NCBI RefSeq assembly: GCF_002834145.1 | Contig: NZ_PHNT01000016.1 | Span: 1-64,000 of the forward strand | DNA from: Roseovarius salinarum | Lineage (GTDB): Bacteria; Pseudomonadota; Alphaproteobacteria; Rhodobacterales; Rhodobacteraceae | Direction: 5' to 3' | DNA length: 64,000 bases | In this document: positions 1 to 64,000 of the stretch, in pieces | How the letters are laid out: each line of letters begins with the position of its first letter | Position numbering within the stretch: position 1 is the first letter of the stretch | Notes under the pieces: generated by a model | What the model was told of the DNA's origin: nothing | The model's input: only the letters and a program-made list of their open reading frames with translations | Database searches by the model: none | Position numbers and translations under genes: made by a program

Positions 1-61
1 CGCCGCGCCGGCGGGCGCTGCCGGCCGCGCGGCGCGGCCGGCGCCCGGGGGGCGCGCGTGA
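1..61 (+). CDS. Possible 3' end of rpsP (ribosomal protein S16), partial
   Basis: The frame that ends at the TGA at 59-61 is open back to the window edge and reads as an Ala/Gly/Pro/Arg-rich tail. Its stop overlaps the GTG start of rimM (GTGA). Alphaproteobacterial S16 proteins often carry an alanine-rich C-terminal extension, and rpsP normally precedes rimM, so the tail is probably S16. Only about 19 codons are visible and none has a family motif, so identity rests on gene order. Confidence 0.35.
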
Positions 62-573
62 GTGGCGGGCCGGAGCGCGTCTGCCTGGGGGCGGTGGCCG
101 GTGCCTACGGCGTGCGCGGCGAGGTGCGGCTGAAAAGCTTCACCGCCGTCCCCGAGGACATCGCCGCCTACGGTCCGCTCGAGACCGAGGACGGCACGCG
201 CCGCTTCGAGATCACGCTGACGGGCCACGCGGCAAAGGCGCTGACCGCGCGGCTGGACGGCGTGCGCGACAAGACCGCCGCCGACGCGCTGCGCGGCACG
301 CGCCTTTACGCCCCGCGCGATCGGCTGCCCGCGCTGCCCGAGGACGAATTCTACCACGCCGACCTGATCGGGCTGGACGTGCACGACACCGGGGGTGCCC
401 GGTTGGGCCGGGTCCGCGCGGTGCACAACCACGGCGCCGGCGACCTGCTGGAAATCCACGGGGCCGGGCTCACCACGCCCGTACTGCTGCCCTTCACCGA
501 GACGACGGTGCCCACCGTCGACCTTGACGCGGGGCGCATCGTCGCCGACCCGCCCGAGGGCCTGTTTCCGTGA
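58..573 (+). CDS. rimM: Ribosome maturation factor RimM
   Basis: RimM (171 aa) binds S19 and assists assembly of the 30S head domain in the cytoplasm. The N-terminal barrel holds the family pattern [11 protein letters not shown] (about residues 15-25). The C-terminal PRC-barrel begins near [12 protein letters not shown] (about 98-109). Length is normal. The GTG start overlaps the stop of the upstream frame, and the gene's own stop overlaps the next GTG, both as GTGA, so translational coupling is likely. The order rimM, (insert), trmD, rplS is the standard ribosome-maturation operon. Confidence 0.95.
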
Positions 574-1370
574 CGCGGCGCATCCTCGTTCACCCGGGGT
601 TCCACAAGACCGGGACGACGAGCCTGCAGGACGCCCTCGCCGACAATCCCGTGCTGCTTGCCCCGCACCTTCAGGTGATCGGGCGCGAGGACATGCCGGG
701 CGTCTGCCGCGCCGCCAAGGCGTATTCGGAAACCCGCGACCCCGCCGACCTGGGGTTCTTCGGCTACGAGGTCGCGGCCCTGCTCGAGGCGCAGGACATG
801 TCGGACCCCCGGCCGCTGTTCATCACCAGCGAGGACCTCGCCGGCCACCTCGTCGGGCGCCGCGGCGTGGCCGATTACGCGGCGGCCCCCGACCTCGCCG
901 GCGTCGTGGCATCGGTGGTCCGGCAGGTCGCCGGCACGGGCGCGGCGCTGTCGTTCCTCGTCACCACCCGCCGGCACGGCTGGCTGAAAAGCTGCTACTG
1001 GCAGCTTCTGCTGCGTGATCGCCTTTGCCTCGACGAGGCGGATTTCAAGGCACGCCATCGCGGGGCCGCCGATCTCGGGTCGGCGGCCGAGGCGATGCGG
1101 CGTGCCGTCGCCCCGTGTCCGCTTGTGCACCGCGCGCTCGAGGACATGACCGGCCCGCTGGGGCCGCTCGACCCGGTGTTCGACCTCCTCGATCTTCCCG
1201 GTCCGCTCCGCGCGCGGCTGACCCCTCCCCGGCGGCGCAACACCAAGGGCGGGCCCAAGCTGCGCGCGCGCATGCTGGCGGTCAACCGGAGCGACATGAG
1301 CGACCAGGACGCGCTGGTGCGACGCCGCCGCATGCTGCGCCGCTGGCGCGCGCGCCACGGGCTCGAATAG
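570..1370 (+). CDS. Sulfotransferase-like P-loop protein
   Basis: The 266-aa product opens with [13 protein letters not shown] (residues 8-20), which matches the 5'-phosphosulfate-binding loop of PAPS-dependent sulfotransferases. A second segment, [13 protein letters not shown] (about 132-144), resembles the 3'-phosphate-binding element with its Arg and Ser. No signal peptide or membrane segment is evident. The acceptor substrate cannot be predicted. The gene sits between rimM and trmD, which are usually adjacent, and its GTG start overlaps the rimM stop, so it should be co-transcribed with ribosome-maturation genes without sharing their function. A nucleotide kinase-like P-loop protein is the alternative. 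Confidence 0.7.
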
Positions 1371-1440
1371 GCGCCGGGGCCATTGCGCCGCGCCGGCCTT
1401 TGCCCTTTCCCGCCGCGGGCCGCGGCGGTATAGGGCGCCC

Positions 1441-2259
1441 ATGACGGACACCCCCGACAGGAAACCGCGCTCGCACGGGCGCAAGTCGATCGCGGCCCGC
1501 GCGCAGCCGCGCGACCTGATGCCGTCGCGCCCCGATCTGGCCGGGGCGTGGACGGCGAAGGTCATCACGCTGTTCCCCGACGCCTTCCCCGGCGTGCTGG
1601 GCGAAAGCCTGACGGGGCGTGCGCTGGATCAGGGCCTCTGGGCGCTCGAGGCGATCGACCTGCGGCGGTTCGGCGCGGGGCGCCACCGCAACGTGGACGA
1701 CACGCCGGCGGGCGGCGGCGCCGGCATGGTGCTGCGCGCCGATGTCACCGGCCGGGCCATCGAGGCCGCGCAGGACGGCGTGCCGGAGGGCTGGCCGATA
1801 CTCTACCCCAGCCCGCGCGGCCGCCCGTTCGACCAGGAAATGGCGCAGGAGCTGGCACAGGGTCCCGGCGCCACCTTCGTCTGCGGTCGGTTCGAGGGGC
1901 TCGACGAACGGGTGATCGAGCATTACGGCGTCCGCGAGGTCTCGCTGGGCGATTTCGTCCTCACCGGGGGCGAGATCGCGGCACAGGCGATGATCGACGC
2001 CATCGTGCGCCTGCGCCCCGGCGTGCTGGGCAACGCGGCCTCGGCGGAGGACGAAAGCTTCTCGTCCGGGTTGCTGGAGCATCCGCACTACACCCGGCCG
2101 GCGGAGTGGAAGGGCCGCCCCATCCCCGAGGTGCTGCTTTCGGGCAACCACGCGCGGATCGCGCGGTGGCGCCGGGACCGCGCCGAGGCGCTGACGCGCG
2201 CCCGCCGCCCGGACCTCTGGCGCGCCTACCTCGCGCGCCGGGACGAAACCGGCGGGTGA
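1441..2259 (+). CDS. trmD: tRNA (guanine-N1)-methyltransferase TrmD
   Basis: TrmD methylates G37 at N1 in tRNAs with G36, using S-adenosylmethionine, and prevents frameshifting. The SPOUT-fold motifs are present: YPSPRGRPFDQ (about 122-132), CGRFEGLDERVIEH (about 147-160) and SLGDFVLTGGE (about 168-178). The catalytic core starts at WTAKVITLFPDAFPG, about residue 37, so this 272-aa protein has roughly 36 extra N-terminal residues rich in Arg and Ser. I recall similar extensions in Rhodobacteraceae, so I kept the ATG at 1441. A 70-bp gap separates it from the sulfotransferase-like gene. Confidence 0.95.
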   Translation: MTDTPDRKPRSHGRKSIAARAQPRDLMPSRPDLAGAWTAKVITLFPDAFPGVLGESLTGRALDQGLWALEAIDLRRFGAGRHRNVDDTPAGGGAGMVLRADVTGRAIEAAQDGVPEGWPILYPSPRGRPFDQEMAQELAQGPGATFVCGRFEGLDERVIEHYGVREVSLGDFVLTGGEIAAQAMIDAIVRLRPGVLGNAASAEDESFSSGLLEHPHYTRPAEWKGRPIPEVLLSGNHARIARWRRDRAEALTRARRPDLWRAYLARRDETGG

Positions 2260-2544
2260 CACCGCGCGCCGGGCGGTTTTGTCTTGAATTCCGCGGGCGC
2301 ATCTGTTTTATGCCGCGCATTCCGGGCGGCGCCGGCGAAGGCCGGGTCCGTTTTCTTCCAGCGGAGGCCGCGCCCCGGCGCGGCCGTGGCACCCGGGCCG
2401 GCCGAAAGGCGCGACAGCAAGGACGACCTGCATCTCTGGCGGGCTCACCCGGACGGCCGGGTGGGGACCCGGACGAAGACCAGGAGCTCTGGGGGCGCAC
2501 GACACCTTTGCGGGTGAAACCGCAAGCAGTTTAGGAGAGAAGCG
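2260..2544 (+). promoter_or_regulatory. Intergenic leader of rplS with promoter-like hexamers
   Basis: There is no gene in these 285 bp. TTGAAT (2284-2289) and TTTTAT (2306-2311), separated by 16 bp, could form a promoter that transcribes rplS-rpmE separately from trmD and leaves a leader of about 230 nt. Just upstream of rplS, TGCGG-GTGAAA-CCGCA can fold into a small hairpin that ends 19 nt before the start codon. The ribosome binding site is AGGAGAG (2533-2539). A long leader before a ribosomal protein gene suggests autoregulation, but I do not recognise a defined leader class. Confidence 0.35.
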
Positions 2545-2928
2545 ATGGACCTGATCGCTCAACTGGAAGCCGAGCAGATCGCCGAGCTCGGCAAGGACAT
2601 TCCCGATTTCAAGGCGGGCGACACCGTGCGCGTGGGCTACAAGGTGACCGAGGGCACCCGCTCGCGCGTGCAGAACTTCGAGGGCGTCTGCATCAGCCGC
2701 AAGAACGGCGAGGGCATCAGCGGCACCTTCACCGTCCGCAAGATCTCGTTCGGCGAGGGCGTGGAACGCGTGTTCCCGCTCTACTCGACCAACATCGACA
2801 AGATCACCGTGATCCGCCGCGGCAAGGTGCGCCGCGCGAAGCTCTACTACCTGCGGTCGCGGCGCGGCAAGGCGGCCCGTATCGCCGAGGACAACACCTA
2901 CAAGCCCCGCAAGGGCGCATCGGCCTGA
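2545..2928 (+). CDS. rplS: 50S ribosomal protein L19
   Basis: L19 (127 aa) lies at the 30S-50S interface. The sequence shows the L19 core [15 protein letters not shown] (about 24-38), the [12 protein letters not shown] segment and the C-terminal [14 protein letters not shown]. Length is close to other alphaproteobacterial L19 proteins. It begins at an ATG 5 nt after AGGAGAG and is followed after 11 bp by rpmE, so the two are co-transcribed. Confidence 0.97.
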
Positions 2929-2939
2929 GGAGCGGCGAG

Positions 2940-3161
2940 ATGAAGAAAGACATCCACCCCGATTACCACGTCATCGACGTCAAGCTGACCGACGGCACCG
3001 TCGTGCAGATGCGCTCGACCTACGGCGCCGAGGGCGACACCCTGCCGCTCGACATCGATCCCAGCTCGCACCCGGCCTGGACCGGCGGCAGCTCGCGGCT
3101 TATGGACACCGGCGGGCGCGTGTCGAAGTTCAAGAAGAAATACGAGGGCCTCGGCTTCTGA
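2940..3161 (+). CDS. rpmE: 50S ribosomal protein L31, zinc-free form
   Basis: The 73-aa product begins [19 protein letters not shown], the L31 pattern, and ends with [11 protein letters not shown]. It contains no cysteine at all, so it is the C-minus form that lacks the zinc ribbon of classical L31. It follows rplS by 11 bp and precedes a strong intrinsic terminator at 3185-3217. Confidence 0.93.
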
Positions 3162-3184
3162 GCCGGGCCTCGGCTTGAGACACG

Positions 3185-3217
3185 GGCGCCGCCCCGGCGG
3201 GGCGGCGCCTTGCCTTT
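3185..3217 (+). terminator. Rho-independent terminator after rpmE
   Basis: A perfect 11-bp stem, GGCGCCGCCCC (3185-3195) pairing with GGGGCGGCGCC (3199-3209), closes a 3-nt loop and is followed by TTGCCTTT. It lies 23 bp after the rpmE stop and marks the end of the ribosomal operon. Confidence 0.8.
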
Positions 3218-3250
3218 GCCCGTTTCCCGCATGCCACGCTGGCGGTCGCA

Positions 3251-3293
3251 ACAATATCTTCCGCTTTGCAATCGGTCCCGCGGTGGATATTGT
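3251..3293 (+). promoter_or_regulatory. Putative mipZ promoter flanked by an inverted repeat
   Basis: TTGCAA (3266-3271) and TATTGT (3288-3293), 16 bp apart, are reasonable -35 and -10 elements for mipZ. The promoter is bracketed by a perfect 8-bp inverted repeat: ACAATATC (3251-3258) and GATATTGT (3286-3293), 27 bp apart. The right arm overlaps the -10 element, as an operator would. The binding protein is unknown. Confidence 0.4.
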
Positions 3294-3336
3294 GCCGACG
3301 TAGTCACGGGCCAACACGTGGGACGGGAAAGAGGCC

Positions 3337-4146
3337 ATGGCGCATATCATCGTCGTCGGCAACGAGAAGGGCGGGGCCGGCAAGTCCACCGTCGCGATGC
3401 ACGTCGCCACCGCGCTTGCCCGGCTGGGGCGGAAGGTCAGCGCGCTCGACCTGGACCTGCGGCAGAAGACGCTGGGCCGCTACATCGAGAACCGCCAGCG
3501 GTTCATCGAGAAATCGGGGCTCGACCTGCCCAGCCCCTATTTCCACGCGCTTCCCGAGGTCGACCAGTCCACGCTGAAGCCGGGCGAGAACGTCTATGAC
3601 CGGCGCCTGTCGGCGGCGGTGGCCGAGCTCGAACCCGACAGCGATTTCATCGTCATCGACTGTCCGGGCTCGCACACGCGGCTCAGCCAGGTGGCCCATT
3701 CGCTGGCCGACACATTGGTCACGCCGCTCAACGACAGCTTCGTCGACTTCGACCTTCTGGCGCAGGTGGATGCCAGCGGAGAGAAGATCCTCGGCCCCTC
3801 GATCTATTCCGAGATGGTCTGGAACGCCCGCCAGCTGCGCGCGCAGGCCGGCCTGCAACCGATCGACTGGGTGGTGGTGCGCAACCGCCTGGGCGCCCAG
3901 CAGATGGTCAACAAGAAGAAGGTGGGCGAGGCCCTGCAGAACCTGGCCAGGCGCATCGGCTTCCGCACCGCGCCGGGGTTCAGCGAACGCGTGATCTTCC
4001 GCGAACTCTTCCCGCGGGGGCTGACCCTGCTCGATCTCAAGGACGTGGGCGTCAAGCAGCTCAACATTTCCAACGTGGCCGCGCGGCAGGAGTTGCGCGA
4101 GCTGCTCAAGGCGCTGGACCTGCCCGGCGTCGAGGCCGACTTCTGA
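3337..4146 (+). CDS. mipZ: Division-plane positioning ATPase MipZ
   Basis: MipZ is a ParA/MinD-type ATPase that, in alphaproteobacteria, binds ParB at the origins, forms a bipolar gradient and inhibits FtsZ polymerisation away from midcell. The 269-aa protein starts with the deviant Walker A motif GNEKGGAGKST (8-18), followed by LDLDLRQKTLGRY, which is characteristic of MipZ rather than ParA, and a Walker B-type VIDCPG (about 107-112). Length fits MipZ. It is a single-gene unit, isolated from the upstream operon by a terminator and having its own promoter-like sequence. Confidence 0.92.
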   Translation: MAHIIVVGNEKGGAGKSTVAMHVATALARLGRKVSALDLDLRQKTLGRYIENRQRFIEKSGLDLPSPYFHALPEVDQSTLKPGENVYDRRLSAAVAELEPDSDFIVIDCPGSHTRLSQVAHSLADTLVTPLNDSFVDFDLLAQVDASGEKILGPSIYSEMVWNARQLRAQAGLQPIDWVVVRNRLGAQQMVNKKKVGEALQNLARRIGFRTAPGFSERVIFRELFPRGLTLLDLKDVGVKQLNISNVAARQELRELLKALDLPGVEADF

Positions 4147-4171
4147 AACCGCTCATCCGCGCCCGCGCGCC

Positions 4172-4233
4172 CTTCATCTTGCCCGAAATACTCCGGGGGA
4201 GTCGCCCGAAGGGCGACGGGGGCAGCGCCCCCT
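4172..4233. repeat. Dispersed REP-like repeat, copy A
   Basis: The unit runs CTTCATCTTGCC, then GAAATACTCC, then two hairpins: GTCGCCC-GAA-GGGCGAC (4201-4217) and GGGGGC-AGC-GCCCCC. Related units occur at 17544-17654 and 58236-58268. It lies between convergent mipZ and the EamA gene and overlaps the latter's stop codon, so it may act as a bidirectional terminator. I recall many copies of such sequences in Rhodobacteraceae genomes. Confidence 0.7.
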
Positions 4234-5134
4234 ACGGCACCGGCGGGCCGGCGCGCGGCTGGGGCGCATTGCGCAGCCGCCGCCGCGCGCGCAGCGCCAC
4301 CAGGTTCGACACGAAAAGCGCGCCGATCACGATGGCGCCGCCGGCCAGCGCCCAGTGTCCCGGGTCCTCGCCGATCACGGCCCAGACCAGCAGCGGCGCC
4401 AGCACCGATTCCAGCAGGATCAGCAGCGCCACCTCGGCCGAGGTGATGTAGCGCGGGCCCAGCGTCATCAGGCTGGTGGCCAGCGTGATGAAGGCCCCGT
4501 GCCCCAGCACCAGCGGCCACTGGCCCGGCATCGCCGCGCCCGGCGTTGCGAACGGCCAGACCGCCAGCGAGGCACCCAGCATCGCCAGCGGCACCGCGGG
4601 CACCATCGAAACCGCGCGCAGCCGCCGGGCCGTCGTCATCGCACCGGCGAAGATCGCCGCGACGGCCAGCGCCACCAGGTCGCCGCGCAGCGCGGCGCCC
4701 TCGGTCTCGCCCGAGCCATAGGCGATCAGGCCGAGACCGGCGAACACCCCCGTCATCGTCAGCACGATGCGCCGGCTGATCGGCTCGCCCAGGAAGATCC
4801 GGCTGAAGATCGCTGCGAAAACGGGCATGGCCGCGATGATGAACACCACGTTGGCCACGCTCGTCCAGGTCACCGCCAGCACGAAACCCGGCGCGGCGGC
4901 GCCCAGCAGCACGGTGTACAGCGCCCCGTGCCAGCCGGTGCGCGCGACGTCGGCGAAACCGCGGGTGCCCTGCACCAGCAGCAGCCCCACAAGGATCGCG
5001 CCGCCGGCGGTGACACCCCGCCAGAAGGTGATGGTAAAGGCGTCGGCCTCGATCAGCCGGATGAAAAGCGAATCCGGCACCACGAAGAGAACGCCAAGCG
5101 TCGTGATCAGAAGGCCCTTGGCGTGATCGGTCAT
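4232..5134 (-). CDS. EamA/DMT-family exporter
   Basis: This is a 300-aa integral inner-membrane protein with about ten hydrophobic segments arranged as two EamA repeats, the drug/metabolite transporter architecture. Members export small molecules such as amino acids or drugs; the substrate here cannot be read from sequence. An in-frame upstream start at 5179 exists, but I chose the ATG at 5134 because MTDHAKGLLITTLGVL leads straight into the first helix. It is convergent with mipZ and divergent from the aldolase gene. Confidence 0.85.
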   Translation of the reverse strand: MTDHAKGLLITTLGVLFVVPDSLFIRLIEADAFTITFWRGVTAGGAILVGLLLVQGTRGFADVARTGWHGALYTVLLGAAAPGFVLAVTWTSVANVVFIIAAMPVFAAIFSRIFLGEPISRRIVLTMTGVFAGLGLIAYGSGETEGAALRGDLVALAVAAIFAGAMTTARRLRAVSMVPAVPLAMLGASLAVWPFATPGAAMPGQWPLVLGHGAFITLATSLMTLGPRYITSAEVALLILLESVLAPLLVWAVIGEDPGHWALAGGAIVIGALFVSNLVALRARRRLRNAPQPRAGPPVP

Positions 5135-5258
5135 GACCAAGCTGTTGCCGTTCGGGGCGCGGTTGTAAAGGCCGGACACCGCCGCGCCGGGCTATTCAAA
5201 CACCGCGCGATGCGGTCTATCCTGCGCGGCAACGCACCCCGGCGAAAGGATCACGCCC

Positions 5259-6035
5259 ATGCCCGCCCCCGAGAACCGATTCAAGACCGCGCTGGCACGG
5301 GGGCGAACGCTCTACGGCTGCTGGGCGGGATTCGCCGACCCTTACGCGACCGAGGTCCTGACCACCGCCGGGTTCGACTGGCTGGTGATCGACGGCGAAC
5401 ACGCGCCCAACGACCTGCGCACCGTGATGCACCAGCTCCAGGTGCTGGAGGGGTGCCACAGCCAGCCGGTGGTCCGCTTGCCGATGGGCGAGTCCTGGGC
5501 GATCAAGCAGGTTCTCGACATCGGTGCGCAGACACTCCTGATCCCGATGGTGGAAAGCGCGGCGCAGGCGCGCGATCTGGCCCGCGCCATGCGCTACCCG
5601 CCCGACGGCATCCGCGGCTCGGGGGCGGCGCTGGCGCGCGCCTCGCGGTTCTCCGGTATCGCCGACTACACCGAGACGGCCAACGACCAGGTCTGCCTTG
5701 TCGTGCAGGTGGAAACGCGGGCGGGGCTCGCCGCGCTGGATGACATCCTGCAGGTCGACGGCGTTGACGGGGTATTCATCGGCCCGTCGGACCTGGCCGC
5801 CGACATGGGATACCGCGGCGACAGCGCCGCCGCCCCGGTGCAGCAGGCGATCCGGGATGCGCTGGGCCGGGTCGCGGCCTCCGGCAAGGCGGCCGGCATA
5901 CTCGCGCGCGACGAGGCCCTGGCCCGGCAGTACCGCGACTGGGGCGCGCAGTTCCTTGCCGTCGGGATCGACGTGCTGATGCTGGCACAGGCCGCGCGGG
6001 CGACCATGGCCCGCTGGCGCGACGGCGATGCCTGA
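5259..6035 (+). CDS. HpcH/HpaI-family 2-keto-3-deoxy aldolase
   Basis: The 258-aa protein belongs to the class II metal-dependent pyruvate aldolases (HpcH/HpaI/GarL/RhmA), which cleave 4-hydroxy-2-oxo acids to pyruvate and an aldehyde. Visible motifs are IDGEHAPND (about 45-53), the pre-barrel GIRGSGAALARASRF, VVQVETRAGL with the metal-binding Glu (about 148-157), and GPSDLAADMG with the metal-binding Asp. The exact substrate is open. It overlaps the following glucokinase gene by 8 bp, so the two form an operon, which points to sugar-acid or sugar catabolism. Confidence 0.88.
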   Translation: MPAPENRFKTALARGRTLYGCWAGFADPYATEVLTTAGFDWLVIDGEHAPNDLRTVMHQLQVLEGCHSQPVVRLPMGESWAIKQVLDIGAQTLLIPMVESAAQARDLARAMRYPPDGIRGSGAALARASRFSGIADYTETANDQVCLVVQVETRAGLAALDDILQVDGVDGVFIGPSDLAADMGYRGDSAAAPVQQAIRDALGRVAASGKAAGILARDEALARQYRDWGAQFLAVGIDVLMLAQAARATMARWRDGDA

Positions 6036-6984
6036 GGCAGAGGCACAGGCCCCGGCCCTCGTCGCCGACGTGGGCGGCACCCACACGCGGCTGGGGCTGG
6101 CCCGGGGCGGCCGGCTGGTCGAGGGCAGCCAGGTCGTTCGCGCCAACGCGGGGCATGGCGGGCTGGCGGAGATGATCGCGGACTACCTGCTGGCGGTCGG
6201 GACCGGTCCGCCCGCGGCGATCTGTGCGGGCGTCGCCGGGCCGGTGCGCGGCGACGCGGTGCAGATGACCAACCTCGACTGGCGGATCGAGGCGGCCGCG
6301 CTGGCCCGGGCCACCGGCGCCGGGCGGGTCGTGCTGCTCAATGATCTCCAGGCGCAGGCGCACGCCCTGGATGACCTGCCCGAGGGCGCGGTGACGGTGC
6401 TTCGGCCGGGCGCGGGCGTTGCCGACGACGCGCGCCGGCTGGTGCTGGGGCTGGGGACAAGCTGCAACGTGGCCGTGGCGCACCGGCTGGGCACCGGGCT
6501 GTTCGTGCCGCCCGCGGAATCCGGGCACGCCGGGCTGCCGCACTGCACCGGCGCGCTCGGCCAACTGATAGACCATCTTGCGCAGGAGGCCCCGCATCGC
6601 CCGGTGGACGCCGCGTTGTCGGGCCCGGGCCTGGCGCGCATCCACCGCTGGCTGGGCGGGCAGGGGTGTGACGCGCGCGCGGTGGTCGCCGCCCATGCCG
6701 CCGGGACCGACCCGCGCGCGACGCGGGCGCTGGCGCTGTTCGCGGAGCTGCTGGGCCGGGTGGCGGGCGACCTCGCGCTGGCGCATCTGCCGATGGGCGG
6801 CATCCACCTGATCGGCGGCGCGGCGCGCGCCGTGGCCCCCCACCTGATGCCCCTGGGGTTCGAGGCCGCCTTCACCGCCAAGGGCCCCTATGCCGGGCTG
6901 GTGGCCGAGATCCCCGTCGCCCTGGTCGCGGACGACGCCGCCGCGCTGCGCGGGTGCGCGCGGCACCTGGCGGCGGCGGCCTGA
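6028..6984 (+). CDS. glk: Glucokinase
   Basis: Glucokinase phosphorylates glucose with ATP at the start of cytoplasmic hexose metabolism. The 318-aa sequence has the phosphate-1 motif VADVGGTHTRLGLA (about 13-26), LLNDLQAQAHAL with the catalytic Asp, the ATP-site LGLGTSCNVAV and a C-terminal LIGGAAR. It lacks a ROK-type zinc motif, so it belongs to the bacterial glucokinase (Glk) family. The start overlaps the aldolase stop by 8 bp. Confidence 0.9.
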   Translation: MPEAEAQAPALVADVGGTHTRLGLARGGRLVEGSQVVRANAGHGGLAEMIADYLLAVGTGPPAAICAGVAGPVRGDAVQMTNLDWRIEAAALARATGAGRVVLLNDLQAQAHALDDLPEGAVTVLRPGAGVADDARRLVLGLGTSCNVAVAHRLGTGLFVPPAESGHAGLPHCTGALGQLIDHLAQEAPHRPVDAALSGPGLARIHRWLGGQGCDARAVVAAHAAGTDPRATRALALFAELLGRVAGDLALAHLPMGGIHLIGGAARAVAPHLMPLGFEAAFTAKGPYAGLVAEIPVALVADDAAALRGCARHLAAAA

Positions 6985-7068
6985 CCTCTCCGCGGGCGCG
7001 GCGAAGGCTTCCGTTGCCCCGCCAAACCTGACAGACTGTGCGCCAACCAAGAACAACGTGAGCAGCCG

Positions 7069-9030
7069 ATGACCGACCTTCTTTCCGGCCACGACCCTGA
7101 CAGCGGCGACTACGACGCCACCCAGATCGAGGTGCTCGAGGGGCTGGAGCCCGTGCGCAAGCGCCCCGGCATGTACATCGGCGGCACCGATGACCGGGCG
7201 CTGCACCACCTCGTCGCCGAGGTCCTCGACAACGCGATGGACGAGGCCGTCGCCGGCCACGCCAGCCGGATCGAGGTGACGCTGCACGCCGATCACGCGG
7301 TGACCGTCCGCGACAACGGCCGGGGCATCCCCATCGACCCGCACCCGAAGTTCCCCGGGAAATCCGCGCTCGAGGTGATCCTGTGCACCCTGCATTCGGG
7401 CGGCAAGTTCTCGGGCAAGGCCTACCAGACATCGGGCGGCCTGCACGGCGTGGGCGCCAGCGTGGTCAACGCGCTGTCGGAATCGATGGTGGTGCAGGTG
7501 GCCCGCAACAAGGAGCTCCACGAACAGCGCTTCGCGCGCGGCATCCCGCTCGGCCCGGTGCAGAAGGTGGGGCAGGCCCCCAACCGGCGCGGCACCACCG
7601 TGACCTTCCGCGCCGACGCCGAGATCTTCGGCCAGAACCGCTTCAAGCCGGCGCGGCTGTTCCAGTCGATCCGCTCGAAGGCCTACCTGTTCTCGGGCGT
7701 CGAGATCCGCTGGAAATCCGAGGTCGACGACGGCGAGACCCCGGCCGAGGCCACCTTCCACTTCCCCGGCGGGCTGGCCGACTACCTGCGCGAGACGCTG
7801 GGCGAGGCGACGACCTATGCCGCCCAGCCCTTCGCCGGCACGGTGGATTTCCAGGAACGCTTCGGCAGCCCCGGCAAGGTGGAATGGGCGATCAACTGGA
7901 CGCCCGCGCGCGATGGCTTCCTGCAAAGCTACTGCAACACCGTGCCCACGCCCGAGGGCGGCACGCATGTCGCGGGCTTCTGGGCGGCGATCCTGAAGGG
8001 CATCAAGGCCTACGGCGAACTGGCGAACAACCGCAAGGCCGCGCAGATCACGCGCGAGGACCTGCAGGTGGGCGGCTGCGCGCTGGTGTCATGCTTCATC
8101 CGCGAGCCCGAGTTCGTGGGCCAGACCAAGGACAGGCTGGCCACCGCCGAGGCCTCGAAGCTGGTGGAGAACGCCGTGCGCGACCACTTCGACAACTGGC
8201 TGGCGACCGACCCGAAGGCGGCCGGCGCGATCCTCGATTTCCTCGTGCTCAGGGCCGAGGAACGCCAGCGCCGCAAGCAGGAGAAGGAGACGCAGCGCAA
8301 GTCCGCCACCAAGAAGCTGCGCCTGCCCGGCAAGCTGGTGGACTGCACCGACCAGAGCCGCGACGGCACCGAGCTGTTCATCGTCGAGGGGGATTCGGCG
8401 GGCGGCTCGGCCAAGCTGGCGCGCGACCGCAAGACGCAGGCGCTGCTGCCGCTGCGGGGCAAGATCCTCAACGTCCTCGGCGCGGCCTCCTCCAAGCTGG
8501 GCTCGAACCAGGAGATCAACGACCTCACGCAGGCGCTGGGCACCGGGCTGGGCACGCGCTTTCGCCTCGACGACCTGCGCTACGACCGCGTGATCATCAT
8601 GACCGATGCCGACGTGGACGGGGCGCACATCGCCTCGCTGCTGATGACGTTCTTCTTCACGCAGATGCGCCCGATGATCGACGCGGGCCACCTCTACCTC
8701 GCCTGCCCGCCGCTCTACCGCGTCACGCAGGGGGCCAAGCGGGTCTATTGCCTCGACGAGGCCGAAAAGGACGCGGCGGTGCAGCAGGGCCTGGGCGGCA
8801 AGGGCAAGGTCGACGTGGCCCGCTTCAAGGGCCTGGGCGAGATGGACGCCAAGGACCTGAAGGAAACCACGATGGACCCGAGAACCCGCAAGCTGATCCG
8901 GGTGACCATCGACGAGGACGAGCCGGGCGAGACCGGCGACCTGGTGGAACGGCTGATGGGCAAGAAGCCGGAATTGCGGTTCCAGTATATCTCGGAGAAC
9001 GCCAGGTTTGTTGAGGAGCTCGACGTCTGA
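7069..9030 (+). CDS. parE: DNA topoisomerase IV subunit B
   Basis: ParE is the ATPase subunit of topoisomerase IV, which decatenates daughter chromosomes with ParC. The 653-aa protein has the GHKL ATPase motifs EVLDNAMDEA (about 51-60), VRDNGRGIP (about 83-91) and GGLHGVGASVVNALS, then the TOPRIM domain with FIVEGDSAGGSAK and MTDADVDGAHIASLL. The C-terminus QYISENARFVEELDV is typical. The length and the absence of the GyrB insert favour ParE over GyrB. It is monocistronic; parC is not in the window. Confidence 0.94.
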   Translation: MTDLLSGHDPDSGDYDATQIEVLEGLEPVRKRPGMYIGGTDDRALHHLVAEVLDNAMDEAVAGHASRIEVTLHADHAVTVRDNGRGIPIDPHPKFPGKSALEVILCTLHSGGKFSGKAYQTSGGLHGVGASVVNALSESMVVQVARNKELHEQRFARGIPLGPVQKVGQAPNRRGTTVTFRADAEIFGQNRFKPARLFQSIRSKAYLFSGVEIRWKSEVDDGETPAEATFHFPGGLADYLRETLGEATTYAAQPFAGTVDFQERFGSPGKVEWAINWTPARDGFLQSYCNTVPTPEGGTHVAGFWAAILKGIKAYGELANNRKAAQITREDLQVGGCALVSCFIREPEFVGQTKDRLATAEASKLVENAVRDHFDNWLATDPKAAGAILDFLVLRAEERQRRKQEKETQRKSATKKLRLPGKLVDCTDQSRDGTELFIVEGDSAGGSAKLARDRKTQALLPLRGKILNVLGAASSKLGSNQEINDLTQALGTGLGTRFRLDDLRYDRVIIMTDADVDGAHIASLLMTFFFTQMRPMIDAGHLYLACPPLYRVTQGAKRVYCLDEAEKDAAVQQGLGGKGKVDVARFKGLGEMDAKDLKETTMDPRTRKLIRVTIDEDEPGETGDLVERLMGKKPELRFQYISENARFVEELDV

Positions 9031-9597
9031 CCAGGCTGGGCCGGATTACCGCGCCGTAGGGCGGGCTGCAGCCCGCCATTGCCCAAATTCACCACTCTTA
9101 CCCCGCGCGGAATCAAGGGCGAAGCCCGCCGCGCGATCGCCGACGCGCCCCCACGCGGCGGCGATTTGGCTACCGCAGGCGCATGGCACGAACTTCGTCC
9201 GGACATGGCGACCATAAAGCAGACCATCCCCACCGCCGGATCGCCCCCGCGCCCGTCGGCCATCGCGCGGCTGGATCGGTCTGTGGGGGGTGACGGTAAG
9301 TGCGCGTTTGCGCGTTATTGGGGAATAGCCGTGCGCGCTACTGGACCTACACTCTCGCTCGCGCGGGGCCGGGTAAGTGGCGTCATCCGCCACTCTCTTG
9401 CCGGCACCGCCCGGCCCGTTCACCCCGCCCGACGCCGCCGCGGGCACCGACGCGATACCGACATCGTCCCGACACGGTGCCGCAACGCCGATTTTCCGTG
9501 AAACCAACGGTTTAACCCCGGGGCGCCCCGCCGCCGACGCCGGGGCGGGCGTCTTTTGCGTCTACCCGCCCGGGGCCGGGGCTGGTATCGTCGCGGC
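9031..9597. other. 567-bp noncoding stretch after parE
   Basis: No convincing gene lies here. Directly after parE is a perfect 18-bp palindrome, GGCGGGCTGCAGCCCGCC (9060-9077), preceded by GTAG, which could act as a terminator hairpin; it lacks a T-run. Near 9300 GCGCG repeats on both sides of TTT. Near 9515-9555 G+C-rich inverted segments are followed by CTTTT. Frames open on both strands have proline/arginine-biased compositions typical of noncoding high-G+C DNA. Confidence 0.4.
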
Positions 9598-10272
9598 ATG
9601 CGCTGTGCCGTGATCCTCGCCTGCCTGTTGCTCGCCGCCTGTGGCCGCCCCCTGACCCCGGCCGAGGCGGCCTTTGCCACGCGCCTGCACGGGGCGACGC
9701 TGGACACCGACCGCGTGCGCTTCGTCAAGGGTGCGCCGGTGGGGTCGGTCACCTACACCCGGCAAAAACGGCCCCGGCTGGCGTGCCGCGAGCGCATCCT
9801 GCCGGAGCCGCAGGGCCGCACCGTCACCGTGTCGCCCGCGGCCATCGTCCTGCACAACAAGGTCTTTTACGACCGCGACTGGTATGCCGAGGATTACCTC
9901 GACGGTTACCCGGAGCGGATGGACCTTGTCGCGGCGATGCTGTTCGCGCACGAGATCACCCATGTCTGGCAGTGGCAGAACCGGGACGTGACGGGCTATT
10001 CGCCGATCCGCGCCCTGCGCGAGCACACCCGCGCCGACGATCCCTACCTGTTCGATGTCGACACGCAGGCCGCGTTCCTCGACTACGGTTACGAGCAGCA
10101 GGCGGGCATCGTGGAGGAATATGTCTGCTGCGCCACGCTGGACCCGGACGCGCCGCGCACCAGGCGGCTGGCCGACATGCTGCGTGGCGCCTTCCCCCTT
10201 GGCCGGCTGCCGCGGCCCGGCGCGGTGCGCCTGCCCTGGGCGGGCGCCGAGACCGAGGGCATATGCCGTTGA
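9598..10272 (+). CDS. Lipoprotein with zinc-metalloprotease-like HEITH motif
   Basis: The 224-aa product starts MRCAVILACLLLAACG, a signal peptide with a lipobox and cysteine 15, so it should be lipid-anchored in the periplasm. HEITH (118-122) matches the HExxH zinc-binding pattern, and EQQAGIVEEY (about 166-175) could supply a third, glutamate ligand as in gluzincins. Another in-frame start 42 bp upstream would place charged residues before the signal peptide, so the ATG at 9598 is preferred. I do not recognise a named family; protease activity is inferred only from the motif. Confidence 0.7.
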   Translation: MRCAVILACLLLAACGRPLTPAEAAFATRLHGATLDTDRVRFVKGAPVGSVTYTRQKRPRLACRERILPEPQGRTVTVSPAAIVLHNKVFYDRDWYAEDYLDGYPERMDLVAAMLFAHEITHVWQWQNRDVTGYSPIRALREHTRADDPYLFDVDTQAAFLDYGYEQQAGIVEEYVCCATLDPDAPRTRRLADMLRGAFPLGRLPRPGAVRLPWAGAETEGICR

Positions 10273-10276
10273 TTTT

Positions 10277-10678
10277 TCAGGGTTCCTGGATGCTTTCGAG
10301 ATAGGCCAGCAGCGCCGCCAGCGGGCGCGGCGTGGGGGTGAGCACCCCGTCGCCCACGTCGAGCGGCACCGTCTCGCCCTTCAGCAGCGCGCCGAATTCC
10401 GGCATCTCCTTGCCCGGCAGGCCGGTGCGGTCGTAGCCGTCGATCACGCTCAGGATCCGCGCCCTGGGAAAATCGCCGTTCACACCGAGTTGCGTGAGAT
10501 CGGAGGGCGCGGGCGCCATCGCCGCGGCCCAGGGGCCGTCGCCCTTGCCGGCGGGGCCGTGGCACTGCACGCAGTTTTCCATGTAGATCGCCCGGCCCTC
10601 GGGCGGTTCGGGCATGCTGGCTGTCGTGGCGCAGGCCGCCAGGACGACACCCAGCACCGTCAGGGATACGCGAATCAC
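10277..10678 (-). CDS. c-type cytochrome lipoprotein
   Basis: This is a 133-aa monohaem class I cytochrome c. The signal peptide ends in a lipobox, VVLAAC (11-16). The haem attachment motif is CVQCH (36-40), and M92 in GKEMPEF is the likely sixth haem ligand. It should sit in the periplasm anchored to a membrane and carry electrons. No oxidase or dehydrogenase lies next to it, so its partner is unknown. Its 3' end abuts the convergent metalloprotease-like lipoprotein gene with a 4-bp gap. Confidence 0.85.
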   Translation of the reverse strand: MIRVSLTVLGVVLAACATTASMPEPPEGRAIYMENCVQCHGPAGKGDGPWAAAMAPAPSDLTQLGVNGDFPRARILSVIDGYDRTGLPGKEMPEFGALLKGETVPLDVGDGVLTPTPRPLAALLAYLESIQEP

Positions 10679-10749
10679 GGGGCCTCCCTCCCTCTGGTCC
10701 GTAGTGCGCGCAGCCTAGCCGGTGGCCTGCGGGCGGACGTTGATCGGGG

Positions 10750-12324
10750 TCAACCCAGCTTGCCGGCCAGCGCGTCGTCGATCAGCTTAACGGTTTCGTC
10801 GACGCCGTAAAGCGCGATGAAGCCGCCGAAGCGGGGGCCCTGGCTTGCCCCCAGGAGCACCTCGTAGAGGGCCTTGAACCAGTCGCGCAGCGGGTCGAAG
10901 CGGTCGCGGCCGACCGAGAAAACAAGGGCTTGCAGCTCTTCGGGGTCGGCGGGGCCGTCCCAGGCGGCGAGCTTGTCGCGCAGTTCCTGCAGCGCCTCGC
11001 GTTCCGCTTCGGTGGGCGCGCGGTATTCCTTCGCCGGCGCGACGAAATCCTCGTAGTACTTCACCGCGTGCCCGGCGGCGGCGTCGAGGTCGGGGTGGGT
11101 TTCGGGGCTGGCCCCGGGGGCGTAGCGGCGGATGAAGCCCCAGAGCGTTTCCTTGTCGTGCGCGGCCGCGACGCTGGCGAGGTTGAGCAGCATCGAGAAG
11201 GGCACCACCAGGTTGCTTTCCGGCACGTCGCCCGAGTGGATGTGGTAGGCGGGGTTGTTGAGCTGCGCCTTGAGGTCCTGCCCGGGGTAGGCGCGCAGTT
11301 GCTGGTGGTATTCGTCCACCGCCTTGGGGATCACGTCGAAGTAGAGCCGCTTGGCCGTGCGCGGCTTGAGATACATGAAGTAGGACAGGCTTTCGGGCGA
11401 GGCGTAGGTCAGCCACTCCTCCATGCTCAGCCCGTTGCCCTTGGACTTCGAGATCTTCTGGTTGTGCTCGTCGTTGAACAGCTCGTACGACAGCGATTCC
11501 GGCGGGCGCTTGCCCAGCGCGCGGCAGATCCTGGACGACACCTTCACGCTGTCGATCAGGTCCTTGCCGGACATCTCGTAATCGACCTCCAGCGCGGCCC
11601 AGCGCAGGGCCCAGTCGGGTTTCCATTGCATCTTCACGTTGCCCCCCGTCACGGGAACTTCCACGCGTTCGCCGTCGGGCTCTTCATATACGATGGTGCC
11701 CCTGGCCACGTTGCGCTCCAGCGTCGGCACCTGCAGGACATGGCCTGTCTTGGGGCTGACGGGCAGGAAGGGGGAATAGGTCTTCTGGCGTTCCTCGCCC
11801 AGCGTGGGCAGCATGATTTCCATGATCTTGTCGAACCGCTCCAGCGCCACCAGGAGCATGTCGTCGAAGCGGCCCGACTGGTAATAGGCCGTGGCCGAGG
11901 CGAATTCGTAGTCGAACCCGTAGCTGTCGAGGAAGGCGCGAAGGCGCGCGTTGTTGTGCGCGCCGAAGCTGTCATGCGTGCCGAACGGGTCACGCACCTG
12001 CGTCAGCGGCAGGTTCAGGTCCTCCTCCATCCGCTCCCGGTTCGGCACGTTGGTGGGCACCTTGCGCAGCCCGTCCATGTCGTCGGAGAAACACACCAGC
12101 TTGGTGGGAATGTCGCTGATGACCTCGAAGGCGTGGCGCACCATGGTGGTGCGCGCCACCTCGCCGAAGGTGCCGATATGCGGCAGCCCCGAGGGGCCGT
12201 AGCCGGTTTCGAACAGCACGAAGCCCTTTTCCGGCGGGGCCTTTTCATAGCGTTTGAGCACGCGGCGCGCCTCTTCAAAAGGCCAGGCTTTCGAGGCGAG
12301 GGCGGCGTCGCGCAGGTCGGACAT
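10750..12324 (-). CDS. lysK: Lysyl-tRNA synthetase, class I
   Basis: Class I LysRS charges tRNA-Lys and replaces the class II enzyme in many alphaproteobacteria and archaea. The 524-aa protein has the HIGH-type motif in [10 protein letters not shown] (about 46-55) and the KMSKS-type motif [11 protein letters not shown] (about 290). Both belong to class I; no class II motifs are seen. It is monocistronic and divergent from the TerB-like gene. Confidence 0.95.
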
Positions 12325-12383
12325 CGGTCAGGGCTCCGGGCTGGGGGCCGCGCGTGTCTTGCGCGCGGGTCCGCGGCTTCCTA

Positions 12384-12412
12384 TTGCCCGCGTGACGGAC
12401 AGTCAATATTCT
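12384..12412 (+). promoter_or_regulatory. Putative promoter of the TerB-like/ldt operon
   Basis: TTGCCC (12384-12389), a 17-bp spacer and TATTCT (12407-12412) form a good sigma-70-type promoter reading rightward, 33 bp before the TerB-like start codon. Confidence 0.5.
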
Positions 12413-12445
12413 GCGCCGCAACATGGCGCTTGGAAAGGACACCGC

Positions 12446-12871
12446 ATGGCCGACGAGATTCCGCACCCGCTGACACCGCAGGATTGCCTCGTTGCGGTCA
12501 TGATCGCGGTATCCGCCTCCGATGAGAACATCCTCACGGCCGAACTCGTCAAGATCGAAGGTCAGATCAATCACCTGCCGGTGTTCGGCGACTACGACAC
12601 GGACCGTCTCAACAGCATGTCGCAGATGGTGTTCGACCTGTTCGCCGAGGAGGACGGCCTCGATGCGCTGTTCGGTCTGCTGCGCGACAACCTGCCGGAA
12701 ACGCTGCACGAAACGGCCTATGCCCTGGCCTGCGACGTGGCCGCGGCGGACGGCAAGCTGCAGGAAACGGAGCTGCGGTTCCTGGCCGAGATCCGGCACG
12801 AGCTGACCATCGATCGCCTGCACGCGGCCGCCATCGAACGCGGGGCGCGGGCGCGGCACATGACGGCATGA
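12446..12871 (+). CDS. TerB-like helical protein
   Basis: The 141-aa protein is predicted to be mostly alpha-helical and shows the TerB-like pattern of acidic loops near helix starts: SASDENILTAEL near the N-terminus and DVAAADGKLQETELRFL near residue 100. Members of this broad superfamily are linked to tellurite resistance or envelope stress, but most have no known function. It has no signal peptide. The ATG at 12446 follows GGAAAGG. Its stop overlaps the L,D-transpeptidase start (ATGA), so the two are coupled. Confidence 0.65.
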   Translation: MADEIPHPLTPQDCLVAVMIAVSASDENILTAELVKIEGQINHLPVFGDYDTDRLNSMSQMVFDLFAEEDGLDALFGLLRDNLPETLHETAYALACDVAAADGKLQETELRFLAEIRHELTIDRLHAAAIERGARARHMTA

Positions 12872-13284
12872 TCCGCGCGCTCGCGCTCGTCGTTGCCCTG
12901 GCGCTCGCGGCGCCGGCCCTGGCCGCGCCGCTTCTGGCGCGCATCGACCTGTCCGAGCAGGAAATGACCGTTTTCGTCGAGGGGCGCGAGCGCCACCGCT
13001 GGCCCGTATCCACGGCCCGCGCGGGCAAGGTCACGCCCACGGGGCTGTTCATGATCGGCACGATGAAGCGGATGCACTATTCCACGATCTACCACGGCGC
13101 GCCGATGCCGTGGTCGATGTTCTTTCACGGCAACTACGCCATCCACGGCACGACCGAGGTCGAGCGTCTGGGCCGCCCGGCCTCGGCGGGCTGCGTGCGC
13201 CTGCACCCCGACCACGCCGAGCGGCTGTTCAAGCTGGTCCTGGCCCACGGGCGCGAGAACACGCTGGTCGAGATCGTCAGGTGA
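12868..13284 (+). CDS. L,D-transpeptidase (YkuD domain)
   Basis: This 138-aa protein has a signal peptide (about 1-22) and a complete YkuD active site: HGNYAIHG (87-94) and SAGCVRLH (107-113), with H93, catalytic C109 and R111. Such enzymes make 3-3 peptidoglycan cross-links or attach envelope proteins in the periplasm. It is short, essentially a bare catalytic domain without LysM or other binding modules. It is translationally coupled to the upstream TerB-like gene. Confidence 0.88.
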   Translation: MIRALALVVALALAAPALAAPLLARIDLSEQEMTVFVEGRERHRWPVSTARAGKVTPTGLFMIGTMKRMHYSTIYHGAPMPWSMFFHGNYAIHGTTEVERLGRPASAGCVRLHPDHAERLFKLVLAHGRENTLVEIVR

Positions 13285-13378
13285 CCGGGGCGCGGGCCGG
13301 GCACCGCGGCCAAATTCGCCGTTTTCATTCGCGCCAAAAACCGCTCTAAATGGGCGCGCGTCACAAGAGGGGGGAAGC

Positions 13379-13615
13379 ATGCGCTGCGTCTTCGTGAACA
13401 TCCGTTGCAAGCCGGGCACGTCGTATCGCGTGGCCGAGGACATCGCGCTGCGCGAGATCCACTCGGAGCTTTATTCCACCAGCGGGCCGTTCGACCTGCT
13501 GATGAAGCTCTACATCCCCGAGTCCGAGGACGTGGGCAAGTACATCAACGACAACCTGCTCGACATCGAGGGCATCGAGCGGACCGAGACGACGCTGACC
13601 TTCAAGGCGTTCTGA
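13379..13615 (+). CDS. Stand-alone Lrp/AsnC ligand-binding (RAM) domain protein
   Basis: The 78-aa protein is a single alpha-beta RAM domain: MRCVFVNIRCKPGTSY, then EIHSELYSTSGPFDLLMKLY and a C-terminal IEGIERTETTLTFKAF. It has no helix-turn-helix, so it cannot bind DNA alone. Such proteins bind amino acids or modulate full-length Lrp partners. The gene lies 35 bp upstream of the branched-chain amino acid type ABC transporter operon, so a sensing link to that transporter is plausible but inferred. Confidence 0.8.
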   Translation: MRCVFVNIRCKPGTSYRVAEDIALREIHSELYSTSGPFDLLMKLYIPESEDVGKYINDNLLDIEGIERTETTLTFKAF

Positions 13616-13650
13616 GACAATAAACCGGACCAACAAGGGAGACGGGACAA

Positions 13651-14793
13651 ATGAAACTGAGATCACTGATCGCGGCGGCCTGCATCGGCGCGCTGGGCAC
13701 GGCGGCGGCCGCGTCCGAGGATACCGTCAAGGTGGGCATGATCACCACGCTGTCGGGCGGCGGCGCCGGGCTGGGCATCGACGTGCGCGACGGCTTCCTG
13801 CTGGCCATCGAGCAGGCGGGCCGCGACGACATCGAGGTCGTCGTCGAGGACGACCAGCGCAAGCCCGACATCGCCGTGCAGCTTGCCGACAAGATGATCC
13901 AGTCCGAAAAGGTCGACGTGCTCACCGGCATCATCTGGTCGAACCTCGCCATGGCCGTGGTGCCCAGTGCCACGGCCCGCGGCAAGTTCTACCTGTCGCC
14001 CAACGCCGGGCCGTCGAAGCTGGCCGGTCAGGGCTGCCATCCCAATTACTTCAACGTGGCCTGGCAGAACGACAACCTGCACGAGGCCGCCGGCGGCTAC
14101 GCCAACGACGCGGGCTTTTCCAACAGCTTCATCCTCGCGCCCAACTACCCGGCCGGGCAGGACGCGCTCGCCGGCTACAAGCGCATCTACGACGGCGAAC
14201 TGGCGGGCGAGGTCTTCACCAAGCTCGGGCAGAAGGATTATGCCAGCGAGATCGCGCAGATCCGCGCCTCGGACGCCGACAGCGTGTTCTTCTTCCTGCC
14301 CGGCGGCATGGGCATTTCCTTTCTCAAGCAGTATGCCGACAGCGGGCTCGACCTGCCGGTGGTCGGCCCGGCGTTCAGCTTTGACCAGGGCATCCTGCAG
14401 GCCGTGGGCGAGGCCGCGCTGGGCGTGAAGAACACCAGCCAGTGGTCGAAGGATCTCGACAACGCGGCCAACACGGCCTTCGTCGCGGCGTTCCAGGCCG
14501 AATACGGCCGGCTGCCCTCGCTCTATGCAAGCCAGGGCTACGACACGGCCAACCTTCTCATGTCGGCGATGGACGCCGCCGACGTGGGTGACGCCGAAGG
14601 CTTCCGCGCCGCCCTGAAGGCCGCCGATTTCGACAGTGTTCGCGGCGACTTCGAATTCGCGGCGAACAATCACCCGGTCCAGGACATCTACGTCCGCGAG
14701 GTGATCAAGGAGGGCGATGTCTTCACCAACAGGATCATCGGCACCGCGCTGGAGGATCACAGCAACGTCTATGTCGACGACTGCAAGATGTAA
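13651..14793 (+). CDS. Branched-chain amino acid type ABC transporter, substrate-binding protein
   Basis: The 380-aa protein has a signal peptide (about 1-22) and the Peripla_BP_6 pattern: VKVGMITTLSGGGAGLGIDV at the start of the mature protein, then a type I periplasmic binding fold. It captures the substrate in the periplasm for the LivHMGF-type transporter encoded next. The subfamily is also used for amides and aromatic compounds, so branched-chain amino acids are not certain. It heads the operon, with a GGGAGACGGG ribosome-binding region. Confidence 0.88.
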   Translation: MKLRSLIAAACIGALGTAAAASEDTVKVGMITTLSGGGAGLGIDVRDGFLLAIEQAGRDDIEVVVEDDQRKPDIAVQLADKMIQSEKVDVLTGIIWSNLAMAVVPSATARGKFYLSPNAGPSKLAGQGCHPNYFNVAWQNDNLHEAAGGYANDAGFSNSFILAPNYPAGQDALAGYKRIYDGELAGEVFTKLGQKDYASEIAQIRASDADSVFFFLPGGMGISFLKQYADSGLDLPVVGPAFSFDQGILQAVGEAALGVKNTSQWSKDLDNAANTAFVAAFQAEYGRLPSLYASQGYDTANLLMSAMDAADVGDAEGFRAALKAADFDSVRGDFEFAANNHPVQDIYVREVIKEGDVFTNRIIGTALEDHSNVYVDDCKM

Positions 14794-14817
14794 CCGGCCC
14801 ACGGGCGGGCGCCGCGC

Positions 14818-15768
14818 GTGCCCGCCCCCCGGCACAAGGCCATTTCCGTGACACCCATTCTCTTCATCGAACAGGTCCTCAACGGGCTTCAGTTCGGGGT
14901 CATGCTTTTCCTCATGGCCGCCGGGCTGACGCTCGTCTTCGGGGTGATGGGGCTGATCAACCTCGCGCATGGCTCTCTCTACATGGTCGGTGCCTTCGCC
15001 GCCGCGGCCGTGGCGGGCGCGACGGGATCGTTCCTTCTGGCGCTGGTGGCGGCGCTGGCGGCGGCGGCCGCGGCGGGGACCATCGTGGAACTGGTTGTCA
15101 TACGGCGGCTCTATCACCGCGATCACCTCGACCAGGTACTGGCCACCTTCGCGCTGATCCTGATCTTCTCGGAAGGGACGCGCTGGGTCTTCGGCTCCTT
15201 CCCGCTCTACCTCAACATCCCGGATTACCTGTCCGGGCCGGTCACTCTGCCCGGCGGGATCGAGTACCCCCTCTACCGGCTGGCGATCATCGGCGTGGGG
15301 CTGGCGGTGGCCGTGGGGCTGTTCTGGCTGGTGTCCCACACGCGGCTGGGCATCCGTATCCGTGCCGGTGAATCCGACCGGGAGATGATCGCGGCGCTGG
15401 GCGTGGACATCTCGAAACTCTACACCGTGGTCTTCGCGCTGGGCGCGGCTCTGGCGGGGCTGGCCGGCGCGCTGGTGGGCGCGATCCAGTCGGTGCAGGT
15501 GGGCATGGGCGAACCGGTGCTGATCCTGGCCTTCGTGGTGATCGTCATCGGCGGCATCGGCTCGATCAAGGGTGCGCTGGTGGGGGCGCTGATGGTGGGG
15601 CTGACGGACACGCTGGGCGGTGTGCTGCTGCCGGCGCTGTTCCGGCTGTTCCTCGACAATTCGGCGGCCACGACCACCGGCTCGGCGCTGGCCTCGATGC
15701 TGATCTACATCCTGATGGCCGTGGTCCTGATCTGGCGGCCGCGCGGGCTGTTCGGGGTGGCCGCATGA
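14818..15768 (+). CDS. livH: Branched-chain amino acid type ABC transporter permease LivH
   Basis: This is an inner-membrane permease with about eight helices of the LivH type; LTLVFGVMGLINLAHGSLYM is the characteristic early motif and GGIGSIKGALVGAL the cytoplasmic loop that contacts the ATPases. The open frame starts at the GTG at 14818 (316 aa). A GTG at 14848 giving MTPILFIEQVLNG (306 aa) is an equally plausible start. Its stop overlaps livM (ATGA). Confidence 0.9.
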   Translation: MPAPRHKAISVTPILFIEQVLNGLQFGVMLFLMAAGLTLVFGVMGLINLAHGSLYMVGAFAAAAVAGATGSFLLALVAALAAAAAAGTIVELVVIRRLYHRDHLDQVLATFALILIFSEGTRWVFGSFPLYLNIPDYLSGPVTLPGGIEYPLYRLAIIGVGLAVAVGLFWLVSHTRLGIRIRAGESDREMIAALGVDISKLYTVVFALGAALAGLAGALVGAIQSVQVGMGEPVLILAFVVIVIGGIGSIKGALVGALMVGLTDTLGGVLLPALFRLFLDNSAATTTGSALASMLIYILMAVVLIWRPRGLFGVAA

Positions 15769-16748
15769 GCCGCGAGGGCTGGATCAACGCCCTGCTCCTG
15801 GCGGGGGTCGCGGGCGTGCCGCTGTGGGCCTGGGCGGTCGACGAGCCCTTCACCATCACGCTGGCCACCCGCGCGGCGATCCTCGCGCTGGCGGGCGTGG
15901 GGCTGAACATCGCGCTGGGGCTGGGCGGGCTGGTCAGCCTGGGCCACGCAGCCTTCTTCGGCATCGGCGGCTACGCCATGGGGATCCTTGCCAGCCACGC
16001 CCAGGCCTATGACCCGATCATGGAGGCGCCAATCCTGATCCAGGGCACCAAATCCATGCCGGTGATCTGGCTGGTCGCCGTGGCCGCGGCGGCGCTGGCC
16101 GCGCTGGTGATCGGGGCGCTCAGCCTGCGCACCTCGGGCGTCTACTTCATCATGATCACGCTGGCCTTCGGGCAGATGTTCTATTTCTTCGCGATCAGCT
16201 GGCCGGCCTACGGCGGCGAGGACGGGCTTTCGATCTATGTCCGCAACGGGTTCCCCGGGCTGAACACGCTCGACCCGATCCAGTTCTTCGGGCTGTGCTT
16301 CGCGCTGTTGCTGTTGGCGCTGCTGTTTTCCGCGCGGCTGGCGAAGGCACCGTTCGGGCTGGCGCTGAACGCCGCGCGGCAGGTGCCCACAAGGGTGGCG
16401 ACGGTCGGGCTCAGCCCCTTTCGCCTGCGGCTGGTGGCCTTCGTGATGTCGGGGGCGATCACCGGGCTCGCCGGCGCGCTGTTCGCCGATCTCAACCGGT
16501 TCGTCAGCCCGACAATGTTCAGCTGGCAGACCAGTGGCGAGATCATCGTGTTCGTCATCCTTGGGGGCGTGGCGCGCACCTGCGGGCCCGTCGCGGGGGC
16601 GGCGCTCTTCGTCGCGCTCGAGCACGTCCTCGGAGACCTGTCGGACTACTGGCACATCTACCTCGGCCTCATCCTGCTGGCGGTGGTGCTGTTCGCGCGC
16701 GGCGGGATCGTCGGCACGCTGGCCGGGCGGGGGCGTGCGCATGACTGA
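15765..16748 (+). CDS. livM: Branched-chain amino acid type ABC transporter permease LivM
   Basis: The 327-aa second permease has the LivM pattern GLNIALGLGGLVSLGHAAFF (about 46-65) and GVARTCGPVAGAALFVALEH as the ATPase-contact loop. It pairs with LivH to form the membrane channel. It overlaps livH by 4 bp and livG by 8 bp, so the operon is tightly coupled. Confidence 0.9.
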   Translation: MSREGWINALLLAGVAGVPLWAWAVDEPFTITLATRAAILALAGVGLNIALGLGGLVSLGHAAFFGIGGYAMGILASHAQAYDPIMEAPILIQGTKSMPVIWLVAVAAAALAALVIGALSLRTSGVYFIMITLAFGQMFYFFAISWPAYGGEDGLSIYVRNGFPGLNTLDPIQFFGLCFALLLLALLFSARLAKAPFGLALNAARQVPTRVATVGLSPFRLRLVAFVMSGAITGLAGALFADLNRFVSPTMFSWQTSGEIIVFVILGGVARTCGPVAGAALFVALEHVLGDLSDYWHIYLGLILLAVVLFARGGIVGTLAGRGRAHD

Positions 16749-17490
16749 TCCGGTTCTCGCCACGGACGGGGTGACCAAGCGGTTCGGCGCGCTGGCGGCC
16801 TGCGACGGTGTCAGCCTCGAATTGCGCCCGGGCGAGATTCACGCCGTGATCGGCCCGAACGGGGCGGGGAAGTCCACCCTCATCCAGCTGATCTGCGGCG
16901 GGCTGGCGCCCGATGCGGGCCGCGTCACCTTCCGGGGTCGTGACGTGACGGCGTCGAACACCCAGGCCCGCGCGCGCGCCGGCCTGGGGCGGACGTTCCA
17001 GGTCTCCGCGCTGGCGATGGAGGACACGGTGCTGCAGAACGCGGTGCTGGGCGCGCTCGGCGCGCGTGGTGGCGCCTTCCGGGTCTGGCGGCCGGCGCTG
17101 CGCGACCCGGCGCTGCGCGATCGGGCGATGGCGGCGCTCGAGCGCGTCGGGCTGGCCGACGTGGCCGCCGTGCGGACGGCGGAACTGTCGCACGGCCAGC
17201 GCCGGCAACTCGAGGTTGCCGTGGCCCTGACGCTGGAGCCGCACGCCTTCGTCATGGACGAACCCATGGCGGGCATGGGCCCCGAGGGGTCCGCGCGCAT
17301 GACCCGTTTCCTCGACGGGCTGCGCGGGCAGGCGCCGATCCTGCTGGTCGAACACGACATGGACGCGGTCTTTGCGCTGGCCGACCGGTTGAGCGTGCTT
17401 GTCTACGGCAGGGTCATCGCCACCGGCTCACTCGCCGAGGTGCGCGCCGACCCGGCGGTGCGCGAGGCTTACCTGGGGGAGGACGCATGA
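16741..17490 (+). CDS. livG: Branched-chain amino acid type ABC transporter ATPase LivG
   Basis: The 249-aa cytoplasmic ATPase has Walker A GPNGAGKST (about 38-46), Q-loop region GRTFQVSAL, signature LSHGQRRQLEVA and Walker B FVMDEPMAGMG, followed by the H-loop in VEHDMDAVF. The usual LivG signature is SYGQQR; here it is SHGQRR, which is within the normal range. The ATG at 16741 is inside the livM stop region. The next 196 bp are occupied by a repeat pair before livF. Confidence 0.9.
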   Translation: MTDPVLATDGVTKRFGALAACDGVSLELRPGEIHAVIGPNGAGKSTLIQLICGGLAPDAGRVTFRGRDVTASNTQARARAGLGRTFQVSALAMEDTVLQNAVLGALGARGGAFRVWRPALRDPALRDRAMAALERVGLADVAAVRTAELSHGQRRQLEVAVALTLEPHAFVMDEPMAGMGPEGSARMTRFLDGLRGQAPILLVEHDMDAVFALADRLSVLVYGRVIATGSLAEVRADPAVREAYLGEDA

Positions 17491-17543
17491 CCGCAACGCT
17501 GGGCCTGTCGACCGACCGGCTGCCCGGGCGGTGCCGCCTGGAT

Positions 17544-17654
17544 GCCTCCGGCGGGAGTATTTCCGGCAAGATGAAGCCGCGCGCGCCCCGACCTTCGCCT
17601 TGGCGGAAATACTCCGGGGGAGTCGCCGCTTGCGGCGACGGGGGCAGCGCCCCC
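17544..17654. repeat. Inverted pair of REP-like repeats, copy B, between livG and livF
   Basis: The left arm (17544-17576) reads GCCTCCGGCGGGAGTATTTC then CGGCAAGATGAAG. The right arm starts CTTCGCCTTGGCGGAAATAC at 17593 and continues with the two hairpins also seen at 4172-4233. The arms are near-perfect reverse complements over about 23 bp and could fold into one large hairpin. Sitting inside an ABC transporter operon, it could attenuate livF expression relative to livG or protect the upstream mRNA. Confidence 0.75.
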
Positions 17655-17686
17655 GACCGCCGCCGCCGCTCGCGCCGGGGTGGATC

Positions 17687-18376
17687 ATGAGCCTTCTGTC
17701 CGTGCAGAATCTCGCCGTGTTCTATGGGCCCAGCCAGGCGCTGTTCGACGTTTCGCTGTCCGTGGAGGCAGGCGAGGCGGTTGCGCTCATGGGGCGCAAC
17801 GGCATGGGCAAGACGACCACGATCAAGGCGGTCTGCGGGCTCGTGCCGCTGGCGGACGGCACCGTTCGTTTCGCCGGTCGCGACATCGCGCGCCTGCCCG
17901 CCCACAAGGCGGCGCGGCTGGGTCTCGGCCTGGTGCCCGAGGGGCGGCGCTGCTTTCCCAACCTGACCGTCGAGGAGAACCTGCTCGCGGCGGCACGGCC
18001 CGGGGCATGGGATCTGGCGCGCGTTTCCGCGCTGTTTCCCCGGCTGGCCGAGCGGCGCGCCCAGATGGCCGCGACGCTGTCGGGGGGCGAGCAACAGATG
18101 CTGGCCATCGCGCGCGCGCTCATGACCAACCCGCGGCTGCTGATCCTCGACGAGGCGACCGAGGGTCTCGCCCCCGTCGTGCGCCGCGAGATCTGGGCGG
18201 TGATCGCGCGGCTGCGGCAGGAGACGGGGCTCGCGATCCTGCTGGTCGACAAGTCCCTGGCCGAGCTGCGGCAGGTGGCCGACCGCGCGGTCATCCTGCA
18301 AAAGGGGCGGGATGTCTGGTCGGGCCGGTTCGACGCGCTCGACACCGCCACGTCCGAGCGGCTCATCGGGGTCTAG
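17687..18376 (+). CDS. livF: Branched-chain amino acid type ABC transporter ATPase LivF
   Basis: The 229-aa second ATPase has Walker A GRNGMGKTT (about 35-43), VPEGRRCFPNLTVEENL (LivF-specific region), signature LSGGEQQMLAIARAL and Walker B LLILDEATEGLAP. In place of the usual switch histidine it has LLVDKSLAEL where most LivF proteins have VEQ or VEH; K replaces Q/H, a variation also met in LivF homologues. It is separated from livG by the repeat pair, and its stop overlaps the convergent Hint gene by 4 bp. Confidence 0.9.
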   Translation: MSLLSVQNLAVFYGPSQALFDVSLSVEAGEAVALMGRNGMGKTTTIKAVCGLVPLADGTVRFAGRDIARLPAHKAARLGLGLVPEGRRCFPNLTVEENLLAAARPGAWDLARVSALFPRLAERRAQMAATLSGGEQQMLAIARALMTNPRLLILDEATEGLAPVVRREIWAVIARLRQETGLAILLVDKSLAELRQVADRAVILQKGRDVWSGRFDALDTATSERLIGV

Positions 18377-19491
18377 GGTATCAGCGCCGGGGCGCTCTTG
18401 CCTGGCGACCCAGGTGCGGCAAGGGGATGCCCGTTGGCGGACAGCCGCCACAGCAGCCGCTTGAGGCGCTTGCCCTTCACCAGCGGCCGGGCCGGGGTCA
18501 TGCGTTCGGGCAGGCGGTGCCGCTGGCGCAGCGCGGCAAGCGTTGCAGGCGGGATCTCGGCATCGGCGATATCGCCCAGCAGCAGGCTTTCGACGGCGGC
18601 ACCCTCGGCCGTCAGCACCGCGTGGTGGTCCAGCAGGAGGTGATGGTAGTGCACCCCGCGCGGCGCGGGCGCGCGGTCGATGCCCGGCCAGCCGGCCAGC
18701 TGTGCGGCGGGCGCCAGCACTTCCGGGCGGCCGAACATCCGGGCGGCGGCCTTCGCCCGCAGCAGGACACGGTGTTGGGGGGAAAGCCACAGGTCGGTGG
18801 CGGGCCACCCGCCCCCCAGCGCGCCTGCAGTGATCCGCACCGGCCCGTGGCGCGGTTGCGCGGCGAGATGGGCCCGCGACAGGAAACGCGCGTGGCGCAG
18901 CAGCACGGGCGCGGGGCCACGGTCGGCGGTCATCACAAGGTCGCCTTCCGCGATCTTCTCCACCGGTTTCGGCCCGCCGGGGGTGGCGATGCGCGTGCCG
19001 GCGCAGAAACAGATCGGCACGATCGTTGCCTCGGGGACGTCACCCTGCCCGCCGCTTCCGGGCCCCTCGGCGGCAGAGACGACGGTCAGCGGCTTGCCGG
19101 TCGGCGGTACCGCGTCGACGAAGGCGAGGCCTTCCACCGTGGCATAAGCGGGTGAACTGTTGTTCAAGTTTACCGCGAGCACCGTGTAACGTTCGCCGGT
19201 GTCGGGGTCTTCCAGGACGAACTGGTACTCCGCCTCGATCCGCGTGCCGTCACCGTAGGTCGTGCCGTCGAAGGTTTGCGCGCCGTCGAGCCGCTGGTTG
19301 CCGTCGTTGTCGTCGAAATCGTCGTCGCGCCCGGGCTCGCTTACCGCGATCTCCGAGAAGTCGCGGTTCTCGAGCGTGATGGTCCTTCCCACGAGGTGCG
19401 AGCCGTCGCCCTGCGTCACCCCGTCAAGCTGGCCGCCACCGCTGACGGTGACGCTCGATTCGGGCAGGGCAAAGAACGAATAGTCAGCCAC
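18373..19491 (-). CDS. Hint-domain protein
   Basis: The 372-aa protein has an acidic N-terminal half of repeated beta-strand character and a C-terminal Hint (hedgehog/intein) domain opening with CFCAGTRIATPGG (about 161-173), followed by VEKIAEGDLVMT and LSPQHRVLL. Hint domains can self-cleave; Rhodobacteraceae carry many such proteins, often secreted, of unknown role. No Sec signal peptide is visible. The GTG at 19491 is preceded by GAGGGG. An intein-like internal splice is unlikely because the domain is at the C-terminus. Confidence 0.8.
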   Translation of the reverse strand: MADYSFFALPESSVTVSGGGQLDGVTQGDGSHLVGRTITLENRDFSEIAVSEPGRDDDFDDNDGNQRLDGAQTFDGTTYGDGTRIEAEYQFVLEDPDTGERYTVLAVNLNNSSPAYATVEGLAFVDAVPPTGKPLTVVSAAEGPGSGGQGDVPEATIVPICFCAGTRIATPGGPKPVEKIAEGDLVMTADRGPAPVLLRHARFLSRAHLAAQPRHGPVRITAGALGGGWPATDLWLSPQHRVLLRAKAAARMFGRPEVLAPAAQLAGWPGIDRAPAPRGVHYHHLLLDHHAVLTAEGAAVESLLLGDIADAEIPPATLAALRQRHRLPERMTPARPLVKGKRLKRLLWRLSANGHPLAAPGSPGKSAPALIP

Positions 19492-19689
19492 GGCCGCCCC
19501 TCGTGCGCGGACGGTGGGCGCATGTCGCGCGGCGCGTCACCCCGGATCGTGTCATGATACCTGCTGCTCGGCCTGTATGCGCCTTTTCCCGACGCTTTGC
19601 TTTGCCTGAAGGATACGCGGGATCGCGGTGTTTGTAAATCGCCGCCCCGCGGCGAGGCCCGGGATCGGTGCGCGTGCTCTTGAAAGGAA

Positions 19690-19766
19690 TGGTAGCGGAG
19701 GAGGGACTTGAACCCCCGACACATGGATTATGATTCCACTGCTCTAACCGACTGAGCTACTCCGCC
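19690..19766 (-). tRNA. tRNA with CAU anticodon, probably elongator tRNA-Met
   Basis: On the minus strand the cloverleaf is complete: acceptor GGCGGAG with CTCCGCT (first pair G-U), D-arm GCTC/GAGC, anticodon stem GTGGA/TCCAT around loop ATCATAA, and T-arm with GGTTCAAGTCC. The 3' CCA is encoded. The anticodon is CAT. The CAU anticodon also occurs in tRNA-Ile decoding AUA after lysidine modification; the loop and overall sequence resemble elongator Met more, and the acceptor is not that of an initiator tRNA. Confidence 0.9.
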
Positions 19767-19857
19767 GAACGCGCGCTAGGTAGGCCACGGCGTTTGCCGC
19801 GTCAAGGCTGAAAAATTGCCCGTCTGCCCGCCACAGGCCGACGGGAGGCTGCCGGTT

Positions 19858-20403
19858 TCAACCCCGGGGCAGAAGCGCCTCGATCCGGTCGGTGATCGCC
19901 GCCGACAGCGGCCGGGCGGCCGAGCCGTAGGTTTCCACCATGTCCCCGTCGGGCCCCAGCAGCACCTTGTTGAAGTTCCAGCGCGGGGCGAAGCCGTGGG
20001 TGTCGGCCAGCCACTGGTAGAAGGCGTGTGCGTCGGGCCCGCGGACGTGGGTGATCGTCGTCATCGGCATGTCGATGCCGAAGTTGACCTCGCAGAACTC
20101 CTTGACCTTCTCGTCGGTGGCGAGCTCCTGCCGGAAATCCTGCGATGGCACGGCGAGCACCACCAGCCCGTCGTCGCGGTAGCGGTCATAGAGCGCCTGC
20201 AGCCCGTCGTACTGGTAGGTGTAGCCGCAGCGCGACGCGGTGTTCACGACCAGAACGGGCTGGCCGGACCAGTCGGACAGCGACAGCGTGCCGCCGTCGA
20301 TCGAGTCGAAGACCCAGTCCTCGCTTTCGGCCGTGGCCGGCAGCGGCGCGAGTATCGTGATCGCGGCGACGGCGAGGGCAAGGCGGCGGAATGTCTTGAG
20401 CAT
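19858..20403 (-). CDS. Glutathione peroxidase family protein, secreted
   Basis: The 181-aa protein has a signal peptide (about 1-25) and the GPx fold: NTASRCGYTYQYDGLQ with the peroxidatic Cys (about 54-69), and WNFNK (about 143-147) with the Trp and Asn of the catalytic tetrad. The usual PCNQF segment is PSQDF, so the canonical Gln is not at its standard place. Thioredoxin rather than glutathione may be the reductant. It would detoxify peroxides in the periplasm. Confidence 0.85.
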   Translation of the reverse strand: MLKTFRRLALAVAAITILAPLPATAESEDWVFDSIDGGTLSLSDWSGQPVLVVNTASRCGYTYQYDGLQALYDRYRDDGLVVLAVPSQDFRQELATDEKVKEFCEVNFGIDMPMTTITHVRGPDAHAFYQWLADTHGFAPRWNFNKVLLGPDGDMVETYGSAARPLSAAITDRIEALLPRG

Positions 20404-20522
20404 CTGGCGGGTCCTCCTGCTGGCTTGGCGAATAGGCTAGGGCGGGTCTGGCGTCCGTCCAGTCCGGTCTTGCACCCGGGTCGTGGCTGGCGCAGGTTCG
20501 GCCCGGCGACAGATGCGGGGAA

Positions 20523-21932
20523 ATGTCCATGATTGAAGAGCTCCTGCGGGCCGTGGGGGCGGCGCATGTCCTCACGGGCGACGACATGGCGGCCTGGACC
20601 CGGGACTGGACCGGGCAGGCCGCGTGGAGGCCGCTGGCGGTCGTGCGGCCCGCGGACACCGCGCAGGTGGCGCGGGTCGTGACGCTGGCCAACGCGGCGC
20701 GCACGCCCGTGGTGCCGGTGTCGGGCAACACCGGACTGGCCCAGGGCACGCGGGCCGACGGTGCGCTCATGCTGTCGCTCGACCGGATGTCGGCGGTGCG
20801 CGAAATCAACGTGCCCGCCCGCACCGCCGTCGTGGAGGCCGGCGCGATCCTTTCCGTGCTTCACGATGCCGCCGAGGCCGAGGGGCTGATCTTTCCGCTG
20901 ACGTTCGGCGCGCGCGGCTCGGCGATGATCGGGGGCGCCCTGGCCACCAAAGCCGGCGGCTCGAACGTGCTGCGCTACGGCAACGCGCGCGACCTGTGCC
21001 TCGGGATCGAGGCGGTGCTGCCCACGGGCGAGGTGCTGGACCTGATGACCGCGCTGCACAAGGACAACTCGGGCTACGACCTGCGTGACCTTCTGATCGG
21101 CGCCGAGGGAACGCTGGGGATCATCACCGCTGCCGTGCTCAAGCTGCATCCCAAGCCGCGGGCGTATGCCACCGCGATGGTCGCCGCGCCGTCGGTGGAT
21201 GCCGCGCTGGGGCTTCTCAACCGTCTGCAGGAGGAAACGGGTGGCGCCGTGGAGGCCTTCGAATACATGCCGGGCAGCTACATCGCCGCGCACATGGCGC
21301 ACACGGCCGGCGCCCGCCCGCCCTTCGACGAGATGCACGACGTCAACGTCCTGGTCGAGGTGGGTGCGCTGGCGCCGCGCGACGCGACGCCGGGCGACGA
21401 TGGCGAGGTGCCGGTCGTGGCGCACCTGGAAAGCGTGCTTGGCGCGTTGTTCGAACGGGGCGAGGTTCTGGACGCGGTCGTGGCCCGGTCCGAGGCGCAG
21501 CGGGCCGAGATGTGGGCGCGGCGCGAGGCCGCGGCCGAGGTGACGATGGCCGGCGGGCCGGCGGTGATCCATGATATCGCCGTGCCGCTGGACCGCGTGG
21601 CGACCTTCCTGTCGCGCATGCGCGCGCGGCTGCCCGAGATCGACGCGCAGGCCGACGACGTCACGGTGGCGCACCTGGGCGACGGGAACCTGCATTACTC
21701 CGTCCGCCCGGGGCAGGCCGATCCGGCGCGCATGGCGGCGATCACCGAGATGGTCGAGGAGGTCGTCGCCGAGCTGGGCGGCAGCTTCTCGGCCGAGCAC
21801 GGGATCGGCACGCTCAAACGCAAGACGATGGCGCGGCGCAAGAATGCGGTCGCGCTGTCCACGATGCGCGCGATCAAGCGGGCGCTGGACCCCGACGACA
21901 TCCTGAACCCGGGAAAACTGCTGCCCGACTGA
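20523..21932 (+). CDS. FAD-linked oxidase/dehydrogenase (GlcD / D-2-hydroxyglutarate dehydrogenase type)
   Basis: The 469-aa protein has an FAD_binding_4 (PCMH) domain with VVPVSGNTGLAQGT (about 62-75) and GGSNVLRYGNARDLCLGIEA, and a C-terminal FAD-oxidase domain with VAHLGDGNLHYSV and FSAEHGIGTLKR (about 421-432). Such enzymes oxidise D-2-hydroxy acids such as D-lactate, glycolate or D-2-hydroxyglutarate to the keto acid and pass electrons to a quinone or ETF. No glcE/glcF or ETF neighbour is present, so the single-subunit hydroxyglutarate or lactate type is favoured. Confidence 0.85.
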   Translation: MSMIEELLRAVGAAHVLTGDDMAAWTRDWTGQAAWRPLAVVRPADTAQVARVVTLANAARTPVVPVSGNTGLAQGTRADGALMLSLDRMSAVREINVPARTAVVEAGAILSVLHDAAEAEGLIFPLTFGARGSAMIGGALATKAGGSNVLRYGNARDLCLGIEAVLPTGEVLDLMTALHKDNSGYDLRDLLIGAEGTLGIITAAVLKLHPKPRAYATAMVAAPSVDAALGLLNRLQEETGGAVEAFEYMPGSYIAAHMAHTAGARPPFDEMHDVNVLVEVGALAPRDATPGDDGEVPVVAHLESVLGALFERGEVLDAVVARSEAQRAEMWARREAAAEVTMAGGPAVIHDIAVPLDRVATFLSRMRARLPEIDAQADDVTVAHLGDGNLHYSVRPGQADPARMAAITEMVEEVVAELGGSFSAEHGIGTLKRKTMARRKNAVALSTMRAIKRALDPDDILNPGKLLPD

Positions 21933-21942
21933 GCCCCCGGTG

Positions 21943-22128
21943 TCAGCCGTCCGCGCGCATCCCGCCCGTCGCGCGCGCGTCAAGGGTGCCGGCTGCCAGC
22001 GCCGCGCCGCAACAGGCCGGCAGGAACACCATCGCGGCCCGTCGACGGGGCCAGGCCAAGACCAGCCTTGTCGCGTCGCCGCCCGCCGGCACCAGCACGT
22101 GGGTGCTGCGCCGGGGCGGCGCGCTCAT
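21943..22128 (-). CDS. Small coupled membrane-like ORF after hemC
   Basis: A 61-codon frame starts at an ATG whose first bases overlap the hemC stop (ATGA, 22125-22128). It has Arg-rich flanks and a hydrophobic middle segment, AAMVFLPACCGAALAAGTL. I recognise no family. The coupling argues for translation; the biased composition argues that it may be only a chance open frame. Confidence 0.3.
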   Translation of the reverse strand: MSAPPRRSTHVLVPAGGDATRLVLAWPRRRAAMVFLPACCGAALAAGTLDARATGGMRADG

Positions 22129-23087
22129 GCCGTGCGCCAGTCGAAGAAGCCGGGGCCGGCCTGCGCCAGCAACGCCTTGCCCATGTCGTGGCCCAGCGCC
22201 GCGCCGTCCTCGACCGGGGCGGTGCGGTCGTCTGTCAGCCGCTCGGAACCGTCCGGGCGCAGGATCTCGCCGCGCAGCCGCAGGGTGCCGCCCGAGATCT
22301 CGGCCAGCCCGCCGATCGGTGTCTCGCAGGAGCCGTCCAGCGCGGCGAGGAAGGCGCGCTCGGCCGCCAGCCTCTTGCCCGTTTCGGCATCGTGGATCGC
22401 TTCGAGCATGCCGGCCGCGCGGCTGTCGTCGGCGCGCCGCTCGATCGCGATGGCGCCCTGCGCGATGGCGGGCAGCATCTCCTCGGGCGCGACGGGGCCG
22501 CGGGCCACGTCGGCCCGGCCCAGCCGGTTGAGCCCGGCCATCGCGAGGAACGTGCAGGCGGCCACGCCCTCGTCGAGCTTGCGCAGGCGGGTCTGCACGT
22601 TGCCGCGGAACTCGACCACCTCGAGGTGCGGGAAGGCGACAAGCACCTGTGCCCGCCGCCGCAGCGACGAGGTGCCGACGCGGGCGCCCTCGGGCAGGTC
22701 TGCCAGGCCGGCCGCGCCGGGCGAGACGAAGGCATCGCGCACGTCCTCGCGCGGCAGGCAGGTATCGAGCGCCAGCCCCGCGGGCTGTTCCACCGGCATG
22801 TCCTTCATCGAATGCACCGCGACGTCGATGCCGCCCTGCAGCAGCGCCTCCTCGATCTCTCGGGTGAACAGCCCCTTGCCGCCCAGTTCCTTCAGCGGCG
22901 TGTCGCTGGCGATCATCGCGCGGTTGTCCCCGGTGGTCTTGATGACCACGATCTCGAACGCCGCCTGCGGCAGGTCGAAGGCGGCGGCGAGACGGTCGCG
23001 CGTCTCGTGCGCCTGCGCCAGCGCCAGCGGCGAGCCGCGCGTGCCAAGCTTCATCGGGGCGTCGGGTGTGGGCAGGTCCTTTGTCAT
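22125..23087 (-). CDS. hemC: Porphobilinogen deaminase (hydroxymethylbilane synthase)
   Basis: HemC joins four porphobilinogens into hydroxymethylbilane for haem, chlorophyll and cobalamin synthesis. The 320-aa protein has LGTRGSPLALAQA (about 12-24), KELGGKGLFTREIE, VHSMKDMP with the catalytic Asp, TSSLRRRAQVL, and LDGSCETPIGG whose Cys binds the dipyrromethane cofactor. It is divergent from hemE with about 97 bp between starts, the usual arrangement for two consecutive tetrapyrrole steps (hemD is not adjacent). Confidence 0.95.
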   Translation of the reverse strand: MTKDLPTPDAPMKLGTRGSPLALAQAHETRDRLAAAFDLPQAAFEIVVIKTTGDNRAMIASDTPLKELGGKGLFTREIEEALLQGGIDVAVHSMKDMPVEQPAGLALDTCLPREDVRDAFVSPGAAGLADLPEGARVGTSSLRRRAQVLVAFPHLEVVEFRGNVQTRLRKLDEGVAACTFLAMAGLNRLGRADVARGPVAPEEMLPAIAQGAIAIERRADDSRAAGMLEAIHDAETGKRLAAERAFLAALDGSCETPIGGLAEISGGTLRLRGEILRPDGSERLTDDRTAPVEDGAALGHDMGKALLAQAGPGFFDWRTA

Positions 23088-23132
23088 GGCCCCCGTCTAG
23101 TCGGGGCGGCGATTGGTGGCAAGCGCGGGCGC

Positions 23133-23161
23133 TTGACATTGTGCCACGGTGCGGCGATGCG
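23133..23161 (+). promoter_or_regulatory. Possible hemE promoter
   Basis: A consensus -35 box, TTGACA, lies at 23133-23138. With a 17-bp spacer the -10 position is GATGCG, a poor match. It lies 47 bp upstream of the hemE ATG in the hemC-hemE divergent region. Confidence 0.3.
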
Positions 23162-23184
23162 GGGGCAAACCACAGGGGGCACGC

Positions 23185-24219
23185 ATGGCCGAGGCCAAGA
23201 CACTACTGCGGGCGCTGGCGGGCGAGACGCTGCCCACCCCGCCCATCTGGATCATGCGGCAGGCCGGCCGCTACCTGCCGGAATACCGCGAGACCCGCGC
23301 GCAGGCAGGGGATTTCCTGTCGCTTTGCTACAACAGCGACCTGGCGACCGAGGTGACGCTGCAACCCATCCGCCGCTACGGTTTCGATGCCGCCATCCTG
23401 TTCGCCGACATCCTGCTGGTGCCGCAGGCGCTGGGCGCGGACCTGTGGTTCGTCACCGGCGAGGGACCGCGCCTGTCGACGATCACCCGGCAGGCGGAGT
23501 TCGACGCGCTCAAGCCCGCCGCGGAGATCCACGAGACGCTGTCGCCCATCTACCAGACGGTGCGCAACCTGTCCGGCGAATTGCCGGGCGACGTCGCGCT
23601 GATCGGGTTCGCCGGCGCGCCGTGGACGGTGGCGACCTACATGATCGCGGGGCAGGGCACGCCCGACCAGGGCCCGGCGCACGCCCTGAAGGACGAGAAC
23701 CGACCGTTGTTCGAGGCCCTGCTGGAGCGGCTGACCGAGGCCACGATCGAATACCTTTCGGCCCAGATCGACGCCGGTGCGGAATGCGTGAAGCTGTTCG
23801 ACAGCTGGGCAGGGTCGTTGCAGGGCGCGGATTTCGAGGCCTACGCCACCGCCCCCGCGCGCCGCATCATCGCCGAGTTGAAATCGCGGCACGACAACGT
23901 GCCGGTGATCGCGTTCCCGCGGCAGGCGGGCGCGGCCTATACCGGGTTCCACGCCGCCACCGGCGCCGACTGCGTGGCGCTGGACGAAAGCGTCACGCCG
24001 GAGTGGGCCGCGGCCAACGTGCAGGTCAACGGCTGCGTGCAGGGCAACCTGGCCAACACGCACATGGTCACCGGCGGCGAGGCCCTGGTGACCGAGACGC
24101 GCCGCATCGTGGAGGCGTTCTCGGGCGGGCCGCACGTCTTCAACCTGGGCCACGGCATCACGCCGGACGCGGATCCCGACAACGTGCAAAGGATGATCGA
24201 CGCGGTGCGCGGCGGCTGA
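23185..24219 (+). CDS. hemE: Uroporphyrinogen decarboxylase
   Basis: HemE decarboxylates uroporphyrinogen III to coproporphyrinogen III in haem synthesis. The 344-aa protein shows the signature [14 protein letters not shown] (about 23-36), [12 protein letters not shown] with the conserved Asp, and [13 protein letters not shown]. An upstream in-frame ATG at 23149 exists but [14 protein letters not shown] is the normal HemE N-terminus and follows GGGGGC. In Caulobacter, hemE flanks the origin, but no origin features are seen here. Confidence 0.95.
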
Positions 24220-24231
24220 GCGCGCGGCGCC

Positions 24232-24999
24232 TCAGCGCGATTGCTCGTGCTCGAAGCGCTGGCGCGCGATCTCCTCGTTGCGGGCCGTCTTGCGCTGGTC
24301 CTCGAGCTGTTTCTCGACGTAGCCGAGATGCGTCTCCACCGCCTTGCGCGCGCCCTGCGGGTCGTGTGCCTGCAGCGCGGCGTTGATCGCGCGGTGCTGG
24401 TCGAGAAGTTGCTGGCGGCTCGTGCGTTGCTTGAACATGACCTGGCGGTTGTAGAACACGCCCTCACGCAGCAGGTCGAACATCGAGCGCATCATGTGCA
24501 GCATCACCACGTTGTGGCTGGCCTCGATGATCGACAGGTGGAACTCGGCGTCCAGCCGCGCCTCCTCCGCCGGGTTGGAGCGGGCATGCGCCACCTCCAT
24601 CTTGTCGAAGATGGTCTGGATGACCTTCAGGTCGGTTTCGGACGCCAGACGCGCGGCGCGCTCGGCCGCCAGTGCCTCGAGGTCGCGGCGAAAGCCGATG
24701 TAGTCGAACACCGCCTCGTCGTGATCCGCGAACAACCGGATCAGCGCGGGCGAGAACGCGCTTCCCAGAACGTCGGCCACGTAAACGCCCGAGCCCGCGC
24801 GCGACGTCAGCAACCCCTTGTCCTGCAATTCGGAGATCGCGTCGCGCAGCGACGGGCGCGACACGCCCATGCGCTCGGCCAGTTCGCGTTCGGACGGCAG
24901 GCGTTCGCCCGGACGCAGGATGCCGCGCAGGATGAGTTTCTCGATCTGTCGGGTCACGGCGGTGGCAAGTTTCTCCGGGGTGACTTTCTGGAACGGCAT
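24232..24999 (-). CDS. GntR/FadR-family transcriptional regulator
   Basis: The 255-aa protein has an N-terminal winged helix: GERLPSERELAERMGVSRPS (about 33-52) and DAISELQDKGLL. The C-terminal half is an all-helical FCD ligand domain with DAEFHLSIIEASHN and HRAINAALQAHD supplying likely metal or ligand residues. It resembles PdhR/LldR regulators of pyruvate or lactate genes. Target genes are not apparent; its neighbours are hemE (convergent) and cobO. The ATG at 24999 is preferred to the one at 25026 because MPFQKVTPEKLA starts the domain. Confidence 0.85.
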   Translation of the reverse strand: MPFQKVTPEKLATAVTRQIEKLILRGILRPGERLPSERELAERMGVSRPSLRDAISELQDKGLLTSRAGSGVYVADVLGSAFSPALIRLFADHDEAVFDYIGFRRDLEALAAERAARLASETDLKVIQTIFDKMEVAHARSNPAEEARLDAEFHLSIIEASHNVVMLHMMRSMFDLLREGVFYNRQVMFKQRTSRQQLLDQHRAINAALQAHDPQGARKAVETHLGYVEKQLEDQRKTARNEEIARQRFEHEQSR

Positions 25000-25085
25000 C
25001 GCGGTATCCTGATGGGATCGGTCCACGGATGATATGGCGCGCGTTCACCTGCGGCAAGCGGCCGGCCGGCGCGGTTGCCGTGTCG

Positions 25086-25694
25086 TCAGTATTCCACGCC
25101 GATCTGTGCCTTGATGCCCGCGCGGAACGGGTGCTTGACCAGTTCCATCTCGGTCACGAGGTCGGCGGCCTCGATCAGCGCGTCATTGGCGTTGCGCCCG
25201 GTGAGCACGACATGCGTCATCTCGGGTTTCTCGGTGGCGAGGAATTCAACCACCTCGTCCACGTCGAGGTAGTCGTAGCGCAGCGCGATGTTGATCTCGT
25301 CGAGCAGGACCATGCGGATCTCGGGATCGCGGATCAGGTCCTTGGCCTTGTCCCACGCGGCGCGGGCCATCTCGATGTCGCGGTCGCGGTTCTGGGTTTC
25401 CCAGGTGAACCCCTCGCCCATCGTGTGGAACTGGCAGATGTCCGCGAAATGCGACTGGATCAGTTCGCGCTCGCCCGTGCCCATGCCACCCTTGATGAAC
25501 TGGACGACCGCGCAGGGCATCTCGTGGGCGATGCAGCGGAAGATCATGCCGAAGGCGGCCGATGACTTGCCCTTGCCCTTGCCCGTGTGGACGATCACAA
25601 GGCCCTTCTCGTCGGTCTTTGTGGCCATGATCTTTTCGCGCGCGGCCTTCTTCTTGGCCATCTTCGCGGCATGACGGTCGCTGTCGTCGCTCAT
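25086..25694 (-). CDS. cobO: Cob(I)yrinic acid a,c-diamide adenosyltransferase
   Basis: CobO/BtuR transfers the adenosyl group of ATP to Co(I) of the corrinoid to form the adenosylcobalamin upper ligand. The 202-aa protein has the P-loop VHTGKGKGKSSAAFG (about 35-49), FIKGGMGTGE, and ALRYDYLDVDEVVEFL near the C-terminus. The ATG at 25694 (MSDDSDRHAAKMAKKK) follows AGGAGG; the longer frame to 25748 adds only Arg-rich sequence. Other cobalamin genes lie at 28.0-33.6 and 40.3-42.6 kb. Confidence 0.94.
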   Translation of the reverse strand: MSDDSDRHAAKMAKKKAAREKIMATKTDEKGLVIVHTGKGKGKSSAAFGMIFRCIAHEMPCAVVQFIKGGMGTGERELIQSHFADICQFHTMGEGFTWETQNRDRDIEMARAAWDKAKDLIRDPEIRMVLLDEINIALRYDYLDVDEVVEFLATEKPEMTHVVLTGRNANDALIEAADLVTEMELVKHPFRAGIKAQIGVEY

Positions 25695-25828
25695 CTGGTC
25701 CTCCTGTCGCGGTCGCGCGAGTCTGTGCGAGCGCGCGGGCACGCGCAAGCCGTTTTCTGCGGACCGGAACGAAAAGCGCGGGACGCCGGAGGAGGACGCC
25801 CCGCGCAGGTTCCGGCGGCGGAGAAAGC

Positions 25829-27043
25829 TTATTCCGCCGGCACCATCCCGGTGGCTTCACGCGGGCGGAAATGCTGTCGGTTGAGCCGCAGCATCAGCCA
25901 GATCATCAGGATCTGCGCGGCCAGCGCGACGGCGGTGAGCGCCCAGTAGGCGGTGCCGAACTTGTCGATCACGCCGGCAGCCACCAGCCCCTTGTTGACG
26001 AAGAAGTGGGTCATGACCGCGAAGGCGACGCCGGGGCAGATCAGCGCGTAGGACCCGGGCGAGGTCTTGGGGCCCGTCACGAAGTCCTTGAAGTAGCCCT
26101 GCCGCCGCAGAACCGCCCAGCCCAGCAGCAGGAACAGGATCTCGACCGCCAGGAGCCGGGCGAGGAACACCAGCATCTCGCCGGGGGACCCCTCGGTGCC
26201 GAACTCGACGTGCATGCCGTGGCTCTGGCGCATGAACATGATGCCAAGCACGGTCATGATCGGAACCACCACCATCAGCGTCGGGCCGGCCTCCTTGGCG
26301 GTGCCGTAATGCAGCATCGAGTTGAAGCCGGTGATCGCGGCCACCACGGTATAGAGGATCGCGGCGACGCCGAAAAACGTGCTCAGCACCAGGCTGGCGC
26401 CCACGGTCACGGTGGCCGTGCTCATCGCCGAGGGGGCGGCGAGCCCGACGGCGACCATCGAGATGGCGAAGGCCGGCAGCAGTTGCGCGAAGGAGTTGTG
26501 CGCGGTCATGTCGAATTCGCCCCCGCCGGCGAGCACGCGCCCCAAAAAATCGCCGATCAGCCGCAGCGCCCAGGCGCCGATGGCCAGGAACGCCACCAGG
26601 GCGGCCGGGAACAGGTATTCGACGATGCCCCACAGCCCCGGCACGAAGACCATCCCGAGGATGAACAGCACGTTGACGGTCATCGCCGTGGCCAGCGGCG
26701 CGGCCAGCAGGGTGGTCTCGGCGTTTGACCGGCGCAGCGTGGCGTATTGCGGCGTGCGCGCGAAGCGGCGCAGCGCGGCGACGTTCCACAGCAGCGACTT
26801 GACGTTGAGAAAGGCCATCGCGGCGATGCCGATCATGGCCACCACGATGGCGACCCGCATCGCCGGGCCGCCGGTGGAGAAGGCGGCCATGATGTCCTCG
26901 AACACGGGCACGGGCTGCCCGGGGTGAGGGACCCAGAACAGCAGGTACATGAAGAAGGTGACGGTCAGCCCGCCGGCGCCCAGCGACGCCAGGAAATAGA
27001 GCGGCGAGTAGGTGTCGGCGGGACGGGTCGCAGGAAGGGACAT
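25829..27043 (-). CDS. Ten-helix membrane protein of unknown function (possible TsoY-like transporter)
   Basis: The 404-aa product has about ten transmembrane segments and few charged residues in them. Conserved-looking features include NVKSLLWNVAALRRFARTP, APSAMSTATVTVG and MTHFFVNKGLVAAGVIDKFG. I do not firmly recognise the family; it faintly recalls transporters annotated TsoY-like or tellurite/dicarboxylate carriers. The ribosome binding site AGGAGGCC is ideal. Immediately upstream are two operator-like sites (27058-27077 and 27083-27102) of the ATTC-N8-GAAT form recalled for persulfide-sensing ArsR-type repressors, which hints at transport of a sulfur compound. That role is an inference from the sites only. 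Confidence 0.6.
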   Translation of the reverse strand: MSLPATRPADTYSPLYFLASLGAGGLTVTFFMYLLFWVPHPGQPVPVFEDIMAAFSTGGPAMRVAIVVAMIGIAAMAFLNVKSLLWNVAALRRFARTPQYATLRRSNAETTLLAAPLATAMTVNVLFILGMVFVPGLWGIVEYLFPAALVAFLAIGAWALRLIGDFLGRVLAGGGEFDMTAHNSFAQLLPAFAISMVAVGLAAPSAMSTATVTVGASLVLSTFFGVAAILYTVVAAITGFNSMLHYGTAKEAGPTLMVVVPIMTVLGIMFMRQSHGMHVEFGTEGSPGEMLVFLARLLAVEILFLLLGWAVLRRQGYFKDFVTGPKTSPGSYALICPGVAFAVMTHFFVNKGLVAAGVIDKFGTAYWALTAVALAAQILMIWLMLRLNRQHFRPREATGMVPAE

Positions 27044-27057
27044 GGCAGGCCTCCTAT

Positions 27058-27102
27058 ATATGCCAATATTGGAATATAACTAACATTCGAGATGTGGAAT
27101 AC
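27058..27102 (-). promoter_or_regulatory. Two tandem ATTC-N8-GAAT operator-like sites
   Basis: Site 1 is ATATGC (27058-27063), N8 CAATATTG, GAATAT (27072-27077); its N8 is itself a perfect palindrome. Site 2 is ACATTC (27083-27088), N8, GAATAC (27097-27102). Centres are 25 bp apart. They sit between the ribosome binding site of the leftward membrane-protein gene and the start region of the rightward lipoprotein gene, in an A+T-rich island. The pattern matches what I recall for SqrR/BigR-type sulfide-responsive ArsR repressors. Confidence 0.5.
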
Positions 27103-27166
27103 AATGGCATTGATTGTCGCAGCAGGCGGCAAGACCCTGTTAACCACATTGCGGCAACGCTGGGTC

Positions 27167-27559
27167 ATGCGGTTGGCCCCTTTGTTTGCCGTGGTGTTCG
27201 CCCTGGCGGGCTGCAACACACCGAGCCCGGAGTTCCGGGGCGCGGAACCGGTGCGCCTGACGCTGGGGCAAAGCACCTTCGACGTGCGCGTCGCCGGTGA
27301 CAGGGCGCAGGCGATTCGGCGCAATGTCGAATGGGCGCCGCGGCTGCAGGCTGTCGCGCCCCGTGCCATCGCCGCGATCGAGGCGGTCAGCGGCTGCGCG
27401 GTTTCGCACCTTGACGGGGATGCCGCCGTCACCGAGGCGCGGCTGGACTGTGGCGAGGGGCGGCGCCTGCCGTTGCCGCCCCGGCCGGCCGGCTACACCT
27501 GCGAGGTCGAGACGGCTTTCGACGGGCACGTCGAACTCTACTGCCTGCCGCGTGACTGA
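27167..27559 (+). CDS. Small lipoprotein of unknown function
   Basis: The 130-aa product begins MRLAPLFAVVFALAGCNTPS, a signal peptide with lipobox LAGC (C16). The mature part has a cysteine-containing half, VSGCAVSHLDGD and RLDCGEG, plus YTCEVETAFDGHVELYCLPR, so two disulfides are possible. An in-frame ATG exists at 27092, but starting there would put 25 non-signal residues before the signal peptide and would place the operator-like sites in coding sequence. No family recognised. Confidence 0.7.
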   Translation: MRLAPLFAVVFALAGCNTPSPEFRGAEPVRLTLGQSTFDVRVAGDRAQAIRRNVEWAPRLQAVAPRAIAAIEAVSGCAVSHLDGDAAVTEARLDCGEGRRLPLPPRPAGYTCEVETAFDGHVELYCLPRD

Positions 27560-27568
27560 CCGTGCCGC

Positions 27569-27946
27569 TCAGGCCGGATCGCGCTGCCCCGGCGCGATCC
27601 AGCCCAGCCGCTCGTCGGCGTGGAAGTCATCTGTGGGAATGATCGAGCCGGGATCGTCGAGAAGGGCGGCGTGGAAATGCGTCTCGCCGGGCTCGCGGCT
27701 GCTGCCATAGGCCACAGACGCCCCGCAGACCGGACAGAAATAGCGCAGCGTTCCCGGTGAGGACGCGTAGCTGGACGGCGGTGCCCCGGTCCAGCGCCAC
27801 GCGCCGTTGGGATGGCCGATGAACGTGACGACGCCCGCGCCTGTCGCGCGCCGGCAGCTTGCGCAGTGGCAGTGGCCGACCCATCGGGACGAGCCCAACA
27901 GTTCGAAGGTGACCGACCCGCAAAGACAATACCCGAAACGTGTCAT
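27569..27946 (-). CDS. GFA/CENP-V family zinc protein
   Basis: The 125-aa protein has the glutathione-dependent formaldehyde-activating enzyme (GFA) cysteine pattern: CLCGSVTF (about 7-14), CHCASCRRATG (about 26-36) and CPVCGASVAYGS (about 75-86), which together bind two zinc ions. Members have varied roles and few are true formaldehyde enzymes. The start MTRFGYCLCGSV at 27946 is standard; an ATG at 27973 adds nine residues. It lies downstream of cobN in the same direction, 88 bp away, with no evident link to cobalamin. Confidence 0.85.
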   Translation of the reverse strand: MTRFGYCLCGSVTFELLGSSRWVGHCHCASCRRATGAGVVTFIGHPNGAWRWTGAPPSSYASSPGTLRYFCPVCGASVAYGSSREPGETHFHAALLDDPGSIIPTDDFHADERLGWIAPGQRDPA

Positions 27947-28034
27947 GCCTGGCGCCTTCCGTTCAGGGGTCATCCTGCCCGTGCCGGCCCCCGCTGTCCA
28001 GAACGATGCCCGCCCCGGGGCGGGCGCGGCAGGG

Positions 28035-31000
28035 TCAGCCACGCGCGGCGGTGATGCGGCCGCGCGCCGAGTTCGATCGTGGCATCCACAGCCCGCGGTC
28101 GATCGCCTCCTGCAGGCGCTCGGCAATCTCGCGCAGGGCCGGCGCGTTGTGGTCGGCGATGAAAGCGCGGGTCTCGTCGTCTTCGAGGAAGGCCGATTCG
28201 ACGAGGTCGAAATGATGCCCCCGGACCGCGCCGGTCGTGGCCGCGAAGGCGAACAGGTAGTCCACCGTCGCCGCCATCTCGAAGGCGCCCTTGTAGCCGT
28301 GCCGCTTCACCCCGTCGATCCACTTGGGGTTCACCACGCGGGAGCGAACAACGCGCCCGATCTCGTCGTCCAGCGTTCGGATGACAGGGCGCTCGGGGCG
28401 CGAGTGATCGTTGTGATAAAGGGGCCGGTCGCGCCCCTGCAGCGTGGCGATGGCGGCCGCCGCGCCGCCCTCGAACTGGTAGTAGTCGTCCGAATCGAGG
28501 ATGTCGTGTTCGCGGTTGTCCTGGTTCTGGACGATGGCCTCGGTTTCGCGCAGGCGGGTCTCGAAGCCGGCGCGGTCGGCCTGGCCTTCCGTGCCCGCGC
28601 CATAGGCGTAGCTGCCCCATTGCAGGTAGGCCTCGGCGAGGTCGGCGCGCTCGGACCAGAGCCGTTCGTCGATCAGCGCCTGCAGCCCCGCGCCGTATGC
28701 ACCCGGCTTGGCCCCGTAAACGCGCGGCGCGGCCCCCTCGGCGGCGGCGCGGGCGGCGGCGGGGTTCACGTCCTCGGGTTCGTCCATCTCCATCACCGCG
28801 CGGGCGGCGGAATCGAACAGCGCGATGAGCTGGGGGAAGGCATCGCGGAAGAACCCCGAGATGCGCAGCGTGACATCCACCCGCGGGCGGCCAAGCACGG
28901 TCTGTGGCAACACCTCGAAACCGGTGACGCGGCGGTTCGCGCTGTCCCAGGTGGGCTTGACGCCCATGAGCGCAAGCGCTTGCGCGATATCGTCGCCGCC
29001 GGTGCGCATGTTGGCCGTGCCCCAGGCGTTGACCAGCAGGCTGCGCGGCCAGTCGCCGTGGTCCTGTAAGTGCTTCTCGATCAGCAGGTTGGCCGACTTC
29101 CATCCCAGCGTCCAGGCGGTGGGCGTGGGCACGGCTCGGCTGTCCACGGAAAAGAAGTTGCGGCCCGTGGGCAGCGTGTCGAGGCGCCCGCGCGTCGGCG
29201 CCCCGGAGGGCGCCGGCGGCAGAAACCGCCCCGAGAGCGCGGCAAGCAGCCCCTCGCCCTCGGCCGGGCCGCAGGCCTGAAGGCGCGGGTGCACGTCGCG
29301 CGCGGCCGCGTCCAGAACGGCGCGGCTCATCGGCCCCGGCGGGGTCGTTTCGCCGTCGAGCAGGCGTGCCGCCATCGCTTCGAGGCGTTCGACCGTGTCG
29401 CCGTGGCTGCGCCACGGGCCGGGCGCGGCATCGGCAAGGGCCGCGGGCCGGGCGCCTTCCCACGTCGCGGCCATGTCGCAATCCAGCGGGTCGAACGACA
29501 GCCCCAGGTCGTCGGCCAATGCCCGGATGATCGAGGCGTCCCGGCCCCTGCCCTGCCCGCGCGGCACCCGCAGCAGCGCCTGAAGCAGGTCGCGCGCCTG
29601 CGGTCCCGCGGGCGACTGTCCGAAGACGTGAAGCCCGTCGCGGATCTGCGCCTCCTTCAGTTCGCACAGGTAGGCGTCGAGCCGGGCGAGGTCGGTGTCC
29701 TCGTCCTCGCCCGAAAGCCCGGCGTCCCTGTCCAGCCCCGTGGCCGAGGTCAACGACAGGATTTCCCGGCGCAGGTGATCGATGCGGCGCGGATCGACCC
29801 CGGCGGCCTCGTAATACTCGTCCACCAACGCCTCGAGATCCTTCATCGGCCCGTAGCTTTCGGCGCGCGTCAGCGGTGGCGTCAGGTGATCGACGATCAC
29901 CGCCTGCGCGCGCCGCTTGGCCTGCGTGCCCTCGCCGGGGTCGTTGACGATGAAGGGATAGACGTGCGGCGTTGGGCCAAGCACGGCCTCGGGCCAGCAT
30001 TCTTCGCTCAGCGCCAGTGCCTTGCCGGGCAGCCATTCCAGGTTGCCGTGCTTGCCCATGTGCACGATGGCATCGGCGCGGAACTGGTGGCGCAGCCAGA
30101 AATAGAAGGCAAGGTAATTGTGCGGCGGCACGAGGTCGGGCGAATGGTAGGTGTCCGTGGGGTCGATGTTGTAGCCGCGCGCGGGTTGAAGCCCGACGAC
30201 GACGTTGCCGTATTGCAGCACCGACAGGGCGAAGTGGCCGCAATCCACCGCGCCGGGGGTGTAGAAGGGGTCGGCCTCGGGCGGGCCCCAGCGTTCCTCG
30301 ATCGCCCGGCGCAGCGCCCAGGGCAGCCGGCCGTAGTCGATCTGGTAGTCGGCCATGGACATCTGCACGCCGCCCGCCCGCTCGGCGCGGTCGGTCAGCC
30401 AGTTCGTCGGCCCGGCCATGACCGCCTGCATCAGCGCGTCGCTGTCGGCCGGGGGGGCCGAGACGCGGTAGCCCGCCTCGCGCAGCAGCCCCAGTGCATG
30501 GACGGTGGCCGCGGGCGTGTCCAGCCCCACGCCGTTGGCGAGCCGCCCGTCCTTGTTGGGATAGTTCGCCAGCACCAGCGCGACGCGGCGGTCGGCCTCG
30601 GGCGTGGCGCGCAGGCGTGCCCAGCGGGCGGCGAGCTGCGCGGTGAACGTCACGCGGTCGCCCTGGGCGCGGTAGGTGGCGACGGGACACTGGGTGGCCT
30701 CGTCGAAGAATGCCTCGTCCTTGAAGCTGACGGCGCGGGAAAGCACGCGGCCGTCCACCTCGGGCAGGGCCACGTTCATCGCGATGTCGCGTGCCGAAAG
30801 CCCGTGCTTGCCCTCGGCCCAGGCGGTTTCGGACGAGCCGGCCAGCACCACCTGGAAGACGGGGGCCGCGTTCGCCTCGGGCATGGTCAGGGGGTTGTCG
30901 GCGCCGTGCTCCGCGTCGTGCGGGGATCCGACCGCGAAGGCGGTGCAGTTGAGGATCACCTCGGGCGGCGCGGCGGCGAACAGCCCCTGCAGGGTGGCCA

Positions 31001-31736
31001 CCGAGAGCGGATCCTTCAGCGAGGCCACGAAAACGGGAAGGGGGTTGAGCCCTTCGCGAAGCAGCGCCTTGACCATGCGGTTGACCGGGTTCAACCCGGC
31101 GCCCTGCACCAGCGCGCGATAGAACACCAGCGGCACGACCGGCTGGCCCTCGGTCCAGTGAGCCTGCGCGGCGGCGAGGTCGGCCACGCCCGCACCGGGC
31201 CAGTAGACCCCCGCGCGCAGCAGCGGGCTGGCGGCGGCGGGTCTTTCCGTGCCGTCGAGCACTGCGCCGGCGTAGCGCAGGAAGTTCGCCGCGTTCTCCG
31301 GCCCGCCCTCGACGAGATAGGCCCAGAGCGCATCGTAGTCCGCGTCGCCGACGGTGGACAGCCGCCGCAGCTCGGCGTCGGGCTTGTCGTCGCCCGGCAG
31401 CAGGACCAGCGGCACGCCGGCCTCGTGGAGCCGCGCCGCGTATTGCTCGACCCCGTAACGCCAGTACCCCGTGCCGCCGAGCACCCGCGCGACCACCAGG
31501 CGTGACCGGGTCGCGCAGTTGTCGAGGTGCAGGTCAACCGACATCGGGTGCTGCAGGTAGCCCATGTTCATCAGCCGCAGGCCGGGCGGATCGGCCATTT
31601 CCGCGCGCGCGGCGCTGAGCGCTGCCAGCTCGGTGTCGGCGGCCGAGATGAACACGATGTCGGTGGGCGTCTGGCCGGGATCGACGGCCTCCGTTCCGTC
31701 GTCGATGGCGCCCGGAGTGGCGGCAAGAAGGTGCAT
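28035..31736 (-). CDS. cobN: Cobaltochelatase subunit CobN
   Basis: CobN is the large subunit of the ATP-dependent aerobic cobaltochelatase (with CobS and CobT) that inserts Co(II) into hydrogenobyrinic acid a,c-diamide. The 1233-aa length is typical. Family segments include HMGKHGNLEWLPGK, PFIVNDPGEGTQAKRRAQAV, TGRNFFSVDSRAVPT and LVNAWGTANMRTGGDD. CobS and CobT are not in this window. The start at 31736 (MHLLAATPG) is preferred to 31787. It lies 97 bp after cobW; that gap holds a 9-bp G+C hairpin (31777-31797) without a T-run. Confidence 0.95.
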   Translation of the reverse strand: MHLLAATPGAIDDGTEAVDPGQTPTDIVFISAADTELAALSAARAEMADPPGLRLMNMGYLQHPMSVDLHLDNCATRSRLVVARVLGGTGYWRYGVEQYAARLHEAGVPLVLLPGDDKPDAELRRLSTVGDADYDALWAYLVEGGPENAANFLRYAGAVLDGTERPAAASPLLRAGVYWPGAGVADLAAAQAHWTEGQPVVPLVFYRALVQGAGLNPVNRMVKALLREGLNPLPVFVASLKDPLSVATLQGLFAAAPPEVILNCTAFAVGSPHDAEHGADNPLTMPEANAAPVFQVVLAGSSETAWAEGKHGLSARDIAMNVALPEVDGRVLSRAVSFKDEAFFDEATQCPVATYRAQGDRVTFTAQLAARWARLRATPEADRRVALVLANYPNKDGRLANGVGLDTPAATVHALGLLREAGYRVSAPPADSDALMQAVMAGPTNWLTDRAERAGGVQMSMADYQIDYGRLPWALRRAIEERWGPPEADPFYTPGAVDCGHFALSVLQYGNVVVGLQPARGYNIDPTDTYHSPDLVPPHNYLAFYFWLRHQFRADAIVHMGKHGNLEWLPGKALALSEECWPEAVLGPTPHVYPFIVNDPGEGTQAKRRAQAVIVDHLTPPLTRAESYGPMKDLEALVDEYYEAAGVDPRRIDHLRREILSLTSATGLDRDAGLSGEDEDTDLARLDAYLCELKEAQIRDGLHVFGQSPAGPQARDLLQALLRVPRGQGRGRDASIIRALADDLGLSFDPLDCDMAATWEGARPAALADAAPGPWRSHGDTVERLEAMAARLLDGETTPPGPMSRAVLDAAARDVHPRLQACGPAEGEGLLAALSGRFLPPAPSGAPTRGRLDTLPTGRNFFSVDSRAVPTPTAWTLGWKSANLLIEKHLQDHGDWPRSLLVNAWGTANMRTGGDDIAQALALMGVKPTWDSANRRVTGFEVLPQTVLGRPRVDVTLRISGFFRDAFPQLIALFDSAARAVMEMDEPEDVNPAAARAAAEGAAPRVYGAKPGAYGAGLQALIDERLWSERADLAEAYLQWGSYAYGAGTEGQADRAGFETRLRETEAIVQNQDNREHDILDSDDYYQFEGGAAAAIATLQGRDRPLYHNDHSRPERPVIRTLDDEIGRVVRSRVVNPKWIDGVKRHGYKGAFEMAATVDYLFAFAATTGAVRGHHFDLVESAFLEDDETRAFIADHNAPALREIAERLQEAIDRGLWMPRSNSARGRITAARG

Positions 31737-31833
31737 CAGCCCAGTCCTTCGCGCATCTCTCCGCGGCAGCCGTCCCGGCCCGGGCAAGGCCCGGGCCAGC
31801 AGTGCGCCGGGGCTGTCGGCGCGGGACGGGGCA

Positions 31834-32895
31834 TCAGGCCGACAGCGCGGTTTCGATCGCCGCGCGGTCGAGTCCCGCCTGACCGATCACCACGAGGCGC
31901 GTTTCGCGCGGATCGGCGCCGAAGGGGCGGTCGAAATAGGTATCGACGCGCGGGCCGACGGCCTGTAGCGCCAGCCGCATCGGCTTGCCCTCCACCGCGG
32001 CGAATCCCTTGAGCCGCAGGATGTCGTGGGTGCGGATGACGTCGGCGACCGTTTCGGCGAACCCTTTCGCATCGGCGATCTCGGGGCGGGTGATCACGAA
32101 GCTTTCGAAATCGTCGTGGTCATGTTCGTGGTGGTGATGGTGGTCGTCGCCGTCGTCGTCATGGTGATGATGGTGCAACTCGTGGCGGCCGGCCATGTCG
32201 GCCTCTGCGCCCGCGCCCTGGCCCAGCAGCACCTCGAGCGGCAGCGCGCCCATCCGCGCCGGGATCACCTGCACGCCGTCGCGCGACTGCGCGCGCAGTT
32301 TTTCGGACAGCGCATCCGCGTCCGCCTCGCCCATCAGGTCCGCCTTGTTGACGACGATCATGTCGGCGCAGCTCATCTGGTCGGCGAAAAGTTCCGACAG
32401 CGGGGTTTCGTGGTCGAGGTTCTCGTCCTGCCGGCGCTGGGCGTCCACCGCGGCGGTGTCGTGCGCGAAGCGGCCCGCGGCCACCGCCGGGCCGTCGACG
32501 ACGGTCACCACGCCGTCGACGGTGACGCGCGTGGCGATCTCGGGCCAGTTGAAGGCGCGCACCAGCGGCTGGGGCAGCGCCAGCCCGGAGGTTTCGATCA
32601 CGATGTGATCGGGGGCCGCGTCGCGCTCGATCAGTTTCTGCATCGTGGGTACGAAATCCTCGGCCACGGTGCAGCAGATGCAGCCGTTGGAAAGCTCCAT
32701 CACGTCGTCGTCGGCACACCCCTCGATGCCGCAGCCCTTGATGATGTCGCCGTCAACGCCGAGATCGCCGAACTCGTTGATGATCAGAGCGATCCGGCGA
32801 TCGCCGGCATTGTCCAGCATGTGCCGGATCACGGTGGTCTTGCCGGCGCCGAGGAAGCCGGTCACGACGGTGGCGGGTATCTTTTTGCTGGGCAT
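31834..32895 (-). CDS. cobW: CobW GTPase, cobalt metallochaperone
   Basis: CobW is a COG0523 GTPase thought to deliver cobalt to the CobNST chelatase. The 353-aa protein has Walker A TGFLGAGKTT (about 12-21), the metal-binding CICC motif in NGCICCTV (about 69-76), NKAD guanine specificity (about 181-184), and a His/Asp-rich loop between about 235 and 262 that includes several runs of five histidines or fewer. The CobW C-terminal domain follows. It lies between hupE and cobN, all reading leftward. Confidence 0.94.
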   Translation of the reverse strand: MPSKKIPATVVTGFLGAGKTTVIRHMLDNAGDRRIALIINEFGDLGVDGDIIKGCGIEGCADDDVMELSNGCICCTVAEDFVPTMQKLIERDAAPDHIVIETSGLALPQPLVRAFNWPEIATRVTVDGVVTVVDGPAVAAGRFAHDTAAVDAQRRQDENLDHETPLSELFADQMSCADMIVVNKADLMGEADADALSEKLRAQSRDGVQVIPARMGALPLEVLLGQGAGAEADMAGRHELHHHHHDDDGDDHHHHHEHDHDDFESFVITRPEIADAKGFAETVADVIRTHDILRLKGFAAVEGKPMRLALQAVGPRVDTYFDRPFGADPRETRLVVIGQAGLDRAAIETALSA

Positions 32896-32926
32896 GGGGC
32901 ACCTTCACTCGGAACGCGGAGCGGGC

Positions 32927-32958
32927 AAAGAAAAAGGCGGCCCGGGGAACGGGCCGCC
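32927..32958 (-). terminator. Intrinsic terminator between hupE and cobW
   Basis: On the minus strand a perfect 9-bp stem (32950-32958 with 32936-32944) with a 5-nt loop is followed by TTTTTCTTT (complement of 32927-32935). It lies after the hupE stop and 31 bp before the cobW start, so the riboswitch-controlled hupE transcript should end here at least partly. Confidence 0.8.
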
Positions 32959-32976
32959 CGGCGGGATGCGCGCGGG

Positions 32977-33621
32977 TCAGCCCGCGATCAGGGCGACCAG
33001 CGGCCCCTCGACGGTCTCGAGCGTCAGGAACACGCCGACACCGGCCACCATCGCACCGACGAGCCGGGCATTGACCGCGGAGGCCTCACGCGCCCCGAGC
33101 ATCCTTTCTGCCACCCAGCCGGCGGCGATCGCGATGGCGTACTGGATCACGCCAAGCCCGATCAGGTAGCCGGTGAGAACACCCGCGTTCACGCCGCCTT
33201 CCTGCGCGGCGATGCTGCCGCCGAAGGCCGAGCCGTGGAACAGGCCGAAGGCCGCGAAAAGCGCGACGGCCGTGCCCGCGCCCAGCGCGCGGCCCGACAG
33301 GACCACGGCGCCGACGACCAGAAGCGACAGCGCGATCATGACTTCCGCCATCGGCATGCCGACGCCCGCGTACATCAAGCCGCATCCCGTCAGCATCGCG
33401 GCGATGTATCCGGCGGGCGCCGTGTAACGCCCGGCGGTGAACAGCGCGGCCACGCCCATCGCGATGACGAAGAAGGCATGGTCGAAGCCGAGAACCGGGT
33501 GCCCGATGCCCGACAGAAGGCCATGCGCAAAGGTTTCCATGGGCTGGCCGGCCAGCGGGTGGTGTGCCAGCGCGGGCGTGGCGGCGACGCTGGCTGCGGC
33601 GATTGCGAGAAGTTTCTTCAT
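32977..33621 (-). CDS. HupE/UreJ-family metal permease, likely cobalt importer
   Basis: The 214-aa membrane protein has a signal peptide and the HupE/UreJ pattern HPLAGQPMETFAHGLLSGIG (about 21-40) and HPVLGFDHAFFVIAMG (about 41-56), then six helices with FGLFHGSAFGG. His/Asp residues in the first helix bind Ni or Co. Its position directly behind a cobalamin riboswitch and ahead of cobW and cobN indicates cobalt uptake for B12 synthesis instead of nickel for urease or hydrogenase. Confidence 0.88.
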   Translation of the reverse strand: MKKLLAIAAASVAATPALAHHPLAGQPMETFAHGLLSGIGHPVLGFDHAFFVIAMGVAALFTAGRYTAPAGYIAAMLTGCGLMYAGVGMPMAEVMIALSLLVVGAVVLSGRALGAGTAVALFAAFGLFHGSAFGGSIAAQEGGVNAGVLTGYLIGLGVIQYAIAIAAGWVAERMLGAREASAVNARLVGAMVAGVGVFLTLETVEGPLVALIAG

Positions 33622-33751
33622 GTCCTGTCCCCTTCGGGTTCCTGTTGTGAAGGGGGTATCGTCGGCAGGGCCGGCAAGCGCGCGTGTCGCGTGTCAGTCC
33701 CCCAACGGAACACCCCGTCCGTTGTTTCCTGGGTCGGGCATGGCGCCCGAT

Positions 33752-33950
33752 GCAAGGCCGGTCTCCTGGCTCGCGGGTCATCGCGGGCGCCGGCCTTCCC
33801 GGGGATCCCAGTGGCGTTGCGGCGCGCGCTCTCCGCTCACAGTCGCGGGGGCGGCTGACGAATGGGCGCCCGGGTTGGGTCCGCCGTCACGTCATTCCCT
33901 GTTTCATCCCCTGGCGCTTTGCGCCGACGCGGGGAACCATGCCCCTCCCG
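33752..33950 (-). ncRNA. Cobalamin riboswitch
   Basis: Read on the minus strand, the element has the B12-box region with GAGCCAGGAGACCGGCC (complement of 33755-33774), the GCCACTG segment followed by GGGAAGG, and the upstream GCGACTGTGAGCGG and GGTTCCCC blocks, in the order of the cobalamin riboswitch. It lies about 130 nt upstream of hupE and should shut off expression of the cobalt permease when adenosylcobalamin is plentiful. Ends are approximate. Confidence 0.92.
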
Positions 33951-33977
33951 TATGGCGGCCGCGGGTCACGGCGTCAA
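33949..33977 (-). promoter_or_regulatory. Putative promoter of the riboswitch-hupE transcript
   Basis: On the minus strand TTGACG (33972-33977), a 17-bp spacer and CATACG (33949-33954) precede the riboswitch directly. The -35 box is strong and the -10 box weak. Confidence 0.4.
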
Positions 33978-34161
33978 GGTCATTTGCGACGCGGCAGCGC
34001 CGGAATCCGGCCCCGGGCGGGGCGAAATCCCGCCGGGTTGGCGCAATATCTTGTTGATAACCCGGCAATCCATGCCAGATCATGGGGTTTGACGTTGACA
34101 GCCGGCCTTGGCACGCGTCACAGTTCCGAACAATCCGGAATCATGGCGGCAAGGCAAGGGC

Positions 34162-37100
34162 GTGCAGTTCACCAAACTCAGACTGACCGGCTTCAAGAGC
34201 TTCGTCGACCCGACCGATCTCGTCATCGCGGATGGGCTGACCGGTGTGGTCGGGCCGAACGGCTGTGGCAAGTCCAACCTTCTGGAAGCGCTGCGCTGGG
34301 TCATGGGCGAAAACCGCCCCACCGCCATGCGCGGCGGCGGCATGGAAGACGTGATATTCGCCGGCGCCGCGTCGCGGCCGGCCCGCAACTTCGCCGAAGT
34401 GAGCGTGCACATCGACAATGGCGACCGGCTCGCGCCCGCGTCCTTCAACGATACCGACCACATCGAGATCGTGCGCCGCATCACCCGTGACGTGGGCAGT
34501 GCCTACAAGGCCAACGGCAAGGACGTGCGCGCGCGCGACGTGCAGATGCTGTTCGCCGATGCCTCCACCGGCGCGCACAGCCCCGCGCTGGTGCGCCAGG
34601 GTCAGATCTCGGAACTCATCAACGCCAAGCCCAAGGCGCGCCGGCGCGTTCTGGAGGAGGCGGCGGGGATTTCCGGGCTGTACCAGCGCCGCCACGAGGC
34701 CGAGCTGAAGCTCAAGGCGACCGAGACGAACCTCGCGCGTGTCGACGACGTGATCGAGCAACTGGCCGGTCAGCTCGCGCAACTGGCCCGGCAGGCCAAG
34801 CAGGCAGCACGTTACCGGGCCATCGGCGAACAGTTGCGCCGCGCCGAGGGCATGCTGCTTTACCGGCGCTGGCGCGAGGCGGACGCGGCATGCCAGCAGG
34901 CCGATAGCGACCTGCGCGAGGCGACGACGGCCGCCGGCCGGGCCGAAGGCGCCGCGCGCGAGGCGTCACGCCGGCGCGCCGCTGCCGAGGAGGCCCTGCC
35001 GCCCCTGCGCGAGGAGGAGGCGATCGCCGCGGCGATCCTGCAGCGTCTCGAGGTGCAGCGCGACTCGCTGACCGAGCAGGAGCAGAACGCCCGCGGCCGG
35101 ATCGACACCCTGGAACGGCGGATCGATCAATTGGCCCATGACATCGAGCGCGAGAGCGGCCTCAACCGGGATGCCGGCGAGACCATCGCGCGGCTCGAAC
35201 AGGAGGCCGAGGATCTCGAGGCCGCCGAGGAAGGCCACGCCGCGCGTCTCGAGGCGGCGGCCGAAGCCGCGCACGAGGCCGCCACGGCGCTTCAGCAGCG
35301 AGAGGACGCGCTGGCGCAGTTGACCGAGGACGTGGCGCGCCTTTCCGCCCGCCACCAGTCCGCGCACCGCCTCGTGTCCGACAGCCGGCAGACCCTGGAC
35401 AAGAGCGAGGCCGAGGCCGCCCGCGCCCGCGAGACCGCCGAAAGCGCGCGGCAGGCGCTGGCCCGGGCGGAGTCGGACCGCGAGGAGGCGCGCGCTGCGG
35501 AAGCCGCGGCGGCACAGGAGGCGGAGGCCGCCGAGGCGGCGCTCGTCGCCGCCGACGCCGCGCGGGCGGAAACCCAGTCGCGCGAGGCCGAGGCGCGTGC
35601 CGCCCGCTCGGAGGCCGAGGGCGAGGTCAGCGCGCTGAGCGCGGAGGTCTCGGCTCTGGCCAGGGTGGTCGACCGCGATACCGCCGAGGGCGGCCAGATC
35701 CTCGATCAGCTGCAGGTGGAAGCAGGGTTCGAGAAGGCACTCGGCGCCGCGCTCGCCGACGACCTGCGCGCGCGCGTCGTTGCCGAGGACGGCCCGTCCG
35801 GCTGGGCGCAGCTGCCCGACTACGCGACGCTTCAGCTTCTGCCCGAGGGGGCCGCGCCGCTGGCCGCCCATGTCAGGGCGCCGGGTATCCTGGCGCGCAG
35901 GATGGCGCAGATCGGCCTGGTCGCGGCCGAAGCCGGCCCGCGGCTGCAACCGCGGCTTCAGCCCGGCCAGCGGCTGGTCAGCCGCGAGGGCGACCTGTGG
36001 CGGTGGGACGGCTTCCGCGCCTGGGCCGAGGATGCGCCCTCGGCCGCCGCCCTGCGGCTGGAACAGTTGAACCGGCTGGAGGAGCTCAAGCAACAGCTCG
36101 CCCATGCCGAGGCCCGTGCGGACGGGGCAAGGCAGGCGCACGAGCGCCTGCGCGAGCAACTGGCCGAGGATACGCGCGCCGACCAGGCCGCACGCGAGGC
36201 TCGCCGCGCGGCGGACGCCACCGTGACCGAGGCCAGCCGCAGGCTCAGCCGGGCCGAGGCGGACCACGATCTCGCGCAGTCGAAGCTGGAGTCGGCGGGC
36301 CTTGCCGTCGCCCGCCACGAGGAGGAGGCCCAGGCGGCGCGCGCCCGGCTGGAGGAGGCGGAAGCGGGGCTCGAGGATCTGGGCGACCTGGAGGCCGAAC
36401 GCGCCCGGGCCGAGCAGATGAAGGCGACCGTGGAGGCCGCGCGCGCCGACATGATGGCCAAGCGCTCGGCCCACGACGAGCTGCGCCGCAAGGGAGAGGC
36501 GCGGGCGCGCCGCGCCAAGGAGGTGGCCGAGGAGGTCAAGGGGTGGCGCCATCGGCTGGACACGGCCGCGCGCCGCGCCGGTGAACTGGCCGAGCGCAAG
36601 GCGGCCTCGGAAGAGGAACTGGCCGAGGCGGCCGCGGTGCCCGGCCAGATCGCCGAGAAGCGGGAGGAACTCGCCGGCGCCATCTCAGACGCCGAGGCCC
36701 GCCGCGCGCGCGCTGCCGACGCGCTGTCGAAGGGCGAATCCGACGCGCGCGAGGCTACCGCCGCCGAACGCGACGCCGAGCGGACCGCTTCGGAGGCGCG
36801 CGAAGCCCGCGCCGCGGCCGAGGCCCGCGCCGAGGCGGCGCGAACGGCCCGCGACCAGGCGGCCGAGCGGATCGAGGAAGACCGGCAGCTGTCGCCGCAG
36901 GATCTGCTTGAACAGCTCGACGCCGACCCGGGCGACATGCCCGGCGCCGCCGACCTCGAGGCGGAGGTCAACCGCCTGAAACGCCAGCGCGACGCGCTGG
37001 GCGCCGTGAACCTGCGCGCCGAGGAGGATGCGGCGGAGGTCGAGAAAGAGCACGGTGAACTGCAAAGCGAGAAGGCCGACCTGGAAGAGGCGATCGCGAC

Positions 37101-37617
37101 CCTGCGCAGCGGCATCGCCAGCCTCAACCGCGAGGGGCGCGAACGGCTGCTGACCGCCTTCGAGCAGGTCAACGCCAATTTCGCCAACCTGTTCAAGCAT
37201 CTTTTCGGGGGCGGCGAGGCCAACCTCGTGCTCGTCGAAAGCGACGACCCGCTGGAGGCGGGGCTTGAAATCATGTGCCAGCCGCCGGGCAAGAAGCTGT
37301 CGACGCTGTCGCTGCTCTCGGGCGGCGAGCAGACGCTGACGGCGCTCGCGCTGATCTTCGCGGTATTCCTCGCCAACCCCGCGCCGATCTGCGTGCTCGA
37401 CGAGGTCGATGCCCCGCTGGACGACGCCAACGTCGTGCGCTTCTGCAACATGCTCGACGAGATGTGCCGCCGGACCGAGACGCGCTTTCTCATCATCACC
37501 CACAACGCGGTGACGATGAGCCGGATGGACCGGCTGTTCGGCGTGACCATGGCCGAACAGGGCGTCAGCCAGCTGGTCAGCGTGGACCTGCGGAAGGCCG
37601 AGGCGATGGTGGCCTGA
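34162..37617 (+). CDS. smc: Chromosome segregation protein SMC
   Basis: SMC condenses and aligns replicated chromosome arms with ScpA and ScpB. The 1151-aa protein has Walker A GPNGCGKSN near residue 34, two long Ala/Glu/Arg-rich coiled coils, a hinge at about 500-640 (GGQILDQLQVEAGFEKALG at its start), the signature LSLLSGGEQTLTAL and Walker B VLDEVDAPLDD. The frame opens earlier (34108), but the GTG at 34162, giving MQFTKLRLTGFKSFVDP, is the standard SMC N-terminus and follows AAGGCAAGGG. Confidence 0.94.
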   Translation: MQFTKLRLTGFKSFVDPTDLVIADGLTGVVGPNGCGKSNLLEALRWVMGENRPTAMRGGGMEDVIFAGAASRPARNFAEVSVHIDNGDRLAPASFNDTDHIEIVRRITRDVGSAYKANGKDVRARDVQMLFADASTGAHSPALVRQGQISELINAKPKARRRVLEEAAGISGLYQRRHEAELKLKATETNLARVDDVIEQLAGQLAQLARQAKQAARYRAIGEQLRRAEGMLLYRRWREADAACQQADSDLREATTAAGRAEGAAREASRRRAAAEEALPPLREEEAIAAAILQRLEVQRDSLTEQEQNARGRIDTLERRIDQLAHDIERESGLNRDAGETIARLEQEAEDLEAAEEGHAARLEAAAEAAHEAATALQQREDALAQLTEDVARLSARHQSAHRLVSDSRQTLDKSEAEAARARETAESARQALARAESDREEARAAEAAAAQEAEAAEAALVAADAARAETQSREAEARAARSEAEGEVSALSAEVSALARVVDRDTAEGGQILDQLQVEAGFEKALGAALADDLRARVVAEDGPSGWAQLPDYATLQLLPEGAAPLAAHVRAPGILARRMAQIGLVAAEAGPRLQPRLQPGQRLVSREGDLWRWDGFRAWAEDAPSAAALRLEQLNRLEELKQQLAHAEARADGARQAHERLREQLAEDTRADQAAREARRAADATVTEASRRLSRAEADHDLAQSKLESAGLAVARHEEEAQAARARLEEAEAGLEDLGDLEAERARAEQMKATVEAARADMMAKRSAHDELRRKGEARARRAKEVAEEVKGWRHRLDTAARRAGELAERKAASEEELAEAAAVPGQIAEKREELAGAISDAEARRARAADALSKGESDAREATAAERDAERTASEAREARAAAEARAEAARTARDQAAERIEEDRQLSPQDLLEQLDADPGDMPGAADLEAEVNRLKRQRDALGAVNLRAEEDAAEVEKEHGELQSEKADLEEAIATLRSGIASLNREGRERLLTAFEQVNANFANLFKHLFGGGEANLVLVESDDPLEAGLEIMCQPPGKKLSTLSLLSGGEQTLTALALIFAVFLANPAPICVLDEVDAPLDDANVVRFCNMLDEMCRRTETRFLIITHNAVTMSRMDRLFGVTMAEQGVSQLVSVDLRKAEAMVA

Positions 37618-37998
37618 GAACGACGCGCCCCGGGCGTCGCAGGGTGCCGTCGCGACGCGGGCCGCGAAGCCCGGTGAACGCCGCCTGGTGGTCTGCACCT
37701 GACACAAGTTGCCGATGCGAAGGTCGGCCTGCGGTCAGGAGGCCAGCATTCCGAGCGGAAATGTCAGATGACGGCAGTCAGCCCGGAGCGGACATGGCGC
37801 AAGACGGCGGGACTAGTCAGAGCGGAACTTCGCTGTGCGTCGGTTGAGTGACCGACATGCGGACTTTCCGGACCTTCGCTGCGGCTGCAAGGATCCACGT
37901 GACCGGCCATTCACCCTAGTCGCAAAGTAGTGGAGGATGCGGACTCGCATTTCGTAGAAGCGCCAGGCCGACCTCAGAGAAACCGGTTTGTCAGCTCT
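37618..37998. other. Noncoding stretch between smc and the 38-kb orphan gene
   Basis: I see no gene in these 381 bp. The composition drifts from high to moderate G+C. Short phrases such as GCGGACTTTCCGGACCTTCG (37860-37879) and GGCTGCAAGGATCCACGTGA resemble degraded intergenic sequence that I recall from other Rhodobacteraceae. No T-run terminator for smc is visible. Confidence 0.4.
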
Positions 37999-38814
37999 TT
38001 AAGCACCGGGTCCGGGTTGGGAGTCAGTCCAGACATGTGCTACGCTCGACGGTGGCGTGTCTTTGTCAATATCCCGGTCTTCCTCGTACTCGGGGGAAGT
38101 GGGCGCGGACACAATTGGCCGCAACGGACGACCCACATCGATTGTCACAGGCGGGTTAACTGAGTCGGAGAGCAGCGTGCGCTCAAACTCTGAAGAGCGC
38201 CAGAAGTCCTCTGGAATCTCGTCAGCGTTTTTGACGTCCCGCTTTTCGTCGAGAAACTTGATCACGCGGCCATCACTTATGGAAGGCGACCACCGTGCGT
38301 AGAAGCCCCGGAAGCGATCAGCACGAGCTGAAATTTTGAGCACTGCATCAGGATGCGAGAGTTCGTCTATGAGTGTGGCGAAACGCTCATGTTGCACTTC
38401 GATCTCAAGGAAGAACTCATGAATCTCTTCGATATCGAGATCTCCCTCAAACTTCAGGCCTGCCAGCGTCGCTGCCTCACCTATCGCGTTCTCCCGGATG
38501 GTCACCGTGATTCTGTCTGTTTTGCTCTTCTCGCCCAAAAATGAAAGAGAATACCGGCCCCATCGAGCAGGCTGGATTACTCCAGTTGCGCGGATTGCGC
38601 GACTGTATTGACGCTTTTCGACCTCTTCATATTCGCAGATGACCCCAAGGCTCGTTATTATCTTTAATTCGGAGCAGGCGATGTCGAGCGTTAGATAGCC
38701 CTGCCGCTGGTACTCCGTTTCTTCCCCAGTCGGCTCGTCACCCTCGTATTCGATGAATGCTCCGTTCTTTTCGAAGCCGCCCTCAGGCAGAAACCGAACC
38801 TTCAACTCGCTCAA
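37999..38814 (-). CDS. Orphan protein of unknown function, atypical base composition
   Basis: The 271-aa product is acidic and shows no signal peptide, membrane helix or motif I recognise. It seems a mixed alpha-beta soluble protein with a low-complexity acidic C-terminal tail. The DNA is visibly richer in A+T than its neighbours and uses codons ending in A or T freely, which suggests recent acquisition. The start is a TTG at 38814 (MSELKVRFLPEGG), six bases after an ideal GGGGAG; an in-frame TTG at 38829 lacks a ribosome binding site. It lies between noncoding stretches, convergent with smc. Confidence 0.6.
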   Translation of the reverse strand: MSELKVRFLPEGGFEKNGAFIEYEGDEPTGEETEYQRQGYLTLDIACSELKIITSLGVICEYEEVEKRQYSRAIRATGVIQPARWGRYSLSFLGEKSKTDRITVTIRENAIGEAATLAGLKFEGDLDIEEIHEFFLEIEVQHERFATLIDELSHPDAVLKISARADRFRGFYARWSPSISDGRVIKFLDEKRDVKNADEIPEDFWRSSEFERTLLSDSVNPPVTIDVGRPLRPIVSAPTSPEYEEDRDIDKDTPPSSVAHVWTDSQPGPGA

Positions 38815-39124
38815 AAAATGACTCCCCAACGTTTTGCGGCATGACCACGTCTTTGCGGCCTGTCCGTCAAGGCGAAATCCCGAGACCCTGACCGGGATGT
38901 CATGAATGGTTCAGTGGTGGGAGGGAACATTCAGACAGCATGGCAACATCGGTCACTTTGGGCTCTGACCCGGCATTCGCTGCATTTGGGCAGAACGGCG
39001 GCCTTGGGGAATCCTCGCGACTTTCCAAAGCCCGCTCCCTGCGCATAGCCGACGCTCGCACCTTGGCCGAACGGCGGAGGCAGACCACGGGCAGGCCGGG
39101 AAACCTGCATAATGTGCCGAAACG
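38815..39124. other. Noncoding stretch between the orphan gene and the transglycosylase gene
   Basis: I find no supported gene in these 310 bp. Open frames on both strands have no credible start or composition. The segment CATTCGCTGCATTTGGGCAG (38975-38994) is similar in style to the other flank of the orphan gene (TTCGCTGCGGCTGCAAGG at 37876). These may be remnants of one repeated sequence split by the insertion, but I cannot align them well by eye. Confidence 0.35.
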
Positions 39125-40297
39125 CTATAGCCGGTTCAGCAACGCCCGCGTCGGCCAGGCGTCCGCGGGCATTCCCAGCTTCTGCTGGATGTCCTGCACC
39201 GCCGCGCGGGTGCCGGCGCCAAGGATGCCGTCCACACCGCCCACGTCGTAGCCGCGGGCCTGCAGCTTGCGTTGCAGCGCCTTCATCTGCCCGCCCGAAA
39301 GCCCGGGATCGGGATTGCCGGGGTCGAAGACCGGCGCGCCCTCCAGCCGGTTCGCGAAATAGGCGGCCGTCAGCACGTAGGTGAAGCTCTTGTTCCACTC
39401 GAAGTACACGCTGAAATTGGGATAGGCGAGGAACGCCGGCCCCTTGCGTCCCTGGGGCAGGATCACGCTGGCCGGCAGGTTGCCCTCGATCCGGCCGTGG
39501 CGCGGCCGCACGCCCAGCCGCGCCCACTCGGACGCGCGCTTCGTGGTGCGCAGACCGGTCTGCGACCAGTCCAGCGTCCGCGGTACCGTGATTTCCTGCA
39601 GCCACGGCTCGTTCGCGCGCCAGCCCAGGTCGCGCAGCATGTTGGCCCCCGACATCAGCGCGTCGGGCGCCGAGGTCTTCAGTCGCACGTGTCCGTCGCC
39701 ATCGCCGTCCACCCCGTTTTCCAGGATGTCCTTCGGCAACATCTGAACCTGGCCGATCTCGCCCGCCCAGGCGCCGGTGGTCGTCGCCGGGTCGAAATCC
39801 CCGTTCCTGAACAGCTTCAGCGCCGCGAAGATGTGCGGCCGGAACAGGTGCGGGCGCCGGCAGTCGTGGGACAGTGTCACCAGCGCGTTCAGCGTGTTGT
39901 AGTCGCCCTGGAAACTGCCGTAGTCGGTTTCGAATGCCCAGAAGGCCAGCAGCACGCCCCGGCTGACACCGTAGCGGCGTTCGATCGCGTCGAAGACGTG
40001 GGCGTATTTCCGCGCGTTGGACCGGCCCCGTTCCAGCCGGCTCTGGCTGATGAGCCGGCGTGCGAATTCGGTAAAGGTTTTCTGGAAAAATCCCTGCCGC
40101 CGGTCGGCCTTGATGACCGACGGGTCGCGGCGCACGGGGGCGAAGAACCGCTCGACGGTTGCCCGGTCATGCCCGCGCGACACCGCCTCCTGCTTGAGAT
40201 CGTTGACGAAACTGTCGAAGGATCCGCCGCACGGGGTTTGCGCCGTCACGGCAGTTGCGGACAGAAGCAGGGCGACAAGAAATGAAGGAATGCGCAT
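39125..40297 (-). CDS. Lytic murein transglycosylase with peptidoglycan-binding domain
   Basis: The 390-aa protein has a signal peptide (about 1-19), an SLT/MltB-type domain with WAFETDYGSFQGDYNTLNAL (catalytic Glu in the FETDYG segment, about 122) and GEIGQVQMLPKDILENGVDG, and a C-terminal PG_binding_1 domain with LQARGYDVGGVDGILGAGT. It cleaves peptidoglycan glycan strands to 1,6-anhydro products in the periplasm. The start at 40297 is chosen because MRIPSFLVALLLSATAVTAQ is the signal peptide. Confidence 0.9.
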   Translation of the reverse strand: MRIPSFLVALLLSATAVTAQTPCGGSFDSFVNDLKQEAVSRGHDRATVERFFAPVRRDPSVIKADRRQGFFQKTFTEFARRLISQSRLERGRSNARKYAHVFDAIERRYGVSRGVLLAFWAFETDYGSFQGDYNTLNALVTLSHDCRRPHLFRPHIFAALKLFRNGDFDPATTTGAWAGEIGQVQMLPKDILENGVDGDGDGHVRLKTSAPDALMSGANMLRDLGWRANEPWLQEITVPRTLDWSQTGLRTTKRASEWARLGVRPRHGRIEGNLPASVILPQGRKGPAFLAYPNFSVYFEWNKSFTYVLTAAYFANRLEGAPVFDPGNPDPGLSGGQMKALQRKLQARGYDVGGVDGILGAGTRAAVQDIQQKLGMPADAWPTRALLNRL

Positions 40298-40343
40298 GGC
40301 CAGGGTCTCCCGGGAAAACGAACGGCCCCACCCTACCAGCCGG

Positions 40344-41258
40344 TCAGCCGCTGGCAAGCGCGAGCAACAGCACCCCGGCGAGTGTCGCCGCCCAGCTGCG
40401 CCAGAGCGCGGCGCAGGCGGCATCCACATGCGCCGGGCCGAGGGCCTTGGTGCCGTCCTCGTTCACGTAAGGGTAATCGCGCAATTCGCCGTCGTAGCTG
40501 CGCGGCCCCGACAGCGCCACGCCCAGCGCGCGGGCCATCGCGGCCTCGGGCCAGCCCGCGTTGGGTGACCGGTGCAGGCGTGCGTCCTCTGCGATCTCGC
40601 CCAAGGCGCGGATCTGGCCGTGCGTGACGGCGATGATCCCCGCCGTCAGCCGCGCCGGGATCCAGTTGAGCAGGTCGTCGCACCGCGCCGAGGCCCAGCC
40701 GAACTCCGCGTAGCGGTCGTTGCGGTAGCCGATCATGCTGTCGGCCGTGTTCACCGCCTTGTAGAGCACGAGCCCCGGCAACCCGGCGACCACGAACCAG
40801 AAGACGGGGGCGATGACCGAATCCGAGAGGTTCTCGGCCGCCGATTCGATGGCTGCCCGTGCCACCGCCGGGCCATCCATGGCCGAGGTGTCGCGGCCCA
40901 CGATGCGTGCGACCATCAGGCGCCCGTCGCCCACCGACAGCCGCAGCGCATCGCCGACCGCAGCGACGTGATCGACCAGTGCGCGCTGCGAAATCAGGAC
41001 CGCGGCGATCAGAAGCTGGGCGATCCAGCCCAGCCACGACAGCACGATACCCGCGATCACCGCCCCCAGCGCCAGGCCGGCGAGCGCCAGAACACCCTTC
41101 AGGCGGCGCCCGTCGCCGGTGTTGAGCTGCGCCTCCTTCCATTCGATCGCCCGGCCGATCAACTGTGCGGGGTGCGGCACGCGCTCCCACATCCAACGCG
41201 GCTCGCCCACCGCGGCATCCAGCAGCATGGCAAGGAACAGGATCACGAGATGTGACAC
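40344..41258 (-). CDS. cbiB: Adenosylcobinamide-phosphate synthase CbiB
   Basis: CbiB (CobD in Pseudomonas nomenclature) attaches the aminopropanol phosphate arm to adenosylcobyric acid. The 304-aa inner-membrane protein has five or so helices and family segments LLDAAVGEPRWMWERVPHP, RDTSAMDGPAVARAAIESAA and AVNTADSMIGYRNDRYAEFG. The GTG at 41258 (MSHLVILFLAMLLD) is used; the upstream part of the open frame is coding in the other frame for cobC. It overlaps cobC by 16 bp. Confidence 0.93.
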   Translation of the reverse strand: MSHLVILFLAMLLDAAVGEPRWMWERVPHPAQLIGRAIEWKEAQLNTGDGRRLKGVLALAGLALGAVIAGIVLSWLGWIAQLLIAAVLISQRALVDHVAAVGDALRLSVGDGRLMVARIVGRDTSAMDGPAVARAAIESAAENLSDSVIAPVFWFVVAGLPGLVLYKAVNTADSMIGYRNDRYAEFGWASARCDDLLNWIPARLTAGIIAVTHGQIRALGEIAEDARLHRSPNAGWPEAAMARALGVALSGPRSYDGELRDYPYVNEDGTKALGPAHVDAACAALWRSWAATLAGVLLLALASG

Positions 41259-42190
41259 AACGCATGCTCCAGCTTGGCGAAGTCGGCCGCCGGTGGCAGG
41301 CCGAGGCGGATCAGCCTGTCTGACCACGGGAAGACGCGCGTCCAGATGCGGTGACGGGCCAGCGCGTCCTGCCAGTGCGCGGCGTTTTCGACCTCGTAAA
41401 GACGAAACAGTGCCGTGCCGCCGGCAATCCGCGCGCCCGCACGGCCCATGAGGGCATCAAGGCGCGCGGCCGTTTCGTTCAGTTCCGTGCGCGTCTCGGC
41501 GGCCCATTCGGTGTCGGCCAGGGCGGTGGCTCCGATGGCCAACGCCGGGCCCGAGACGGGCCACGGCCCCAGCATCCCGGCCAGGCGGTCGATCAGGTCG
41601 GGCGGGCCGATCGCAAAGCCCAGCCGGACGCCGGCCAGGCCCCAGAACTTGCCGAAGCTCTTGAGGACGATCCGCCCCGCCCGGTCCGAGAACCCCACCA
41701 GCGACTGGTGCGGTGCCACGTCGGCGAAACTTTCGTCGATGACCATCAGCGGCGCGGTCAGGTCGTCGCTGGTATACCAGCGGCCATCGGGGTTGTTCGG
41801 GTGAACGATGACGCGCGCGTCGGCCCGCCCGTCGGTTTCGTGCCAGCCATGCGCGGCGAAGGCGGCGGCATGTTCGTTGTAGGTGGGTTTGGGAATATGC
41901 ACGTTCCCCGCCCGGGCAAGCGCGGGGATGCGGGCGATCAGCGCCGAGGCGCCCGGCGCGGCGAGGATGGCGGCGCCCTCGGGCACGGCCCAGAAGGCGC
42001 GCGCCGCCGCGATCAAGGCGTCCTGTGCCCCGGCATCGGGCAGATCGGTCCAGGCCGAATCCGGCAGGGCCGGCACCGGGTAGGGGTTCGGGTTGATGCC
42101 GGTTGACAGGTCCGTCCACTCGGCGCGCGTCCCGCCGTGGCGCGCCGCGGCCGCATCCACGCCGCCGCCGTGGTCGCGCGGGCCCGGCAC
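41243..42190 (-). CDS. cobC: L-threonine-O-3-phosphate decarboxylase
   Basis: This is the PLP-dependent enzyme (CobC in Pseudomonas, CobD in Salmonella) that makes aminopropanol phosphate for the cobalamin nucleotide loop. The 315-aa class I aminotransferase fold shows the PLP lysine in LKSFGKFWGLAGVRLGF (about 155-171) and NPDGRWY in the cofactor site. The GTG at 42190 starts two bases after the stop of the upstream DUF1636 gene. It is directly followed by cbiB, the enzyme that uses its product. Confidence 0.93.
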   Translation of the reverse strand: MPGPRDHGGGVDAAAARHGGTRAEWTDLSTGINPNPYPVPALPDSAWTDLPDAGAQDALIAAARAFWAVPEGAAILAAPGASALIARIPALARAGNVHIPKPTYNEHAAAFAAHGWHETDGRADARVIVHPNNPDGRWYTSDDLTAPLMVIDESFADVAPHQSLVGFSDRAGRIVLKSFGKFWGLAGVRLGFAIGPPDLIDRLAGMLGPWPVSGPALAIGATALADTEWAAETRTELNETAARLDALMGRAGARIAGGTALFRLYEVENAAHWQDALARHRIWTRVFPWSDRLIRLGLPPAADFAKLEHALCHIS

Positions 42191-42192
42191 GG

Positions 42193-42573
42193 TCAGCCCT
42201 CGCCGTCGTCGGGCAGGGGCGGGTGACGTGTCACGAAATGGCCCTTCACCCCTTGTGGCCACTGGCGGAACGGAACGCGGCCGGTCTCGGACTCCGCATG
42301 CATCTCGGCGTAATCCACGATGGCCTGCGCGGCTTCGGCCTCGGGGGCGAAGCCGCCCAGCGTGTAGGCGAGCTTGCCGTCGGCCTGGATGGCCACGTTG
42401 CAGCCGTGGCTGCACCCCATAAGGCAGGACACGCGCCGGGTACGCAGGTTCCGGTCGCGCGCAGCGGTTTCGACGAGTTCGGCCATGTCCTCGCCATGGG
42501 GGCGGGTGTTGCGCGCCTCGTCCCAGTCCTCGCGCTTGCAGGTATCGCAGACGGTGATCCAGGTCGTCGGCAT
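42193..42573 (-). CDS. DUF1636 metal-binding protein, cobalamin-associated
   Basis: The 126-aa protein has a thioredoxin-like ferredoxin layout: CDTCKRED near the N-terminus (about 9-16) and CLMGCSHGCNVAI (about 50-62), suitable for an iron-sulfur cluster or other metal. The family (DUF1636) is found beside cobalamin genes in alphaproteobacteria but has no assigned reaction. Here it heads the cobC-cbiB operon with a 2-bp gap to cobC, which supports a corrinoid role such as cobalt reduction or delivery. That role is an inference. Confidence 0.8.
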   Translation of the reverse strand: MPTTWITVCDTCKREDWDEARNTRPHGEDMAELVETAARDRNLRTRRVSCLMGCSHGCNVAIQADGKLAYTLGGFAPEAEAAQAIVDYAEMHAESETGRVPFRQWPQGVKGHFVTRHPPLPDDGEG

Positions 42574-42637
42574 GTGGTCCCTCGGGCTGATGTTGCAGTG
42601 CCCTATCAAGCCCAATTCGACGTCTGAGACAAGCGCA

Positions 42638-42665
42638 GATCGGGCGGGCCGCGGCCCGCCCGATC
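42638..42665. terminator. Perfect 28-bp palindrome after the iron-binding protein gene
   Basis: GATCGGGCGGGCC (42638-42650), GC, and its exact complement (42653-42665) form a 13-bp stem. It sits between the end of the iron-binding protein gene (42741) and the DUF1636 start. There is no T-run, so it could be a terminator helped by Rho, or an mRNA-protecting hairpin. Confidence 0.5.
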
Positions 42666-42740
42666 GTGATGCGCAGGTGACGATCGCCCGTCCGGTGCGG
42701 TCGTCGCGGCGCGGTCGCCCGCGCCGCGACCCGGGGCGGG

Positions 42741-43772
42741 TCAGTTCCAGCCCACTTCGTTGAAGATCGTCTGTGCCTTGGCCGCGTTGCGGCTGAAGGC
42801 GGCCGTGTTGGTCCGGGTGTCGGGGATGAACAGCCCCAGCCGCGCGGTGTCCTCGTCCAGGCCGACGCCCGGCACGGCCGGGTATTCGTTGTTCTGGCCG
42901 GCGAAATGGCGCTGCGCGGTTTCGGTGGTCATGAACTCGAGCAGCTTGCGCGCGTTTTCCGCGTTCGGCGCCGCTGCCGTCATCGCCGCGGTGGCCAGGT
43001 TGACGTGCGCGCCGCGCCCGCCCTGGTTGGGCCACACCCAGCCGATGCTGTCGATGTCTTCGCTCAGCCCGGAGACGTCCGTGTCGAAGCCGCGCAGGAA
43101 ATAGTAGTGGTTGGAGATCGCGAGGTCGCATTCTCCCGAAACGAGGCCGCGCAGCTGGTCGGTGTCGCCGCCCTGCGGGGCGCGTGCCATGTTCTCGACG
43201 ATGCCGGCGGCCCAGTCACGGGCGGCTTCTTCGCCGTGCACCTCGATGATCGAGGCCAGAAGCGACTGGTTGTAGATGTTGCTGGACGAGCGCACACAGA
43301 TCGTGTCGTCCCACTTCGGGTCGGCCAGCTCCTCGTAGGTCCGCGGCGGGGTGTCCACCCGGTCCTTGGCGTAAAACACGATTCGCGCACGCTGCGAGAT
43401 ACCGAACCAGAGGTCGTCGGGGTGGCGCAGGTGCGGCGGGATGCGGGCCTCGATCACCTCCGAATCGAAGGGTTGGAGCACGCCGGCTTCCTCGGCGCGC
43501 GCCATGCGGCCCACGTCGACGGCCATGAACACGTCGGCCGGGCTGTTGTCGCCCTCCGCGTCAAGCCGCGCGATCAGCTCGTCCGCGCCGCCCTCGATGC
43601 GGTTGACCGTGATGCCGGTCTTTTCGGTGAACGCGTCATAGAGCACGTCGTCGGAATCGTAGTGGCGGCTGGAATAGACGTTGACCGATTGCGCGTTGAC
43701 CGGGGTGGCCGTTGCCGCGACGGCGGCCAGCGCCGTGATCGCGAGGCCGTGAAGCATGTTGCTTGGGGACAT
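42741..43772 (-). CDS. Fe(3+) ABC transporter substrate-binding protein (FbpA/FutA type)
   Basis: The 343-aa protein has a signal peptide (about 1-27, ending PVNA-Q) and the ferric-binding pattern VNVYSSRHYDSD (about 30-41), ARIVFYAKDRV, ISNHYYFLRG (about 213-222) and FAGQNNEYPAVPGV near the C-terminus, where tyrosines chelate iron. It would capture Fe(III) in the periplasm. No permease or ATPase gene lies next to it in the window. An iron-rhodo-box overlaps its promoter region. Confidence 0.9.
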   Translation of the reverse strand: MSPSNMLHGLAITALAAVAATATPVNAQSVNVYSSRHYDSDDVLYDAFTEKTGITVNRIEGGADELIARLDAEGDNSPADVFMAVDVGRMARAEEAGVLQPFDSEVIEARIPPHLRHPDDLWFGISQRARIVFYAKDRVDTPPRTYEELADPKWDDTICVRSSSNIYNQSLLASIIEVHGEEAARDWAAGIVENMARAPQGGDTDQLRGLVSGECDLAISNHYYFLRGFDTDVSGLSEDIDSIGWVWPNQGGRGAHVNLATAAMTAAAPNAENARKLLEFMTTETAQRHFAGQNNEYPAVPGVGLDEDTARLGLFIPDTRTNTAAFSRNAAKAQTIFNEVGWN

Positions 43773-43825
43773 CCTGTTCTCTTCCCTTATTTCCGAGTAA
43801 ATAGGTAGGAATCAATTCGCATTGC

Positions 43826-43840
43826 TGACAGAAATAGTCA
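43826..43840 (-). promoter_or_regulatory. Iron-rhodo-box (RirA-type operator)
   Basis: TGACAGAAATAGTCA is TGA-N9-TCA, the exact consensus of the iron-rhodo-box bound by RirA under iron-replete conditions. On the minus strand it overlaps TTGACT (43836-43841), a good -35 box, so binding would block transcription of the ferric-binding protein gene 54 bp downstream. Confidence 0.65.
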
Positions 43841-43918
43841 AGTGTTTACGCGCTGGACCGGTGAACACAGGTGTACGCGGCCCCGCCGGGGCCCGTGCGA
43901 TGCGAATTGCAGGCGTGT

Positions 43919-44920
43919 TCAGGAAATCCGCGCGACGACGTAATCGGCCAGTTCGTCGAGCATGTCGCGGACGGGATGCGCCGGGAGCGTGCCGAGGGCG
44001 CCCTTGGCCCGCTCGGCCCAGCCGGTCGCCTCGGCGCGGGTCTGGCCCAGCGCGTCGTGTGCCGCGATCAGTTCAAGCGCCCTGTCGAGGTCTTCCGGGC
44101 GCTGATCACCCTTTTCAACGGTGCGCGACCAGAACGCGCGCTCGTCGGCGTCGGCACTTGCCAGCGCCTTGATGATCGGCAGCGTCAGCTTTCGTTCACG
44201 GAAGTCGTCGCCGACGTTCTTGCCGGTCTCCATCGCGTCGCCCTGGAAATCGAGCAGGTCGTCGGCGATCTGGAAAGCGATGCCCAGCGCGTCGCCGTAA
44301 TCGAACAGCGCCCGCACCTGCGCCTCGGGCGCCTGCGAGATCACGCCGCCGACCTGGCAGGCAGCGGCGAACAGCGCCGCCGTCTTTCCCCGCACGACCT
44401 GAAGGTAGATCTCCTCGGTCGTGGACAGGTCGCGCGACGCGCTCAGCTGCAGGACCTCGCCCTCGGCGATGGTCGCGGACGCGTCGGCGAGGATGTCGAG
44501 CACGCGCAGCGACCCGGTTTCGACCATCAGCTGGAACGAGCGGGAAAACAGGTAATCGCCAACCAGCACGCTGGACTTGTTGTCCCAAAGCAGGTTGGCC
44601 GTCGGCCGGCCGCGGCGCTGGGCGCTTTCGTCGACGACGTCGTCGTGCAGCAGTGTCGCGGTATGGATGAATTCGACGGTCGCGGCAAGGTGCACGTCGT
44701 AGGGCCCGTCGTAGCCGAAGATGTCGGCCGCCGCGAGCGTGAGCATGGGCCGCAAGCGCTTTCCACCGGCCTCCACCAGATGCGCGGTGACCTCGGGGAT
44801 GCGGGGCGCGTGGCGCGATGTCATGCGATCGCGGATAAGCGTGTTGACCGCGTCCATTTTGCCGCAGAGATGCGCGGCCAACCGGTCATGCGGTTTCGAA
44901 ACGGGGTGGTCCAGTCCCAT
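43919..44920 (-). CDS. ispB: Polyprenyl diphosphate synthase
   Basis: The 333-aa trans-isoprenyl diphosphate synthase makes the long side chain of ubiquinone, probably decaprenyl in this group. It has the first Asp-rich motif DDVVDE (about 93-98) after GGKRLRPML, and the second in FQIADDLLDF. The GTG ATG doublet at 44918-44923 gives two starts; the ATG at 44920 is better spaced from CAGGAG. The next gene, in the opposite direction, is a DUF2007 gene. Confidence 0.92.
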   Translation of the reverse strand: MGLDHPVSKPHDRLAAHLCGKMDAVNTLIRDRMTSRHAPRIPEVTAHLVEAGGKRLRPMLTLAAADIFGYDGPYDVHLAATVEFIHTATLLHDDVVDESAQRRGRPTANLLWDNKSSVLVGDYLFSRSFQLMVETGSLRVLDILADASATIAEGEVLQLSASRDLSTTEEIYLQVVRGKTAALFAAACQVGGVISQAPEAQVRALFDYGDALGIAFQIADDLLDFQGDAMETGKNVGDDFRERKLTLPIIKALASADADERAFWSRTVEKGDQRPEDLDRALELIAAHDALGQTRAEATGWAERAKGALGTLPAHPVRDMLDELADYVVARIS

Positions 44921-44975
44921 CACACTCCTGTCACGCCGCTCGACAACCGCCGTGCGGTGCCCTTAAGTCATCCCC

Positions 44976-45191
44976 ATGAGACAGCTTCTGCGCACCAATG
45001 ACCCGGTCACGATCGCGATCGCCACGTCGCTGCTCCAGGGTGAGGATATAGACTGCTTTGAAATGGACGTAAATATGAGTGTCCTGGAGGGGTCGCTGGG
45101 CATTCTGCCGCGGCGGCTGATGGTGCCCGAGGCCCAGTACGACCGTGCCGTGCGCGTGATGCGCGACAACGGAATTGATGTTGATGAGTGA
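44976..45191 (+). CDS. DUF2007 family protein
   Basis: The 71-aa protein reads MRQLLRTNDPVTIAIATSLL then QGEDIDCFEMD and LMVPEAQYDRAVRVMRDNGI, the DUF2007 (putative signal-transducing) pattern of one alpha-beta domain related to the PII fold. The function is unknown. The stop overlaps the TrmN6-type gene by 8 bp, so the pair is coupled, as commonly seen in Rhodobacteraceae. Confidence 0.8.
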   Translation: MRQLLRTNDPVTIAIATSLLQGEDIDCFEMDVNMSVLEGSLGILPRRLMVPEAQYDRAVRVMRDNGIDVDE

Positions 45192-45954
45192 CGACGCGCC
45201 CGGGGCCGGGTTGACGCGCGATGCCTTCCTGGGCGGGCGACTGCAGATCCTGCAGCCGCGCGGCGGCTACCGCGCCGGGGTGGACCCTGTGCTGCTGGCC
45301 GCCAGCGTGCCGGCCCGCGCCGGCCAGTCCGTTCTGGATCTGGGCTGCGGTACGGGGGTGGCGGCGCTCTGCCTCGGCGCGCGGGTGCCGGGCCTCGACC
45401 TTTCCGGATTGGAACTGCAGCCCGAATACGCCGAACTGGCCCGGCGCAACGCGGCCGACAACGGCATCCCGCTGCAGGTTCACGAGGGCGATTTGCGCGC
45501 GATGCCCGCCGCGTTGCGCGCGCGGCAATTCGATCATGTGATCGCCAACCCCCCGTATTTCGACCGGAGCTGCGGCAGTCCGTCGCACGATACGGGCCGC
45601 GACACGGCGCTGGGCGGGAGCACGCCCATGGCCGACTGGATGGCCGCCGCCGCGCGGCGGACCGCGCCGAAGGGGTATGTCACGATGATCCAGCGGGCCG
45701 AACGCCTGCCCGAGCTGCTGTCGGCTGCGCAGGAAACCCTGGGAAGCCTGCAGGCGCTGCCGTTGGTGCCGCGCCGCGGGCGGGCCGCCCGGCTGGTGCT
45801 GTTGCGTGGCCGCCGCGGGGGGCGGGCAGCCTTTCGCCTGCACGACGGCTGGGTCCTGCACCGTGGTGCCGCGCATGAATCCGACGGCGACGATTACACC
45901 CGCGCCGCAGCCCGTGTGCTGAGGCTGGGCAAGGCCCTGCCGTTTCCCGTTTGA
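45184..45954 (+). CDS. TrmN6-type tRNA1(Val) adenine-N6 methyltransferase family
   Basis: The 256-aa Rossmann methyltransferase has SAM motif I LDLGCGTGVAALCLG (about 46-60) and the N6-adenine catalytic motif NPPYF (about 123-127). This family methylates A37 of tRNA1-Val (TrmN6/YfiC) or, in related enzymes, rRNA or protein glutamines. The ATG at 45184 gives MSDDAPGAGLTRDAFLGGR; ATGs at 45178 and a TTG at 45175 are alternatives. The gene is coupled to the DUF2007 gene. Confidence 0.85.
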   Translation: MSDDAPGAGLTRDAFLGGRLQILQPRGGYRAGVDPVLLAASVPARAGQSVLDLGCGTGVAALCLGARVPGLDLSGLELQPEYAELARRNAADNGIPLQVHEGDLRAMPAALRARQFDHVIANPPYFDRSCGSPSHDTGRDTALGGSTPMADWMAAAARRTAPKGYVTMIQRAERLPELLSAAQETLGSLQALPLVPRRGRAARLVLLRGRRGGRAAFRLHDGWVLHRGAAHESDGDDYTRAAARVLRLGKALPFPV

Positions 45955-46100
45955 CGGGAAATACACGTCCGACCGTTCTGTTCCGGGCTGTGCGCGTTTC
46001 TCATGCGCTCGATCCAGCCGATGCTGCAGTCGCGGCGTGACAGGCAGGCGGTTTTATGGTGTTGTTACATATTGCCATACGAGATGAGAGGAGACCGCCC

Positions 46101-46271
46101 ATGAGCTTGAGTTCGCACGTCGAAGAGCTGAAGAAGAAGCATCGCGCCCTCTCGGAGCAGGTCGAGGAGGCGCAGCGCGCACCCGGCTCCAGCGACCAGG
46201 AAATCGCTGAACTGAAGAAGCAGAAGCTGCGACTCAAGGAAGAAATCGAGCGTCTCGAAGAACGGGCCTGA
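46101..46271 (+). CDS. YdcH/DUF465 small coiled-coil protein
   Basis: The 56-aa protein MSLSSHVEELKKKHRALSEQ is a single helical hairpin, with heptads continuing in EIAELKKQKLRLKEEIERL. This is the DUF465 (YdcH) family, abundant in alphaproteobacteria and of unknown function. The ATG at 46101 is preceded by GAGGAGA; the longer frame from 46056 has no ribosome binding site. Confidence 0.85.
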   Translation: MSLSSHVEELKKKHRALSEQVEEAQRAPGSSDQEIAELKKQKLRLKEEIERLEERA

Positions 46272-46395
46272 CGGCGCGACTGGTCCCGGCCGATCGGATC
46301 GGGCCGGGCCCGAGGAAACGCCGACATTGCAGCGGGCCGGTTCCGGTTCCGCCGGAGCGGTATCTTTCGTTCAACCCGGTCCCGGAATGGGCGAA

Positions 46396-46424
46396 CCGGC
46401 CCCGGCGGGGGCCGGCCCGGTTTT
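46396..46424. terminator. Possible bidirectional terminator between the DUF465 gene and phaB
   Basis: CCGGCCCC (46396-46403) and GGGGCCGG (46408-46415) form an 8-bp stem with a 4-nt loop, followed by CCCGGTTTT on the plus strand. It lies between the convergent DUF465 gene and phaB. Confidence 0.35.
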
Positions 46425-46436
46425 CGGCGCCACGGG

Positions 46437-47159
46437 TCAGGCGAAGTACTGGCCGCCATTGGCCGAGATCGTCGAGCCGTTGATGAAGCTCGAATCGTCG
46501 GAGGCCAGGAAGGTCACGCAGCGCGCGATCTCCTCGGGTTCGCCCAGGCGGCCGGCGGGAATCTGGCTGATGATCGCCTCGCGCACCTTCTCGGGCACCG
46601 CCATGACCATTTCCGTGGCGATGTAGCCGGGGCACACGGCGTTGGCGGTGATGCCCTTGGACGCGCCTTCCTGCGCGAGGCTTTTCACGAAGCCGAGGTC
46701 GCCGGCCTTCGTCGCGGCATAGTTGGCCTGCGCGAACTGGCCCTTCTGCCCGTTGATCGAACTGATGACGATCACGCGGCCGAAGCCGCGCTCGCGCATG
46801 CCCGGCCAGACGGGGTGAACGGTGTTGAACACGCCGGTGAGGTTGGTGTCGATCACCTCTTTCCACTGGTCCGGCGTCATCTTGTGGAACGGCGCGTCGC
46901 TCGTGATGCCGGCGTTGGCCACGACGACATCGATCGGGCCCAGCGCCTCCTCGACCTTGGCGATGCCGGCCTTGGATTCATCGTAATCGGCCGCGTTCCA
47001 CTTGAACGTCTTGATGCCGGTTTCCTCGGTGAAGGCGGCGGCCTTTTCGTCGTTGCCGGCATAGGTCGCGGCCACGTCATAGCCATCGGCCTTGAGGGCC
47101 TTCGAGATCGCCGCGCCTATGCCGCGCGTGCCGCCGGTGACGAGTGCAGTTCTTGCCAT
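46437..47159 (-). CDS. phaB: Acetoacetyl-CoA reductase
   Basis: PhaB reduces acetoacetyl-CoA to (R)-3-hydroxybutyryl-CoA with NADPH, the second step of polyhydroxybutyrate synthesis. The 240-aa short-chain dehydrogenase has TGGTRGIGAAISKAL (about 8-22), the NAG motif in VANAGIT and SSINGQKGQFAQANYAATK with catalytic Ser, Tyr and Lys (about 137-155). The PhaB-specific C-terminus SANGGQYFA is present. It follows phaA on the same strand; phaC is not in the window. Confidence 0.93.
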   Translation of the reverse strand: MARTALVTGGTRGIGAAISKALKADGYDVAATYAGNDEKAAAFTEETGIKTFKWNAADYDESKAGIAKVEEALGPIDVVVANAGITSDAPFHKMTPDQWKEVIDTNLTGVFNTVHPVWPGMRERGFGRVIVISSINGQKGQFAQANYAATKAGDLGFVKSLAQEGASKGITANAVCPGYIATEMVMAVPEKVREAIISQIPAGRLGEPEEIARCVTFLASDDSSFINGSTISANGGQYFA

Positions 47160-47186
47160 TCTTGTCCTCCAATCTGGCGAAATTTC

Positions 47187-47245
47187 CCGGTAACACCGTT
47201 ACCGGCTGATAAATGATCGCGCAAGAAAGTTGCGCAATATATTGC
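47187..47245 (-). promoter_or_regulatory. Cluster of palindromes upstream of phaB
   Basis: Three perfect inverted repeats lie here: CCGGTAAC-ACC-GTTACCGG (47187-47205), GCGCAA-GAAAG-TTGCGC (47219-47235) and GCAATATATTGC (47234-47245). On the minus strand TTGCGC recurs at 11-bp spacing. The arrangement looks like a regulated phaB promoter; a PhaR-type repressor, which recognises TGC/GCA palindromes, is a candidate. Confidence 0.45.
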
Positions 47246-47284
47246 CGTATCGCGTTGAAATGATGCCCTTGCGACAGTCCGCCC

Positions 47285-47312
47285 AAAGAAAAAGGGGCGC
47301 CCGCGGCGCCCC
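47285..47312 (-). terminator. Rho-independent terminator after phaA
   Basis: On the minus strand GGGGCGCC and GGCGCCCC (47305-47312 with 47294-47301) form a perfect 8-bp stem with a 3-nt loop, followed by TTTTTCTTT. It lies 20 bp after the phaA stop, so phaB needs its own promoter. Confidence 0.85.
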
Positions 47313-47332
47313 CTGGTCGTGCCTTCCGCGTC

Positions 47333-48508
47333 TTACGGGCGCTCGAGGCACATGGCCACGCCCATGCCGCCGCCGATGCACAGTGTCGCGAGGCCCTTCT
47401 TGGCGTCGCGGCGCTTCATCTCGAACAGCAGGGTGTTGAGGATGCGCGCACCGCTCGCGCCGATCGGGTGGCCGATGGCGATGGCACCGCCGTTGACGTT
47501 CACGATCTCGGGGTCCCAGCCCATGTCCTTGTTCACGGCGCACGCCTGTGCGGCGAAGGCCTCGTTGGCCTCCACGAGGTCGAGGTCCCCGGGCGTCCAC
47601 CCGGCCTTTTCCAGCGCCTTGCGGCTGGCGTGGATCGGGCCCACGCCCATGATCGACGGGTCGAGCCCGGCGGTGGCGTAGCTCGCGATGCGCGCCAGCG
47701 GCTCGATGCCGCGCTTTTCGGCCTCGTCGGCACTCATCAGCAGGGCGCCGGCGGCGCCGTCATTGATGCCGCTGGCGTTCGCCGCGGTCACCGAGCCGTC
47801 CTTGGCGAACGCCGGCCGCACCTTCTGCATGCCTTCCAGCGTGGCGCCGTGGCGGATGTATTCGTCCTTGTCGACGGTGATGTCGCCCTTGCGGGTCTTG
47901 ACGGTGAACGGGATCACCTCGTCGTCGAACTTGCCGGCGTTCTGCGCGGCCTCGGCCTTGTTCTGGCTGGCCAGCGCGAACTCGTCCTGCGCCTCGCGGC
48001 TGATCTGCCATTTCTCGGCGACGTTCTCGGCGGTGTTGCCCATGTGGTAGCCGTTGAAGGCGTCCCACAGGCCGTCGCGGATCATCGTGTCGATGTATTT
48101 CATGTCGCCCATCTTGTGGCCCTGCCGCAGGTTCGCGGCGTGGGGCGCCATCGACATGTTCTCCTGCCCGCCGGCGGCGATGATCGCGGCGTCGCCCAGC
48201 TGGATGTGCTGGGCGCCCAGCGCCACGGCGCGCAGGCCCGAGCCGCAGACCTGGTTGATGCCCCAGGCCGCGGATTCGATGGGCAGCCCGGCGTTGACAT
48301 GCGCCTGCCGCGCGGGGTTCTGGCCTTGGGCAGCGGTCAGCACCTGGCCGAGGATGGTTTCCGACACGTCCGATTTCTCGACGCCCGCGCGGTCGACCAG
48401 GGCCTCGAGCACGGCGGTGCCGAGGTCGTGGGCCGGCGTCGAGGCGAAGGCCCCGCCGAACGAGCCGACGGCGGTGCGGGCCGCGGAAGCGATTACGACA
48501 TTGGTCAT
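47333..48508 (-). CDS. phaA: Acetyl-CoA C-acetyltransferase (beta-ketothiolase)
   Basis: PhaA condenses two acetyl-CoA to acetoacetyl-CoA. The 391-aa thiolase has the nucleophilic Cys in [13 protein letters not shown] (about 86-98), the His in [11 protein letters not shown] (about 348-358) and the second Cys in [10 protein letters not shown] (about 378-387). The order phaA, phaB is conserved, but an intrinsic terminator separates the two genes. A ribosome binding site GGAGGA precedes the ATG. Confidence 0.94.
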
Positions 48509-48627
48509 GGGTGGACTCCTCCGAAATATCCCGGTTCCGGGGCGGCACGCCCCGTTTCGTTACGTTGCGTCATAACGCAGATGCCGCGGTGCGGCAACAC
48601 ACGCGGCGCGCGATGGCGGCGCGGCGC

Positions 48628-49470
48628 TCAGGCGCTGGCGGCACGCGGGGCCGGGCTCTGCCAGGGCGGGCGCACCGTGGGCGCGGCGAAGAAATACCCC
48701 TGCATGCAGTCGATCCCCTGCCGGGTCAGGAAAGCGGCGTCGGCGGCCGTCTCGACGGACTCGGCGATGCTGACCATGTCGAAATGCCGCGCGATCGAGA
48801 TGAGCGCGGCAGTCAGCACCTGGTTGTCGGGGTCGCCGGAGATCCCGCGGATGAACTGCCCGTCGATCTTGATGATGTCGAAATAGAAGTCCTTGAGATA
48901 CCGGAATGACGTGTATCCCGCGCCGAAATCGTCGAGCGCGAAGCTGATGCCCCTGTGCTGCAGGTCGGCCATGAATCCGGTGACAAGTTCGGGCACGCGC
49001 ATGGCCGATGCTTCGGTGATCTCGAGGATCAGCCGTTCGGCGATGGTGGGGTCGCGATCGAGGCCGCGCAGGAGCGTGCGCATCCAGCGCCGGTATCCGA
49101 TCGAACGTGCGGACATGTTGATCGAAAGCCGGAGACCGGGGTGGGCGTGCAGCGCCTGAAGCCCCTTGCGCAGTGCGATGCAGTCGATCTCGCGCCCGGT
49201 CTCGGTTTCCTCGACCGCGTGGATGAAATCCCGCGCGGGGATGACGCGGCCGGTGTCATCGAGAATGCGAATCAGCCCCTCGTAGAAACCCGGGCGTTCC
49301 GGGTGGGCGGCGGGCATCACCGGTTGATAGGCCAGCATCACCTTGCGCGCGGCCACCGCGCGGCGCACCATGTCGAGTGCCGAAGCGTCGCGCGCGGCGA
49401 CCGCGTAGGACAAGGGGTCCTCCTGGCCCGGCGGCACATCCGCCCATTTCGCCCGGTTTCCTGCGGCCAT
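48628..49470 (-). CDS. EAL-domain cyclic-di-GMP phosphodiesterase
   Basis: The 280-aa protein is a stand-alone EAL domain without GGDEF, sensor or membrane parts. Catalytic elements are largely present: YEGLIRI (EAL variant with the Glu, about 63-69), INMSARS with the Asn, LEITE, DDFGAGYTSF, KIDGQF and ESVET. It should hydrolyse c-di-GMP in the cytoplasm and influence motility or biofilm. The C-terminus GIDCMQGYFFAAP matches the usual EAL ending. Confidence 0.9.
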   Translation of the reverse strand: MAAGNRAKWADVPPGQEDPLSYAVAARDASALDMVRRAVAARKVMLAYQPVMPAAHPERPGFYEGLIRILDDTGRVIPARDFIHAVEETETGREIDCIALRKGLQALHAHPGLRLSINMSARSIGYRRWMRTLLRGLDRDPTIAERLILEITEASAMRVPELVTGFMADLQHRGISFALDDFGAGYTSFRYLKDFYFDIIKIDGQFIRGISGDPDNQVLTAALISIARHFDMVSIAESVETAADAAFLTRQGIDCMQGYFFAAPTVRPPWQSPAPRAASA

Positions 49471-49570
49471 GGCGCCCTCGCGTTCCTGACATGCGCAGGG
49501 CCAATCTTGGCGCTGTGGGCTAAGGAAAGCTTAAAGGTCGCATTTGAGCGATCCCGCCGCGCCCGCCGGT

Positions 49571-50518
49571 TCATTCCGCGCTGCCGGGGGCGGGCAGCCC
49601 GGGGGTGCCCGCCGTGTCCGGGTTCTGTGCGACGTGGCGGCGCTTGATCTGATCCGTTGTCTCGCGCGTGCCGTCATGGCTCCAGCCCGGGGGCTTGACA
49701 CAGTACGCCAGCCGGTCGCGCCATGTCAGCCCGGGGCGCGTGATGTCACGGAAGATCGCCACCCATTCGTGGAAGGCCACGCGCAGTGGGTTGAAGGTGC
49801 CCAGGTTGTGCACCAGCCCGTAATCCACGCGCTCCTCCTCGAGCTCGGGCACGAAGGTGCCGAACAGCTTGTCCCAGATGATGAAGACGCCGGCGTAGTT
49901 GGCATCGAGGTAGCGCGCGTTGCGCCCGTGGTGGACCCGGTGATGGCTGGGCGTGTTCATCACCGCCTCGAACCAGCGGGGCGTCTTCCCGATCGCCTCG
50001 GTGTGGATCCAGAACTGGTAGATCAGGTTGAGCCCGCCGCAGAACAGCACCATCGCGGGGTGAAAGCCCAGCAGGATCAGCGGCGCCCGCACCACCATCA
50101 TGAAGGTGAAGGGGCCCGTCCATGTCTGCCGCAGCGCGGTCGTCAGGTTGTAATGCTGGCTGGAATGATGGTTCACGTGGCTTGCCCAGACCCACCGGAC
50201 GCGGTGCCCGAAGCGGTGCACCCAGTAATAGCGCAGGTCGTCCAGGACAAAGCACAGGGCCACGATCCACCAGCCTGTCCCGAGATCGAGCGGCGTGATC
50301 CGCCACAGCGCCATGAAGAACCCGTAGGCGATGAAGCCCAGCAGTATTCCGGAGGTGACGTTGCCGGCCCCCATCACGAGCGAGGTCATGGCATCGCGGG
50401 TCTCGTACCGCCCGCCGCGGCCCTTGACGGCGATCCACGCCACCTCGGCCAGGATGGCCGCGACAAAGAGCGGTACGGCCATCTGCACGATATCCGGGTA
50501 GGTCAATTGATCCCTCAT
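49571..50518 (-). CDS. Sterol desaturase/fatty acid hydroxylase family membrane protein
   Basis: The 315-aa membrane protein has the di-iron histidine boxes of the superfamily: HRFGH (about 101-105), HVNHHSSQH (about 113-121) and HHRVHHGRNARYLDANYAG (about 192-210). These enzymes hydroxylate or desaturate lipids, sterols, carotenoids or ornithine lipids. The substrate is unknown. Its ATG overlaps the stop of the upstream 130-aa protein (ATGA), so both are translated together. Confidence 0.88.
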   Translation of the reverse strand: MRDQLTYPDIVQMAVPLFVAAILAEVAWIAVKGRGGRYETRDAMTSLVMGAGNVTSGILLGFIAYGFFMALWRITPLDLGTGWWIVALCFVLDDLRYYWVHRFGHRVRWVWASHVNHHSSQHYNLTTALRQTWTGPFTFMMVVRAPLILLGFHPAMVLFCGGLNLIYQFWIHTEAIGKTPRWFEAVMNTPSHHRVHHGRNARYLDANYAGVFIIWDKLFGTFVPELEEERVDYGLVHNLGTFNPLRVAFHEWVAIFRDITRPGLTWRDRLAYCVKPPGWSHDGTRETTDQIKRRHVAQNPDTAGTPGLPAPGSAE

Positions 50519-50907
50519 GCCGTGTCCTCCAGCAGGGCTGGCCAGCGGTCGGCTTCCCGCGCGTCGAGCCTCAGGTGAACATGCGGGGCGGTGAAATCCG
50601 GCAGGTCGATTCGCACCCCGGACCGCGTGCGCCGGGCGCGTGCGCCAATGAGGTAACGCGCGGTGGTGTCTGCCCCGACCGGCCAGACGATCCCGCGGCC
50701 GCGCTGCGTTTCGACCAGCGCGGCGCCGCGGTCATGGCTCACGATGACGGCCAGTGCCGGATCATCGGGGAATTCCGCGGCCCAGGCCGCGCGTGCGGCA
50801 TCCTCGTCGGCCAACCGCGCGGGCTCGGACAGGCCCAGCAGGTGCAGCAACCCGACGATCCCGGCAATACCGGCCGCGACAAGAATGATCAGAACGTGCA
50901 ACGGCAC
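50515..50907 (-). CDS. Membrane-anchored protein of unknown function, coupled to the hydroxylase
   Basis: The 130-aa product starts with one hydrophobic helix (VLIILVAAGIAGIVGLLHLL) and continues as a soluble domain with AVIVSHDRGAALVETQRGRG. I recognise no family. The GTG start has GGAGGG upstream, and the stop overlaps the hydroxylase start, so it may be an accessory protein of that enzyme. This is inferred from coupling only. Confidence 0.65.
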   Translation of the reverse strand: MPLHVLIILVAAGIAGIVGLLHLLGLSEPARLADEDAARAAWAAEFPDDPALAVIVSHDRGAALVETQRGRGIVWPVGADTTARYLIGARARRTRSGVRIDLPDFTAPHVHLRLDAREADRWPALLEDTA

Positions 50908-50970
50908 GGGGCCCCTCCCTGAACGGGAGTAAGCCCAAGAGGCACGTGCGTTGTCAAAGGTGGCGTGGCG

Positions 50971-51597
50971 TCAGGCCTCGGTCGGGTGCACGCGGGCGAC
51001 GCGCCGACCCCTGGCCGACGCCTTTTCGCGGTAGACCTCGGCGCGGGCGTTCTCGGTCAGGCGGCGCAGGTCCTGGCAAAGGCGGCGGTGCAGCCCCTCG
51101 ATCTCGGGCGTTTCGCCGCGCAGGGCACACAGGCTGGTCGGCACGCCGCGCACGCGCAGGTGCAGTGCCGCAAGCTCGCCGGGTGTGCTGGGCCGGCGGA
51201 CGAACATGCTTTGCACCTCGACCAGGTGAAAGTCCTTGCTGATCCGGCTCCTGCCATAGCTGTTCAGGCTGCGCAGGCGGATCATCTGTTCGGCGAAGTT
51301 CACCTCGAGTTCGCGGCGGAAACCGCGTGTTGCGAAGGCGAAAAGGAAAAGGCCGGTGGCGACGGCAAGAAGGGAAAACATGACCTTGCTGTGCATCGTG
51401 CCTTCGAGGGACAGAAGCCATGGGGCCAGGGCACCCAGAACCATGAGCATACCCGCCGACCGCACGATCGTCTCGATCCAGACCTCGCGCTGGAACGGCC
51501 CCGCGCTTTCGCGGACGCCGAAGACATGCTCCCCGGCCTTGCCGCCTTTGGCCGGGACGACCGTTTCAAGAATTCCGAAGGTTGCGTGCGCGTTCAT
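50971..51597 (-). CDS. Membrane protein of unknown function
   Basis: The 208-aa product has two adjacent hydrophobic segments, about residues 48-62 (AGMLMVLGALAPWLL) and 70-90 (KVMFSLLAVATGLFLFAFAT), forming a helical hairpin, and a C-terminal cytoplasmic-looking part rich in Arg. I recognise no family. The ATG at 51597 is preferred because the upstream extension to 51693 has no hydrophobic or ribosome-binding features. Confidence 0.6.
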   Translation of the reverse strand: MNAHATFGILETVVPAKGGKAGEHVFGVRESAGPFQREVWIETIVRSAGMLMVLGALAPWLLSLEGTMHSKVMFSLLAVATGLFLFAFATRGFRRELEVNFAEQMIRLRSLNSYGRSRISKDFHLVEVQSMFVRRPSTPGELAALHLRVRGVPTSLCALRGETPEIEGLHRRLCQDLRRLTENARAEVYREKASARGRRVARVHPTEA

Positions 51598-51759
51598 CGG
51601 TGCCTCTCCGCATCCATTGCCTGCCTTACCAATGGTTGAGTGGAAAGATGGCGGATTTTTGGCGCAGGACGGGCAATTTACCAGCACGCACACCCCTTTC
51701 GCGCCACCGGGGCACCGGCGCGCGATTGCCCGTCGGCGGTGCCGTGGATCGCAATGTCG

Positions 51760-52359
51760 TCAGCCGGCCTCGACAAGGGCGCGCACGATCGCGCGGGCGC
51801 TGTCCGAGTTCCAGTCGGCGTCGCCCTGCAGGCGGGCGACCTCGCGGCCCTGTGGATCGACGATGATGGTGATCGGCAGGCCGAGGATACCCATGTCGCG
51901 CGCGATCTTCTGATCGGGGTCGCGGTGCAGCGGCAGGTTGTCGACGCCGATCTCGTCGAAGAATTTCTTCATCGCGGGCGGAGGGTTGCGGCCCGTCGCG
52001 ATCGTGACGACCTCGAAATCCGGGCCGCCGAAATCCGTCTGGAGTTCCGAAAGCATCGGCATTTCCTTGCGGCACGGGGCGCACCACGTCGCCCAGAAGT
52101 TGACCAGCAGGTGCTTGCCCGCGAAATCTGCCAGCGTCCCGGCTTCGCCGTCGATGGTCTCGAACGCGCTTTCGGAGACGGCGCGCGGCGTCGCGTGCAC
52201 GTTCAGTTTCTTCATGTCGCCTTCGCGCAGCGCCTCGATGCGCGCGGCGTCGGCGGTGCGGCTTGCGCCCTCGTCGCTGCGTTGCAGGAAGAAGGCCAGC
52301 GCCGCAATTGCACAGACGCCGATGGCCAGATAAAGCACGGTGGATCGATTTAGGCGCAT
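51760..52359 (-). CDS. tlpA: TlpA-family thiol:disulfide oxidoreductase
   Basis: The 199-aa protein has an N-terminal membrane anchor (about 8-25) and a thioredoxin fold with [15 protein letters not shown] (about 89-103) and the cis-Pro segment [12 protein letters not shown]. It works in the periplasm, typically reducing cytochrome c apoproteins or copper chaperones. Its start codon is only 21 bp from the divergent argH start, an arrangement I recall from other Rhodobacteraceae. Confidence 0.88.
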
Positions 52360-52380
52360 TCATCCTCCCGAAGGGCTGAC

Positions 52381-53772
52381 ATGACTGACGAGACCTCGAA
52401 CAAGATGTGGGGCGGCCGCTTTGCCGCGGGGCCGGATGCCATCATGGAGGCGATCAACGCCTCTATCGGCTACGACAAGCGGCTGGCCGCGCAGGACATC
52501 GCGGGCTCGAGGGCCCATGCCGCCATGCTCGCGGCAACGGGCATCGTAAGTGATAGGGATGCCGAGGCGATCAGGGAAGGGCTTCTCACGGTCTTGTCAG
52601 AGATCGAGGCGGGCGATTTCGAGTTTTCGCCCGCGCTCGAGGACATTCACATGAACGTCGAGGCGCGCCTGAAGGCGCTGATCGGCGATGCGGGCGGGCG
52701 GTTGCACACCGCGCGGTCACGCAACGACCAGGTGGCGACCGACTTCCGGCTTTGGGTGCGTGACCAACTGGATTCGGCCGACGCGGCCCTCGTCGCGCTG
52801 ATCGAGGCGTTCCTGGGCCAGGCCGAGGCGGGGGCGGATTACGTGATGCCGGGGTTCACCCACCTCCAGGTGGCCCAGCCGGTCACCTGGGGCCATCACA
52901 TGATGGCCTATGTCGAGATGCTGGGCCGCGACCTGGGGCGCGTCCGTGACGCCCGCGCGCGGATGAACGAATGCCCGCTGGGCGCGGCTGCGTTGGCGGG
53001 CACCTCGTTTCCGATCGACCGCGAGATGACGGCGCGGGCGCTGGGCTTCGACCGGCCTTGCGCGAATTCCCTGGACGCCGTGAGCGACCGCGATTTCGCG
53101 CTGGAGTTCCTGAACGTCGCATCCATCTGCGCCATGCACCTGAGCCGGCTGGCCGAGGAACTGGTGATCTGGTCCTCTGCGCAGTTCCGTTTCGTCGCGC
53201 TCAGCGACCGGTTCTCGACCGGTTCGTCGATCATGCCGCAAAAACGCAACCCCGACGCGGCCGAACTGATCCGCGCCAAGCTGGGCCGCGTGATGGGCGC
53301 GGGCGTCGGCCTGATGACGGTGATGAAGGGGCTGCCGCTGGCCTATTCCAAGGACATGCAGGAAGACAAGGAACAGGTCTTCGACGCGGCCGACACGCTG
53401 ATGCTGGCGCTGGCGGCGATGGAAGGGATGGTGCGCGACATGACACCGGACCCGGCGGCGCTGGCGGCCGCGGCCGGCACCGGGTTTTCCACGGCGACCG
53501 ATCTGGCCGATTGGCTTGTGCGCGTGCTGGACATGCCGTTCCGCGACGCGCACCATGTCACCGGCAGTCTCGTGGCGCTGGCCGAGAAGAAAGGGTGCGA
53601 CCTGCCGGACCTGGGCCTGGAGGACATGCAATCGGTTCACCCGGAAATCCGGGCCGAGGTCTTCGACGTACTGGGTGTGCACAACTCGGTCGCGTCGCGC
53701 ACCAGCTACGGCGGCACCGCGCCCGAACAGGTGCGTGCGCAGATCGCGCGCTGGAAGGAGAAACTGCAATGA
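52381..53772 (+). CDS. argH: Argininosuccinate lyase
   Basis: ArgH cleaves argininosuccinate to arginine and fumarate. The 463-aa protein has the superfamily signature [12 protein letters not shown] (about 281-292) with the catalytic Ser, [14 protein letters not shown] and [13 protein letters not shown]. The ribosome binding site GAAGGG lies 5 bp before the ATG. Its stop overlaps a small lipoprotein gene (ATGA), starting the argH-lysA cluster. Confidence 0.95.
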
Positions 53773-53927
53773 TCCGAACGTCCGTGCTTCTCGTCACCGT
53801 CCTCGCGCTCGGCGCCTGCGGGGTGGACGGCGAACCGATCCGGCCCGCCGCCAAGGAGGAACCGCGCACCGGCAGCACCGGCTGGACAAGCGGCAACGTC
53901 AGCGTTCACGTGGGGGCGACGACGTGA
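53769..53927 (+). CDS. LptM/LppL-like small lipoprotein
   Basis: The 52-aa product has a lipobox signal peptide, VLALGAC, with the acylated Cys followed by GVDGEPIRP. This resembles the CGxKGPLxxP pattern of LptM (YifL, LppL), a small outer-membrane lipoprotein that assists LptD maturation; the K and P positions differ here. In many proteobacteria the gene lies just before lysA, as here. It is coupled on both sides: ATGA with argH, GTGA with the next gene. Confidence 0.6.
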
Positions 53928-54226
53928 GGCTGCTCTGGCTGGCGCTTGCCGTCTGGGGTGCCGTGCATCCGATGAGCTGGTTCGTGGCGTGGTTCCGCGA
54001 GAACGGTTTCGACATCGGCGGGATGGTCGAGGCATGGCACGCCAACGCGGCCACCAGCGGTCTGGTCTGGGACCTGACCATCGCGGCGGTCGCCGTGACC
54101 GTGTGGGTGGTGACCGAAAGCGTGGCGCGGCGCGCGTGGGCCGGGTTGCTGGCGGTGCCCGCCACCTTCCTGATCGGTGTCAGTTGCGGCTTGCCGCTCT
54201 ACCTGTTTCTAAGGCGGGGCGGCTGA
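53924..54226 (+). CDS. DUF2834-type membrane protein
   Basis: The 100-aa product has three hydrophobic segments and the pattern FVAWFRENGFDIGGMVEAWH then ATSGLVWDLTI, which I associate with DUF2834 proteins of unknown function. The GTG start overlaps the stop of the lipoprotein gene by four bases. It is cotranscribed with argH and lysA without a known metabolic link to either. Confidence 0.7.
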   Translation: MRLLWLALAVWGAVHPMSWFVAWFRENGFDIGGMVEAWHANAATSGLVWDLTIAAVAVTVWVVTESVARRAWAGLLAVPATFLIGVSCGLPLYLFLRRGG

Positions 54227-54290
54227 CCCGCCGGGAATTCGCACAAGCAGGCAGACCGGGGGCGCCCCGGCCATCGAGAGGACGGCGAGG

Positions 54291-55556
54291 ATGGACCACT
54301 TTCTTTACCGCGACGGCGCCCTGCACGCCGAGGACGTGCCGGTTTCCGAGATCGCGGCGGCCGTGGGCACGCCGTTCTATTGCTATTCCACGGCCACGCT
54401 GACGCGGCATTTCCGCCTGTTCGACGAGGCCCTCGAGGGCACCGACCATCTCGTCTGCTATGCCATGAAGGCAGCGAGCAACCAGGCCATCCTCAAGACG
54501 CTGGCGGCGCTCGGCGCGGGGATGGATGTGGTCTCGGGCGGGGAATACGCCCGCGCCAGGGCCGCAGGCGTGCCCGGCGACCGGATCGTGTTTTCCGGCG
54601 TCGGCAAGACGCGCGACGAGATGCGCATGGCGCTCTCGGGCGGGATCCGCCAGTTCAACGTGGAAAGCGAGCCGGAGCTGGCCGCGCTCAGCGCCGTCGC
54701 GCAGGAGACGGGCCGCACCGCGCCCGTGACCATCCGCGTCAACCCCGACGTGGACGCGCGCACGCATGCCAAGATCGCCACCGGCAAGGCCGAGAACAAG
54801 TTCGGCGTGCCCCTGTCACGGGCGCGCACGGTCTATGCCGAGGCCGCCGCGCTGCCCGGGATCGAGGTGGTGGGCATCGACGTGCACATCGGCAGCCAGC
54901 TGACCGACCTCGCGCCGTTCCGGCAGGCCTACGAGAAGGTGGCCGAACTGACGGGGACGCTGCGCGCCGACGGCCACGACATCCGGCGGCTGGATCTTGG
55001 CGGCGGTCTGGGCATCCCGTATGCGCGGTCGAACGAGGCGCCGCCGCTTCCCACGGATTACGGCGCGCTCATCAAGGAGACGCTGGGCCATCTTGGCTGC
55101 GAGATCGAGATAGAGCCCGGCCGCCTCGTGGTCGGCAACGCCGGCGTGCTCGTCACCCGCGTTATCTATGCGAAAGAGGGCGAGGGGCGCGATTTCCTGA
55201 TCGTCGACGCCGCGATGAACGACTTGATCCGCCCCGCCATGTACGAGGCGCACCACGACATCGTGCCGGCGCGCGAGCCCGCGCCGGGCGCCGCGCACCA
55301 TCCCTACGACATCGTCGGCCCGGTCTGCGAAACCGGCGACACCTTTGCCCGCGCGCGCGACCTGCCGCCGGTGGCGGCCGACGACCTGGTCGCCTTCCGC
55401 AGCGCCGGCGCCTACGGGGCGGTGATGGCCAGCGAATACAACACCCGGCCCCTGGTGCCCGAGGTGATGGTTCACGGCGATCAATTCGCCGTCATCCGGC
55501 CGCGACCGACATTTGACGAGATCATAAATCGCGATACCCTCCCCCCATGGCTGTAA
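54291..55556 (+). CDS. lysA: Diaminopimelate decarboxylase
   Basis: LysA decarboxylates meso-diaminopimelate to lysine using PLP. The 421-aa protein has the PLP-lysine in YAMKAASNQ (about 59-67), HIGSQLTDLAPF, GGGLGIPY, EIEPGRLVVGNAG with the Arg that binds the substrate, and CETGDTFA near the C-terminus (about 346-353). It is the last gene of the argH cluster. The ATG follows GAGAGGACGGCGAGG. Confidence 0.95.
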   Translation: MDHFLYRDGALHAEDVPVSEIAAAVGTPFYCYSTATLTRHFRLFDEALEGTDHLVCYAMKAASNQAILKTLAALGAGMDVVSGGEYARARAAGVPGDRIVFSGVGKTRDEMRMALSGGIRQFNVESEPELAALSAVAQETGRTAPVTIRVNPDVDARTHAKIATGKAENKFGVPLSRARTVYAEAAALPGIEVVGIDVHIGSQLTDLAPFRQAYEKVAELTGTLRADGHDIRRLDLGGGLGIPYARSNEAPPLPTDYGALIKETLGHLGCEIEIEPGRLVVGNAGVLVTRVIYAKEGEGRDFLIVDAAMNDLIRPAMYEAHHDIVPAREPAPGAAHHPYDIVGPVCETGDTFARARDLPPVAADDLVAFRSAGAYGAVMASEYNTRPLVPEVMVHGDQFAVIRPRPTFDEIINRDTLPPWL

Positions 55557-55590
55557 CGTATCCGGCCGGCAGCCCCCGTGGGAGCAAGGC

Positions 55591-58182
55591 ATGCCGAAAC
55601 AACCCGACATCGATCCCGAGCTGAACACCCGGCTGCGCCGATCGCTGGCCCTGACCCGGGCGGGTCTGTGGGCCGAGCGGCTCGTTCAGGCGTTCTGGCC
55701 GGTCTGGTCGATCCTGGCGGCTTGTGCGGCGGCACTGGTACTGGGGCTGCATGACCTGACGCCGCTCTGGGCCGTGCGGGGGCTGGCCGCTCTGGCCGCC
55801 CTTGCGCTGATGTGGTTTGCCGTGCGCGGCGTGACCCGGTTTTGCCGGCCGCGGCGCGACGAGGCGCTGGCACGGGTCGATGCGCCGCTTGCCGGCCACC
55901 CGCTTGCCGCCCTGTCCGACGACCAGGCCGTGGGGCGCGACGATCCGCAATCGCAGGCGCTGTGGCGGGCGCATCGGGCGCGGATGGCGGAACGCGCCGC
56001 AGCGGCGCGGGCCGTTGCGCCCGACCTGCGCCTGTCGCGGCGCGATCCCTACGGCCTGCGCTACGTCGCGCTGCTTGGTCTGGTGGTCGCGCTGATGTTC
56101 GGTTCGATCTGGCGCGCGGGCTCGGTCGGCGAGATGGCCCCGGGCGGCGGTGCCGCGCTGGCGGGCGGACCGGCATGGGAGGGCTGGATCGAGCCACCTG
56201 CCTACACCGGACGGCCCAGCCTTTACCTGAACGATCAAAAAGGCATGATTCGCGTGCCGGAGGGCAGCCGCGTGACGCTGCGGTTCTACGGCGAGGTCGG
56301 TGCGCTCGACCTGTCCGAAACCGTTTCGGGCCGCGACGCCGAACAGCTGGACCCGGACGCCCCCGAACAGGCGTTCGACGTCCGCCAGGACGGCCGGTTG
56401 AAAATCGAGGGGCCGGGCGGCCGGAGTTGGCAGGTGACTGCCATCGCGGACGCGCCACCGCGTGTTTCGCTGACCGAAGAGACCGCGAAGACCGACGCCT
56501 CGGGACGGATGAGCCTGCCGTTCAAGGCGCGCGACGATTACGCGGTGGCCGGTGGCACGGCGATCTTCCGCCTCGATCTCGACCGGGTGGAGCGCCGGCA
56601 CGGCCTCGCTGCCGAGCCCGACCCGCGCGAGCCGATCGTGCTGGACCTGCCGATGCCGATCACCGGCGACCGGGCGGAATTCACCGAAAGCCTGATCGAG
56701 AACCTTTCGAAACATCCCTGGGCGCATCTGCCCGTCACGCTGGAACTGCAGGTGCGCGATGACCTCGACCAGACAGGCGCCAGCGCCCCGCGCAAGATGC
56801 GGCTGCCCGCACGGCGCTTCTTCGATCCGCTGGCCGCGGCGGTGATCGAACAGCGACGCGATCTGCTCTGGACGCGCAACAACGCGTCGCGTGTCATCCG
56901 CGTGCTGCGCGCGGTGTCGCACCGGCCGGAGGACGGCCTGTTCCGCTCCAAGACCGCCTACCTGCGCATGCGGGTCATCATGCGCCGGCTGGAAACGCTC
57001 GTGCGGCACGACAGCTTTGATTCGGCTGCGCAGGAGGAGATTGCCGCGGCGCTCTGGGACCTGGCGGTAAAACTCGAGGATGGCGATATCGACGACGCGC
57101 TCGAACGGATGCGCGCGGCGCAGGAAAAGCTCAGCGAGGCGATCAAGAATGGTGCCAGCCAGGAAGAGATCGCCCGGCTCATGCAGGAACTGCGCGATGC
57201 CACGCAGGATTACCTGCGGCAGAAATCGCGCCGGGCCCAGCAGGACGGCGAGCAGGGCGAGACGGGCCAGCAGCAGTCGCAGGACGGCATGCGCATGACC
57301 CAGCAGGACCTGCAGGAGATGATGGACCGCATCCAGGAGCTCATGGAGCAGGGGCGCACGGCCGAGGCGCAGCAGGCGCTCGAGGAATTCCAGCGCATGA
57401 TGGAGAACATGCGCGTGACCGAAGGTCAGCAGGGCCAGTCGCAGGGTCAGCAGGCGATGGAGGGCCTGTCGGAAACGCTGCGCAACCAGCAGGGGCTGTC
57501 GGATCAGGCGTTCCGCGATCTGCAGGAGCAGTTCAACCCCGATGCCCAGGCCGGGCAGTCGCAGGGCAACGAGGGACGCAGCGGCGCACAGGGGCGTGGC
57601 CAGAGCCATCAGGGTCAGGGCGAGGGCCAGGGCAACCAAGGCGCCCGAGAGGGGCAGGGCGGCGAACGCCAGAGTGACGGCGAAGGTGCCGAAGGTTCGC
57701 TCGCCGACCGGCAGCGCGCGCTGCGCCGCGAACTCGAACGCCAGCGGCAGGCGCTGCCGGGGGGCGGCACCGAGCAGGGCGAGGCAGCACGCGATTCGCT
57801 CGAACGGGCCGAGGACGCGATGCGCGGCGCCGAGGAGTCGTTGCGAGAGGACGACCTGGCCGGCGCGCTCGACCGGCAGTCCGAAGCGATGGAGGCGCTG
57901 CGCGAGGGCATGCGCAACCTTGGCGAGGCGATGGCCGAGAACAACCGCACGCAGGGCGGCCAGGGTCAGGCCCGCGGGCAGACCGGCGGCCAGCGCAACG
58001 ACCCGCTTGGCCGGCGAACCGGCCAGGGCAGCCGCGTGGGCACGCAGGACGAGCTGCTGCAGGGCGAGGACGTCTACCGCCGCGCGCGCGACCTGCTCGA
58101 CGAGATCCGGCGGCGCTCCGGCCAGGGCGAGCGCCCGGACGTGGAACTGGAGTATCTCGAACGCCTGCTCGACCGGTTCTAG
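55591..58182 (+). CDS. TIGR02302/DUF4175-type membrane protein
   Basis: The 863-aa protein has two N-terminal hydrophobic helices (about 30-75) and another near 155-175, a beta-rich middle region starting EGWIEPPAYTGRPSLYLND, and a C-terminal 300 residues very rich in Gln, Gly, Glu and Arg, with coiled-coil-like RDLQEQF and RQRALRRELERQR. This layout matches the TIGR02302 alphaproteobacterial family, whose function is unknown. The low-complexity tail repeats short phrases such as GQGEGQGNQG. The gene starts 34 bp after lysA, so it may be cotranscribed with it. Confidence 0.85.
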   Translation: MPKQPDIDPELNTRLRRSLALTRAGLWAERLVQAFWPVWSILAACAAALVLGLHDLTPLWAVRGLAALAALALMWFAVRGVTRFCRPRRDEALARVDAPLAGHPLAALSDDQAVGRDDPQSQALWRAHRARMAERAAAARAVAPDLRLSRRDPYGLRYVALLGLVVALMFGSIWRAGSVGEMAPGGGAALAGGPAWEGWIEPPAYTGRPSLYLNDQKGMIRVPEGSRVTLRFYGEVGALDLSETVSGRDAEQLDPDAPEQAFDVRQDGRLKIEGPGGRSWQVTAIADAPPRVSLTEETAKTDASGRMSLPFKARDDYAVAGGTAIFRLDLDRVERRHGLAAEPDPREPIVLDLPMPITGDRAEFTESLIENLSKHPWAHLPVTLELQVRDDLDQTGASAPRKMRLPARRFFDPLAAAVIEQRRDLLWTRNNASRVIRVLRAVSHRPEDGLFRSKTAYLRMRVIMRRLETLVRHDSFDSAAQEEIAAALWDLAVKLEDGDIDDALERMRAAQEKLSEAIKNGASQEEIARLMQELRDATQDYLRQKSRRAQQDGEQGETGQQQSQDGMRMTQQDLQEMMDRIQELMEQGRTAEAQQALEEFQRMMENMRVTEGQQGQSQGQQAMEGLSETLRNQQGLSDQAFRDLQEQFNPDAQAGQSQGNEGRSGAQGRGQSHQGQGEGQGNQGAREGQGGERQSDGEGAEGSLADRQRALRRELERQRQALPGGGTEQGEAARDSLERAEDAMRGAEESLREDDLAGALDRQSEAMEALREGMRNLGEAMAENNRTQGGQGQARGQTGGQRNDPLGRRTGQGSRVGTQDELLQGEDVYRRARDLLDEIRRRSGQGERPDVELEYLERLLDRF

Positions 58183-58235
58183 ATCCGCGCACGCGGCCGT
58201 CATGGCGCACACGTCCGCGCGCGTCGCACCGGTGC

Positions 58236-58268
58236 CTTCGTCTTGACCGGAATATCCCCGCCGGAGGC
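58236..58268. repeat. Dispersed REP-like repeat, copy C
   Basis: The unit CTTCGTCTTGACCGGAATAT then CCCCGCCGGAGGC matches the left-hand part of the copies at 4172-4233 and 17544-17654. The hairpin portion is absent or strongly changed. It lies between convergent TIGR02302 and lipA genes. Confidence 0.65.
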
Positions 58269-58350
58269 ATCCGGCAGGCATCAAGGGCGCTGGCGCCCGC
58301 CGAACCGGCGGCGATGGCCGCCGGTCGGTGGCGCTGCGCGCGCGGGCGTG

Positions 58351-59295
58351 TCAGCCCAGCTTCTTCAGCCGCGCCTCGCGCAGCCGCGCGAAATCGTCGC
58401 CCGCGTGGTACGACGACCGCGTCAGCGGCGTGGCCGAGACCATCAGGAAGCCCTTGCCGTAGGCGGCTTTCTCGTAGGCCGCGAACTCGTCGGGCGTGAC
58501 GAACCGGCGCACGGCGTGATGCTTGGGCGTCGGCTGCAGGTACTGGCCGATGGTCAGGAAGTCGATGTCGGCCGAGCGCATGTCGTCCATCACCTGGTGC
58601 ACCTGCGCACGCTCCTCGCCCAGGCCGACCATGATCCCCGACTTGGTGAACATCGCCGGGTCGATCTCCTTCACTCTTTGCAGAAGACGCAGGCTGTGGA
58701 AATAGCGCGCGCCGGGGCGCACGTCGGGGTACAGCCCCGGCACGGTCTCGAGGTTGTGGTTGAACACGTCCGGTTTCGCCGCGACGACCGTTTCCAGCGC
58801 CTCGGGCGCGCAGTTCAGGAAATCGGGCGTGAGGATCTCGATCGTCGTGCCCGGGCTGCGGTGGCGCACGGCACGAATCGTTTGCGCGAAATGCTCGGCC
58901 CCGCCGTCTGCTATGTCGTCACGGTCCACGCTCGTGATGACGACATGGTTCAGGCCCAGCTTCTGCACCGCGTCGGCCACGCGGCCGGGTTCGAACACAT
59001 CGAGCGCATCCGGCTTTCCGGTGGCGATGTTGCAGAAGGTGCAGCCGCGCGTGCAGATCTCGCCCATGATCATCATCGTGGCGTGGCCCCGGCTCCAGCA
59101 TTCGCCGGCATTCGGGCAACCTGCCTCCTCGCAGACCGTGGTGAGCTTGTGCTCGCGCATGATCCGGTGGGTTTCGCGGTAGCCCTTCGAGGTGGGCGCC
59201 TTCACGCGAATCCAGTCCGGTTTCTTCGGCTGGGCGTTGTCCGGACGGTGCGCCTTTTCCGGGTGGCGCTGATCCGGTATCTTCAGGTCTCGCAC
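58351..59295 (-). CDS. lipA: Lipoyl synthase
   Basis: LipA inserts two sulfur atoms into octanoyl-E2/H proteins, using radical SAM chemistry. The 314-aa protein has the auxiliary cluster motif [12 protein letters not shown] (about 56-67), the radical SAM motif CTRGCTFC (about 82-89) and the C-terminal RSSYHAG whose Ser ligates the auxiliary cluster. The GTG at 59295 gives [19 protein letters not shown] and follows GAGGGTG; the frame to 59370 is not needed. Confidence 0.94.
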
Positions 59296-59334
59296 GAAAT
59301 CACCCTCGCGAACGTTTCGGTAAGTCACCGTCGT

Positions 59335-59472
59335 TATAGTGCTTTCCGCGGGCAAGTGCCAGTTCTGCAATCCGGCCTTGTGCGTGGCGGGTTGCTGCGG
59401 CCCCCCGCATGTTCATGCGTGTAACGAGTGTGCGCGGCCCGTGCCGGTCGGGTACGGGCCGCGGGTTTTTTT
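59335..59472 (+). ncRNA. Candidate small RNA with strong intrinsic terminator
   Basis: A perfect 10-bp stem, CGCGGCCCGT (59433-59442) with ACGGGCCGCG (59454-59463), followed by GGTTTTTTT, is a strong plus-strand terminator. No plus-strand gene lies upstream of it, since lipA reads away on the minus strand. A short hairpin CGCAT-GTTC-ATGCG (59406-59419) lies upstream. TATAGT at 59335-59340 could be a -10 box. Together these suggest a transcript of about 120-130 nt. The 5' end is a guess. Confidence 0.5.
59433..59472 (+). terminator. Strong rho-independent terminator
   Basis: A 10-bp G+C stem with an 11-nt loop is followed by seven T residues (59466-59472). It ends the candidate small RNA and insulates the VIT1/CCC1 gene, which starts 86 bp further on. 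Confidence 0.85.
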
Positions 59473-59557
59473 GGCAGAGCGCATTCGCGCAGTTGCCAAC
59501 GGGCCGCGATTTCCTATGCTGCGTCGCGCAGCGAACACCGAAGGCCCGGACAGAAGC

Positions 59558-60283
59558 ATGGACTGGCAGGCCCACCGGCGCGACGCCCACTCCCTGGGCC
59601 GGACGCAGGAATTCCTCAAGCAGATCGTCTACGGCGGCAACGACGGGATCGTGACGACCTTCGCGATCGTCGCGGGGTTCGCCGGCGCGGCGGCGGATGG
59701 TGTCGCGCAGATCGGTGGGCTGGCGGTCCTGGTCTTCGGGTTGGCCAACCTGTTCGCCGACGCGATCAGCATGGGGCTGGGCGAATACCTGTCGATGCGT
59801 TCGGAGCACGATCTCTACCGCGCGCGGCGCGACAGCGAGCTGCGCGAGATCGCCGAGGCGCCCGAGCAGGAACGCATGGAACTGTTCGAGATCCTGCGCC
59901 AGCGTGGCCTGCCGGCGGGCGAGGCCGACACCGCGGCGACCATCCTGTCACGGCACCCTCGAATCATGGCCGACCTCATGATGACCTACGAATTCGGGAT
60001 GCAGGACCCTGCGGAGGTCAACCCGGCGGTCAGCGGGCTTTTCACGTTCTTTTCCTTTGTCATCTTCGGGGCCGTTCCGCTCGGTCCCTATTTCGTGTTG
60101 CCGCCCACGGACCAGACCTTTGTCTACTCGGTCTTGTCGACCTTCGGCGCGTTGATCTGCCTTGGCCTGTTGCGTTGGAACGCCACTGGAGAGCGCATCC
60201 TGCGCTGCGTTGGCGAAACCGTTCTGGTGGGCGCGATCTGCGCGGCCGTGGCGTTCGGCGTGGGGTGGCTGGTCGGTGGCTGA
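59558..60283 (+). CDS. VIT1/CCC1 family iron/manganese transporter
   Basis: The 241-aa membrane protein begins GRTQEFLKQIVYGGNDGIVT (about 14-33), the family hallmark in the first helix, followed by FADAISMGLGEYLSMRSEHD. A cytoplasmic acidic helical insert with EQERMELFEIL (about 110-120) could bind metal, and three more helices follow. Members export or sequester Fe(II)/Mn(II). The ATG at 59558 is chosen because the open frame upstream runs through a terminator. Confidence 0.88.
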   Translation: MDWQAHRRDAHSLGRTQEFLKQIVYGGNDGIVTTFAIVAGFAGAAADGVAQIGGLAVLVFGLANLFADAISMGLGEYLSMRSEHDLYRARRDSELREIAEAPEQERMELFEILRQRGLPAGEADTAATILSRHPRIMADLMMTYEFGMQDPAEVNPAVSGLFTFFSFVIFGAVPLGPYFVLPPTDQTFVYSVLSTFGALICLGLLRWNATGERILRCVGETVLVGAICAAVAFGVGWLVGG

Positions 60284-60298
60284 GCCGGCCAAGCCGGG

Positions 60299-61375
60299 CT
60301 AGCCCATCAATCCGCCGGCCTCCCCGAGGTTCTCGTAGTGGCGCTTGAGCCGCTGCAAGGCGATCCGCAGCACGATCTTGCCGGAGCGCGCCGACCAGCC
60401 GAGCCGTTTTTCCACGCTTTCCAGTCCCTCGAGATAGCAGCAGCACCGCAACGCCACGTCGCCGAGCCCCGGGCCAAGGTCGCGCAGGGCGCCTGCGGCA
60501 CGGTCCCGCGCGGCCTGAACGTTCGGCCCGGCACCCGGGCCCGCGGGGCCGGTATCGATCGTGCCGGTCAGGTAGTGATCCCAGTTCTGGCCGGTGCGCG
60601 GTTCCATCTGCGCCAGTTCGAAATCCTCCCGAAGGCGTTCGCCCGCCCGGACCAGGCTTTCCTCGAGGAAAGGCTGGCCGTCGCGGTCGCGGCGCCGGGC
60701 AAGCGCGAGCAGCGGCGAATCGGATCGGGCGTAGCGCGGTCCGCGCCCCGCGCCGTGCCATGCCGGCGCCGCGGCGACGCCGAACGGCGCCTGTGCCTCG
60801 GCAAAGCCCGAGGCTGCGTTCTCGGCTTCGGCAAGAAGGCGATTCAGGGCGCTGCGCCCTGCACCGGTGATGTGGTAGCGCGACAGGCGGCCCGGTGCAT
60901 CGCAGGCGATCCATTCCTTCAATGCCATCGCCTGGGCGATGTCCCGGTCCACCACGGCCAGCCGCGTGGTGCCGCCGTGGGGTGTGTCGCGGACCACGAC
61001 GGCCTTGTCCATTTCGGTCGCCACGGCGAGCACCGCGCCGTTTTCGCACAACCGGCGCAACACGCGGCGCGCCTCGGCATCCAGCCGTTCGGTCGAGGGG
61101 GTGCCGGTGCCGTGGTCGGCGTGGCTGTTGGTCGGGGTCATCCGTATCTCCTTGGTACGGGGATGGATGACTTCGCCCTGGGCCAGGTGGCGGCCGAGCT
61201 GCTGCAGCGCCTCGTCAACGAGGACGTCGTCCCGGCGGCTTTCACAGCGGCGCACACGGCGCAGGATCGTGGATGCGTGGCAGCCGGACCGCCGGGCCAG
61301 TTCCCGGATCGACGTGCCCCCTTCGATATGCGCGAGATAGAAGCGCGCGGGGGCGGGAACCCAGGCCGGTATCAC
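60299..61375 (-). CDS. DUF6456-type protein with helix-turn-helix
   Basis: The 358-aa product has an N-terminal HTH-like segment, TSIRELARRSGCHASTILRR (about 19-38), a middle region, and a C-terminal region ending RIALQRLKRHYENLG, which I associate with DUF6456 proteins of Rhodobacteraceae. It is probably a DNA-binding regulator of unknown targets. I chose the GTG at 61375 (MIPAWVPAPARFYLAH). An in-frame ATG at 61501 adds 42 residues unlike protein and overlaps DnaA-box-like sites. It is divergent from the DUF6477 gene. Confidence 0.7.
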   Translation of the reverse strand: MIPAWVPAPARFYLAHIEGGTSIRELARRSGCHASTILRRVRRCESRRDDVLVDEALQQLGRHLAQGEVIHPRTKEIRMTPTNSHADHGTGTPSTERLDAEARRVLRRLCENGAVLAVATEMDKAVVVRDTPHGGTTRLAVVDRDIAQAMALKEWIACDAPGRLSRYHITGAGRSALNRLLAEAENAASGFAEAQAPFGVAAAPAWHGAGRGPRYARSDSPLLALARRRDRDGQPFLEESLVRAGERLREDFELAQMEPRTGQNWDHYLTGTIDTGPAGPGAGPNVQAARDRAAGALRDLGPGLGDVALRCCCYLEGLESVEKRLGWSARSGKIVLRIALQRLKRHYENLGEAGGLMG

Positions 61376-61646
61376 ACCCGTCCCGGCTGCGGCATCGGCG
61401 CAGGCGGCTGACGGCTGAACGAGTATCGCGGAGTCAGGTCGCAAGGGACAGGCGGCTTTTCCACAAGGTTTCCACAACCTAGGCGGGCAAAGGTTATCCA
61501 TCCGTTAATTGTTGACAGTTTGGCAACTATCATTGCCCGCTGGTTAACGATCGCGAAGCCCGCCGCGCGCTGCACGCGAAGATTGCGCAACACCCTCATG
61601 GGTTGTGCAGGATGCTCCGACCCACCGGCTGTTCTGGAGATCGAGC
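61376..61646. promoter_or_regulatory. Divergent intergenic region with DnaA-box-like sites
   Basis: The 271 bp between the DUF6456 and DUF6477 genes contain TTTTCCACA (61457-61465), GTTTCCACA (61468-61476) and TTATCCATC (61494-61502). The first fits the DnaA box consensus TTWTNCACA; the others miss by one or two bases. A+T-rich sequence with TTAA and TTGACA (61513-61518) follows, suitable for a rightward promoter. Confidence 0.4.
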
Positions 61647-61949
61647 ATGAAGGATGTCTTTTCCGCCCTCGCCGCCCTGCGTCGCCCCCGGCTGCTGATC
61701 CGGGCCGCCCGGATCGGGGCCCTGGAGTACAGGCGTGCCGTCCATCTGCGCCGGCACCTCGGCTGCGACGCCTTGCCGGGAAGCGGCGCGGCGGTCGTGC
61801 AGCTTATGGAAATCGAGGCGGAGATCGAGGAACGGCGGCGCACGGCGGCGGCGGGGTATTCCGCCGCGCGCCACATCGACGTTCTGATCGCGCTGATGGG
61901 CGAGGCCCGCTTGATGCAGGCCACGCGTCCGGTCGCTGCCGTCAGGTGA
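61647..61949 (+). CDS. DUF6477-type small protein
   Basis: The 100-aa product begins MKDVFSALAALRRPRLLIRA and continues ARIGALEYRR; it is basic and helical, and I associate it with DUF6477, a Rhodobacteraceae family of unknown function. It is divergent from the DUF6456 gene and overlaps the convergent MttB-type gene by 8 bp at its 3' end. The ATG at 61647 is preferred to the frame start at 61605 on family pattern. Confidence 0.75.
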   Translation: MKDVFSALAALRRPRLLIRAARIGALEYRRAVHLRRHLGCDALPGSGAAVVQLMEIEAEIEERRRTAAAGYSAARHIDVLIALMGEARLMQATRPVAAVR

Positions 61950-63486
61950 AGGCGTCGGGCGTCGCCGCCTTCTTGGCCGCCACGTAACCCGCCAGTTCCT
62001 CGGCCACGGCCGGATCGATCGGTGGCTGCTGGTAGTCGCCCAGAAGCTTGTTCATGCGCGCGTTGGCCAGCGTCATCGTATCGCGGCCGCCTTCCTCGTC
62101 CCAGGTCTCGAACGGCTTGTAGTCCAGAACCTCGGAACGCCAGAAGGCATCCCGGAAATTGGCCTGCGTGTGGGCGCAACCAAGGTAGTGGCCGCCCGGC
62201 CCGACCTCGCGCAGCGCGTCCATCGCCTGCGCGTTTTCGTCCATGGGCACGCCCTGCGCCATCCGGTGCAGCGCGCCAAGCTGGTCGGCGTCCATGACGA
62301 ATTTCTCGAAACCGGCCACCAGGCCGCCCTCCAGCCAGCCGCAGGAATGGAGCATGAAGTTCACGCCGCCCAGCAGAACGGCGTCGTGCGTGTGCGCCGT
62401 CTCGTAGCCTGCCTGCGCATCGGGCAGCTTGGAGCCGCAAAGCGACCCGCCGGAACGGAACGGCAGGCCCATGCGCCGCGCCAGCTGCCCCGCGCCGTAG
62501 AGGATCTGACTGGCTTCGGGCGTGCCGAAGGTGGGCGCGCCGCTGTTCATGTCGATCGAGCTGACGAAGGCGCCGAAGATCACCGGGGCCCCCGGGCGGA
62601 CGAGTTGGGAATAGGCGATGCCCGCCATGACCTCGGCCAGCACCTGCGTCAGCGTGCCGGCCACGCTGACCGGCGCCATGGCGCCGCCCACGATGAAGGG
62701 CGAGATGATGCAGGCCTGGTTGTTGCGCGCGTAGACCTCGAGCGACCCCATCATCACCTCGTCGAAGGTCATCGGCGAGTTGATGTTGATCAGCGAGGTC
62801 ATCACCGTGTTGTCCTGCACGAACTGCTTGCCGAACAGGATCTCGCACATCTCCACGCTGTCCTGCGCGCGGCTGGGTTCGGTCACCGATCCCATGAACG
62901 GCTTGTCCGACAGCGTCATGTGCGCGTGCAGCATGTCGAGGTGGCGCTTGTTCACGGGGATGTCGGTGGGTTCGCACACGGTCCCGCCGGAATGGTGCAG
63001 CCACTTGGACATGTAGCCCAGCTTCACGAAGCGCTGGAAGTCGTCGAGGGTGGCATAGCGCCGGCCGCCTTCCATGTCGCGCACGAAGGGCGGGCCGTAG
63101 ATCGGGGCGCAGACCAGCGTGTTGCCGCCGATCTCCACCGACCGTTCGGGGTTGCGGGCGTGCTGCGTGTAGCGCCCGGGCGCGGTGGCGCACAGCTTGC
63201 GTGCCAGCCCGCGGGGGATGCGCACGCGTTCGCCCTCGACATCGGCGCCGGCCTCGCGCCAGCGTTCCAGCGCGGCGGGGTTGTCGACGAAGGCGACGCC
63301 GATTTCCTCGAGCACCGTTTCGGCGTTGGTCTCGATGATCTCCAGCGCCTCGTCGCCGAGGATGTCGAAGGTGGGGATCTTGCGCTCGATGTACTTGGCG
63401 GTCTCGACGCTGACGGCGGTCCGTGCCGCACGGCGTGCGGCTCCGCCGCCGCCCCTTGCGCGTCTGCGGGTTGCTGCTTCGGCCAT
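61942..63486 (-). CDS. MttB-superfamily corrinoid methyltransferase (non-pyrrolysine)
   Basis: The 514-aa protein belongs to the trimethylamine methyltransferase (MttB) superfamily, which transfers methyl groups from quaternary or tertiary amines to a corrinoid protein. Segments include RDMEGGRRYATLDDFQRFVK, TEPSRAQDSVEMCEILFG and SPMTFDEVMMGSLEVYARNN. The frame has no in-frame TAG, so it lacks pyrrolysine and resembles the glycine-betaine type (MtgB). No corrinoid protein (MttC) or RamA gene is nearby. The N-terminus is Arg/Gly-rich and the ATG at 63486 lies before MAEAATRRRARGGGG. Confidence 0.88.
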   Translation of the reverse strand: MAEAATRRRARGGGGAARRAARTAVSVETAKYIERKIPTFDILGDEALEIIETNAETVLEEIGVAFVDNPAALERWREAGADVEGERVRIPRGLARKLCATAPGRYTQHARNPERSVEIGGNTLVCAPIYGPPFVRDMEGGRRYATLDDFQRFVKLGYMSKWLHHSGGTVCEPTDIPVNKRHLDMLHAHMTLSDKPFMGSVTEPSRAQDSVEMCEILFGKQFVQDNTVMTSLININSPMTFDEVMMGSLEVYARNNQACIISPFIVGGAMAPVSVAGTLTQVLAEVMAGIAYSQLVRPGAPVIFGAFVSSIDMNSGAPTFGTPEASQILYGAGQLARRMGLPFRSGGSLCGSKLPDAQAGYETAHTHDAVLLGGVNFMLHSCGWLEGGLVAGFEKFVMDADQLGALHRMAQGVPMDENAQAMDALREVGPGGHYLGCAHTQANFRDAFWRSEVLDYKPFETWDEEGGRDTMTLANARMNKLLGDYQQPPIDPAVAEELAGYVAAKKAATPDAFT

Positions 63487-63681
63487 GTCATTACCCTTGC
63501 ATTGCTCGGTGTCCCGCGGCGGGCGGGTTTGACGCACCCTATCGCACGCCCGCGGGCCGGCTGTGGCGGATTTGCGCCCTTTGAGGTGGGAAAGCGACAT
63601 TTGCCGCGGCGTTGCGGGGTTTCGCGCGGAATCGTGGTGCACAGGCTTGCGCAGCGGGCCGACGCGCCCTAGGAGGCGCAC

Positions 63682-64000
63682 ATGAACCAGCCAGCCCACG
63701 AACGTCTGCTCGTCATCGATTTCGGCAGCCAGGTGACGCAGCTCATCGCGCGCCGCCTGCGCGAGTTGAACGTGTATTGTGAAATCCACCCCTACCAGAA
63801 GGTGACCGAGGCTTTTCTCGACGATTTCGCGCCCCGCGCGGTGATCCTGTCGGGCGGGCCCGCCAGCGTGCTGGACACCGATGCCCCGCGCCCTCCGGAA
63901 CGCCTGTTCGACCTGGGCGTGCCGGTGCTGGGAATCTGCTACGGCCAGCAGGTCATGATGCAGATGCTGGGCGGGCGCGTGGAGCGCGGCGAGGGCACAG
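63682..64000 (+). CDS. guaA: GMP synthase (glutamine-hydrolysing), 5' part
   Basis: GuaA converts XMP to GMP using glutamine. The first 106 residues are present: [20 protein letters not shown] (about 9-28), [13 protein letters not shown], and [15 protein letters not shown] (about 85-99) with the class I amidotransferase nucleophile Cys. The ATG is preceded by a perfect AGGAGG (63671-63676). The frame is cut by the window end; the ATP-pyrophosphatase domain is outside. Confidence 0.95.

Follow-up and report, generated by a model that had tools for sequence, protein, structure and literature searches.

The region upstream of tsoY carries a tandem pair of sites that we consider probably to be the operator of a persulfide-released repressor, and TsoY itself is most likely a sulfur-oxyanion channel or exporter with a thiol at its gate. 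The region lies within the window, by which we mean the whole 64-kb stretch of DNA that was analysed, and the features concerned are as follows.

25829..27043, minus strand: tsoY, coding for a 404-aa, ten-helix membrane protein of the TsoY family (NF047644) with a predicted SLAC1/TehA fold
27060..27075, no strand assigned: putative proximal operator site of tsoY, ATGC-N8-GAAT (ATGCCAATATTGGAAT), with one mismatch to ATTC-N8-GAAT and beginning at -32 on the tsoY strand
27085..27100, no strand assigned: putative distal operator site of tsoY, exact ATTC-N8-GAAT (ATTCGAGATGTGGAAT), beginning at -57 from the tsoY start
27167..27559, plus strand: divergent small lipoprotein gene, sharing the A+T-rich island and probably outside the tsoY unit (start placed by eye according to the signal peptide)

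The preliminary description had noted a ten-helix membrane protein, a divergent lipoprotein ORF and a short A+T-rich island around two ATTC-N8-GAAT sites 25 bp apart. Both ORFs are as it described them, and the island was borne out, as the sites fall in the 56-bp segment with the highest A+T content in the window, 70% at the best position vs 31% for the window as a whole. The start-to-start spacing is indeed 25 bp and 27085-27100 is an exact match, whereas 27060-27075 departs from the claimed form at one position. The motif itself, which it had assigned to SqrR/BigR-type repressors, is in print as the deduced site of RcSqrR (PMC9774250).

Although 27085-27100 is the sole exact ATTC-N8-GAAT in the 64 kb, at least one exact match was also found in 28 of 100 shuffles of the window, and the 3.4-Mb genome holds 13 exact sites where about 17 are predicted from the window shuffle rate. 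Site counts in the window or genome alone are near chance, and the support for a tsoY operator is comparative. When the window was scored with a 24-bp matrix built without its own tsoY promoter, the proximal and distal sites reached 34.3 and 30.2 bits, respectively, with the next best place in the 64 kb at -2.3 and a maximum of 16.1 bits in 20 mononucleotide shuffles. A sigma-70-type promoter match was looked for at the window's tsoY sites and was not found.

To follow the sites in relatives, a TsoY protein query was run against 295 genomes of the same family (taken as Rhodobacteraceae, judged from named relatives), which gave 83 genomes with tsoY, the window's genome included; all 83 promoters were counted, two incomplete genes among them. 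An exact site was present no more than 150 bp upstream of tsoY in 53 of the 83 genomes, the other 30 promoters having no exact match, and a tandem pair, defined as at most one mismatch in all and a spacing of 24-26 bp, was present in 31 (spacing 25 bp in 14, 24 bp in 11 and 26 bp in 6). By comparison, 100 dinucleotide shuffles gave, for the same two counts, means of 0.46 (maximum 2) and 0. A second collection of named relatives, which comprised the best 80 of 519 matches and was therefore biased to close relatives, and which overlapped with the first set rather than being independent of it, had an exact site in 72/80 and a tandem pair in 53/80 promoters. Chance as the origin of the tsoY sites is rejected by this conservation in orthologous promoters. 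We conclude that the sites, their conservation and their sharing with other genes (see below) are real by computation.

The wider operator consensus was WTAYATTC-N8-GAATRTAW. Among 144 distinct upstream regions there were 71 tandem promoters, and in 43 of these the distal site is preceded by a TTGACA-like hexamer whose first base is exactly 5 nt ahead of it; this would place the distal site in the -35/-10 spacer and the proximal site over the -10/start region. We also noted an FNR-type box (TTGAY-N4-RTCAA) upstream of tsoY in 20 of the 144 distinct promoters, with 0.1 expected from mononucleotide shuffles; in the 12 cases for which a position was printed, for example L025 and L026, it lies 71-87 bp before the tsoY start. 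These boxes suggest low-oxygen control of tsoY in part of the family. No full FNR-type box was seen by eye in the window's own tsoY promoter.

A SqrR/BigR homologue, the search for which had been put forward as a check, was sought in the genome with a positive outcome. There are seven ArsR-type matches, four of which were scanned with NCBIfam, and two of the seven are SqrR-like and have both cysteines:

C1:18804-19175: SoxR-type ArsR protein, part of the sox cluster and adjacent to a TsuA-like transporter gene
C9:59615-59968: clade-B ArsR protein, with no recognised sulfur genes nearby (by eye)

For both proteins the best solved relative is the ArsR regulator of PDB entries 13ct and 6o8k-6o8o (1e-36 for SoxR and 7.7e-33 for clade B), which we take to be Rhodobacter capsulatus SqrR. 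Both of the SqrR sensing cysteines are present in 30/30 SoxR-type and 30/30 clade-B proteins (best 30 per query). The C1 and C9 proteins scored 93.8 and 105.1 bits against the NCBIfam BigR equivalog NF040642, below its cut-off of 155 bits, and we therefore regard them as the same kind of protein but not as BigR proper. When 61 proteins (SqrR plus the 30 top matches for each type) were placed in a tree, SoxR-type and clade-B proteins fell into two separate groups with SqrR outside both, the deeper order being unsure as few columns were available.

Clade B was found in 66 of the 295 genomes at a threshold that we set. It accompanied 28 of the 31 tandem promoters vs 8 of the 52 other tsoY promoters (p 8e-12), the exceptions being three tandem promoters without clade B and eight clade-B genomes without a tandem. 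When the 81-tip TsoY tree was taken into account, a model in which clade B and the tandem depend on each other was better than an independent one (p 7e-4); the same tree-aware test for any exact site against clade B gave no dependence (p 0.38). A SqrR/SoxR-like protein (SoxR query, E <= 1e-22) is present in 81/83 TsoY-positive vs 149/212 TsoY-negative genomes. The two TsoY-positive genomes that lack one, G065 and G257, also lack the site, although the clade-B query does give a weak match in G065 (6e-22), so that this exception rests on the threshold.

On these comparisons the tandem appears more likely to be read by the clade-B protein of C9, with SoxR as a possible second reader. It is possible, though less likely, that SoxR of the sox cluster reads the operator instead, or that the two repressors do so to the same extent, which would make tsoY an outlying member of the sox regulon. 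SoxR is the closer of the two to the solved SqrR, its sox cluster contains two of the genome's exact sites, and in 19 genomes that lack clade B tsoY is still preceded by an exact site, though not by the tandem; moreover the promoter region bound by Hyphomicrobium denitrificans SoxR is described as giving two shifted bands, which its authors read as two sites (PMC10451225). It is the tandem form, however, that follows clade B, both in the counts and on the tree, and in one genome (G076) the tandem and clade B occur although SoxY gave no match. Autoregulation of clade B was considered and rejected, as no good site was found within 30 clade-B loci (the best, 11.0 bits, occurring in 1/30), and nothing local thus ties the clade-B repressor to the site.

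The membrane protein had been described as unassigned, and this can be corrected: it matches the NCBIfam TsoY family NF047644 with 527 bits vs a cut-off of 150 (residues 12-390, profile positions 1-378 of 378), whereas the seleno-TsoY model NF047643 gave 52.4 bits vs a cut-off of 250. Tso stands for 'three selenoprotein operon' in a review (PMC13188914) that cites Haft and Tolstoy 2025 for TsoY. No function for TsoY was found in print by a search that excluded Haft and Tolstoy 2025, the cited source of the Tso names, and the SLAC1 fold of TsoY may have been described earlier in that work. Pfam gave no family for TsoY at E <= 1, SLAC1 (PF03595) included, and a TsoY profile run against PDB chains and against one TDT protein gave no sequence similarity to SLAC1/TehA. 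An AlphaFold2 model of TsoY built from 61 sequences (pLDDT 85.7, pTM 0.86) nevertheless has ten long helices and matches 22 SLAC1/SLAH/TehA entries with Z of 24.6-29.2 over 293-318 residues at 9-15% identity, the next, unrelated row being at 14.1; the top 21 rows from Foldseek are of the same SLAC1/TehA family, with E of only 3e-3 to 8e-2. TsoY is therefore predicted from the model to be a SLAC1/TehA-fold membrane protein, with the fold extending over nearly its whole length.

One codon of tsoY is of particular relevance to this fold:

26036..26038, minus strand: TGC codon of the invariant Cys336 (C-P-G-V), which the model places where TehA/SLAC1 have their gating Phe

Cys336 is the one cysteine that is invariant in 81/81 aligned family members (two incomplete proteins were left out of this alignment), and it is also invariant in a set of 61 sequences; among the 81, His40 and His275 are likewise invariant and His391 is found in 80/81. 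For the gate placement, residues 1-345 were folded alone and the end of the alignment at residue 345 was read off. It lies opposite residue 271 in all 12 TehA entries, 459 in five AtSLAC1 entries, 469 in 7en0, which we take to be BdSLAC1, and 526 in SLAH3. If the last nine helix residues are ungapped, Cys336 would fall on TehA F262, AtSLAC1 F450, BdSLAC1 F460 and SLAH3 F517, the Phe in SLAC1 and SLAH3 being that of the YTFP motif, and the SLAH1 counterpart would be residue 307. TehA F262 and AtSLAC1 F450 are gate residues (PMC11050165, PMC10645844), and BdSLAC1 F460 is given as their counterpart (PMC10645844). The TM9 gating Phe of SLAC1/TehA is thus absent from TsoY and, by this placement, Cys336 takes its position, so that an invariant thiol would stand where the pore-blocking Phe of the family stands. 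A UxxV motif of seleno-TsoY is listed in the review (PMC13188914), and Cys336 is apparently the selenocysteine site of seleno-TsoY.

With regard to the company that TsoY keeps, SoxY is present in 73/83 TsoY-positive vs 121/212 TsoY-negative genomes (p 1.6e-7). G278, the one further genome of this genus that was sampled, has no TsoY, SoxY, SoxR-type or clade-B match at the thresholds used, as expected if these proteins work together. In G478, a genome from another family of the phylum, a same-strand cluster surrounds TsoY:

L282:678-8093 (G478:C1), in order: SLAC1/TDT (PF03595), TsoY, octaheme cytochrome (TIGR04315), cytochrome b561-type subunit, Blh-type persulfide-dioxygenase-like protein, TIGR01244-SQR-like fusion

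Four of these genes, those for TsoY, the octaheme cytochrome, the persulfide-dioxygenase-like protein and the SQR-like fusion (with SulP), are scattered in the window's genome, where they carry the site or directly adjoin it. No site was found before TsoY in G478 itself, and neither a site nor, by eye, a cluster of this kind was seen at the other two out-of-family TsoY loci examined (G447 and G304). Co-occurrence of the octaheme cytochrome with TsoY is weak over 398 genomes of the phylum (4/12 vs 41/386, p 0.04). We did note that TsoY of G478 directly follows a classical SLAC1-family gene, and mixed TsoY/SLAC1 trimers are conceivable there. A selenocysteine form of TsoY was not obtained; a distant, unannotated tsoY on the Aliarcobacter cryaerophilus plasmid pCNAC48 (L279 from 6001), about 1.2 kb from a SulP gene, proved to be a frameshift-broken cysteine form.

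We propose, tentatively and as something possible rather than probable, that TsoY is a new branch of the SLAC1/TehA superfamily in which an invariant thiol (a selenol in other lineages) replaces the pore-blocking Phe, so that the gate could become persulfidated or oxidised, and that, being made under a persulfide-released repressor, it would vent sulfite, thiosulfate or polysulfide as a sulfur-gated sulfur channel. A rather unlikely alternative is that TsoY has a SLAC1-like scaffold but is a membrane thiol or selenol enzyme and no channel, acting for instance with the octaheme cytochrome as its partner in sulfur transfer or in a quinone-linked step. Such an enzyme would account for an invariant Cys that is apparently selenocysteine in other lineages (UxxV, PMC13188914), for the conserved histidines, and for the position of TsoY in G478 beside the octaheme cytochrome with a cytochrome b next. 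However, the anion-channel fold is predicted over nearly the whole of TsoY, Cys336 is modelled at the pore gate position, and by eye no conserved sulfur or cytochrome neighbour of tsoY is seen in the named relatives (best 80 of 519).

The preliminary description had also advised looking for the same sites near sulfide oxidation genes, and here too the outcome was positive, since 8 of the genome's 12 other exact sites lie 21-85 bp before sulfur genes. These eight exact sites are found before:

soxC (TIGR04555)
soxX (TIGR04485)
a gene for a secreted rhodanese-like protein (marginal, 22.4 bits at a cut-off of 22.2)
a gene for a DsrE-like protein
a gene for an octaheme cytochrome of the tetrathionate reductase family (TIGR04315, 598 bits)
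a gene for a YeeE/YedE-type transporter
a SulP gene directly after the gene for a TIGR01244-SQR-like fusion, with the site between the two (L107:1848-3518; G000:C56)
a gene for a SoxH-like metallohydrolase (below the NCBIfam cut-off)

The protein of L107:1848-3518 is an SQR-like flavoprotein fused to a TIGR01244 sulfurtransferase/phosphatase-like domain. A weaker site, with one core mismatch, precedes a pair of genes for a persulfide-dioxygenase-like protein (Blh-type, partial model match) and a rhodanese; the SoxH-like, SQR-like and Blh-type labels all rest on scores below the NCBIfam cut-offs. When the extended pattern was searched with up to three mismatches, 32 places were found in the genome vs 7 for a reversed control. 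With one mismatch, the proximal site of tsoY shares the top rank, and the eight places with no more than two mismatches include both tsoY sites and four of the sulfur sites.

The four other exact sites lie away from sulfur genes, one in the gap between a LysR-type and a fructose-bisphosphatase gene (by eye), one inside an ORF and two in unclear places. Matches at C4:6642, C14:26874, C12:149465 (inside an ORF) and C29:305 look by eye like chance. The LysR-type protein beside G000:C34:90126-90141 is CbbR-like by eye, and a link of sulfur sensing to carbon fixation is possible at this site. On the same contig a site-like sequence of 21.3 bits (G000:C34:67389-67410), with an adjoining FNR-like box, follows a gene for an ABC-type protein that resembles CydC by eye, and it is possibly situated before cytochrome bd genes.

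The sharing of sites also bears on the idea that another regulator, unrelated to sulfur, binds before tsoY and that the ATTC-N8-GAAT form is coincidental. The assignment of the motif to SqrR is a deduction in the literature (PMC9774250), and one exact site does lie between the LysR-type and fructose-bisphosphatase genes, both named by eye, but with sulfur genes at eight of the 12 other exact sites and SqrR/SoxR homologues in 81 of the 83 TsoY-positive genomes we regard this as improbable.

The lipoprotein had been proposed as a member of the same unit, and this was not borne out by the named relatives (best 80 of 519). The site is kept in 42/47 relatives with the lipoprotein and in 30/33 without it, and it is likewise independent of cobO; we conclude that the predicted operator belongs to tsoY. 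In line with the reading of the signal peptide, the lipoprotein start was placed at 27167 and not at the ATG at 27092, which lies inside the second site. It is very improbable, and largely refuted by these counts, that the sites act on the divergent lipoprotein or the cobalamin genes and adjoin tsoY only fortuitously: although the lipoprotein gene lies at the same island in the window and occurs close to tsoY in 43-47 of the 80 relatives, and cobO follows tsoY in the window, the sites are equally frequent without the lipoprotein, cobO is near tsoY in only 14/80, and in the 83-genome set most sites are at similar distances from the tsoY start. Several features of the neighbourhood were recorded in passing. 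Over 22125-33000 of the window tsoY lies among tetrapyrrole/cobalamin genes (cobO and cobW by model; hemC, hemE and cobN by eye); the minus strand encodes a GFA-domain (glutathione-dependent formaldehyde-activating) protein at 27572-27943 and, at 32980-33621, adjoining cobW, a membrane protein that is HupE/UreJ-like by eye and has no NCBIfam match.

Taken as a prediction from sequence, the regulation of tsoY is well supported by computation. We infer that at low sulfane sulfur a dimeric ArsR-type repressor of the SqrR/BigR/SoxR kind would bind and occupy the tandem sites, where, judging from the alignment of orthologous promoters, it would cover the -35/-10 spacer and the start region. The unlinked clade-B protein of C9 would be the better candidate for the tandem pair, and SoxR of the sox cluster may share it. 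The signal would be persulfide from SQR and the Sox route, which would cross-link the two cysteines of the repressor and so release it, a reaction that has been published for the cysteines of SqrR (PMC9774250). tsoY would then be derepressed together with the scattered sulfur-oxidation genes that bear the same site. TsoY would pass sulfite or thiosulfate across the inner membrane in the outward direction, and its gate thiol may respond to the same sulfur. Transport is suggested here by the predicted fold, and the choice of substrate is a guess, sulfite and thiosulfate being what persulfide dioxygenase and the Sox/SQR routes would be expected to yield.

For a family known by name from selenoprotein operons, these findings provide a predicted fold, a candidate pathway and a testable residue. 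They would tie TsoY to the persulfide response by its regulation, to sulfide oxidation by a distant gene cluster and to anion channels by its fold. If the proposal is true, TsoY would be a candidate route for sulfite or thiosulfate out of the cytoplasm in marine sulfur-oxidising alphaproteobacteria, and possibly the first SLAC1-type channel to carry a thiol or selenol at its gate.

The closest published parallel to the predicted operator is that of R. capsulatus SqrR, with which the present system shares the ATTC-N8-GAAT form and the two conserved cysteines, and which controls sqr, a rhodanese and other sulfide-response genes (PMC9774250, PMC9995734). It differs in that the predicted operator before tsoY is a tandem pair, mostly with a spacing of 24-26 bp, and in that there are two paralogues here, neither of which groups with SqrR in a tree of few columns. 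SoxR and sHdrR of H. denitrificans are similarly paired ArsR-type sulfane-sulfur repressors over sulfur-oxidation genes (PMC10451225, PMC12423496); the targets described for them lie in one sulfur-oxidation region, whereas here they are scattered over several contigs. With the SLAC1/TehA (TDT) channels TsoY shares the predicted ten-helix fold and, as in SLAC1, a proline after the gate residue, but it has no Pfam SLAC1 match and an invariant Cys would stand in place of the gating Phe. Within its own family it matches NF047644, and its C-P-G-V fits the UxxV of seleno-TsoY (PMC13188914), although the protein encoded in the window is the cysteine form and scores far below the cut-off of the seleno model NF047643.
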